Shown: piece after piece, positions 1-40,576 of the stretch | Numbering within the stretch: position 1 is the stretch's first letter | Layout: each line of letters begins with the position of its first letter | Origin: Methanobrevibacter sp. | GTDB taxonomy: Archaea > Methanobacteriota > Methanobacteria > Methanobacteriales > Methanobacteriaceae | Assembly (NCBI GenBank): GCA_024689425.1 | Contig: JAILDN010000110.1 | Coordinates: 1 to 40,576 of the forward strand | Reading direction: 5' to 3' | Length of the DNA: 40,576 nt | Position numbers and translations under genes: made by a program | The notes under the pieces: generated by a model | What the model saw: only the letters and a program-made list of their open reading frames with translations | Databases searched by the model: none | Told to the model about the DNA's origin: nothing

Positions 1-91
1 ATCAATAACGTCATAATTTGTACAATTTATAATGCGAATATAATGCTATTTTATAAAATCTTTTTATAGTAGAACAAATAAAATAAGAACT

Positions 92-376
92 ATGAGTAAA
101 GAAAATGATGAGCTTTTGAAATTGAAATCATATGTTCAAATCTCAAAATATAGAGAAAAAACATTGAAATCTATAGGTGACGATGTAAAAATACCAACCA
201 ATATTGCAAAAGATAGTGGTATTAGAACAAATCATATTTCAAAAGTACTCAGTGAACTTAAGAATAAAGATATTGTTGAATGTATCAATGAGGAAGCCCG
301 TAAAGGTAGATTGTACAGATTAACTGATACTGGAAAAGAAGTTTTAGATAATATAAAAGAAAATGAGGGAGATTAA
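92..376 (+). CDS. small winged-helix transcriptional regulator
   Basis: This 94-residue protein reads as a winged helix-turn-helix DNA-binding protein. Residues about 35-60 form the helix-turn-helix (IPTNIAKDSGIRTNHISKVL), and the following KGRLYRLTDTGKEVL is the typical wing and last strand of MarR/ArsR-like archaeal regulators. There is no ligand domain and no cysteine pair, so what it senses is unknown. No clear Shine-Dalgarno precedes the ATG; a TATA-like stretch lies near 48-58, so the leader is short. Its TAA stop overlaps, tail to tail, the stop of the minus-strand zinc-ribbon/HExxH gene. The fold is well supported; the target genes are not known. Confidence 0.8.
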   Translation: MSKENDELLKLKSYVQISKYREKTLKSIGDDVKIPTNIAKDSGIRTNHISKVLSELKNKDIVECINEEARKGRLYRLTDTGKEVLDNIKENEGD

Positions 377-1347
377 ATACTTTCAAATTTGAATTTTATA
401 TATTCTAATTCACTTCTTGCTTCTTCATTATGACATAAATCATCAAAATAACCCGCCATTAAAATGATAAATTTTTGAGTATTTTCTTCTACTGAAAAAT
501 ATTCTGTAATAGAGTATGAAATTACTTCGTTTACTATTTTACCATCATTTTTAAATTGGAATTTGATTAATTCTCTTAATTTTTCATCAATATACTTTTC
601 TAAATAGATAATGATATGTTTAGCAAAAGTATTTCCCATTATAACAAAATCAATCATTTCCTCAAAATCACTTCCGAAATTATTCGCACATTTTTCAAAA
701 GATTGGAAATTTTGGAATTTAAGAGGAATAAACCTATTTTCTACAGTGTGTGCACAATACTCATTCATAAGTTCCATTTCAGATACAATTAAAAATGATT
801 CAATGAAACTTTTTATTGTTGCAGAGGGTTTTACATCTAATATCTCACATAATAGATTAACAGAAATATCGAACAATAAAAAATGAGCTAATTCGTGGAT
901 AATAACTGAAATTTGGGAAGAATCATCTAATCGATCATCATAATATATGACAGAATTACCCATTTCACCATGTACAACCCCACTAGATTTCGGTACAACT
1001 AATGTAAATACATTTGCAATTTGTAACAACATTTCCTTAGGAGTTCTGCCAGTTATTTTAAAATAATCTAATTTTTTAAAAATCATTTCAAGAATATTAA
1101 AGTAACTCTCAAAAGAAATTTCCGCATTGAAAATTAATTCTCGATTATAATCACTGAATAAAATATCAAAACTATCAATTGCTACGGGAGTTATCTGTTT
1201 TCCACAATTGATACAATATTGATTAGAATCAGGATTCTTTTGACCGCAAAATGGACAAATATTTTCAACCAATATTTTACATCCACAATGAGTACAATAA
1301 ATATTCTCTTTTAAGTTTAAAGTACCGCAAACATCACAACTCTTCAT
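373..1347 (-). CDS. zinc-ribbon protein with HExxH metalloprotease-like motif
   Basis: The protein has 324 residues. Two zinc ribbons sit at the N-terminus with cysteines 4, 7, 18, 21 and 31, 34, 45, 48. The rest looks mostly helical and soluble. Around residue 151 there is IIHELAHFLLFD, an HExxH motif in the hydrophobic setting typical of zinc metallopeptidases; a later glutamate or histidine could be the third ligand, but I cannot assign it. No signal peptide or membrane segment is visible, so it is probably cytoplasmic. It is the last gene of a minus-strand run and starts directly at the stop of the seven-zinc-ribbon gene, with which it is surely co-transcribed. The peptidase role is an inference from the motif alone; the substrate is unknown. 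Confidence 0.65.
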   Translation of the reverse strand: MKSCDVCGTLNLKENIYCTHCGCKILVENICPFCGQKNPDSNQYCINCGKQITPVAIDSFDILFSDYNRELIFNAEISFESYFNILEMIFKKLDYFKITGRTPKEMLLQIANVFTLVVPKSSGVVHGEMGNSVIYYDDRLDDSSQISVIIHELAHFLLFDISVNLLCEILDVKPSATIKSFIESFLIVSEMELMNEYCAHTVENRFIPLKFQNFQSFEKCANNFGSDFEEMIDFVIMGNTFAKHIIIYLEKYIDEKLRELIKFQFKNDGKIVNEVISYSITEYFSVEENTQKFIILMAGYFDDLCHNEEARSELEYIKFKFESI

Positions 1348-2250
1348 TTAAATACCATCCAACACATTTTTAATATAATTAACGCCCTTTGAAATATTTT
1401 TTCTACGATTAATAACTTTTTTAATATTCTTTCCACAGTTTGGACAGTATTCAGAATCAAAACTCATAATCTTGCCACAATCACAAACAAGTTTATTTTT
1501 TATAATGCGTTTAGGATTTAAAGGTCTTTCACATTCAGAACAAACCCTTGATTTAATATGATTTCTAGTACCACAAACACATATTATTTCAGTAACTTCA
1601 TGATTCAATGAATTTCCGCATTCCACACAAAAATCAGAAGTAAAGTCATTTAAAACAGAACAGACACATAACTTCTTAATATCATCTAATTCAGAGTAAC
1701 TATCAAAAGGAAGACCGCAATTTCCACAATACAAACTATAGTAATCATTTTCTTCTCCACAAACGCAAAAAATAGACTTATCGAACTCTAAATTAAAATT
1801 GCTATAATAATCATCATGTTCTAAATTTTCTTCAAGTTTGCGGCCACACATTTCACAATAAATGTTTTTTTCAGGGTTAATTGCACCACATTCACAAAAA
1901 ACCACATTATCATATTTATTATCAATGACAAATCTCGGCTTTTCAGTTTTTTTAATAAATCTGGATAACCCCTTTTCTATACGTTTTACACCACAGTGAT
2001 AACAGAATTCATTATCCACATTATTTATAAAACCGCAAGAGCAAATATCATAATTAAAATCAAGATCTCTAATTATATATGGTGAAAAATCTATTCTAAA
2101 GTTAAAAAATCCAATATTGTGAACCGGAGGTTGGAAAACATAAACTTCATCATTATTTTCAAAAATCGTTTTAGTACCGCATCCATTACAAAATTTTTCA
2201 TTAGGTACTATGCGTTTTCCACAATTAGGACAATAATTCCAGAAATCCAT
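1348..2250 (-). CDS. multi-zinc-ribbon protein (seven ribbons)
   Basis: The 300-residue protein is built almost entirely from zinc ribbons. I count seven paired-cysteine units of the form CxCG...CxxCG or CPNCG...CxxCG, beginning with CPNCGKRIVPNEKFCNGCG at residue 8 and ending with CDCGKIMSFDSEYCPNCGK near the C-terminus, joined by acidic linkers. In five of the middle units the first knuckle is CxC rather than CxxC. No enzyme motif, signal peptide or membrane segment is visible. The ATG at 2250 follows a GGTG ribosome binding site and lies 10 bases from the end of the RecJ-like gene. Such arrays usually bind nucleic acid or protein partners; the actual role is unknown. The gene is clearly real. 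Confidence 0.75.
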   Translation of the reverse strand: MDFWNYCPNCGKRIVPNEKFCNGCGTKTIFENNDEVYVFQPPVHNIGFFNFRIDFSPYIIRDLDFNYDICSCGFINNVDNEFCYHCGVKRIEKGLSRFIKKTEKPRFVIDNKYDNVVFCECGAINPEKNIYCEMCGRKLEENLEHDDYYSNFNLEFDKSIFCVCGEENDYYSLYCGNCGLPFDSYSELDDIKKLCVCSVLNDFTSDFCVECGNSLNHEVTEIICVCGTRNHIKSRVCSECERPLNPKRIIKNKLVCDCGKIMSFDSEYCPNCGKNIKKVINRRKNISKGVNYIKNVLDGI

Positions 2251-2259
2251 AACACACCA

Positions 2260-4530
2260 TTATTGCTTGGACAAAGATTTGATTTCATTAATTACTTCAG
2301 ACAATACTTCCTCACCTAATCCTTCAATGTATTTTATAGAACCAGCACATTCATGGCCTCCACCATCAATACCTGCTGAAGGTACTTTAATGGCTAAATT
2401 AGATACAATATCATTTACATTAAATCCAAATTCAGCATTAACCGCATCAGTGGCCCTAAATACTCCGAAATCAGGCCCGTGGCCTAAAGTAACAATAGGT
2501 TTATCTTCACCCAACTCTTTTACAATATTATCATGAACAAAACCACAAGTTTTTCCAGGGGCAGGGAAAGTGAATTTATGAGCATATTTTTCAACATCAA
2601 TAAAATTAAAGTAAATACCATTTTCAAATTGAGTCTTCTTAATATTAGGGAGCACTGCTTTAAGTTGAGTATCAACTCTTTTCTCATATTCTTTATATAA
2701 AGCATCAATCATTTTATAATGTTTATCAAAATTATCTACGGCAAGAATAGTATCCATGATTCCTCTACCATTCATAAATCTTAAGAAATAAGATTCAAAA
2801 TCTATACACTCCGCAACTTTTGCCAGATGCTCCTTTGTGAAATTTTTCTCATAAGCAAGATCCAGATATTGATAAACTTCAGCACAATCTGCGTGATCTC
2901 CTAATGCTGCAACAGCAGGCAAATGTTGAATTAATTGCTTAACTTGCGGATTAATAATATGGGCTACTTCTGTTGCCAAAGCTCCTGCAGTTAACTGTGA
3001 ATCCCCGCCTACAAGATAAGGATTAACATGCGTATCAACATATTCATCAACTGCAACTGTTGCATCCATTATTTCACCATCTTGCTCATTTACAGTTAAT
3101 AATTCACCCGGAGAATGATGGTCTATAACCACAACTTCAATATCATAAATTTTAGCTTGCATTAATGCAACAATATCCTCTTCAGTTGACCCGTTATCCA
3201 ACAAAACAATTAAAGGTAATTTTTGACCGTGTCTTTCTTGGTCTTCCAATGCAAATGACAAATCTTTTACTACATCCTCAAGTTCATAAAATGGGGCCTT
3301 GGATGGAGAACGTTTGAAATAATAATATTGAGCATCATTACTTGGATTTATTTCTTCAATTAAGGGAATTAATGCTTTTTCCATAGCTACTCCTGCACAA
3401 ATTCCATCAGCATCATTATGGTGTCTAAGTAAAATTGTCCTACCGTCAAGAATTGCTCTTCTGATTTTACGGGCAGCTTCCCTCATTTTAGGTTTAAGCC
3501 TATTTAAAACATCACTTTTAACTAAGAAATCGACATCTTCAGGTTCTGCTTTTTCATTTAATGCATCATCAATTAATTTATTTAATTGCTCTTTTTTAGA
3601 ACCTTCAAGTTTTACCATTGAAGATGATTCAATCTGTGTCTTTCCCCCATGCTGATTTACTTCACCTAAAATTTCAACAGCATCCCCTTCAGTTACTTCA
3701 GGATATGCTCTAACACCAGCTTCGTCAAAAGCAGCTATTTCAGCAACACCACTTTCATCAGTGACTATAAAGATTGTAGGTCCTGAAGTCTGTTGAATTT
3801 GGAGAACTTCACCATCAATACGAACCATACTGCCCATTTTACTGTCCAAATCTTCAATAATAGTACGAGGTATGGATTTTGTTAATTTGATAATTCTATG
3901 ATTCCTAACATATGCTGGGGCAAAATCTATTTTACCTTCCCTAGACTTAATAGATGTTACAAATACTATTACTTCTTCACCAACATTATAACCGGAGACT
4001 TCTCCCCTCATTAATCCCCATACATTATTGTTAAGACTAATAAAAGCACCATATTTCTCGATTCTAGTAATTTTACCTTTATATAATTTATCATAATCAA
4101 TGTCCTTCATCTCACATAAAGGATCCAAAATATAAACATCTTTTACTTCTTTTTCACGAGCTATACGTTTTTTCTCTTCTTCTTCTCGTTTCATTTTATC
4201 TTCCTTACGTTTAGCATCACAATCAGCACAGATATCTCCTTCAGTCAATAGTTTTCCACAATCAGGACAGACATTAACTTGGCCAGTACCATTACAATAT
4301 TCGCAGTCTTCATAAACTTCAACCTGGCCTTTTCCATTACAGACCTCACAGGGAATATCCTGCTCCGCACCCAAATCAAATTTAGCTCTGGCTTTATTAT
4401 TTACTCCTTTAAAATGGTCTCCAACATCAAAAGAATCTTCTTCATAACCTGTTCCACCACAATTAGAACATTCTTTATAATCCACAACTACAGAGCCTAA
4501 ACCGTTACATTTGGGACAATTATCTTTCAA
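2260..4530 (-). CDS. archaeal RecJ-like DHH protein with DnaJ zinc finger, S1 and OB domains
   Basis: The 756-residue protein matches the archaeal RecJ-like exonuclease family with a DnaJ-type zinc finger (COG1107 architecture). Domains in order: four CxxCxGxG repeats (residues 5-85) plus a zinc ribbon to about 108; a charged helix; an S1 domain near 147-205; an OB-fold near 228-300; a DHH phosphoesterase domain with RHHNDADG near 370 and VIDHHSPGE near 470; and a DHHA1-type GGGHECAG near 722. These metal-binding motifs are intact, so it should be active, probably as an exonuclease or phosphodiesterase on single-stranded nucleic acid in the cytoplasm. The start is TTG, preceded by GAGGT 7 bases upstream, and the upstream gene's stop lies inside that binding site. 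The exact substrate is not readable from sequence. Confidence 0.88.
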   Translation of the reverse strand: MKDNCPKCNGLGSVVVDYKECSNCGGTGYEEDSFDVGDHFKGVNNKARAKFDLGAEQDIPCEVCNGKGQVEVYEDCEYCNGTGQVNVCPDCGKLLTEGDICADCDAKRKEDKMKREEEEKKRIAREKEVKDVYILDPLCEMKDIDYDKLYKGKITRIEKYGAFISLNNNVWGLMRGEVSGYNVGEEVIVFVTSIKSREGKIDFAPAYVRNHRIIKLTKSIPRTIIEDLDSKMGSMVRIDGEVLQIQQTSGPTIFIVTDESGVAEIAAFDEAGVRAYPEVTEGDAVEILGEVNQHGGKTQIESSSMVKLEGSKKEQLNKLIDDALNEKAEPEDVDFLVKSDVLNRLKPKMREAARKIRRAILDGRTILLRHHNDADGICAGVAMEKALIPLIEEINPSNDAQYYYFKRSPSKAPFYELEDVVKDLSFALEDQERHGQKLPLIVLLDNGSTEEDIVALMQAKIYDIEVVVIDHHSPGELLTVNEQDGEIMDATVAVDEYVDTHVNPYLVGGDSQLTAGALATEVAHIINPQVKQLIQHLPAVAALGDHADCAEVYQYLDLAYEKNFTKEHLAKVAECIDFESYFLRFMNGRGIMDTILAVDNFDKHYKMIDALYKEYEKRVDTQLKAVLPNIKKTQFENGIYFNFIDVEKYAHKFTFPAPGKTCGFVHDNIVKELGEDKPIVTLGHGPDFGVFRATDAVNAEFGFNVNDIVSNLAIKVPSAGIDGGGHECAGSIKYIEGLGEEVLSEVINEIKSLSKQ

Positions 4531-4539
4531 ATTAAAACC

Positions 4540-5040
4540 TCATTTAAATAACTTAGTATTATTTTTTACTAAATCAACCCTTATCTTTTGGAAATCAAGT
4601 GCATTCTTCATAAGGCTATTTGCTTGTTCAGCATATCCATTACCAGTACTATTTTCATAATTTTGATAACAATTAATAGCTTTTAGCAAATATTCAGTGG
4701 CATTTATTTTAAGTCCTAGTTCACTCAAAACAGTATTGATATAATTTTTATGAACATCACCTGTATCAGATGTGAAATTATTTTTAATACTTAGTAATAG
4801 GGACATACTATGATTAAAATTATTTTGCGCCGAAATGGCCTTATTTCTTGCTTCATTATAATTTTTACTATTTAATAATTTAACAGCTTCATTATAATCT
4901 AAATCTCCTTTAGCTATGTATGAACTTATTTCTGGCATCACTTCATTCATAGCATTTTCAGAATTATATAAATAAATTACAGTAACTGAAAAAACAATTA
5001 AAACTAAGATAAAAATTATTACTTTGGTATAACTTGACAC
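4540..5040 (-). CDS. N-terminally membrane-anchored hypothetical protein
   Basis: I do not recognise this 166-residue protein. It has one N-terminal membrane segment (about residues 7-27) followed by a helical, Asn-rich domain with several NxS/T sequons (NFT, NAT, NST, NNT), which suggests a pseudoperiplasmic location. The phrase NEAVKLLNSKNYNEARNKAISA looks like a tetratricopeptide-style helix pair. The start is GTG with no visible Shine-Dalgarno and A/T-rich TATA-like sequence within 40 bases upstream, so the mRNA may be nearly leaderless. Its stop overlaps the ribosome binding site of the RecJ-like gene, so the two are translationally close and probably share a transcript. Confidence 0.6.
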   Translation of the reverse strand: MSSYTKVIIFILVLIVFSVTVIYLYNSENAMNEVMPEISSYIAKGDLDYNEAVKLLNSKNYNEARNKAISAQNNFNHSMSLLLSIKNNFTSDTGDVHKNYINTVLSELGLKINATEYLLKAINCYQNYENSTGNGYAEQANSLMKNALDFQKIRVDLVKNNTKLFK

Positions 5041-5082
5041 AATAATATTATATATAAAAAGACATTATTAAAAGTTGTTATA

Positions 5083-5125
5083 AAAATAAAAAAAAAAGAA
5101 AAATTTAAAGATAAAATCTTTAAAT
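5083..5125 (-). terminator. intrinsic-type terminator after desulfoferrodoxin gene
   Basis: A perfect 10-bp inverted repeat (ATTTAAAGAT at 5103-5112 and ATCTTTAAAT at 5116-5125, loop of three) directly follows the desulfoferrodoxin stop codon. Read on the minus strand it is followed by a long T-run (the A-run at about 5087-5102). This fits termination of the transcript coming from the desulfoferrodoxin gene. Confidence 0.65.
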
Positions 5126-5491
5126 CTATTCGCTGGACCAAAGTCCGTGTAAATTACAAAATGCTAATGCTTTAATATCATCAGTGGAGTTCACTGTGAA
5201 AGTCGCTTCCGCAACATCACCAGGTTTAAAACATTTTGCATATTGTTCCATTCCTGCTTCAACAATTAAGAATTGAATATAGTGATCATCATCCATTGGA
5301 TGAGCAGCTTCACCGACTTTTACGGTTACTTTATCACCATCTATTTCAACTACAGGTTTGTGTTTAGGAGATTTTTCTCCTTCAGTTTGTGCAGGGAACT
5401 CAAACATGTGTGTATCACATGTGTCGCCATCGTCTTCAGCTAAAACTTGGATAATACTTCCACAATCGTCACATTTTAATATTTTTGCCAT
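5126..5491 (-). CDS. dfx: desulfoferrodoxin / superoxide reductase
   Basis: The 121-residue protein reduces superoxide to peroxide in the cytoplasm of anaerobes, using electrons usually supplied by rubredoxin. The five ligands of the catalytic iron are present: His in PKHKP, the two His of HPMDDDHYIQ, and Cys and His of CNLHGLW. The N-terminal desulforedoxin-like part keeps CDDC but has TCDTHM where the family usually has a CC pair, so only three of four centre I cysteines remain. I chose the ATG at 5491 because GGAG lies 9 bases upstream; an upstream in-frame ATG overlaps that site. It follows iscU by 49 bases and may be read from the metY-nifS-iscU transcript or from its own promoter. Confidence 0.9.
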   Translation of the reverse strand: MAKILKCDDCGSIIQVLAEDDGDTCDTHMFEFPAQTEGEKSPKHKPVVEIDGDKVTVKVGEAAHPMDDDHYIQFLIVEAGMEQYAKCFKPGDVAEATFTVNSTDDIKALAFCNLHGLWSSE

Positions 5492-5540
5492 AAAAAACAT
5501 CTCCATTATTTAGTATACTTAAATTTATATTAAAAAGTAT

Positions 5541-5918
5541 TTAACTTTGTTGATGTGTTTCATAGTAATTTTCAATAGCTGCTTTTAGACCATCTGCGGC
5601 CAAATTGGAACAATGCATTTTAACCGGTGGAAGACCATCTAATTCTTCTGCAACATCATTACGAGAAATATTTAAAGCTTCATCCAATGTTTTTCCAACA
5701 GCTATTTCAGTAATCATACTGCTTGTAGCAATAGCTGCTCCACATCCAAATGTTTGAAATGAGATATCAGTAATTACATCATCTTCAACTTTTATATAAA
5801 TTGTCATTAAATCCCCACATGTAGGGTTACCGACGGTTCCTACTCCATCAGGGTCTTCCATTTTTTCACAGTTTCTCGGATTTGCAAAATGATCCATTAC
5901 TTTTTCGCTATAATTCAT
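5541..5918 (-). CDS. iscU: Fe-S cluster assembly scaffold IscU/NifU-like
   Basis: This 125-residue scaffold assembles Fe-S clusters from sulfur delivered by the cysteine desulfurase encoded just upstream. The three conserved cysteines are visible in NPTCGD, FGCGAAIATSS and MHCSNLA. The LPPVK motif next to the last cysteine is the segment recognised by the Hsp70 partner in bacterial and mitochondrial IscU. There is no NifU C-terminal domain, so it is a stand-alone scaffold. The ATG at 5918 has GGAG 8 bases upstream; that binding site lies inside the last codons of nifS, which shows tight coupling of the two genes. Confidence 0.93.
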   Translation of the reverse strand: MNYSEKVMDHFANPRNCEKMEDPDGVGTVGNPTCGDLMTIYIKVEDDVITDISFQTFGCGAAIATSSMITEIAVGKTLDEALNISRNDVAEELDGLPPVKMHCSNLAADGLKAAIENYYETHQQS

Positions 5919-5919
5919 A

Positions 5920-7125
5920 TTAACATCTCCTACACTCATCGTGTTTTCTACACATTACTCCATCATAATCAAGTTCTTGATTCCAAAGAGGTGACATTTC
6001 TCTTAATCTTGCAACAGCTTCGCTTAATACATTTACAAATTCATCAACATCAAATTCATCGCTTTCAGGAGCTAAAGATATTCTTAAAGAACCATGAACA
6101 TCTACCGGATCCAATCCTAATGCAGTCAATACAGGTGAAGCTTCTAATGTATTGGATGAACAGGCAGAACCAGTAGAAGCTTGATAGCCTTTTGCATCCA
6201 ATAATAAAATCAAAGATTCTCCTTCAATAGCTGTAAAACGTAAATTAGCAATATTTGGTAATCTTTGGTCTTTATCACCATTCAAATAAGACTCAGGGAT
6301 TGTATCCAATACTTTTTCAACGATTTCATCCCTAATTTTAGATAATTTTTCAGCATGTTCATCAAGTTTAGATGTAGCAATTTCTGCTGCTTTTCCAAAA
6401 CCAACAATACCTGCAACATTTTCAGTCCCTGCTCTAATACCTCTTTCCTGACCTCCACCATGGATAAGAGGAACTAATCTGATACCTTTCTTAATATATA
6501 TTGCACCTACACCTTTTGGACCATTAATTTTATGAGAAGATACGGATAGTAAATCGATATTCTGCTTTTCAACATCTATCTCTACTTTACCGAATGTTTG
6601 AACTGCATCAGTGTGGAATATAATTCCATTTTCATGAGCAATTTTACCAATTTCTTCAATCGGTTGCAATGTACCGATTTCATTGTTTCCATGCATAATG
6701 GTGATTAAAATAGTTTCGGGAGTTATTGCTTCCTTCAAATCTTCAATTTTAATAAGACCATTTTCATAGACTGGCAGATAAGTTACTTTGAAATCTAATG
6801 ATTCAAGGAAATATAATGTTTGCTTAACTGCAGGGTGCTCGATTTCAGAAGTAATAATATGATTACCTTTTTTGCGCAATTTAAAAGCTAAACCCTTAAT
6901 AGCTAAGTTATCAGATTCAGATCCACCACTAGTAAATATGATTTCATCTTTTTTAGCATTAATTGAATCTGCTATTCTTTGTCTAGCTTGTTCTAATGCT
7001 TTTTTAGATTCACGACCAATAGAATAAAGAGTGGAAGGGTTTCCAAACTCTTCAGTTAAATAAGGCATCATTTCTTCTAAAACTTCTTTACTAATTTGAG
7101 TAGTTGCTGAATTATCTAAATACAT
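5920..7125 (-). CDS. nifS: cysteine desulfurase NifS
   Basis: The 401-residue PLP enzyme converts L-cysteine to alanine and an enzyme-bound persulfide, the sulfur source for the adjacent IscU. The PLP lysine is in SSHKINGPKG near residue 198 and the catalytic cysteine in TGSACSSNTLEASPVL near 322, a group I (NifS/IscS) active-site loop. Length fits the family. The extreme C-terminus carries extra cysteines (MCRKHDECRRC), which could take part in persulfide transfer or metal binding; that is a guess. GGAG precedes the ATG by 8 bases. Only 26 bases separate it from metY, so the order metY-nifS-iscU is probably one operon. Confidence 0.95.
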   Translation of the reverse strand: MYLDNSATTQISKEVLEEMMPYLTEEFGNPSTLYSIGRESKKALEQARQRIADSINAKKDEIIFTSGGSESDNLAIKGLAFKLRKKGNHIITSEIEHPAVKQTLYFLESLDFKVTYLPVYENGLIKIEDLKEAITPETILITIMHGNNEIGTLQPIEEIGKIAHENGIIFHTDAVQTFGKVEIDVEKQNIDLLSVSSHKINGPKGVGAIYIKKGIRLVPLIHGGGQERGIRAGTENVAGIVGFGKAAEIATSKLDEHAEKLSKIRDEIVEKVLDTIPESYLNGDKDQRLPNIANLRFTAIEGESLILLLDAKGYQASTGSACSSNTLEASPVLTALGLDPVDVHGSLRISLAPESDEFDVDEFVNVLSEAVARLREMSPLWNQELDYDGVMCRKHDECRRC

Positions 7126-7151
7126 CCTTAATCTCCAAATAATTAATTTAT

Positions 7152-8450
7152 TTAAATTTTATCTAATGCTTGACTTAAATCATCAATTAAATCATTAACA
7201 TCCTCTAAACCAATAGACAATCTGATGAAATCAGGAGTTACACCAGTAGCTTCTTGTTCTTCAGGAGTTAATTGTTGATGGGTAGTACTTGCTGGGTGTA
7301 TTGCTAAACTTTTAGCATCCCCGATATTTGCAAGAATTGAGAATAATTCCAAATGTTCAATGACTTTTCTTCCTGCTTCTTCTCCACCTTCTACACCAAA
7401 TCCAAGAATACCTGCAAAATTATCTTTCAAGTATTTTTTATTAATTTCATAAGTTGGGTGAGATTCTAAACCAGGATAATTGACCCATTTTACTTTAGGG
7501 TGAGATTCTAAAAATTGTGCTACTTTTAAAGCATTTTCAGAATGTCTTTTCACACGTAAATCTAAGCTTTCAAGACCTTGTAAGAAAATGAAACTGTGTA
7601 CTGGAGCTTGAGTTGCTCCGATGTCTCTTAATAATCTTGCTCTTGCCCTTACAGTAAATGCAAGGTTTCCAAGCTCAGGCACATCACCAAATGCATCCCA
7701 GAATACTAATCCGTGATAACTTGGATCAGGTTCTGAGAAATTAGGGAATTTTCCATTTCCCCAGTTAAATTTACCTGAATCTACAATGTATCCTCCAACT
7801 GCAGTCCCGTGTCCTCCAACATATTTTGTTGCAGAAGCTGCAATAACATCAGCACCATGTTCCAATGGCCTTACTAATCCTACACCAACAGTATTGTCTA
7901 CAATCAATGGAATGTCATGTGAATGTGCAATTTCAGCAAGTGCTTCAAAATCAGGCACATCTAATTTTGGATTTCCAATTGATTCCACATAAATCGCTTT
8001 GGTTTTTTCATCAATTGCATCTTCAAATGCTTGTAAATCTTGTGAGTCAACAAATTTAACTTCTCTTGCGAGATCTTTGAAAGTGTAGTTGAATAATTGA
8101 TAGGTTCCACCATAGAGATTATCCGCAGATACAATATTATCTCCCGGTTGAGTTACATTCAAAATTGCATAAGAAATTGCTGCAAGACCACTTGCTGTTG
8201 AAAGACCGGAGTTTCCTCCTTCAATTGCAGCTATTCTGGCTTCAAAAGCATCACTTGTTGGGTTTGTAAGTCTTGAGTAAATTTGACCAAATTCCTGTAA
8301 AGCAAATCTTCTTGCTGCTTCGTCAGAATCCTTAAAAACATACGAAGTTGTCTGATAAATAGGAACTGCTTGAGCACCGGTTGCCGGGTCTGGAGTTTGT
8401 CCTGCACGTACGCCTAATGTTGCTAATCCATATTCTTTTTTATTAACCAT
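7152..8450 (-). CDS. metY: O-acetylhomoserine sulfhydrylase (Cys/Met metabolism PLP enzyme)
   Basis: The 432-residue protein belongs to the Cys/Met metabolism PLP family, and its length and N-terminus ([20 protein letters not shown]) fit O-acetylhomoserine sulfhydrylase. That enzyme makes homocysteine from O-acetylhomoserine and sulfide. The PLP lysine is in [10 protein letters not shown] near residue 208, with the family DNT motif just before it. A cystathionine synthase-like activity cannot be excluded from sequence. GGTGATT precedes the ATG. Upstream is a 258-base divergent promoter region shared with the flavoprotein gene and holding four palindromic sites. It is probably the first gene of metY-nifS-iscU. 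Confidence 0.9.
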
Positions 8451-8505
8451 TAATAATCACCTTATAAATTTTATTTTTGAAATGAATCCCTTATTATAAT
8501 AAAAT

Positions 8506-8544
8506 ATATCACGTGTTATATAGTGATAATATAACATATGTTAT
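8506..8544. promoter_or_regulatory. operator pair proximal to metY
   Basis: Two palindromic sites lie 25 bases apart: ATATCACGTGTTAT at 8506-8519 (imperfect) and ATAACATATGTTAT at 8531-8544 (perfect). They sit 56-94 bases upstream of the metY ATG, where the metY transcription start is expected: a TATA-like element readable on the minus strand lies at 8549-8558. The same motif recurs upstream of the flavoprotein gene, cysE and cysK. Repressor binding is inferred from position and repetition. Confidence 0.6.
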
Positions 8545-8593
8545 CAAAGTATATAAATGTTTTGGTTAACCTAAATTTTGGTGAAAAATAGAT

Positions 8594-8626
8594 ATAACAG
8601 AAGTTATATAACATAACATATGTTAT
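8594..8626. promoter_or_regulatory. operator pair upstream of the iron-sulfur flavoprotein gene
   Basis: Two sites lie 19 bases apart: ATAACAGAAGTTAT at 8594-8607 and ATAACATATGTTAT at 8613-8626. The second is identical to the metY-side site 8531-8544. They lie immediately upstream of a TATA-like CTATATAAAC at 8631-8640 serving the plus-strand gene at 8709. Binding here could control both divergent genes. Confidence 0.6.
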
Positions 8627-8708
8627 TAAACTATATAAACATTACTATATTTTGAAAAAAGATTTAAAACAAAACAATACTAATAATAAATAAAGGAGCG
8701 TAATTATT

Positions 8709-9227
8709 ATGAAAACTATTGCTTTAATCGGAAGTCCACGTAAAGATGGAAACTGTGATCAAATAGTCTCTAAACTACTTGATAACATTGACGGATACAC
8801 TAAAAAAATCTATTTAAACGATATAGATTTACAATTCTGTAATGCATGTCAAGAATGTCAAAAAGGAGACTGTATAAAAGATGACGATGGAAGAAAAATC
8901 ATAGACGAACTATTGGAAACTGATGTTATTATATTTGCTTCACCTGTTTACTATGGCCAAATGTCCGCACAGGCAAAAACAATTGTTGACAGATTCTACA
9001 TGATATCACAAAATCCAGAAAAATCTTTTGAAGGTAAAAAAGTAGTGTTGATATTCACTCAAGCAAATCCTTCAGATGCATTTGACGGATACATAAAATC
9101 ATTAGAAACAATGCCGTTTTCTTTCATGGGTATGGAAGTAATCGACACCATAATTGCTAAAGGTGCTGCTGGCAAAGGCGAAGGTATCGAAGAAGCACTT
9201 GAAAAAATAGAAGAATTGGAGATTTAA
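8709..9227 (+). CDS. iron-sulfur flavoprotein (Isf-like, flavodoxin fold)
   Basis: The 172-residue protein has the flavodoxin-like fold of NADPH-dependent FMN reductases: the FMN phosphate loop is GSPRKDGNCDQ at residues 8-18, and SPVYYGQMSAQAK is the second flavin contact. Cysteines 44, 47, 50 and 55 form the compact Cx2Cx2Cx4C cluster motif of archaeal iron-sulfur flavoproteins, which bind a 4Fe-4S cluster beside FMN and pass electrons, often in oxygen or peroxide stress. GGAG lies 10 bases before the ATG. It is divergent from metY and shares its operator-rich promoter region, which ties it to sulfur or redox control. The natural redox partner is unknown. Confidence 0.88.
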   Translation: MKTIALIGSPRKDGNCDQIVSKLLDNIDGYTKKIYLNDIDLQFCNACQECQKGDCIKDDDGRKIIDELLETDVIIFASPVYYGQMSAQAKTIVDRFYMISQNPEKSFEGKKVVLIFTQANPSDAFDGYIKSLETMPFSFMGMEVIDTIIAKGAAGKGEGIEEALEKIEELEI

Positions 9228-9233
9228 ATCTCC
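9218..9233. terminator. palindrome between convergent flavoprotein gene and cysS
   Basis: A perfect 16-base palindrome, GGAGATTTAAATCTCC, spans the flavoprotein stop codon and ends just before the cysS stop. A GGAGA/TCTCC stem could act as a weak bidirectional terminator. It lacks a long T-run, so the call is tentative. Confidence 0.35.
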
Positions 9234-9234
9234 T

Positions 9235-10575
9235 TTAATCATTTATTTCATAACCTAATTCATTTAGGTTATCTCTTATTTTATCAGACAAATCATACTG
9301 TTTTGCAGATCTTAATTCTTGTCTAACATTTAAAATCACATCCAATAATTCATCAGAACCGGATGAAACTTCAACAATATTAAAATCAATTCCTAATATA
9401 AGACTAACATCATCTAAAAATGATTTAATAGCTATTTTATCATTCTCTGATAATTCCTGATTTTTACATGCATTAATCAATACAAAAATGGCTGCAATAG
9501 CTTTTGGAGTATTAAAATCATCGTCCATACTTGCAAAGAATTCCTCTTTTGCAGCTTTTAATGCTTCATTATTAGACTCTACTTCACTTACCTCAACATC
9601 TAAAGCCGTGTAGAATTTTTTAATTTTTTCTAAACTTTTCTGTGACTGATGAAGAGAATCTTTTGAAAAATCAATCGGACTTCTATAATGAGTTGATAAA
9701 ACAAAGAATCTGAAAGTATCTGCATCATAATCTTCAAGCAAATCACGGATTGTAATAAAGTTATTCAAAGATTTTGACATTTTTTCTCCATTTACATTTA
9801 AAAATCCTGTGTGTAACCAGAATTTAACCATAGGAGCCTTTCCACTTACAGCTTCCATTTGAGTAATTTCTGCCTCGTGGTGAGGGAATATTAAGTCAAG
9901 ACCTCCACCGTGCGCATCATATTGCGGACCGAAGTAATATTCAGTTATTGCAGTATCTTCAATATGCCAACCAGGTCTTCCATCACCCCATGGAGAAGGC
10001 CAAACAGGTTCATCCACTCCTTCACGTTTTTTCCATAATGCAAAATCCTGTGGATTTTTCTTTGTAGTTTCGGCCAAATCCCTATGGGATTCTAACTCTT
10101 CAATATTACGATTTGATAATTTTCCAAATTCAGGGAATTTTTCAATTTCAAAGTAAACTCCATCTTCAGTTTCATAAGCAAAACCTTTATCCAATAATCT
10201 TTGAATTTGGTCAATTATTTCATCAACATGATCTGTTGCTCTTGCGAATAAATTAACACCTGTGACATTTAATTTGGTCATGTCCTCAATGTATCTTTTT
10301 TCAAACTTCCTAGCTATATCATGTGCTGGAATTCCGGACTCTTTTGACCTATTTATGATTTTATCATCAATGTCAGTGATATTCTGAATATAAAAAACTG
10401 CATATCCTGAGTATTCTAAATATCTTTTAATTGTATCAAAAGAAATATAGGTTCTTCCATGACCTATATGAGCATCATCATAAACTGTAGGTCCACAAAC
10501 AAATAAATTTACACGATTTTTGTTAATGGTTACAAAAGTTTCTTTACTACGAGTTAATGTAGAGTAAACATCCAT
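9235..10575 (-). CDS. cysS: cysteinyl-tRNA synthetase
   Basis: The 446-residue class I synthetase charges tRNA-Cys with cysteine. The zinc-site cysteine 27 is in FVCGPTVYD, the HIGH motif is AHIGHGRTY near residue 37, and KMSKS is in GEKMSKSLNNF near 265. The later zinc-site segment reads WHIEDTAI where bacterial enzymes have WHIECSAM, so one of the classic zinc ligands is Asp; FPHHEAE keeps His and Glu. GAGG precedes the ATG. The gene starts 39 bases after the end of the tRNA-Cys gene on the same strand, so enzyme and substrate tRNA are probably co-transcribed. Having CysRS means cysteine charging need not depend on the methanogen SepRS/SepCysS route. Confidence 0.96.
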   Translation of the reverse strand: MDVYSTLTRSKETFVTINKNRVNLFVCGPTVYDDAHIGHGRTYISFDTIKRYLEYSGYAVFYIQNITDIDDKIINRSKESGIPAHDIARKFEKRYIEDMTKLNVTGVNLFARATDHVDEIIDQIQRLLDKGFAYETEDGVYFEIEKFPEFGKLSNRNIEELESHRDLAETTKKNPQDFALWKKREGVDEPVWPSPWGDGRPGWHIEDTAITEYYFGPQYDAHGGGLDLIFPHHEAEITQMEAVSGKAPMVKFWLHTGFLNVNGEKMSKSLNNFITIRDLLEDYDADTFRFFVLSTHYRSPIDFSKDSLHQSQKSLEKIKKFYTALDVEVSEVESNNEALKAAKEEFFASMDDDFNTPKAIAAIFVLINACKNQELSENDKIAIKSFLDDVSLILGIDFNIVEVSSGSDELLDVILNVRQELRSAKQYDLSDKIRDNLNELGYEIND

Positions 10576-10613
10576 AAAATAACCTCAAAAAAAATAATTT
10601 AATCGTAAAATAG

Positions 10614-10685
10614 AGGCAAGTAAGGGATTTGAACCCCTGTTTCATGGTCTGCAGCCACGCACCTAAGCCACTCGGTTAACTTGCC
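10614..10685 (-). tRNA. tRNA-Cys (anticodon GCA)
   Basis: Read on the minus strand this folds as a complete 72-base tRNA: acceptor GGCAAGT paired with ACTTGCC (7 bp), D-arm ACC/GGT, anticodon stem CGTGG/CCATG with loop CTGCAGA (anticodon GCA), variable loop AAAC, and T-arm AGGGG-TTCAAAT-CCCTT. The discriminator base is U, the known identity base for cysteine tRNAs. CCA is not encoded. A TATA-like TTTATATA (minus strand, about 10725-10732) lies about 40 bases upstream. It is directly upstream of cysS. Confidence 0.97.
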
Positions 10686-10758
10686 CATAAAAATTAAAGT
10701 ATAATAAGATATTGTAAGTTAATAGTATATAAACATTACTAAAAACGCCAATATTTTA

Positions 10759-11133
10759 CTATTCTAACTCTGATCCCATACAAGATTGACAATCTTCCCC
10801 AAGTTCTGATTTATCGATACCTAATTGGGTTAATACATCAACCGTCTCTACTTGTTTACATATACTACAAGTTCTACTAATTAAATCAGCTTTTGTAGAC
10901 TCCCCAGTTGATAACTCTAAAGCAAAATCTTTAATCATATATTTTACATGGTCATCTAACTTAATTCCACTTCCACGTTTATCAGTAATATACTGAGATA
11001 CTGCAGGTTGAGTTATATCCATTAGTTCAGAAACATCTTTTTGTTTCATACCTAAATTTAATAACTCTTTAGCTAATTCTGACCTAATCGCAGGAATTAC
11101 ATACCATACTACAATTTCACAGGGCGGTTTCAT
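10759..11133 (-). CDS. XRE-type helix-turn-helix regulator with C-terminal CxxC pairs
   Basis: The 124-residue protein fits the archaeal family of XRE-type helix-turn-helix regulators described as COG2522. The helix-turn-helix spans about residues 28-50, with VSELMDITQPAVSQYI as turn and recognition helix. The C-terminal part carries Cys89-x2-Cys92 and Cys115-x2-Cys118, a four-cysteine site that could hold zinc or an Fe-S cluster, or act as a thiol switch. It begins 11 bases after cysE with GGAG 8 bases before the ATG, so it is co-transcribed with cysE. Its place in the cysteine island makes it the best candidate to bind the palindromes upstream of metY, cysE and cysK. That link is inference. 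Confidence 0.8.
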   Translation of the reverse strand: MKPPCEIVVWYVIPAIRSELAKELLNLGMKQKDVSELMDITQPAVSQYITDKRGSGIKLDDHVKYMIKDFALELSTGESTKADLISRTCSICKQVETVDVLTQLGIDKSELGEDCQSCMGSELE

Positions 11134-11144
11134 GAGAATTTCTC

Positions 11145-11843
11145 CTATTTTTTTAGTTTTATCTTTTCTAACTCATCAATATTATCTTCAGTAAGACAAA
11201 TTTCATTTTTTTCAAATAAAATTCTAATTTGTTCATCATTTTCTTTTAAATGTTCTTGAATTGTATTGATTGCATCTGCAACAGGGTCCGGAAGTTTATT
11301 ATGGTCTAAGTCGACTTTAATAGGTTTTCGTTTACATTTAACAATTCTTCCAGGAACACCAACACAAGTGGATTCTGGAGGAACATCTTTTAAAACAACA
11401 GCACCAGTTCCAATTTTGGAATATTCACCAATAGTGATATTTCCCATTACTTTAGCTCCAGCACCTATAATTGCTCCCTTTTCAACAGTCGGGTGTCTTT
11501 TAGTTTTTTCTGTACTGGTTCCACCAAGAATTACACCCTGATAAATCAATACATCATCACCAACTTCTGCTGTTTCTCCAACAACAACACCCATACCATG
11601 GTCAATAAAAACTCGTTTACCAAATGTTGCACCAGGATGAATTTCAATACCTGTCAAAAATCTTGCTAAATTAGAATTCATTCTAGCCAGTAATTTAAGA
11701 GAATGAGTCCACAAATAATGACTTACTCTATGCATTATTAATGCGTAGAATCCTGGATAACAAAGAAATATTTCTAAAGTATTCCTCGCAGCAGGATCCT
11801 TATCCTTAATAGCCTGAATTTCACCTTTCAACCTATCTAACAT
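11145..11843 (-). CDS. cysE: serine O-acetyltransferase
   Basis: The 232-residue enzyme acetylates serine with acetyl-CoA to give O-acetylserine, the substrate of the CysK encoded upstream. It has the short CysE/EpsC-type layout: a helical N-terminal part, then a left-handed beta-helix of hexapeptide repeats from about residue 70 (HPGATFGKRVFIDHGMGVVV, then GETAEVGDDVLIYQGV), with the catalytic His/Asp pair in FIDHGMG and the CoA loop at GGTSTEKTKRHP. The C-terminal tail after GVPGRIVK is long and charged, ending in KLKK rather than the Ile tail that docks into CysK in bacterial complexes. It is followed at once by the HTH regulator gene. An operator-like palindrome lies 172 bases upstream. 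Confidence 0.94.
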   Translation of the reverse strand: MLDRLKGEIQAIKDKDPAARNTLEIFLCYPGFYALIMHRVSHYLWTHSLKLLARMNSNLARFLTGIEIHPGATFGKRVFIDHGMGVVVGETAEVGDDVLIYQGVILGGTSTEKTKRHPTVEKGAIIGAGAKVMGNITIGEYSKIGTGAVVLKDVPPESTCVGVPGRIVKCKRKPIKVDLDHNKLPDPVADAINTIQEHLKENDEQIRILFEKNEICLTEDNIDELEKIKLKK

Positions 11844-12014
11844 TAATAAGCCTCAACATTTTATTGAATAATATGATATAATTTTTCTATCTTAAATCTG
11901 TTATAAACCTATGAAAAGAATAATTTAACCAAAATTTCATAAAATATTTAATATTAGTTAATTAATAATCACAAATGAATAACAGAGTTAGTATTTTCAC
12001 TAGATAGTTCTATT

Positions 12015-12028
12015 ATATCATATGTTAT
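12015..12028. promoter_or_regulatory. operator-like palindrome upstream of cysE
   Basis: ATATCATATGTTAT differs at one position from the perfect palindrome ATAACATATGTTAT found twice at metY and the flavoprotein gene. It lies between the cysK stop and cysE, next to an A/T-rich TATA-like stretch at 12027-12038 readable on the minus strand. A weaker TAAC-N3-GTTA element occurs at 11980-11990. Confidence 0.5.
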
Positions 12029-12051
12029 ATTTAAATATTCTTATTTAAAAT

Positions 12052-12999
12052 CTATTCAAATAACCAGTCAACAGAAAGATATCTTTCCCCATTGTCAGGC
12101 AATATTGCAATGATTCTTTTTCCTTTATTTTCTTCTTTTTTAGCTAATTCAAGTGCAGCAAATGTAGCAGCTCCAGATGATATTCCTGCAAATATGCCTT
12201 CTTTTTTAGCTAAATTAACTAATGTGTTACCTGCATCTTCATTAGCTACAGGGAAGATTTCATCAATGAGATTTTCATCATAAATTGAAGGTACAAAACC
12301 TGCACCAATACCTTGGATTTTATGAGGCCCTTTTTCTCCCTTACCTAATGTTTGAGAATCTTTAGGTTCAACAGCAACAATCTTAACATCAGGAACTTCT
12401 TCTTTTAAGACTTTAGCAATACCGGTTACAGTTCCTCCGGTACCTACACCTGCAACAATAATATCCACATCACCTTCAGTGTCTCTTAAGATTTCCTGAG
12501 CAGTTGTTTTTGCATGGATTTCCACATTAGCCTGATTATCGAATTGGCCCAAAATAATTGCATTTGAATTTTCTTCTTTAAGTTCATTGGCTTTTGCAAT
12601 AGCTCCACCCATACCTTCAGAACCTGGTGTTAAAACAATTTCAGCACCAAAAATAGCTAATAATTTCCTTCTTTCAATAGACATGGTTTCAGGCATTGTT
12701 AATATTAACTTATAACCTTTAGCGGCTGCTGCAAAACCAAGACCAATACCAGTATTTCCACTAGTTGGTTCGATAATGACAGTGTCTTCATTAATTAATC
12801 CTTTTTGCTCTGCATCTTCAATCATTGCAACTGAAACACGATCTTTTACACTTCCAGTTGGATTGAAAGATTCCATTTTTACATCAACTTCAGCTTCTAA
12901 ATCTTTTGTTAAATTGTTTAATCTTACGATAGGAGTGTTTCCAATAGCATCAATAACACTATCCAATACTCCTCTTTTTAATTTAGGAACATTTACCAT
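12052..12999 (-). CDS. cysK: cysteine synthase A (O-acetylserine sulfhydrylase)
   Basis: The 315-residue PLP enzyme makes cysteine from O-acetylserine and sulfide. The PLP lysine is Lys52 in NPTGSVKDRVS, the substrate loop is EPTSGNTGIG near 78-87, the phosphate-binding loop is GVGTGGTVTG near 186, and the pyridine-nitrogen serine is in GISSGAATFAA. Length and motifs are standard for CysK. GGAGG precedes the ATG. Its own promoter region carries two ATAAC-N4-GTTAT palindromes. A 208-base gap containing another operator separates it from cysE, so the two genes probably have separate promoters under common control. Confidence 0.95.
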   Translation of the reverse strand: MVNVPKLKRGVLDSVIDAIGNTPIVRLNNLTKDLEAEVDVKMESFNPTGSVKDRVSVAMIEDAEQKGLINEDTVIIEPTSGNTGIGLGFAAAAKGYKLILTMPETMSIERRKLLAIFGAEIVLTPGSEGMGGAIAKANELKEENSNAIILGQFDNQANVEIHAKTTAQEILRDTEGDVDIIVAGVGTGGTVTGIAKVLKEEVPDVKIVAVEPKDSQTLGKGEKGPHKIQGIGAGFVPSIYDENLIDEIFPVANEDAGNTLVNLAKKEGIFAGISSGAATFAALELAKKEENKGKRIIAILPDNGERYLSVDWLFE

Positions 13000-13063
13000 A
13001 TTTTTTCCTCCAAATTTTAAATTTATTTAATGGCATATTAAAGGGGTTATAATTAAAAGTTAT

Positions 13064-13097
13064 ATAACGATAGTTATTTTTATATAACTAATGTTAT
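13064..13097. promoter_or_regulatory. tandem operators upstream of cysK
   Basis: Two sites of the form ATAAC-N4-GTTAT lie exactly 20 bases apart: ATAACGATAGTTAT at 13064-13077 and ATAACTAATGTTAT at 13084-13097. A TATA-like element on the minus strand lies at 13110-13120, so the sites fall over the expected cysK transcription start. Two-turn spacing suggests two dimers on one face of the helix, most simply a repressor. Confidence 0.65.
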
Positions 13098-13133
13098 ATA
13101 ACACTGTTTTAATATATAAATATTTCTAAAAAA

Positions 13134-13760
13134 CTAGTTCCCATCATAATCACAAAGATAACAAATAGGACACATTTCACATTGAGGAGATGTTGGTTTA
13201 CAGATATTTTGACCAAACTGAACCATCAAATCATTTAATTTAATCCACAAATCCTTAGGTGCAATTTTAGACAATTCAACTTCAGTTTCCTCAGGGCTTT
13301 TGGTATCCACTAATCCCCACCTATTTGAAATCCTGTGAACATGGGTATCAACAGGAATGGCCGGAAGTTCAAAAGCAAAAACCAAAACACAATTGGCGGT
13401 TTTTCTACCAACACCAGGAAGTTTTACAAGCTCTTCTAAAGTATCAGGCACTTCACCACCATATTGGTCAATTAAAATCTGTGAAACCTCCTGAATACGG
13501 CCCGCCTTAACACGATAAAAACCTGCAGGTTTAATCAATTCCTGAATATCCTCTGTTGGAGCCTCAACGATTTCATAAATATCCTTATATTTTGAAAATA
13601 GATTTTCAGTTGCCTGATCAGTATTTTCATCCCTCGTTCTTTGAGATAAAATTGTTCTAACAAGAACCTGATAAGGGTCATGGTCTAAAAATTCCCTTAT
13701 TTCAAAAGTATCATCCAAAATTTCAACTATTTTTATAATTCTATCAGTCTTACTCATCAT
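13134..13760 (-). CDS. nth: endonuclease III-type DNA glycosylase/AP lyase
   Basis: The 208-residue base-excision repair enzyme removes oxidised pyrimidines. The helix-hairpin-helix with catalytic lysine is [13 protein letters not shown], the catalytic Asp is in [14 protein letters not shown], and the C-terminal cluster [17 protein letters not shown] has the Cx6Cx2Cx5C spacing of the 4Fe-4S loop. All key residues are present. Its ATG overlaps the aroA stop by four bases (ATGA type), so aroA and nth are translationally coupled. It ends just upstream of the cysK promoter region. Confidence 0.95.
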
Positions 13761-15073
13761 ACCAACTCTAATTCAAAACCAATATCCGCCATAGCTTCTA
13801 TAAAATTAGGAAAAGACACATCAAATACTTCTCCGTTAGTTATTTCAATGTCATGCTTTAAACCCACTAATGAAAATGCCATAGCTAACCTATGATCACC
13901 ACAGGAATCGACCACACCAGAAGACAATCCTCCAGTAATGCTCATTCCATCTTCAAACTCTTCTAATCTACAGTTTAATTTTCTAAGCTGTTTGCAAGTA
14001 GTATCAATACGATCTGTTTCTTTTACTCTCGCATGTTTTACTCCAGTAATATTTGTAGTTCCTTCAGCCATAGCCGCCAGAACAGCAACAGTAATCAGTA
14101 AGTCCGGAGCATTGGACAAATCTATATCAATTCCTTTAAGATTGCCATCCGATGAAATCTCCACATAATCATCATATATATTGATATCGGCACCCATTTT
14201 CTCCAATATTTCCAATATTAACTTATCTCCTTGTTTAGACTTTTTAAATAAATTTAAAATTTTTGCATTACCTCCATTAATGGCAATGGCTGCAAGTAAA
14301 TAAGATGCAGATGAATAATCTCCTTCAATTGTATAATCACAGGATTTATATGATTGTTTTTTAATTTTAAATTCATCTATTCTACAGCTTTGATGCACCT
14401 TTGAACAATCATCATGCTTTACATAGAAACCTTTCAAAACCTTCACACCAAATTTTTTCATTATATCCATTGTCATATCAACATAAGGGCGTGATTTAAA
14501 TTCCGGAAGGACAAACAAAGTAACTCCCCCTTGAGATAAAGGAGAAGAAATCAAAATTGATGAAATATATTGTGAACTAACACTACCTGAAATATTAGTT
14601 TCACCACCAATATATCCCGGTTTAATTAAAATTGGTGCTTTGCCATTATTATTGATTGATTCAGTTTTAACACCCAAACTATCAAGAGCTCCCATTAATA
14701 ACTCCATCGGGCGGGTTTGAAGTGAATCATCACCAGTTAAAATTACTTCATTATCAGATAGAGCAGAAACACTAGTCATTAAACGTAATGTGGTTCCAGA
14801 ATTAGCTAAATCAATAGGACCAATGCTTGAATTGTGTAATTTTCCACCAGCCCCAATAACTTCAAGATAATCTTCTTTTTCAGTTATTTTTGCACCTAAT
14901 GTCTTACATACATTGATGGAAGCCAAAGTATCTTCAGAAAATAACATATCATATAGTTTTGAAGTGCCTTCAGCCAAAGATGCTAAAATCACTGCTCTGT
15001 GAGAATAACTTTTGGAAGGAGGAGCCTTAACAACACCACCAATATTAGAAATACTTTTCACTTTAAGTCTCAT
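13757..15073 (-). CDS. aroA: 3-phosphoshikimate 1-carboxyvinyltransferase (EPSP synthase)
   Basis: The 438-residue enzyme transfers enolpyruvyl from PEP to shikimate 3-phosphate in aromatic amino acid synthesis. Motifs: [16 protein letters not shown] at the N-terminus, [19 protein letters not shown], and the C-terminal KETDRI and GDHRLAMA segments. There is an insertion around residues 220-240 ([18 protein letters not shown]), richer in Cys and Lys than usual, which I read as a family variation. No Shine-Dalgarno precedes the ATG and only 41 bases separate it from the divergent acetyltransferase, so the mRNA is probably leaderless. nth follows with a four-base overlap. Confidence 0.95.
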
Positions 15074-15114
15074 TGTAAATAAATTTAGATAAAATAAATT
15101 ATATATTTACCTAT

Positions 15115-15678
15115 ATGAAAGAGATTGAAAAACTTAAAGCAGGACTTGAATATTGTTTTGATGATGAAGAAGTAGCTGATTTAAAAAATAATGCAATTAA
15201 AAATTCACAAATTTATAATAATATTGATAGAACAGACCGTGAATCCAAAAGAGAGTTTTTAAAAGAAATGCTTGGAAGTGTAGGCGAAAATGTAGATATT
15301 GAAGACATTTTTAACTGCGACAATGGAAAAAACATTTTCATCGGAAATAACTTTGTGGGCAATTACAATTTAACAATTTTGGATGTAAAAGAAGTATATA
15401 TCGGAAATGATGTCATGATTGGCCCGAATACGACCATCACTACTGTAGGCCACCCAATAAGTCCAAAAGGAAGGCGTCAAAGACTAGCAGTAGCCAGTGA
15501 AGTTAAAATTGGAAATGATGTCTGGATTGGAGCAAATGTTTGTGTGCTTCCAGGAGTAACCATTGGAGATAATGTAATAATAGGTGCCGGAGCAGTAGTT
15601 AACAAAGATATTCCCGACAATTCTATAGCCGTTGGCGTGCCTGCAAAAGTTATCAAAAAAATTGAAAATGATATATAA
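15115..15678 (+). CDS. hexapeptide-repeat acetyltransferase (maltose/galactoside O-acetyltransferase family)
   Basis: The 187-residue protein is a left-handed beta-helix acyltransferase. The N-terminal helical region ([19 protein letters not shown]...[18 protein letters not shown]) is the maltose-acetyltransferase N-terminal domain, and residues about 75-180 are hexapeptide repeats with the catalytic His in [13 protein letters not shown] and an end cap of [11 protein letters not shown]. It would acetylate a sugar or similar hydroxyl compound with acetyl-CoA; the acceptor cannot be named. No Shine-Dalgarno precedes the ATG, consistent with a leaderless mRNA. The divergent neighbour aroA gives no functional clue. 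Confidence 0.88.
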
Positions 15679-15747
15679 ATACTTTACTTATGATTGAGGA
15701 CAATTTTTATAAGTAGAAACAATATTTAGAAGTAAGCTCAACAAGCT

Positions 15748-15755
15748 TTATATAG
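15748..15755 (+). promoter_or_regulatory. TATA box of the candidate RNA gene
   Basis: TTATATAG lies about 25-30 bases before the first hairpin of the candidate RNA, the spacing expected for an archaeal TATA box and transcription start. The nearest upstream plus-strand gene stops at 15678. Confidence 0.5.
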
Positions 15756-15777
15756 ATAAATACTCATAAAAATTAAT

Positions 15778-15991
15778 TGACATCGCAATTGATGTCTAAT
15801 CATATACGAAAATTCAACATAAAACCCTAATGTGTAAAAACATTAGAAAAAGGGTGAGATTAAAAAAGTAAATAGGTTCATATGTGAATCATCAAAATTG
15901 GCTAAAATAAGGTGGGAGGTTCAAACATGCTTTCCATTAACACATCACCAGCATACATTGATGTATGTAATCTCACCCTACAACTCTTTTT
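15778..15991 (+). ncRNA. candidate structured RNA, possibly encoding a 24-residue peptide
   Basis: This lies in the only long gap of the window (15679-16121). Visible structure: hairpin GACATC/GATGTC at 15779-15796; hairpin CTAATG/CATTAG at 15827-15846; a perfect 12-bp long-range stem, AGGGTGAGATTA at 15851-15862 with TAATCTCACCCT at 15968-15979; inside it GGTTCA/TGAATC at 15875-15890, a GGTG/CACC stem at 15911-15914/15946-15949, and CATACA-TTGA-TGTATG at 15952-15967 abutting the long stem. A T-run follows at 15987-15991. An upstream ACCCT (15824-15828) could instead pair with the AGGGT that opens the 12-bp stem. It does not match SRP RNA, RNase P RNA or tRNA as far as I can see. The role is unknown. 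Confidence 0.5.
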
Positions 15992-16001
15992 ATTAAAATA
16001 A
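15927..16001 (+). CDS. possible 24-residue small ORF inside the candidate RNA
   Basis: An ATG at 15927 opens a 24-codon frame (begins MLSINTSPAYIDVCN, ends LFLLK) closed by TAA. It is preceded by GGGAGGT at 15914-15920, one of the strongest Shine-Dalgarno sequences in the window, with 6 bases of spacing. The peptide is hydrophobic and carries one Cys. In the folded RNA the GGAGG can pair with CTTTCC at 15930-15935, hiding ribosome site and start codon. Against it: the frame is very short and contains one strand of the long stem. It could be real, or the GGAGG could be purely structural. Confidence 0.3.
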   Translation: MLSINTSPAYIDVCNLTLQLFLLK

Positions 16002-16083
16002 CTATTTAAAAGTTTTCTTATTGCAAAAGGCAATATTATAATGAGTTTAGAAAAAAATAAAAAGATTAGAATATTGTATGAGA

Positions 16084-16137
16084 ATAAAAAAATAATAAAA
16101 AAAGAATGTTGAGAAGTAATTTTATCTAATTACTTCT
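16084..16137 (-). terminator. intrinsic-type terminator of valS
   Basis: A perfect 10-bp stem, AGAAGTAATT at 16112-16121 and AATTACTTCT at 16128-16137 with a six-base loop, overlaps the valS stop codon. On the minus strand it is followed after ten bases by long T-runs (the A-rich stretch 16084-16103). Confidence 0.6.
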
Positions 16138-18836
16138 AAAATCATGTCTAAGTTTTCGGATTGTAAAATATCAACTTTTTTACCAGATGCTCCTACAATC
16201 TCTTTTTTAATATTTAGCATATCTTCACTAACTACCAAATCACCAATAGCCAATTCATGATTTTCAGTTAAAATGGAATCGATTTCATCAATATCAGTTG
16301 ATTTTAAATAACCAATGATTTTACCGGCATCTCCCTTGAATTTAGGTCCGATTTGAGACATGTCCGGTTCAACTTCAATGATTTTTTCATGAACTTCAGG
16401 TTTTCCGGATTTAATAGCTAAGTCTTTAATTTTAAGAGTACCTTCAATGTCATCTGCAAATTCTTCAAATATGTTTATCAACTTATCATCAGTAGTATAA
16501 ACATTCACTTCAGCAATTTCAGCATTTAAAGGTATTTTTGAAGCAGATTTAAATCTTCTAACTTCATCAATTAAATCAATTGTCATGTCTCCATTGTTTT
16601 CTGATTCTTCGTTGATTAATTCTTCAACCACTTCAGGCCATAAAGTAGTGTGAATTGATTCATCCCCAAAGTATTGGTAAACTTCTTCAACAAAGAATGG
16701 TGCAATTGGAGCTAACAATTTTAAAGAAGTTTCGACAACAGTTCTTAAAGTGTATTTGGCTGCACGTCTAGATTCATCACTTACATCAGTGTATAATCTG
16801 TATTTTACAGCTTCAATATACTCATCACAGAAATCATGCCAGAAAAATCTTTCAATGGAAGTTATTGTATCTGCAAAGTTATATTCTGCAAATGCATTAT
16901 CAACTTTAATGTTTAGATTGTTTAATTTTGATAAAATCCATGAGTCAAGAGGTCCTAAGTTATCTTTGACATCATCATAAGATACTTCTTCATCAAATAT
17001 TTGCATACTTAAGAATCTGAATGCATTCCAGAATTTTCTTATAAATCTGTATCCATGCTTGATATCTTTCCAATCAAATATTACGTCAGATCCGGGAACA
17101 CTGTTAGCAGCCCAAGTTCTTAATGCGTCAGCACCATATTTTTCTATGACCTCTTCAGGCCCAACAACAAACTCAGGTCTTGATTTACTCATTTTGTTTC
17201 CGTCTTCACCGAATACCATACCGTTAATTACAATATCGTCAAATGGCTTTTGACCGGTTAAAGCTATACATCTGAGAGTTGTATAAAATGCCCATGTACG
17301 GATAATATCGTGCCCTTGTGGACGGATATTTGATGGGAAATGATTAACATAATCTTCATCAGGCCATCCAGCAATAGATAATGGTGAAATTGATGAATCC
17401 ATCCAAGTATCCAAAACATCTTCTTCAGGGATAAATTCCTCACAACCACATTCACAGGCATGTTTAGGTTTGTCTATTGTTGGATCAATTGGTAAATCTT
17501 CCACATCAGGTAGAATGACTTTACCACAGTCTTTACAGTACCAAACAGGAATTGGGGTTGCAAATATTCTTTGCCTTGAAATACACCAGTCCCATTCCAT
17601 AGAATCTGCCCAGTTAACCATACGGGATTTCATGTGTTCAGGTACCCAATTCATTTCATCAGCTGCAACTTTTGTTTTTTCAATCAAATCACGAACTGCT
17701 ACAAACCATTGTTTTTTAACAAGAATTTCAATAGGGGTTTTACATCTCCAACATTGCCCTACATTTTGGTCTACCTGTTCTTGCTTTAATAAGTATCCTT
17801 CACTGTCTAAATCTTCTATAGTTTGTTTTTTACAAGTTTGTAAGTCCATTCCCGCATATCTACCTGCGGCAGCGGTCAAGGTTCCGGTTTCATCAATGGC
17901 ATTGATGATTTCCAAATCATACTTCTGAACCCAACTTACGTCAGTTTTATCCCCAAAAGTACAAATCATTACTGCACCTGTACCGAATTCAGGATCCACT
18001 TCTTCATCTGCAATAATCTTTACTTTCTGATGAGATAGAGGTACTTCAACGTATTTTCCTAAAAGATGAGTGTATCTTTCATCTTCCGGGTGAATTACAA
18101 CAGCCACACAAGCAGACATTAATTCCGGACGGGTAGTTGCAATCAAGATTCCCTCATCTTTAGGGTCAGCTTGTTTACCTGAAAGTTGTGAAGAAACAAT
18201 GTCTCCATAAGAATCCTCCACAGCAGGAGGGAAGTTAACATAATTTAAAAATGTTGTATTGTCACTATATTCGACTTCTGCAAAAGCAATAGCCGTTTCA
18301 CAACGAGGACACCAATTTACCGGGTGAATACCCTGATAAATTAAGCCTTCATCATACATTTTTAAAAATGAATATTGGGTTTTTTTCATGTATTCCGGAG
18401 TCATTGTTACAAACTCACGAGTCCAATCTTGTGAATAACCCATTGCTTGCATTTGTGATTTCATTTTTACAATGTTATCGCCAGTTAAATCAATACAATA
18501 TTGTCTGAATTGTGCTCTTGAAACATCATTTTTCTTAATTCCATGAGTTTCTTCAACCTTTACTTCAGTTGGAAGACCATGGCAATCCCATCCCTGGGTG
18601 AATAAAACATCATTGCCTTTTTGTCTTCTGTATCTTGCGTTCATATCAATGTAAACCCAATTTAACACATGGCCTAAATGAATAGAACCTGTTGGGTATG
18701 GAGGGGGAGTATCAATTATATATCTAGGTTTTGAGCCATCACCAATGTATTTGTAGATGTTCTCATCTTCCCATTTCTTCTCCCAAACTTTTTCTTTTTT
18801 AAAATCATAGTCTTTAGGAATATCTTCGTTTGACAT
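16122..18836 (-). CDS. valS: valyl-tRNA synthetase
   Basis: The 904-residue class I synthetase charges tRNA-Val and edits threonine mischarging. HIGH-type motif [13 protein letters not shown] near residue 47 and KMSKS in [10 protein letters not shown] near 550 are intact. Zinc-binding pairs include [32 protein letters not shown] and a CKDCGKV...CECGCEEF unit, as in archaeal ValRS. The C-terminal part carries the anticodon-binding helical domain. GGAG precedes the ATG. It is a single gene facing the candidate RNA at its 3' end and divergent from the ABC exporter operon at its 5' end. Confidence 0.97.
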
Positions 18837-19011
18837 ATATTTTCTCCTAAAATAATTAAGTAAAAATAATATTATTAATTATATTCGTTATGACTTATAA
18901 AAATATTTAATTTTTGAAAAATAAATCAAAAAAAGATTTCAGTTTAACTAAAGCATATTATATATTAAATATAAAAATATATGCACAATAAGAAATGATT
19001 TGGGAGTAGTT

Positions 19012-20721
19012 ATGAAAAATTTATTAAAACCCCTAAAAAATAAAATTCCGCAAATTATATTAATTATATTCTTCCTGATTGTTCAAGCGTACTGTAACCT
19101 AACATTACCTTCATATACTGCAGATATAGTAAATGTAGGTATTCAAAATGCGGATGTAGATTATATAATAAATACTGGAGTAATGATGCTTATAATGGTT
19201 GGAACTTCAGTAATAGCTGCGATTTTCACATCATACTTCTCAAGTAGAGTATCGTCTGGATATGCTAAAGATTTAAGGAAAATCGTTTACAAAAAAGTTT
19301 TAAAATTCTCAAATCATGAATTAAACACCATTTCAAGAGCATCACTCATTACACGTACAACAAATGATATCAACCAGATTCAGAATGTCATTGTAGTGAT
19401 TTTAACTACACTCCTATTTGCACCGATTTTGGGTATTGGCGGAGTTATTAGAGCTTTTGAGCTTAAAACCAACCTATCATGGATTATATTAATGACATTC
19501 ATAATTGTCGCATTATTATTAGTAATAATAATGAAAAGAGTTATTCCTTACTTTAAATTAACCCAAGAAATCACAGACAAAATAAACAGAACTTCCAGAG
19601 AGATTTTGCTCGGAATACCTGTTATTAAAGCATTTGTAAGGCAAAAGACAGAACAGGAAAAATTTGAAAAGATAAACAAAGAACTTGTTGACGCCAACTT
19701 ATATGTATTCAGAAATATTTTTATTATACTTCCCGCTATGACTTTAGTTTTAAATGTAATGATTGTTTTAATATTATATTTCGGAGCCTATGATGCAATC
19801 AACTCATCTATCCTTACAGGAGACATTATTGCATTTATTCAATATTCCACACAAATTGTAACCTCATTTCTATTAATGGGAGGTTTTCTAATAATACTTC
19901 CAAGAGTCCTTGTTTCCGGAAGACGTATTGCTGAAGTATTGAATACAGAAATTACTATTACTGACGGGGAAATAAAAACCGTTGACGACAATCCAGTTTT
20001 AGAATTTAAAAATGTTTCATACAAATACCCCAGAAGTGAAATAGAAACATTGAAAGATATTAATTTTAAATTAGAACCTGGCAAAACTACCGCAATTATT
20101 GGCGGAACTGGAAGCGGCAAATCTACAATCCTTAACTTAATCCCTAGGCTTCAAGATCCAACTTCTGGTGAGATTTTAATAAATGATATAAACATTAAAA
20201 ATTACACCCTTAAATCATTGAGGGATGAAATAAGTTTTACTCCACAAAAAGCAATCCTTTTTCAAGGAACTATCAAATCAAATATGCTTTTAGGAAAAGA
20301 TAATGCAAGCGATAATGAAATTGAAAATGCACTAAAATTAGCTCAAGTTGATTTTATCAATTCACTTCATGACAAAGTATCTCAAGAAGCATCTAATTTT
20401 TCAGGAGGGCAAAAGCAACGCCTATCAATTGCAAGAGCAATAATCGGCAAACACAGTTTCTATTTGTTTGACGACTGTTTTTCAGCTCTTGATATGAATA
20501 CTGAAGCAATCGTGAAAAATAATTTATACAGTTTGTCAAAAGATTCATCTATTCTGATTGTATCCCAAAGGATTTCCACAATTAAGGATGCAGATGAGAT
20601 TCTTGTAATGAATAACGGTGAAATAATCGATAGGGGAACTCATGATGAATTAAATGAAAACTGTGATATATATCATGAAATCGTAACATCACAAATCGAT
20701 AGTATGGGGGTTAACTTATGA
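19012..20721 (+). CDS. heterodimeric ABC exporter, degenerate-site subunit
   Basis: This type I exporter half has an N-terminal six-helix membrane domain (about residues 10-310) and a C-terminal ATPase domain. Walker A is GGTGSGKST and the signature is FSGGQ. Walker B ends LFDDCFSALD, with Asp where the catalytic Glu belongs, and the switch reads VSQRIST, with Gln for the usual His. This subunit therefore contributes the non-hydrolysing nucleotide site. I place the start at the ATG at 19012: GGGAG lies 5 bases upstream, and a TTG 12 bases earlier precedes that binding site. The stop overlaps the ATG of the partner by four bases. Multidrug or lipid export is likely; the substrate is unknown. 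Confidence 0.92.
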   Translation: MKNLLKPLKNKIPQIILIIFFLIVQAYCNLTLPSYTADIVNVGIQNADVDYIINTGVMMLIMVGTSVIAAIFTSYFSSRVSSGYAKDLRKIVYKKVLKFSNHELNTISRASLITRTTNDINQIQNVIVVILTTLLFAPILGIGGVIRAFELKTNLSWIILMTFIIVALLLVIIMKRVIPYFKLTQEITDKINRTSREILLGIPVIKAFVRQKTEQEKFEKINKELVDANLYVFRNIFIILPAMTLVLNVMIVLILYFGAYDAINSSILTGDIIAFIQYSTQIVTSFLLMGGFLIILPRVLVSGRRIAEVLNTEITITDGEIKTVDDNPVLEFKNVSYKYPRSEIETLKDINFKLEPGKTTAIIGGTGSGKSTILNLIPRLQDPTSGEILINDINIKNYTLKSLRDEISFTPQKAILFQGTIKSNMLLGKDNASDNEIENALKLAQVDFINSLHDKVSQEASNFSGGQKQRLSIARAIIGKHSFYLFDDCFSALDMNTEAIVKNNLYSLSKDSSILIVSQRISTIKDADEILVMNNGEIIDRGTHDELNENCDIYHEIVTSQIDSMGVNL

Positions 20722-22535
20722 GTCCACCACCTTCAAGAAGAAAACCTCCAGAAAAGGCAACGGATAATAAAAAAGCGATTAAAAATATATTATCACTTCT
20801 GAAAAACTATAAATTAAAAATATCAATTACGATAATATGTGGCATCATTTCAACAGTGTTCAGCGTGATTTCACCATTGCTGATTGGTCTTGCAACAACA
20901 ACAATATATAATGGAATAAAAGAAATTATGAATAATACCGGAACTATTGACTTCAATAGTCTATTATTCTATTTAGGAACAGTTGTCATTCTTTATATCA
21001 TCAGTTCAGTATTTTCATACCTCCAAAGTTATTTTTTAATTGGAATTTCAACAGACATAAGCTATAATTTAAGATCCAGAATAATGGATAAAATCACTTC
21101 AATTTCCATGGATGATGTTGATGATAATAAAAGAGGAGACATCCTATCAAGAATAACAAACGATGTTGATTCACTCCAAACGGGAATCACACAGGCATTC
21201 CTTCAAATGTTAACCGCAATAATAACAATCATTGGCGTATTTGTAATGATGCTATACATCAATGTGTGGATGACACTTGCTACAATAATTCTCGTGCCAA
21301 TCTCATTTTTAATAATAATACTCATTACAAGATATTCACAAAGTTACTTCTTAAAGCAATTAGTATTAAAAGGAAGTTTAAATGCGCAAATTGAAGAAAC
21401 TTTTACGGGCCATGACATTATACGTGCATTTAACCAGGAAGAAAAAGCAATTGTCAAATTTGAACATGACAACGAAGAATGGTACACTCAAGAATGGAAA
21501 TCGCAATTCTTTTCAAGTCTTTCAGGACCTGCAATGAATTTTATCTCTAATTTCCAATATGTTTTAATTGCAGTTCTTGGTGCAATATTTGTACTTGAAA
21601 GAGCAATAGCTGTCGGAGACATTTTAGCGTTCTTCCAATACATTGAAAATTTCGCCAGACCAATACAACAAATTACAAGAGTAATGAACCTTGTTCAAAC
21701 AGCAATGGCTGCAACTGAAAGAATATTCGAATTTTTAGAGCTTGATGATGAAGATAATCCTTCAGATAAAAAAATTAATGATGTCAAAAATGAAATTAGC
21801 TTTGAAAATGTTAGTTTTGGATATAGTCCAAATGAAAAAATAATTAAAAATTTATCATTTACTGTCAAAAAAGGAGAAAAAATAGCGATTGTCGGAGAAA
21901 CCGGTGCTGGAAAAACCACAATTATCAAATTACTTATGAGATTCTATGATATTGACGAAGGAAAAATAAAAATCGATGGTGTAAACATTGAAGAATATGA
22001 CAAAAATTCAATAAGATCCCTCGTTGGAATGGTTTTGCAGGATTCATGGCTATTTTCAGACACGATTGCAAATAACATTCGCTATGGAAGATTAGATGCC
22101 AGTGATGAAGAAGTAATTGAAGCGGCATGTCAGGTTTATGCAGATAACTTCATTAAACAGTTGCCTGATGGATATCAAAGTCTTTTGAATGAAGATGCAG
22201 ATAACATATCCCATGGTCAAAAACAATTATTGACAATAGCTAGAACCATTTTATCTTCCAAAAAAATATTAATTTTAGATGAAGCAACATCTAGTGTAGA
22301 TACAAGAACAGAAGAATTAATTCAAAAAGCAATGGACAAGTTAATGGAAAATAGAACTAGTTTTATTATTGCACATAGATTATCTACAGTTAAAAACGCA
22401 GATAATATATTGGTTATAGATGATGGTGAGATTATAGAATCTGGAAATCATGAAGAATTACTTGCTAAAAAGGGATATTACTACAACACACTAAATGCTC
22501 AGAATGAAACTAATTTTTTGAATGAAATAAATTAA
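20718..22535 (+). CDS. heterodimeric ABC exporter, consensus-site subunit
   Basis: The 605-residue partner subunit has a basic, proline-rich N-terminus (SPPPSRRKPPEK), a six-helix membrane domain and an ATPase domain. Walker A is GETGAGKTT, Walker B is ILILDEATSSVD with the catalytic Glu, and the switch is AHRLSTV with His, so its own nucleotide site is competent. Its signature is ISHGQ instead of LSGGQ, and it pairs with the degenerate Walker B and switch of the other subunit. The two proteins thus fit together as a heterodimer with one active and one silent site. It overlaps the first subunit gene by ATGA, so synthesis is coupled. Confidence 0.93.
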   Translation: MSPPPSRRKPPEKATDNKKAIKNILSLLKNYKLKISITIICGIISTVFSVISPLLIGLATTTIYNGIKEIMNNTGTIDFNSLLFYLGTVVILYIISSVFSYLQSYFLIGISTDISYNLRSRIMDKITSISMDDVDDNKRGDILSRITNDVDSLQTGITQAFLQMLTAIITIIGVFVMMLYINVWMTLATIILVPISFLIIILITRYSQSYFLKQLVLKGSLNAQIEETFTGHDIIRAFNQEEKAIVKFEHDNEEWYTQEWKSQFFSSLSGPAMNFISNFQYVLIAVLGAIFVLERAIAVGDILAFFQYIENFARPIQQITRVMNLVQTAMAATERIFEFLELDDEDNPSDKKINDVKNEISFENVSFGYSPNEKIIKNLSFTVKKGEKIAIVGETGAGKTTIIKLLMRFYDIDEGKIKIDGVNIEEYDKNSIRSLVGMVLQDSWLFSDTIANNIRYGRLDASDEEVIEAACQVYADNFIKQLPDGYQSLLNEDADNISHGQKQLLTIARTILSSKKILILDEATSSVDTRTEELIQKAMDKLMENRTSFIIAHRLSTVKNADNILVIDDGEIIESGNHEELLAKKGYYYNTLNAQNETNFLNEIN

Positions 22536-22625
22536 TTATATTAAAATACACTAATAATAGATAAATATATTATATTAGATATTCATAAATAATTATATTA
22601 TCAATCTTTAAAGGACTGTTAAATA

Positions 22626-22985
22626 ATGGAATTAATTTGGTTTTATGTTGCAATCGTTTTAGCTATAAGCGATATATTACACACGACACTAATGTGGAAG
22701 ATTTTTAATAACTTTTACATAGTATTGGGTGGTTTAATCTACAAATCTGTGGAAAATTCACCCTGGAAAACTTGGGTTGTGCATGAATTAATGGAAGCAG
22801 CATTTCACTTTGTAGTTTTATCATTAGTATTCCTATCACCAACTATAGGAATTTTAGCAGCCACAATTCATTTTATAATTGATGTGAGCCATACTGTTTT
22901 AATTGGCCATATGAGCGAAATTGAACATAGGGCTTTGCATTTTGTGATTGAATCATTATTCTTTATGATGATATATGGATTTTAA
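22626..22985 (+). CDS. small histidine-rich integral membrane protein
   Basis: I do not recognise this 119-residue protein with certainty. It has about four hydrophobic helices (near 3-20, 30-40, 62-92 and 105-118) and eight histidines, most in or beside them: ILHT, VVHELMEAAFHF, IHFIIDVSHT, IGHM and EHRALHFVIES. The HExxExxxH and DxxH...HRxxxH patterns look like a metal site in the membrane; the last is loosely reminiscent of YdjM/DUF457 membrane hydrolases, but that is speculation. AAAGGA precedes the ATG. It lies 24 bases before pheT on the same strand and may be co-transcribed with it. The gene looks real. Confidence 0.65.
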   Translation: MELIWFYVAIVLAISDILHTTLMWKIFNNFYIVLGGLIYKSVENSPWKTWVVHELMEAAFHFVVLSLVFLSPTIGILAATIHFIIDVSHTVLIGHMSEIEHRALHFVIESLFFMMIYGF

Positions 22986-23008
22986 AAAAAAATTAATGGA
23001 GTTATTAA

Positions 23009-24667
23009 ATGCCAGTTATTACATTTAAATATCAAGATTTAAAAGATCTAGGAATAGATATGGAGAAAGATGAATTAATAGACACTTTACCTATGATGTC
23101 TAGCGATATTGAGGATTTCGATGATGAAGAAATTAAAGTAGAATTCTTCCCTAATCGTCCGGACAACTTATCTGTTGAAGGAGTAGCCAGATCTTTTAAA
23201 GGATTTATTGGTCAAGAGATTGGACTTCCAGAATATGAAATAACCCCATCTGGAGAAAAAGTTACAGTATCTGATGATGTTGCTGAAATTAGACCATACA
23301 TTGCATTTGCAAAAATTGATAATGTTGATTTTACTGGCGATAAACTCAAATACATTATGGATTTCCAGGAAAATCTCCATTGGGTTATTGGTAGGGATAG
23401 AAAAAAAGTTGCTATTGGTATTCATAATGCAGATGTTGTAAAAGCTCCTTATAAATACATTGCAACTCCTAAAGAAGAAAATTCCTTTGTTCCTCTTGAA
23501 AAAGATGTAGAAATGACTCCTCATGAAATCTTAACTGAACATGAGAAAGGTAAAGATTATGCACATTTAATCGAAAAATTTGATAAATATCCATTAATTT
23601 TAGATGTTGATGACAACATCCTTTCAATGCCACCAATCATTAACGGAGAGTTAACTAAAATCAAAGAGGATACCAAAAACATTATTGTTGATGTAACCGG
23701 TACTGATGAGCGTGCAGTTAATCAAGCATTGAATATTATCTGCTCATCATTTGCTGAAGTTGGTGGAAAAATAAAAAGTATGGAAGTTGAATATTCAGAT
23801 AAAACCATTGTAAGCCCAGATTTGACTCCACAAGAAATAAATGTTCATGTTGATACTACTAATGAGTTAATCGGCGGCACTAACTTAAATGCCGAAGACA
23901 TTGAAGAATTATTAATGAAAGCACGTTTTAATGCTGAAATTTTATCTGATAATGAATTGAAAGTCTATGTTCCAGCTTACAGAATTGATATTTTACATGA
24001 AGTTGACATTGTTGAAAACATTGCCGTTCAATACAGAATTAACTCTGTTGAAGCCAAACTTCCAGAAATTAATACTGTAGCATATGAAAACAATTGGTTT
24101 AAAGCAGAAAGCACAATTCGTGAAGTAATGATTGGATTAGGATTTCAAGAAGTAATGAGCTTAATGCTTACAAACGAAGATGCTCACTACACTAAAATGA
24201 ATCAAAAAGAAGAAGATCATGTTCAAGTTGCAAGGCCTATTACAATTGACAGGACCATGATTCGTACCAGCCTAATTAACAGCTTAATGGAATTTTTAGA
24301 AGATAATAAACATGAAGATTTGCCTCAAAAAATCTTTGAAATCGGTGATGTTTTATATCTTGATGATACAAGGGAAAATAAAGTTAGAACCTCTAAAAAA
24401 TTAGCTGGATTAATCTGTCACTCCACCGCCAACTTTTCAGAAATCAAATCAGTGGTGACTAGTGTAGTTTCAAACTTAGGCTATTCCATGGAAATATCAG
24501 ATAGTGAAAATCCATCATTTATCTATGGAAGAGCAGCAGATTTAACCGGTGATGCGCAAAATGGTACTATTACTGGTTTCTTTGGTGAAATATCTCCTGA
24601 AGTGATTACTAACTTTACTTTAGAATATCCTGTAATAGCTTTTGAGATTGAATTTTTAAACAAATAA
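23009..24667 (+). CDS. pheT: phenylalanyl-tRNA synthetase beta subunit (archaeal type)
   Basis: The 552-residue protein is the short archaeal/eukaryotic-type beta subunit, lacking the N-terminal tRNA-binding-like domain and the C-terminal anticodon-binding domain of bacterial PheT. The opening [22 protein letters not shown] is diagnostic, followed by the B3/4 region, a B5 domain (about 270-345) and a catalytic-like module with the EIGDVLY segment. It works with the alpha subunit PheS, which is not in this window. TGGAG precedes the ATG by 9 bases. A bidirectional terminator-like hairpin follows the stop. Confidence 0.96.
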
Positions 24668-24701
24668 ATGATGTTTTGAATATTTTCAATTAAAACATCA
24701 T
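24668..24701. terminator. hairpin between pheT and the convergent small ORF
   Basis: A perfect 10-bp inverted repeat, ATGATGTTTT at 24668-24677 and AAAACATCAT at 24692-24701, directly follows the pheT stop and is followed by ACATTTTTA on the plus strand. It can serve transcripts from either side; the minus-strand short ORF ends at 24725. Confidence 0.5.
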
Positions 24702-24724
24702 ACATTTTTAACCCCATTAATAAG

Positions 24725-24871
24725 TTAATACCACAATTTTTTCATCTGGATATCTATCTGTTTAAAACTCATATTTGTACTGTTAGTTACATCAAAAGGC
24801 AAATTGCTTAAAGCTATTGCTATTATAATGATTAACACGACAAATATCAAAATTATTAATGCTTTTCTCAT
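24725..24871 (-). CDS. 48-residue single-pass membrane peptide
   Basis: This short frame starts with an ATG at 24871, one base beyond the stop of the YjbQ-family gene upstream, and has GTGAT as a partial Shine-Dalgarno inside the end of that gene. The peptide begins MRKALIILIFVVLIIIIAIA, a clean membrane anchor or signal peptide, then a short polar tail with an NST sequon and a lysine-rich end (QMKKLWY). No known family comes to mind. The coupled start, the membrane segment and the terminator just beyond its stop argue that it is real and co-transcribed with the YjbQ-family gene. Confidence 0.5.
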   Translation of the reverse strand: MRKALIILIFVVLIIIIAIALSNLPFDVTNSTNMSFKQIDIQMKKLWY

Positions 24872-24872
24872 T

Positions 24873-25271
24873 TTAATCACTAATAAATTTCAAGTTGATT
24901 GTTCTGTTTTTTCTAGGCCCATCCAACTCAATGAAGAATACTGATTGCCAAGTTCCCAAATCCATTTTACCATTTGAAATCGGAATAGTTTCACTTGAAG
25001 AAAGTAAAAATGACTTTAGGTGAGATTTTGCATTATTATCAATCCTATCATGCTGCCAAGAATATTTATCGGATATTAAATCATTTAACATCAACTCCAA
25101 ATCATTTAAAAGACCTGATTCATTTTCATTTACAACAATGGCTGATGTAGAATGCTTTGAAAATATATTGACAATACCACTTTCAATATCTATCTCCTGA
25201 TTAATCGCAGAAGTTATATCGATAATTTCAAAATTCCTATTTGAATTCAAAATAAGTTTTTTAGATGTCAT
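24873..25271 (-). CDS. YjbQ/UPF0047 family protein
   Basis: The 132-residue protein fits the YjbQ (UPF0047) family, small trimeric cytoplasmic proteins with some reported thiamin-phosphate synthase activity; the physiological role is unsettled. Family marks are FSKHSTSAIVVNENE, the HDRIDNNAKSHLKSFLL segment with metal-binding His, and the C-terminal LGTWQSVFFIELDGPRKNRT. The length is standard. It lies between the adhesin-like gene and the 48-residue membrane peptide gene on the same strand. The gene thiD lies elsewhere in this window, so a link to thiamin is possible, but I see no direct operon connection. Confidence 0.9.
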   Translation of the reverse strand: MTSKKLILNSNRNFEIIDITSAINQEIDIESGIVNIFSKHSTSAIVVNENESGLLNDLELMLNDLISDKYSWQHDRIDNNAKSHLKSFLLSSSETIPISNGKMDLGTWQSVFFIELDGPRKNRTINLKFISD

Positions 25272-25328
25272 TGAAATAATATTTGTGAAAACTAGTATAA
25301 AAAAATAAGAAAAAAGAGAGTTTAATTT

Positions 25329-27152
25329 TTATTCGAATCCGTCTTTACGTCTGTAACCATATATGAATACGACCACCAAGAATATAACAGCAGCAACAAT
25401 CAATGGAGAATTATTATTCAAAGGATTTGATTTTTTAGTTACTGAAGAAACTTCATATGCCTTTCCGTTTTTTTGTGAATCTCCAGGAGATGATGAATCA
25501 CCGGATTCTACAGATCCAGATTCCACTGCATTTTCTTGACCTTGAGATTGCTCTTGCTCCCCAACTACTGATTCGGATTGGGATGGGACATTTGAAGAGT
25601 TAGTTCCATAATTTGCAACAACATTCCCTTGGTTATTAGAAGAGACACTGGTTGAATTGTTCATATTATTAGACATGTCATCTCCATTTTTATTATTGGA
25701 GACAGTTCCCTCATCACCATCATTGGAATCTGTAGTTGAATCTGATGTACCTGAACCTGAACCTGAGCCAGATACTCCACCATTACCACTTCCAGAACCT
25801 TGTTCATTACCAGAACCTCCAGAAGAAGTACCTCCATTATCAGAAGAAGGTTCATATTTGCTTACTTCAACTTTACGATGGTCCGGAATTTTTTCTCCAT
25901 GTGTAACTTCAACAACATGGTCTGAACTGGAATCAACTTCTACAACACCTTCACCGTCTTTAATTGTTACACTATATTCTTTACCATCTACAGTGACTTT
26001 TTGGTTGAACATTGCAAAACCTTTTACTGGCTGGTCATCTTCAAAAATTTTAATTCCAATACCATTTGAAACAGAAGAAAAATTCATTGTTAAGATTTTT
26101 GCAAGAAGCATAGGACAAATGAATGTATGTTCACCATCATTGGAATCGAAGTAATTGGTTCCCAATTTGAAAGGATCTTTTGAAGGATTATTCTTTGCTT
26201 GGAAATTTTCATTATGTATCAAAGCATTATATGAAATATCTGGTAGTTTATTACGGGAACTTTCGAAAAATTCCCCAAATAAAAGACCGTTTCCTGTTTC
26301 AAAACCCCCTAATTCTGAATCAGGATCCATACGATTAAATTCCAAGGTATTATAATAAATCTTATCATTGGTTGAATAAGAATTTATATAGATACCGTTA
26401 GTATTTTCATAAACATGATTATATTCAATATGGTTGTTTGAAGACCTATTATACAATGAGATTCCATTGAATGAATTGAAAAATATTTCATTCCAAGAAA
26501 TATTGGAATTGAACATGTTTGAAGTTTCAATTCCTGATCTTCCATTAAACGCTATAGTATTATTAAATAATTTAATATTAGATACATTTTGCACTTGAAT
26601 ACTGTTTAATGTAGCATTATGAATATAATTATTAATTATTTGAACATTATTCGCCAATCTAACTAAAACGTTATTTTGAGCTCCTGAAATAGTATTATTC
26701 TCAATTATTGTGTTTGATGAACCATCTAAGATTACCGCATTATCTGCAGATGGGGCCATTATATTAAATCCAGATAGAGTACTACCTGAACTGTTACCTG
26801 TAAAATAGAATCCGAAAGTATTGCATATACCTAATGCTGAAGCTTTTTTGGAAGGCAATATTGCAACATTAACCGTACTATTATTAGATACAAATTTCAA
26901 TTGTTTTTCAATCACCAAAGTAATATTGTTATAGTTTGAAGATGTGAATTCAAACGTATCATTGACACTAGCATTATCTATCATGGATTGTATAGCATCA
27001 TTAGATAAGTTTGATGAAACAATATAATGTGTACCATTAGCAGAAACTGTTGAATTAGTACCCCCACTAGCGGATACAGCAGAAATTAGACATAAAGCAA
27101 ATAAAGATATTAACAGAATATTAAATACGATATTAACTTTTTTAGCCGTCAT
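25329..27152 (-). CDS. adhesin-like surface protein, beta-helix with C-terminal membrane anchor
   Basis: The 607-residue protein has a signal peptide (residues 1-28, ending near SAVSASGG), then a right-handed parallel beta-helix to about 310 made of repeated NxIxNN-type turns (SNTIIENNTISGAQNNVLVR). A short beta-domain follows (about 350-425), then a long Gly/Ser/Asn-rich linker (about 430-570) and a C-terminal membrane helix ending in YGYRRKDGFE. Many NxS/T sequons suggest glycosylation. This layout is that of the adhesin-like proteins of gut Methanobrevibacter, thought to contact other cells or host glycans; the ligand is unknown. The linker is a likely cell-wall spacer. It is divergent from the larger adhesin-like gene. 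Confidence 0.85.
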   Translation of the reverse strand: MTAKKVNIVFNILLISLFALCLISAVSASGGTNSTVSANGTHYIVSSNLSNDAIQSMIDNASVNDTFEFTSSNYNNITLVIEKQLKFVSNNSTVNVAILPSKKASALGICNTFGFYFTGNSSGSTLSGFNIMAPSADNAVILDGSSNTIIENNTISGAQNNVLVRLANNVQIINNYIHNATLNSIQVQNVSNIKLFNNTIAFNGRSGIETSNMFNSNISWNEIFFNSFNGISLYNRSSNNHIEYNHVYENTNGIYINSYSTNDKIYYNTLEFNRMDPDSELGGFETGNGLLFGEFFESSRNKLPDISYNALIHNENFQAKNNPSKDPFKLGTNYFDSNDGEHTFICPMLLAKILTMNFSSVSNGIGIKIFEDDQPVKGFAMFNQKVTVDGKEYSVTIKDGEGVVEVDSSSDHVVEVTHGEKIPDHRKVEVSKYEPSSDNGGTSSGGSGNEQGSGSGNGGVSGSGSGSGTSDSTTDSNDGDEGTVSNNKNGDDMSNNMNNSTSVSSNNQGNVVANYGTNSSNVPSQSESVVGEQEQSQGQENAVESGSVESGDSSSPGDSQKNGKAYEVSSVTKKSNPLNNNSPLIVAAVIFLVVVFIYGYRRKDGFE

Positions 27153-27288
27153 AGTTTATCTACTCTCGAATTGAATTTTAAATCATATCATAAATCATAG
27201 ATTTATACATAATTTTATTCATCGTTATAAAATATAAAGTTTTTTATAAAAAACTGTTTAAACGACTTATTTTACATAAAAACTGAAT

Positions 27289-27301
27289 ATAACATAGTTA
27301 T
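27289..27301. promoter_or_regulatory. palindrome between the divergent adhesin-like genes
   Basis: ATAACATAGTTAT is a perfect 13-base palindrome (ATAAC-N3-GTTAT) in the 257-base divergent promoter region of the two adhesin-like genes. It resembles the sulfur-island operators but has a spacer of three, not four. It may be an unrelated operator or chance in AT-rich DNA. Confidence 0.3.
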
Positions 27302-27409
27302 GAAAATATTTTTAAGTCAAGATAACTAAACATTATAACATTAAATGCATATCGAAATGATAAATTTTTAATTTGTATTTAATAACCTAATTGAATAACG
27401 AGGGAAAAA

Positions 27410-30400
27410 ATGAATAATAAAAAATTATTATTAGGAATATTTTTAATTTTTATTGTTCTTATTGGCTCTAATGTAGTTTTTGCTGAAGAAACATCTGGAA
27501 ATAACTCTTCACAAGAAACTCCAATTGCTGTAAGTTCAAATAACAATGTTCAAAATTCTTCAATTCATACAATAATTGCTGGATCTAACAGTACGACAAT
27601 TCAAAATACAATTAATAATATGTCTGATGGAGATACATTGAATTTTGAACCAGGAAAATATACAGACATCTGCATATATGTAGACAAAGCTATTACAATA
27701 AATGGTAATGGTGCAACATTAATAGGATATTCCTCCCCTGGACAAAATAACTCTAACATCCCAATTAAAGTTAGAGCACCTACTTCAGAAGGAGGATATG
27801 CAGTTACAAACTTTGCAACTTTATATCTATTAAATTCACCTAATATCTTTGTAAACGGATTAACAATTATTGGCTTAAATGATACTACCTACTCCAATGC
27901 CGTATTATATACTCAACAAGCAGTAGGAGTAAAAATAATTAACAATACAATTGAAGGTTCATCATGGGGTATTTATATGACAACTTCCCCTGATGGAATA
28001 GTCTCAGACAATAAAATTAAAAATCAAAAGACAACAGGATTATTAAACTTTGGATCTGCAAGAACCATAATTAAAAACAATATTGTAACTAATGCTAAAA
28101 ACCACAGTATTGACGTAAGACATGGTACCGGACCAAATGTTCAAGTAATTAACAACACCATAATCGGTTCAAAAGAAGGTATTTATCTTATGCATTCAAA
28201 AGGACATACTGCAACCCAAAATACCCTCATCAACTGTACAATTAGTTCAATTTCCTGTTACGGTTCATCAGAAGTTAACATATATAATAATACAATGCGT
28301 AAATCAAGAATTGGTGTATTGTTAGGTGGAGGATATGCCAACATCACAATTGGAGCAAATACTTTCCAATTAGATAATTTACCATTCCCACCAACATTCG
28401 TATATTATGTTGCAACAGCAGAATCCGATTATCAAAGTGCAACTGATGATATTGGAGTTTACGGTGAAAACAGTAACTACACCAACATTACAAACATTCC
28501 AACTCCAAAAAACATTTCAATTGATTACAATACTATTTTAAATCCAACAGGAACTACATTTGAAGTCCCTGAAGGAGCCACATCAACCCAAATTCAAAGT
28601 ATTATAGATTCAATGAAAGATGAAGATACATTAAAATTCGCTGCAAATGCAATTTATAACGATATTTGTATTTACACTGATAAAAATATTAAAATACTCG
28701 GTAATAATGCAACATTAATCGGATATAACAGACTTAACAGTTCAGATGTTCCTGAAAAAGTAAGAAATCAAAGTGCTGATGGAGGATATGCAGTTGTTTA
28801 CTATGCTGTATTATACTCATTAAACAATACTAAAGTTGTAATTGCTGATTTAAACATTGTCAGCCAATATCCAGGATACAATCCTACAAAAGTTACAGCA
28901 ACAACCGAAGAATATAAGACAGCAGGCATTTACACAACCAAAAGTACAAACTTAACAATTACTGGATGTGACATCAAAGGTGCATCATTCGGTTTATTTA
29001 TTGAATACTCAGGTGACTCAATAATCACCAACAACAACATTCACGACCAATACACAAATGGTATAATCAACTTTGGATCTCCAAGAGACATTATTGCAAA
29101 TAACACAATTACAAATGTAGTCAACCACGGTATTGACGTAAGACATGGTACCGGACCAAATGTAATCATATTCAATAACACAATTGATGGAGCAAAAGAA
29201 GGAATTTACCTAATGCACTCAAAAGGACATATGGTTTACAACAACACTGTCAAAAATTGTAAAATCTCTTCAATCACAGCATACGGTTCTGGAAATGAAT
29301 ACATTTTCAATAACACAATGATTGGAAGTAGAATTGCTCTTTTACTTGGTGGTGGATATTACAATGTAACCATTGGTCCAAATTCATACAAATTAGATTC
29401 CTTACCATTCCCACCAACATTTGTTACATACATTGCATTTGCTGATTCCAAATACCAAGGTGCTGAGGAAGTACAAGGAACCTACAGTGATGGTTCAGGA
29501 GGTTCCCCATCATACTTGCCACCTGCAACAATCATTGCAGACAATTACAACAGTAATTCCACTAAAGTCGAATACAGCGCTATCTTAAAAGATAATAATG
29601 GAATTACAGTAGCAAATGAAAGTTTAATCTTTAAAATTGATGGAAATGAATACACTGCTGTAACTAATGAAAATGGTACCGCAACCGTTACTGCTATTTT
29701 AACAAATGGCGAATACCCTATAACTGTTTCATTTAAAGGTAGTGCAAAATTAGCTAAAAAAACTGAACAAGCTACTATTACAGTAGACAGTCCAAAAGCA
29801 GTAGATTTAGAAGCACCGAGCGTTATATTATACTACAAAAACGGTACTAAATTTGTCGTTTCATTAACTCAAAACGGAACTGCAGTAGCAAATGAAACCG
29901 TAATCGTTACCCTCAACGGCGTAAACATGACCCGTAAAACCAACGAAAACGGTACAGCTGGAATTACCATTAATTTGAATAGTGGTGCATACGATGTAAC
30001 TGTTTATTATGAAGGTAGTGAAAAATACGATCCAGCTAAAGTAGACTCTTTCATTACTGTTTTAAGTACTGTAGCTGGAAAAGACGTTACTAAAATTTAT
30101 AGAAATGGAACACAATACTTTGCTACTTTCGTCGACAAAGAAGGCAAATTACTCGCTAATGGAACTGAAGTGACTTTCAACATTAACGGCGTAATATATG
30201 CCCGTAAAACCAACGAAATCGGTACCGCTAAATTAAACCTTAACTTAGAACAAGGAACCTACATATTAACTGCAATTAACCCAATTACTGGCGAAATGGC
30301 AGCTAATAATATAACTATCTTACCAACAATTAAAGACAACAAAGATGTTGTAAAATACTACAGAAATGAAACACAATATGTCGTTACCTTAGTTGGTGAA

Positions 30401-30832
30401 GACGGTAATGTCGTTGGGGCAGGCGAAAAAGTAACATTTAACATCAATGGAGTATTCTACACTAGAACTACTAATTCATCAGGTCAAGCTAAATTAAACC
30501 TTAACTTACAACCTGGTGAATATATTATTACTGCAGAATACAAAAACTGTAAAGTAGCCAATAACATTAGCATATTGCCTGTTTTATCTGCTGAAGATTT
30601 AACTAAACAATACGGTACTAAAGATCCGTTTGTAGCTAATTTAATTGATGGACAAGGTAACCCATTAGCAAATACCACTGTAACATTTAACATTAATGGA
30701 GTATTCTACAATAGAACTACCAATTCTACCGGCCAAGCTAAATTAAATATTAATTTGATGCCTGGTGAATACATCATTACATCTAGTTACAACGATGAAA
30801 ATATTGCAAATACAGTAAAAATTACTGCTTAA
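27410..30832 (+). CDS. large adhesin-like protein: duplicated beta-helix plus five Ig-like repeats
   Basis: The 1140-residue secreted protein has a signal peptide (residues 1-25, GSNVVFAEE), then two copies of a beta-helix domain of about 341 residues each, both holding IDVRHGTGPNV and KEGIYLMHSKGH, and then five Ig-like repeats of about 80 residues from about 705 to the end (marked by VTFNINGVFY, TTNSTGQAKL and PGEYIIT). It ends right after the last repeat with no membrane helix, so attachment to pseudomurein would be through the repeats or a partner. Many NxS/T sequons are present. GAGGG precedes the ATG. A strong terminator starts at the stop codon. Family assignment is firm; ligand unknown. 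Confidence 0.88.
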   Translation: MNNKKLLLGIFLIFIVLIGSNVVFAEETSGNNSSQETPIAVSSNNNVQNSSIHTIIAGSNSTTIQNTINNMSDGDTLNFEPGKYTDICIYVDKAITINGNGATLIGYSSPGQNNSNIPIKVRAPTSEGGYAVTNFATLYLLNSPNIFVNGLTIIGLNDTTYSNAVLYTQQAVGVKIINNTIEGSSWGIYMTTSPDGIVSDNKIKNQKTTGLLNFGSARTIIKNNIVTNAKNHSIDVRHGTGPNVQVINNTIIGSKEGIYLMHSKGHTATQNTLINCTISSISCYGSSEVNIYNNTMRKSRIGVLLGGGYANITIGANTFQLDNLPFPPTFVYYVATAESDYQSATDDIGVYGENSNYTNITNIPTPKNISIDYNTILNPTGTTFEVPEGATSTQIQSIIDSMKDEDTLKFAANAIYNDICIYTDKNIKILGNNATLIGYNRLNSSDVPEKVRNQSADGGYAVVYYAVLYSLNNTKVVIADLNIVSQYPGYNPTKVTATTEEYKTAGIYTTKSTNLTITGCDIKGASFGLFIEYSGDSIITNNNIHDQYTNGIINFGSPRDIIANNTITNVVNHGIDVRHGTGPNVIIFNNTIDGAKEGIYLMHSKGHMVYNNTVKNCKISSITAYGSGNEYIFNNTMIGSRIALLLGGGYYNVTIGPNSYKLDSLPFPPTFVTYIAFADSKYQGAEEVQGTYSDGSGGSPSYLPPATIIADNYNSNSTKVEYSAILKDNNGITVANESLIFKIDGNEYTAVTNENGTATVTAILTNGEYPITVSFKGSAKLAKKTEQATITVDSPKAVDLEAPSVILYYKNGTKFVVSLTQNGTAVANETVIVTLNGVNMTRKTNENGTAGITINLNSGAYDVTVYYEGSEKYDPAKVDSFITVLSTVAGKDVTKIYRNGTQYFATFVDKEGKLLANGTEVTFNINGVIYARKTNEIGTAKLNLNLEQGTYILTAINPITGEMAANNITILPTIKDNKDVVKYYRNETQYVVTLVGEDGNVVGAGEKVTFNINGVFYTRTTNSSGQAKLNLNLQPGEYIITAEYKNCKVANNISILPVLSAEDLTKQYGTKDPFVANLIDGQGNPLANTTVTFNINGVFYNRTTNSTGQAKLNINLMPGEYIITSSYNDENIANTVKITA
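28108..29163 (+). repeat. internal duplication marked by an identical 33-base segment
   Basis: The segments 28108-28140 and 29131-29163 are identical over 33 bases and encode the same IDVRHGTGPNV turn of the two beta-helix copies. The offset is 1023 bases, exactly 341 codons. Flanking sequence is clearly diverged, so this stretch is either strongly constrained or kept alike by gene conversion. Confidence 0.8.
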
Positions 30833-30868
30833 GTAAATGATTTATTCATTTACTTCTTTTTTTATTTT
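30831..30868 (+). terminator. strong intrinsic-type terminator of the large adhesin-like gene
   Basis: A perfect 10-bp stem, AAGTAAATGA at 30831-30840 and TCATTTACTT at 30846-30855 with loop TTTAT, begins inside the stop codon and is followed directly by CTTTTTTTATTTT. Confidence 0.75.
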
Positions 30869-30955
30869 AAAAACGTTGATTATATCAACTGAATTGATAT
30901 CTTATTTTATAAACTAATTTAAGGAAATATTAAAAAAAAAGAAATGAAAAAAGGG

Positions 30956-31165
30956 TTATTTTTTTGACAGTGCCAAATAAACCAATAATATTCCAATTAA
31001 AAGCAATACTAATTGCGGAAAGATGCTATAAACAATAGGTGGAATTATATTCAATTTTGCTAAAATCCAAATTAAAGCATAAATTATGATAATAATGCCT
31101 AAAAACAACAAGGATTTATTAAAAATGTCTCTTAAATCAAACGGCATATTCATTGGACCTTGCAT
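30956..31165 (-). CDS. small two-helix membrane protein
   Basis: The 69-residue protein has a short polar N-terminus (MQGPMNMPFDLRDIFNKS) and two hydrophobic helices (about 18-37 and 45-65) separated by LAKLNIIPPIVYSIFPQ. The layout resembles the LiaF-like/DUF5668 membrane module, but I hold this loosely. It is the last gene of the minus-strand run egsA, UPF0179, rpiA; its GGTG binding site overlaps the rpiA stop, so it should be co-translated. The N-terminal FDLRDIFNKS would face the cytoplasm. Function unknown. Confidence 0.65.
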   Translation of the reverse strand: MQGPMNMPFDLRDIFNKSLLFLGIIIIIYALIWILAKLNIIPPIVYSIFPQLVLLLIGILLVYLALSKK

Positions 31166-31173
31166 ATTAACAC

Positions 31174-31860
31174 CTATAATTCTTTTGTACCTTTAGAGGT
31201 ACCAACAATAACACGATCAACCATCTGGGAAAATATTCCATTTTCAACAACACCTGGAATCGAATTCAAATCAATTTCCAAGTGTGCTGGACTTTCAATT
31301 TCACTGAATTTAGCATCAATTACAAAATTACCATTGTCAGTTATTACAGGACCATCTTTTCTTTGAGCCATCCTAATTTCACATTCAGCACCCATATCTT
31401 CCAATGTCTGAATAACAATACGTGATGCATCAGGAATTACCTCAACAGGCACAGGAAAAGTTCCTAAATTTTCAACAACTTTTGATTCATCAACGATGAC
31501 AATAAATTCTTTTGCGGCATAATCAACAATTTTTTCTTTAGTGTGAGCTGCCCCACCACCTTTAATAAGATTGAATTCGCCGTCAACTTCATCTGCACCA
31601 TCAACAGACAAATCAACATCATTTTCTTCTAAAGTGGTAATTGGTATATTCCATTTTTTAGCTAGTAACAATGATTGAAATGAAGTAGGGATTCCTTTAA
31701 CTTTAATTCCTTCTTCAGCCATCCTCATACCAACTTTTTCAATGAAATAATGAGTTGTAGAACCAGTACCCAATCCTAAAACCATTCCATCTTCAACATA
31801 TTCGGCAGCTTTATAACCTGCATTTTTTTTACTTGAATCATTTTTACTAGCGTTTTTCAT
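31174..31860 (-). CDS. rpiA: ribose-5-phosphate isomerase A
   Basis: The enzyme interconverts ribose 5-phosphate and ribulose 5-phosphate. Motifs: [16 protein letters not shown], the catalytic [17 protein letters not shown] and [16 protein letters not shown]. The ATG at 31860 gives 228 residues and has GGTG 5 bases upstream; an in-frame ATG eight codons earlier precedes that binding site and is less likely. It lies 13 bases after the UPF0179 gene and runs into the two-helix membrane protein gene. In methanogens it feeds ribose for nucleotides and ribulose 5-phosphate metabolism. Confidence 0.95.
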
Positions 31861-31873
31861 AATTACACCAAAA

Positions 31874-32311
31874 TTAAATAACAAAAGCTAAAGTAAGTTT
31901 ATTGAGGTTAAAACCTTTTTTACATTCTCCTTTATGTTTTCCTTGATTTTTGATTACAATACATTTATCATTTTCAATTAATCCTTCAGGGAAACATAAA
32001 TCATGCAATTCACAATTTTCATCACACACAGGAGCGTTAAATGTGAAAGTTGACCCTTCAAAAATATTTTTAGAAGTAGTTAAAATATCAATTTCTGCCC
32101 TTTCAATTTCAACAGGAATGACCTTATTTTCTGAATGGATTGGACATTTTTGCTCATTATCCCTGACTTCAGTAATCACATATTTCCTATTTTCCTCCAA
32201 ATTACCAACACAAGTAGACTTGAATTTACAATCACCACATTCATCAGCAGGACCTAAATAAACAAATTCAACACCTTCTTTAGCTAAATCCTTACCAATC
32301 AATGTAATCAT
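31874..32311 (-). CDS. UPF0179 family cysteine-rich protein
   Basis: The 145-residue protein fits the UPF0179 family found in euryarchaea. It has nine cysteines, grouped as [10 protein letters not shown] (residues 25-34), a lone [16 protein letters not shown] in the middle, and single cysteines toward the end, which suggests a zinc or Fe-S site. No enzyme motif is visible. The GGTGAT binding site lies inside the end of egsA and the stop of egsA abuts the ATG, so it is tightly coupled with egsA and rpiA. The function is unknown; its place between lipid backbone and pentose genes may be conserved but cannot be checked here. Confidence 0.88.
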
Positions 32312-33355
32312 CTAAATCACCTCGGTTTTTTGTGCTAATTCATAGGCAGCATCTTTTGACATTCCATTATCACCTAAAATGGTGTATCTTTCAGGTCGGA
32401 TAGTATGAGCCATAGTTAATGCTTCAATAATATCTTCATCAGCAATACCTAACTGTTTAGCGTTTACCGGTGCTCCAACAGCTTCAAGACATTCTCTTAT
32501 AAATTTCCAATCCCCTCCATAAAGGGCCATCATCAATATACTTCCAACACCGCATTGCTCACCATGCAATTTAGGTTTTTCAAGGATTTTATCAAGAGAA
32601 TGTGAAAACATATGCTCTGATCCGCTAGCTGGTCTAGAAGATCCTGCAATACTGATTGCCATACCACTGCTAAACAATGATTTCATGACAATTCTAGCAC
32701 TTTCCTCAAGTCCAGGCTTAATATTCTGGAAGTTATTTGTAATCAACTTAGCAGACATTATGGAAAGAGAAGCTGCAGATTCACTGTATTCTTCAAATCT
32801 TAACCTATGAGCCAATTCCCAGTCTTTAACAGCAGTGAAATTTGCAATTAAATCTGCACAACCTGCAGACAACAATTTGAATGGAGAACGGGCAATAATA
32901 TTACTATCACCAATTAAGGCAATAGGTGCATTTGCCTGTACAGAAGTAGATCTGTTCGGATTTTTAATTGAAGCTAAAGGAGATACGATACCATCGTGTG
33001 AAGCGGTTGTAGGCATAGAAACAAAATACACATCCTTATTAAATGAAGCATATTTTGCAACATCAATTATTTTTCCTCCACCAACACCAACAACAAGTGT
33101 ATCTGGAGTTATTTTTTCTTCTACTTCATAAACACTTTCAAAAGAAGCATCATCAACAATAATTACATCAACATCAAAATCTTTTTCTTCAAGACTTTGA
33201 ATTGCATATTTAGCTCCGGCATCATAAGTATGATGGCCAGAAATAACTAATACATTCCTGTTTAAATGCAAACTCTCAAAAATATCGGCAGTTTCAAAAA
33301 TAATATCCGGACCGATATAAACTTCACGAGGCATTTGTATTTTCCTATGATTCAT
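32312..33355 (-). CDS. egsA: sn-glycerol-1-phosphate dehydrogenase
   Basis: The 347-residue enzyme reduces dihydroxyacetone phosphate to sn-glycerol 1-phosphate, the backbone of archaeal ether lipids. NAD(P) binding is shown by VVGVGGGKIIDVAKY and MPTTASHDG. Zinc ligands are the Asp of ASHDGIVSP and the His of GSEHMFSHSLD and KLHGEQCGVG. Length and motifs are standard. GGAG precedes the ATG. It is the first gene of the run egsA-UPF0179-rpiA-small membrane protein and is divergent from proS across a 225-base region with a tandem repeat. Confidence 0.96.
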   Translation of the reverse strand: MNHRKIQMPREVYIGPDIIFETADIFESLHLNRNVLVISGHHTYDAGAKYAIQSLEEKDFDVDVIIVDDASFESVYEVEEKITPDTLVVGVGGGKIIDVAKYASFNKDVYFVSMPTTASHDGIVSPLASIKNPNRSTSVQANAPIALIGDSNIIARSPFKLLSAGCADLIANFTAVKDWELAHRLRFEEYSESAASLSIMSAKLITNNFQNIKPGLEESARIVMKSLFSSGMAISIAGSSRPASGSEHMFSHSLDKILEKPKLHGEQCGVGSILMMALYGGDWKFIRECLEAVGAPVNAKQLGIADEDIIEALTMAHTIRPERYTILGDNGMSKDAAYELAQKTEVI

Positions 33356-33440
33356 AAATATCTCCTAAAAAAATAACTATACACTTTTATATATGGTACA
33401 AATTATATTAAATAACTTTTCTTTTAATTTTTCATCACCG

Positions 33441-33520
33441 GAAAATAGTATTCTATAAAAGACCATTTTGTGAAAAATAGAAAAATTGTATTCTATAAAA
33501 GACTATTTTTTCAAAATAAA
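33441..33520. repeat. two tandem 40-base units in the egsA/proS promoter region
   Basis: The units 33441-33480 and 33481-33520 are adjacent and share the core GTATTCTATAAAAGAC followed by C/T and ATTTT at the same offset (33448-33469 and 33488-33509). Each core contains a TATA-like CTATAAAAG and is flanked by AAAAT/ATTTT inverted arms. The downstream unit is about 75-90 bases from the proS ATG. This could be a duplicated promoter or a pair of regulator sites. Confidence 0.7.
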
Positions 33521-33580
33521 CTAATATTTAATAGCTATTAAAATCAAATATTAAAACATATTAAAAATTTAATAGGTGAT

Positions 33581-34987
33581 ATGGTGGAAAATTTTAGTGA
33601 ATGGTTTCATGATATTTTAGAAGAAGCCAATATAACTGATTCAAGATACCCAATTAAAGGAATGGCAATATGGATGCCATACGGATTTAAAATAAGAAAA
33701 TACATGTTGGAAAAGATTAAAGAATTACTGGATAAAGACCACGAAGAAGTTTTATTCCCCCTCCTTGTTCCTGAAACTGAATTAGCAAAAGAAGGAGAAC
33801 ATGTAAAAGGATTTGAAGAAGAGGTATATTGGGTTACTAAAGGCGGAAAAAACGATTTGAATGAGAAATTAGCTCTAAGACCTACCAGTGAAACCGCAAT
33901 TTATCCAATGTATGCTTTATGGATCAGATCACACATTGACTTACCAATTAAATATTATCAGGTAGTTAACACTTTCAGATACGAAACAAAACACACTAGA
34001 CCATTGATTCGTGTTCGTGAAATTACCACTTTTAAAGAAGCACATACTGCTCATGCAACTAAAGAAGAGTCAGATAAACAAATTGAAGACTTTATTGAAA
34101 TTTATAAAGAATTCCTAGATAGCTTTGGAATTCCATACTTAATTTCAAAAAGGCCAATATGGGACACTTTCCCCGGTGCAGATTATACGATGGCTTTTGA
34201 TGCAATAATGCCTGATGGAAAAACCCTACAAATAGGTACAATACATAACTTGGGCCAGACTTTTGCAAAAACATTTGATATTACATTTGAAGATAAAGAC
34301 GGCGAACATAAATACGTCTATCAAACCTGTGCAGGAGTTTCAGACCGTGTTGTCGCTTCCATTATCGGAATTCATGGTGATGAAAAAGGTTTGCGCCTTC
34401 CACCAATAGTTTCACCTAACCAAGTTACCATAATTCCAATTTTATTTAAAAAAGGAAAAGAAGAAGTGATGTCTAAATGCGAAGAGATTAAAAATGACCT
34501 GGAAAATGCAGGTTTACGTGTTAATATCGACGATAGAGACATCAGACCAGGTAAAAAATTCTATGATTGGGAATTGAAAGGAACTCCACTAAAATTGGAA
34601 CTCGGACCTAGAGATTTAGAAAATAACATTACAATAGCCATGAGAAGAGACGATGGTGAAAAAGTTGAAATCTCACTGGATGACAATTTAGTGGATAATG
34701 TAAAAGATTTGCTTGATAAATACAATGAAAATCTCTCCAAAAGTGCATGGGATTTCCAAGAGGAACATGTTAAATTTACAGAAAACCTTGATGAAGTTGC
34801 AGATTTAATTGAAGCAGGTAATGTTGTTGCATTCAACTGGTGTGGTGGCGATGAATGCGGTAAACAAATCGAAGAGAAAACAGGTTATGACATTTTAGGA
34901 ATTCACGATGATGCCGAAAAAGGAGCTAAATGTATTGCAAGCGATGAAGATGCAAAATACCTCGCATTAATCGCAAAAACATATTAA
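33581..34987 (+). CDS. proS: prolyl-tRNA synthetase (archaeal/eukaryotic type)
   Basis: The 468-residue class II synthetase charges tRNA-Pro. [36 protein letters not shown] and [17 protein letters not shown] are the class II motif regions, followed by the anticodon-binding domain and the archaeal C-terminal zinc-type domain ([18 protein letters not shown]...GAKC) ending in KTY. The ATG at 33581 directly abuts GGTGAT; a GTG one codon later is an alternative start with more normal spacing. It leads a plus-strand run with cofC (9 bases apart) and thiD. Confidence 0.96.
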
Positions 34988-34996
34988 GGGATTAAA

Positions 34997-35668
34997 ATGG
35001 ATAATATTTACGCAATAATTCCAGTCAGTAAATTTAAAAATGCAAAAACTAGATTATCACCTTTTTTAACTGAAGAAGAAAGGGAAAATCTTTTAAAAGC
35101 AATGCTTCATGATGTTACTGATGCATTAAAAAAACATGTCGATAAAATACTCATCATCAGCAGAGATGAAGAGGTTTTAAGTTATGCTGAAAAGTTAAAT
35201 GTGGGCACTATTTTAGAGGATGAAAATTCCAACTTGAATAAAGCCTTAAAGCAAGCAATGAAATATTGCAAAGGAAAGGCAAAAAAAATCATTATCGTCC
35301 CTTCAGATGTGCCATTAATTGGAAAAACTAATGTCCAAATGTTGATTGATGCTTCCAAAACTCTTGATTTCATCATTGTTCCTTCAAAAGGCGGGGGAAC
35401 AAACATGATAATCATGAAACCTATGGCCATACATACTAGATATGAAGGTTTTAGCTATAAAGAGCATGTGCAGGCTGCTGAGAGAAAAAAATTAAATCCC
35501 CAGGTACACGATTCCTTTTTCATGGCATTGGATGTTAATACCGCTCAAGATTTAGGAGAAATAATGATTCATGGTGAAAAAACATATACTAGAAAATATT
35601 TAAAAGAGCTAAAAGTAAATGTTGAGCCATTCCGTGGAAGCGAACGTTTAAAAGTTACTAGGGGCTAA
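34997..35668 (+). CDS. cofC: 2-phospho-L-lactate guanylyltransferase (F420 synthesis)
   Basis: The 223-residue nucleotidyltransferase activates 2-phospholactate with GTP to lactyl-diphospho-guanosine, a step in coenzyme F420 synthesis. The N-terminus YAIIPVSKFKNAKTRLSPFL is the CofC nucleotide-binding start, IIVPSDVPLIGKTN is the metal-binding segment with Asp, and PSKGGGTNMIIMKP and LDVNTAQDLGE follow in family order. It is one of the clear methanogen markers in the window. GGGAT precedes the ATG; it lies between proS and thiD in one run. Confidence 0.94.
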   Translation: MDNIYAIIPVSKFKNAKTRLSPFLTEEERENLLKAMLHDVTDALKKHVDKILIISRDEEVLSYAEKLNVGTILEDENSNLNKALKQAMKYCKGKAKKIIIVPSDVPLIGKTNVQMLIDASKTLDFIIVPSKGGGTNMIIMKPMAIHTRYEGFSYKEHVQAAERKKLNPQVHDSFFMALDVNTAQDLGEIMIHGEKTYTRKYLKELKVNVEPFRGSERLKVTRG

Positions 35669-35671
35669 ATC

Positions 35672-36406
35672 ATGGTTGTAATGTCAATTGCAGGTGTTGA
35701 CCCTTCAGCAGGAGCAGGCGTTTTTGCAGATTTAAAAACATTTCAGGCCCATGGAGTTTACGGTTGTGGCGTTGTTACTGCACTAACAGCTCAAAATCCA
35801 TATAAAGTTTATTCTATTAATCCAATTGAAGTCAATTATGTGGAAGAACAGATTGATGCTGTTTTAGATGCATATGACATCACATACATCAAAACAGGAA
35901 TGTTATACTCACCAGAAATCATTAAAATAATCAGTGAAAAAATAACAGAATATAATTTGAAAGCAGTTGTTGATCCGGTTATGGTTGCTACATCAGGTGG
36001 AGATTTAACCAAAGATGATTTGGCTAGTGCATTGAATAAATATTTACTTCCAAAATCCATTTTAACCACCCCAAACATTGCCGAAGCTGAAAAATTAACT
36101 AATTTAAAAATCAAAACAAAAGAGGATGCCATAAAGGCAACTGAAAAAATTCCATGCAACTCATTAATTACTGGCGGACACCTAGACGGCATCAACACCA
36201 TGAATATCGATGACGAAATTACAATTGAAAAGCAAGAACTTCTAGAAAGTGATAATCTTCATGGAACAGGCTGTAACCTATCATCAGCAATCGTTGCAAA
36301 TCTAGAAAAAGGTTTTGATATAAAAACCGCTTGTTTCAAATCATTTGATTATGTTTACGAAGCTATTAAAAATGGGAATTACGGTACGCTAATAGCTGAA
36401 TTATAG
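35672..36406 (+). CDS. thiD: hydroxymethylpyrimidine/phosphomethylpyrimidine kinase
   Basis: The 244-residue ribokinase-fold enzyme phosphorylates hydroxymethylpyrimidine (phosphate) in thiamin synthesis. The N-terminal MSIAGVDPSAGAGVFADLKTFQ, the central VVDPVMVATSGG and TPNIAEAEKL, and the C-terminal anion-hole motif LHGTGCNLSSAIVANLEKG are typical. It has only the kinase domain, with no fused ThiN domain as in some archaea. The ATG lies 3 bases after cofC, so it is translated from the same mRNA. A terminator-like hairpin lies between it and the convergent ATPase. Confidence 0.94.
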   Translation: MVVMSIAGVDPSAGAGVFADLKTFQAHGVYGCGVVTALTAQNPYKVYSINPIEVNYVEEQIDAVLDAYDITYIKTGMLYSPEIIKIISEKITEYNLKAVVDPVMVATSGGDLTKDDLASALNKYLLPKSILTTPNIAEAEKLTNLKIKTKEDAIKATEKIPCNSLITGGHLDGINTMNIDDEITIEKQELLESDNLHGTGCNLSSAIVANLEKGFDIKTACFKSFDYVYEAIKNGNYGTLIAEL

Positions 36407-36416
36407 TTAAAAGTTT

Positions 36417-36454
36417 AAAAAAAGAGAAAAAATGTAGAAAATTAATTCTACATT
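36417..36454 (-). terminator. intrinsic-type terminator of the P-type ATPase unit
   Basis: A 9-bp perfect stem, AATGTAGAA at 36431-36439 and TTCTACATT at 36446-36454, abuts the ATPase stop and is followed on the minus strand by T-runs (the A-rich stretch 36417-36430). Confidence 0.65.
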
Positions 36455-36455
36455 A

Positions 36456-38591
36456 CTAAGCCACTTCAGCAGCTTCAATTTGAATTTCATTATTATACTC
36501 CTTATCCTTAAGGACGGATTTAGTACTTAATGCACCAAATAACATTGTAGATAAATTATGTACCATTGAAGATGTGGCTGGAGTAATTACTCCTAAAACA
36601 CCTAAAACAAGCAAAGTACCATTAACTGCAACTATTCTGTGATAATTAGTATTAATTTTATCAAACATTCCTGTACTCAATTTTCTTAAAGTAATAAGGT
36701 CATATAAATCATCGGATAAAAGAGAAATATCTGCTACTTCACGTGCAATATCTGATGAATTTTTCATTGATACTGACACATCTGCTGTGGCAAGTGCAGG
36801 TGAGTCATTAATACCATCACCAACCATAATTACAGTTTTACCTTCTGCTTTAAGTTCTTCAACAATTCTTGATTTATCTTCCGGCAATACTTGGGAATGA
36901 TAATCTGTGATTCCTAAAGCTTCAGCACTAGATTTGGCTCCACTTTCACTATCCCCTGTGAGCATTATGACATTTTCAATGCCTAATGATTTAAGCCCTT
37001 CAATGACATATTTAGCTTCTTCACGAACAGGATCATCAATACAGATAAGGCCTTCAAGTTTTCCATCAATAGCTAAATAAACTACAGAATGATCTTCAAC
37101 TTCTTTTTTGATTTTCTTTTCTTGACGTTTGTTGATTTTAATGCCTTCATCATCAAATAAGAAGTGTCTGCTACCTATGACAACACGTTTATCATCATAA
37201 GTAGTAACGATACCATGAGCTACAATATATTCCACTTCGCTGTGGTCTTCTTCATGATAAAGACCTTCGATTTCTGCTTGTTTTACAATAGCTGTTGCAA
37301 TACTATGTGCAAAATGCTCTTCAATACATGCGGCCATTCTTAAAATGTCCTCTCGCGTGTATTTTTTTGTCATTGGGAAAACATGAACAACTTTCGGTGA
37401 CGCATTTGTCAATGTTCCAGTCTTATCAAATACTATTGTGTCGGCAGTCGCATATTTTTCAAGGAATTTGCCTCCCTTAATCATCATCCTGTTATCAGAT
37501 GCTTCGCGCATTGCCGATATTACGGATAGAGGTGTAGTCAATTTAATTGCACATGAAAAATCAACCATCAATACGGATAATGCTTTTTTTGCATCACCTG
37601 TGAATAAATAGGTTAATGCCGTTGCAATAAAACTATATGGGACAATAGAATCCGCCAACTTTTCAGCCCTACTTTGAGCATCGGCCTTTAAATCTTCAGA
37701 GTTTTCAATTAAATCTATGATCTTATTTAATCTGGTTTCTTTATTAATTGAATATACCTCCACAATAAGATTGCCTTCTTCAATCACAGTTCCAGCATGG
37801 ACTGTCTTACCATGTCTTTTATGAACGGCCAACGGTTCTCCGGTCATTGAAGCTTCATTGACCATTCCTTCACCATCCACTACTTTACCATCCACTGGAA
37901 TTACATCACCCATATGGACTTTGATTTTATCTCCTTTTTGAATATCTAATGCAGGATACGGTTTTTCAGTTCCATCTTCTCCTACTAACCATACAGTATC
38001 AATATTCAGAGCCAAACTATCTTTTAGAGTACTTTTAGCTTTCTGTACAGTATAGTCCTCTAACGCGTCGGAGATTGACAACAAGAACATCATTGAGCTT
38101 GCAGGTTTGAAATCTTTTTGCCATAAGGCACCTGCAACAGCCGCTCCATCAAGAAGTGCAACATCAATGCGAAAATCAGTTAAACTATCAAATCCTCTCC
38201 ATAAATATCCTAAGGAATGATACATTGTTAAAATATTCTTGATTCTAATCGGTAGGAAAAGTCTTCCAATGTATCTGCGAACAATCATTTTTGTTAATTT
38301 CAAGATAAAATCATCAGTGATTTCCTTTGAAACTTGAAGTTGTGTTGCTTCCGCTTCAAATAAATCATCAAAAGTGATTGAATCTAAAATATCAAAAATT
38401 TTAGGCTTATTTTTAACATCATCATAGTAAATTAAGATGCTTCCGTTTCTATGAGATGTATATACCTCTTTGATAAAATCATTTTGTAAAAGTAATGAAG
38501 CAAGCCCATAACCTTCTTTTTGAGTGAAAGCCCATTGGCCTGATCGAACCCTTAAACGAGTTCCTTTATCATACATTACTTGATATTTCAT
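36456..38591 (-). CDS. P1B-like heavy-metal P-type ATPase with SCA membrane motif
   Basis: The 711-residue ATPase has a soluble N-terminal region (1-95) with a heavy-metal-domain-like fold but no CxxC, then membrane helices, the actuator loop GEGMVNEASMTGEPL, and the catalytic FDKTGTLTN near residue 389 with GDGINDSPALATADVSVSM for metal-dependent hydrolysis. The ion-site helix reads DFSCAIKLTTP near 346, so the usual CPC is replaced by SCA. The membrane domain is divergent; I see no strong helices before the DALEDY segment at 165-175. The transported ion is unknown. It follows the small DUF6110-like gene by 28 bases and has AGGTCA as a weak ribosome site. Confidence 0.85.
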   Translation of the reverse strand: MKYQVMYDKGTRLRVRSGQWAFTQKEGYGLASLLLQNDFIKEVYTSHRNGSILIYYDDVKNKPKIFDILDSITFDDLFEAEATQLQVSKEITDDFILKLTKMIVRRYIGRLFLPIRIKNILTMYHSLGYLWRGFDSLTDFRIDVALLDGAAVAGALWQKDFKPASSMMFLLSISDALEDYTVQKAKSTLKDSLALNIDTVWLVGEDGTEKPYPALDIQKGDKIKVHMGDVIPVDGKVVDGEGMVNEASMTGEPLAVHKRHGKTVHAGTVIEEGNLIVEVYSINKETRLNKIIDLIENSEDLKADAQSRAEKLADSIVPYSFIATALTYLFTGDAKKALSVLMVDFSCAIKLTTPLSVISAMREASDNRMMIKGGKFLEKYATADTIVFDKTGTLTNASPKVVHVFPMTKKYTREDILRMAACIEEHFAHSIATAIVKQAEIEGLYHEEDHSEVEYIVAHGIVTTYDDKRVVIGSRHFLFDDEGIKINKRQEKKIKKEVEDHSVVYLAIDGKLEGLICIDDPVREEAKYVIEGLKSLGIENVIMLTGDSESGAKSSAEALGITDYHSQVLPEDKSRIVEELKAEGKTVIMVGDGINDSPALATADVSVSMKNSSDIAREVADISLLSDDLYDLITLRKLSTGMFDKINTNYHRIVAVNGTLLVLGVLGVITPATSSMVHNLSTMLFGALSTKSVLKDKEYNNEIQIEAAEVA

Positions 38592-38619
38592 TGTCTTGAC
38601 CTAAAAAAATAGAAGAAAT

Positions 38620-38889
38620 TTATTCTTCGTCATCGTCTTCAACATAAATTTCTTTTTTTACATCTGCTTTTGCATCAACGACAATATCTTCCGCATTTTC
38701 TCTCATATCCTGGAAACATTCTTCAGCATCTCTTTTAGCTGACAATACTGCAGCCATTCCTTTAGTACATGAGTCTTTCACAGTTTCGGATTCCAATAGT
38801 TTTTTACCTATAATCGCCGTAGCGATTCCACCTGCAAAAATCAATGCATGCTTATGTCTAATAGCTTTGTCTATATATTTATTACTCAT
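38620..38889 (-). CDS. small DUF6110-like protein linked to the P-type ATPase
   Basis: The 89-residue protein has a basic N-terminus with HKHA, one hydrophobic helix (about 14-30, LIFAGGIATAIIGKKLL), one Cys in the middle (DSCTKG), a helical stretch with ECFQD, and an acidic tail VEDDDEE. I recall this form as DUF6110, a family often next to such ATPases; the name is from memory. GGGAG precedes the ATG and it is transcribed just ahead of the ATPase, so it may be a partner, chaperone or regulator of that pump. The histidines near the start and the acidic tail could bind metal; this is inference. Confidence 0.7.
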   Translation of the reverse strand: MSNKYIDKAIRHKHALIFAGGIATAIIGKKLLESETVKDSCTKGMAAVLSAKRDAEECFQDMRENAEDIVVDAKADVKKEIYVEDDDEE

Positions 38890-39045
38890 CTTATTATCTC
38901 CCGTTATTAATTAAAAAAATCATTGAATGTATAATTCAATATGTAATTATATTATTTTTATTACATATAAAGTTTAGGCATACCTAAAACAAAAAGTATA
39001 TAACAAATTAAGTTTAACATTTTTTACATCATTAAGGTGAAAATA

Positions 39046-39975
39046 TTGAACGAAAATAAAAAATTCTTTTCAAAAATTGGAGTAAACTATTTAATCTTAG
39101 CAATAATGTCAATTTTTTTCCAAATATTGTTATTAAATATTCTATACAGATATAATCCATACTTAGTCCAAAATATTAATATTCGAACAATAGTGAGTGC
39201 TTTTTCATATTATATTTTGCCGTTTCCAATTTTTGTTTATTTAATGCGTAAAATAAAAGCGGAAAAAATTGAAAAAGAATCATTGACTGTAAAAAAATTT
39301 TTACTCTATCTCTGTATTACAATTACATTAATGTGGTTTGGAAATATTATAGGAAATATAATAACAATGATAATTGGAAATTTTATGACACATGAAATTG
39401 TAAATCCAATTAAGCACATAATCCAAAATTCCAACCCCTATGTTAATTTAATCATCCTAAGCATTATAGCACCAATATTTGAAGAGATATTCTTTAGAAA
39501 GTTATTAATTGATAGAACCATAAAATATGGTGCAACACTATCCATCATTTTATCTGCATCATTATTCGGACTATTTCATGGAAATTTAAGCCAATTCTTC
39601 TATGCTTTCTTTTTAGGAGGATTTTTCGCATATGTCTATACAAAAACTGGAAAAGTTATCTACCCAATAATCTTACATTCAACAATCAATTTAATGGGAT
39701 CAGTAGTAAGTTCAATATTTGCTCATGCCTTAAAAAATATCCCTGCTTTCAATCCGGTTGACATTTCAATTGTTGCAATTTATGCGATAATTACCATTTC
39801 AGCTTTAATAATTGGATTATACACAATCTTATCAGATTACAATAAAATAGATTTAAATGAGATTTATCTGGAAAAACCTGTTAAAACTGTAGTTTTAAAT
39901 GTTGGTATGATTCTTTTTATATTATTCCACATACTATTGATATTGAGATCACTGAATATCATTAAATTATTCTAG
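39046..39975 (+). CDS. CPBP/CAAX-type intramembrane metalloprotease
   Basis: The protein has about eight membrane helices and the three motifs of the CPBP (Abi) family: EEIFFR near residue 148 (EExxxR), FGLFHG near 177 (FxxxH) and HSTINLMG near 211 (HxxxN). These place a zinc site inside the membrane. Members cleave prenylated or other membrane proteins, or act in self-immunity to peptides; the substrate here is unknown. I prefer the TTG at 39046, because AAGGTGA lies 5 bases upstream; a GTG at 39037 lies inside that binding site and would add three residues. It is a single gene, divergent from the DUF6110-like gene. Confidence 0.88.
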   Translation: MNENKKFFSKIGVNYLILAIMSIFFQILLLNILYRYNPYLVQNINIRTIVSAFSYYILPFPIFVYLMRKIKAEKIEKESLTVKKFLLYLCITITLMWFGNIIGNIITMIIGNFMTHEIVNPIKHIIQNSNPYVNLIILSIIAPIFEEIFFRKLLIDRTIKYGATLSIILSASLFGLFHGNLSQFFYAFFLGGFFAYVYTKTGKVIYPIILHSTINLMGSVVSSIFAHALKNIPAFNPVDISIVAIYAIITISALIIGLYTILSDYNKIDLNEIYLEKPVKTVVLNVGMILFILFHILLILRSLNIIKLF

Positions 39976-40105
39976 CATTTAATTAAAATAATGCTTAAGT
40001 AAATTAAAATTTATAAAAAAAGTACTTGTTTAATTATAGATAAAATTATTTTAATGAAAATGAACTGTGAGTTTAGAGTTTTTTTATACTCACATCTACA
40101 TTAAA

Positions 40106-40146
40106 CAAAAAAAAGAAGATTAAATACTTCAAATAAACTTTGAAGT
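40106..40146 (-). terminator. intrinsic-type terminator after the CMD-family gene
   Basis: An 8-bp stem, ACTTCAAA at 40126-40133 and TTTGAAGT at 40139-40146, abuts the stop codon and is followed on the minus strand by a T-run (A-run 40107-40114). Confidence 0.55.
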
Positions 40147-40476
40147 TTAATCCATAGTTTCTAAAACACTATTTAAAATTTGTAGGGATTTTGAAAATGC
40201 AGGCATACCTGATGTTAATAAAACAACTCTTAAAACATCAACAATTTCATCTTTACTAATACCTAACACTTCAATTGCACTTTTAATTTGTTTTTTAGTT
40301 GCTCTTGGATCAGCACGGGAAGCAGTAATTCCAATAGCTATAAGTTTTTGAGTTTTGTAATCAAGGATTTTACCATCCCAAACAGTTTCATTCAAATCAG
40401 ACACTAATTCATATAATTCAGGATACTGGTCTTCTAATTCACGAATACCTTTTCCGTAATATACATCACCTTTCAT
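40147..40476 (-). CDS. carboxymuconolactone decarboxylase-family protein
   Basis: The 109-residue protein fits the CMD/AhpD-like helical family: DLNETVWDGKILDYKTQKLIAIG is the conserved first half and KSAIEVLGISKDEIVDVLRVVLLTSGMPA the second. The CxxC of AhpD-type peroxidase partners is absent; the corresponding place reads TASRADPRAT, as in non-redox members. Function unknown. I place the start at the ATG at 40476, with GGAG 9 bases upstream; an in-frame TTG five codons earlier overlaps the binding site. No other gene is visible between it and the window end, only an AT-rich promoter-like stretch (40492-40576). Confidence 0.88.
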   Translation of the reverse strand: MKGDVYYGKGIRELEDQYPELYELVSDLNETVWDGKILDYKTQKLIAIGITASRADPRATKKQIKSAIEVLGISKDEIVDVLRVVLLTSGMPAFSKSLQILNSVLETMD

Positions 40477-40576
40477 ATTAACCTTCTCCAAAATAATTTT
40501 AATTAATTAATGATTTAATTTTTAAGTTATATATAAATAGTTATCCAACTACTAATTACAGTTACATTTCTCTGGA

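Follow-up and report, generated by a model that had tools for sequence, protein, structure and literature searches.

We analysed a 40,576-nt stretch of DNA (the window), which is contig C110 of a 1.75-Mb, 94% complete Methanobrevibacter genome. One intergenic region of the window holds a very probable RNA gene (Table 1). Its left-hand neighbours are aroA, which lies on the - strand and encodes EPSP synthase, and mac, which lies on the + strand and is maltose-O-acetyltransferase-like; to its right lies valS, which is convergent on the - strand. There is no + strand gene between the RNA region and valS, and the RNA does not occupy the 5' region of any same-strand gene, where a riboswitch or leader would be found. 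With valS convergent and nothing following on the + strand, we agree with the preliminary description that this is a free-standing RNA rather than a normal leader. The TATA box, the 12-bp stem, at least three hairpins enclosed by it and the T-run are all present as described there, and GGGAGGT (15914-15920) and the 24-codon ORF (15927-16001) exist as sequence. Calling the region the only long gene gap was inexact, as the ORF list shows a second ORF-free gap of similar length at 38592-39036.

Table 1. Features of the RNA locus and of related repeat arrays. Positions refer to the window unless a genome and contig are named.
Feature	Position	Strand	Evidence or remarks
Three 19-bp tandem repeats	15696-15714, 15715-15733, 15734-15752	+	Presumed transcription-regulator binding sites
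TATA box AAGCTTTATATAG, TTTATATA (TTTAAATA in several homologues)	15747-15754	+	Sequence; homologues
Presumed RNA transcript	15773-15991	+	Ends predicted from TATA spacing and T-run; fold z = -5.7; 11 syntenic homologues by covariance models R1/R2
Helix P1, 5' end hairpin	15779-15784 with 15791-15796	+	100% of cells paired; 3/6 pairs changed on both sides
Conserved unpaired linker CAUAUACGAAAAUUCAACA	15801-15819	+	Alignments; core AUUCAAC, AUUCAGC in two copies
Helix P2	15827-15833 with 15840-15846	+	4/9 pairs changed on both sides
Helix P3 (long stem), enclosing P4-P6	15851-15862 with 15968-15979	+	8/14 pairs compensatory
Helix P4	15882-15886 with 15941-15945; extension 15875-15876 with 15948-15949	+	Consensus
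Helix P5, including GGGAGGT	15911-15920 with 15929-15938	+	99% of cells paired; 4/10 pairs changed on both sides
24-codon ORF, judged not a gene	15927-16001	+	Start, frame and length vary
Conserved motif AACACAUCACC	15939-15949	+	Core CACAUCA in 11/11
Helix P6	15952-15958 with 15961-15967	+	Paired in 89% of cells; truncated or absent in G013, G020 and G063
T-run 3' of P3, presumed termination region	15987-15991	+	T-rich but variable among homologues
Repeat arrays	Window 15696-15752; G041:C20:56555-56622; G014:C1:548547-548614; L312, L320, L292, L317		

The perfect 12-bp stem of P3 is the longest within positions 15748-16001, and its length was reached by none of 300 dinucleotide shuffles, in which the longest stem averaged 7.9 bp and never exceeded 11. 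Folding of positions 15778-15995 on the + strand gave a minimum free energy (MFE) of -55.2 kcal/mol, compared with -33.3 +/- 3.9 for shuffled sequences (z = -5.7; 0/200 as good), while the fold of the - strand was much weaker (z = -2.3). Homologues from other genomes gave z-scores of -7.8 (G051), -7.8 (G013) and -6.2 (G020).

These homologues were gathered in several ways. DNA BLAST of 40 relatives returned three, and further ones came from loci beside the neighbouring acetyltransferase gene; covariance models were then built from one homologue (R1) and from ten (R2). Searches with R1 and R2 placed the RNA in 11 of 67 genomes of the same genus, every copy adjoining the 3' end of valS, and the source genome has a single copy. 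We inspected the region 3' of valS in almost every other genome and saw no copy there, and DNA BLAST of 16 genomes from other genera detected no homologue. As far as we searched, its distribution thus appears restricted to a lineage within Methanobrevibacter. Named carrier records are Methanobrevibacter RGIG3316, RGIG2411 and RUG12835 and M. millerae SIG13. When a tree was built from valS, ten of the carriers came out as a single clade (support 0.99); the eleventh, G013, groups elsewhere. Since G013 sits apart and several non-carriers retain the aroA/mac neighbours, the RNA is either old and repeatedly lost, or was gained twice, or was transferred.

A functional RNA is supported by compensatory change, which the preliminary description had proposed to look for in the valS-flanking region of relatives. 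In an alignment of the 11 sequences, seven helices comprise 54 pairs, and 94.3% of the sequence-pair cells are standard pairs; when the partners were slid by 1-3 columns, only 32-44% paired. Both sides had changed in 29 of the 54 pairs, the long stem included, and in 42 cells, compared with 8.3 pairs and 10.6 cells in shuffles, and none of 500 shuffles matched the alignment on any of five measures. The most diverged copy, G072, is poorly aligned in P4-P6, and its cells there carry little weight. Because this alignment was fitted to the structure, we added an alignment-independent comparison of the two closest homologues, G051 and G053. They differ at 7 positions in 203 nt; pairing stays intact at all four of the differences that fall in stems, and a single P3 pair (G-C to A-U) accounts for two of these four, one on each side. 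In the far more diverged G013, other complementary sequences substitute for parts of P2 and P3; in P2, for example, CUAAUG/CAUUAG is replaced by GUUGAUGA/UCAUCAGC. Paired mutations that keep the stems across 11 genomes make a working RNA gene very probable, with a regulator of gene expression the most likely reading of its role.

Among the central helices, P4 is the least certain because the MFE structure of the window sequence has a local hairpin in its place. Its consensus pairing is nonetheless 98% of cells over five pairs and 91% over the two pairs of the extension; its partners differ in G013 and G072. Two short motifs persist even in the most diverged copies, although no conserved partner sustains them: AUUCAAC, which separates P1 from P2, and CACAUCAC, which follows P5. 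CACAUCA is partly paired within P4 in most copies, and CACAUCA(C) is kept in G013 and G072 despite the loss there of its P4 partner AUGUG. Nine copies could form a pseudoknot between AUUC-A-ACAU and AUGUGAAU, two of them by way of a G-U pair; because it is absent from G013 and broken in G072, we did not adopt it.

No Rfam family accounts for this RNA. At curated thresholds Rfam 15 left the region unmatched, its sole match being a tRNA-Cys elsewhere, in line with the earlier judgement that the RNA resembles none of SRP RNA, RNase P RNA and tRNA, and permissive scans of the region returned only chance-level matches. For box C/D and H/ACA guide RNAs, the comparison covered Rfam, with no match, and an inspection by eye, in which we saw no CUGA box. 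Viral pattern matches were judged not to be homologues. We conclude that the region is almost certainly a real gene for a structured RNA of about 205-220 nt that had not been catalogued before.

The gene also appears to have a promoter of its own, as the preliminary description held: the TATA box is conserved and its distance from P1, measured by script, is 31-32 nt in 9 of the 11 homologues, a count that leaves out G014, where the pattern misfired, and G053, whose contig ends there. In archaeal promoters, a TATA box at this position would put the RNA start a few nucleotides before P1. A TATA box at constant spacing, together with a convergent valS and no gene downstream, is the arrangement expected of an RNA gene transcribed from its own promoter.

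The 19-bp tandem repeats reach into this promoter, the third being degenerate and overlapping the TATA box. They are conserved in the alignment and equally spaced in the homologues, with units in the window too diverged for the repeat finder. A two-unit pattern allowing at most two mismatches was found more often than its reversed control in the source genome (22 vs 7), G051 (36 vs 2), G044 (26 vs 6) and G041 (31 vs 13), with a small excess or none in G010 and G013. Across Methanobrevibacter genomes, arrays of 2-4 units with a consensus of about GRACAATTYTTANGAGTSA stand ahead of TATA-like boxes and precede unrelated, often uncharacterised genes, among them those for a candidate-defence protein, a DUF2264 protein and orphan proteins. 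A stricter weight-matrix scan for two-unit arrays, which covered two genomes in part, picked out the RNA promoters and, beyond these, a single array in G014, so strong arrays may be few in each genome. From their shared sequence, the repeat-bearing promoters suggest a common regulator with a previously undescribed regulon. We also noted two such repeats at about position 4366 of contig C80 of the source genome (L232, L002), before a gene that by eye looks RhuM-like and has a stop codon within it. Near position 33198 of contig C1 in G044 (L319), the 5' region of a gene for DHBP synthase (riboflavin synthesis) has repeat-like units and what by eye resembles an FMN-riboswitch sequence.

Two further ideas in the preliminary description gained no support from comparison with the homologues. 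One was a strong ribosome site hidden in the structure, whose product, the 24-codon ORF, would make this a coding or dual-function RNA. The spacing of GGGAGGT and the ATG is good, and an MLFTNTSPHT-like start stays open in close relatives. However, GGGAGGT is a strand of P5 and becomes GUGAAAG, GUGAGAG, GUGGAAU or AUGAGG elsewhere, varying with its partner so that the stem is preserved. The ORF itself is defective in 5 of the 11 homologues: the start codon is missing in place in G009, G063 and G072, G013 stops after 3 codons and G020 is frameshifted. Its lengths range from 3 to 60 codons, and the start codon, frame and peptide are not conserved as they would be in a dual-function sRNA, which makes a coding role very improbable. 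The other idea was a two-state switch in which ACCCT (15824-15828) competes for AGGGT in the long stem. In the window AUUCAACAU is an alternative partner for AUGUGAAU, and P4 has a competitor in a local hairpin, as might be expected of a riboswitch or cis-regulatory leader. Against this, the strand has no downstream gene to control, ACCCT, part of which belongs to P2, is replaced in almost every homologue by GUCU, AUCU, CUCU or the like, and AUGUGAAU is missing in G013 and altered in G072; a switch of this kind is therefore equally hard to credit. Because P5 covaries and neither the ORF nor ACCCT is conserved, we set both ideas aside.

We favor instead a structured RNA with its own TATA promoter and a regulator bound at the 19-bp repeats, which would act in trans on mRNAs (probability roughly 0.6). 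Action in trans is the default because the strand has no downstream gene. The RNA would be transcribed from its own promoter, with a putative regulator on the tandem repeats. P1, P2, P3 and the enclosed helices would then display the motifs AUUCAAC and CACAUCAC, which would pair with one or more target mRNAs. The sequence CACAUCACC resembles the 3' end of 16S rRNA (AUCACCUCC) and may therefore pair with Shine-Dalgarno sequences; it could mask those of the GGUGAU type. Target prediction covered 741 genes of the source genome (G000) and 991 of G014, a fraction of each genome, and their 279 orthologue pairs, a minority of the gene set. In the start regions of these pairs neither motif produced better duplexes than permuted motifs, and no signal came from the segments tried, namely the linker, CACAUCAC and the P5 loop; with this coverage, some targets may have escaped the prediction. 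The segment UAGGCUCAUGUGAAUCAUUAA gave an apparent target signal, which we discounted: it holds CAU-type complements of start codons, which permutation destroys. Exact complements of the motifs in carrier genomes, among those inspected, were mostly coding-like, apart from a repeated stretch 3' of adhesin-like genes. The stretch, which is non-coding, conserved and about 150-200 nt long, contains TGTTGRGTTTTGG and occurs in three carrier genomes (L282, L283, L290), in two of them downstream of genes for adhesin-like proteins.

The short invariant motifs between helices would fit a base-pairing regulator and a protein-bound RNA alike. A structured RNA that acts by binding protein, as a scaffold, a decoy or a component of an RNP, rather than by pairing with mRNA, could explain the elaborate seven-helix fold with its covariation, and a protein might bind at the invariant unpaired motifs; the absence of target enrichment in duplex prediction points the same way. 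No known protein-binding family in Rfam matches, however, and the only recurrent linked protein gene is the convergent valS, which non-carriers have too, so we regard this explanation as rather unlikely. Still less does the locus look like what is left of a DNA element, mobile or palindromic. Such an origin would suit the long inverted repeat and the isolated occurrence in G013, but the element is single-copy in the genome, we found no phage or plasmid relative, the promoter is conserved and folding is strand-biased, which together leave this origin with next to no credibility.

Returning to the reading of a trans-acting regulator, the closest working analogy is sRNA162 of Methanosarcina mazei. 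According to the report describing it (PMC3510493), an unstructured single-stranded linker of sRNA162 pairs with mRNA and masks the ribosome-binding site, and sRNA162 additionally acts on a cis-encoded mRNA. Judged by that description, both are small RNAs of methanoarchaea, and our RNA has comparable settings for its AUUCAAC linker and for CACAUCACC, which is anti-Shine-Dalgarno-like. The likeness is one of description, with no sequence relation claimed, and the two organisms belong to different archaeal orders. Nor does our RNA have a counterpart to the cis-encoded mRNA of that description, and our target prediction was null. We give about even odds that the RNA is a trans-acting base-pairing regulator. 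The same general kind, that of intergenic regulatory RNA genes, includes sRNA154 of M. mazei and further intergenic sRNAs of archaea (reviewed in PMC5867862); the likeness we draw is one of kind, not of sequence or structure. In PMC2864571, comparative genomics recognised candidate structured RNAs by covariation ahead of any function, as is the case here. The present RNA differs from those candidates in having no Rfam family and in being limited to Methanobrevibacter as far as we searched.

Our search of the literature found no well-supported structured RNA outside the housekeeping classes in Methanobrevibacter, and to our knowledge few are established in archaea as a whole. It is conceivable, if doubtful, that the RNA represents a new archaeal class, an RNP or a multi-target regulator in rumen methanogens that would be controlled together with the regulon of the 19-bp repeats. 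Its repeat-controlled promoter points to an undescribed regulator in Methanobrevibacter. Members of this genus are major producers of methane in the rumen, and the carriers include a described species, M. millerae, so that the function of the RNA is open to testing.
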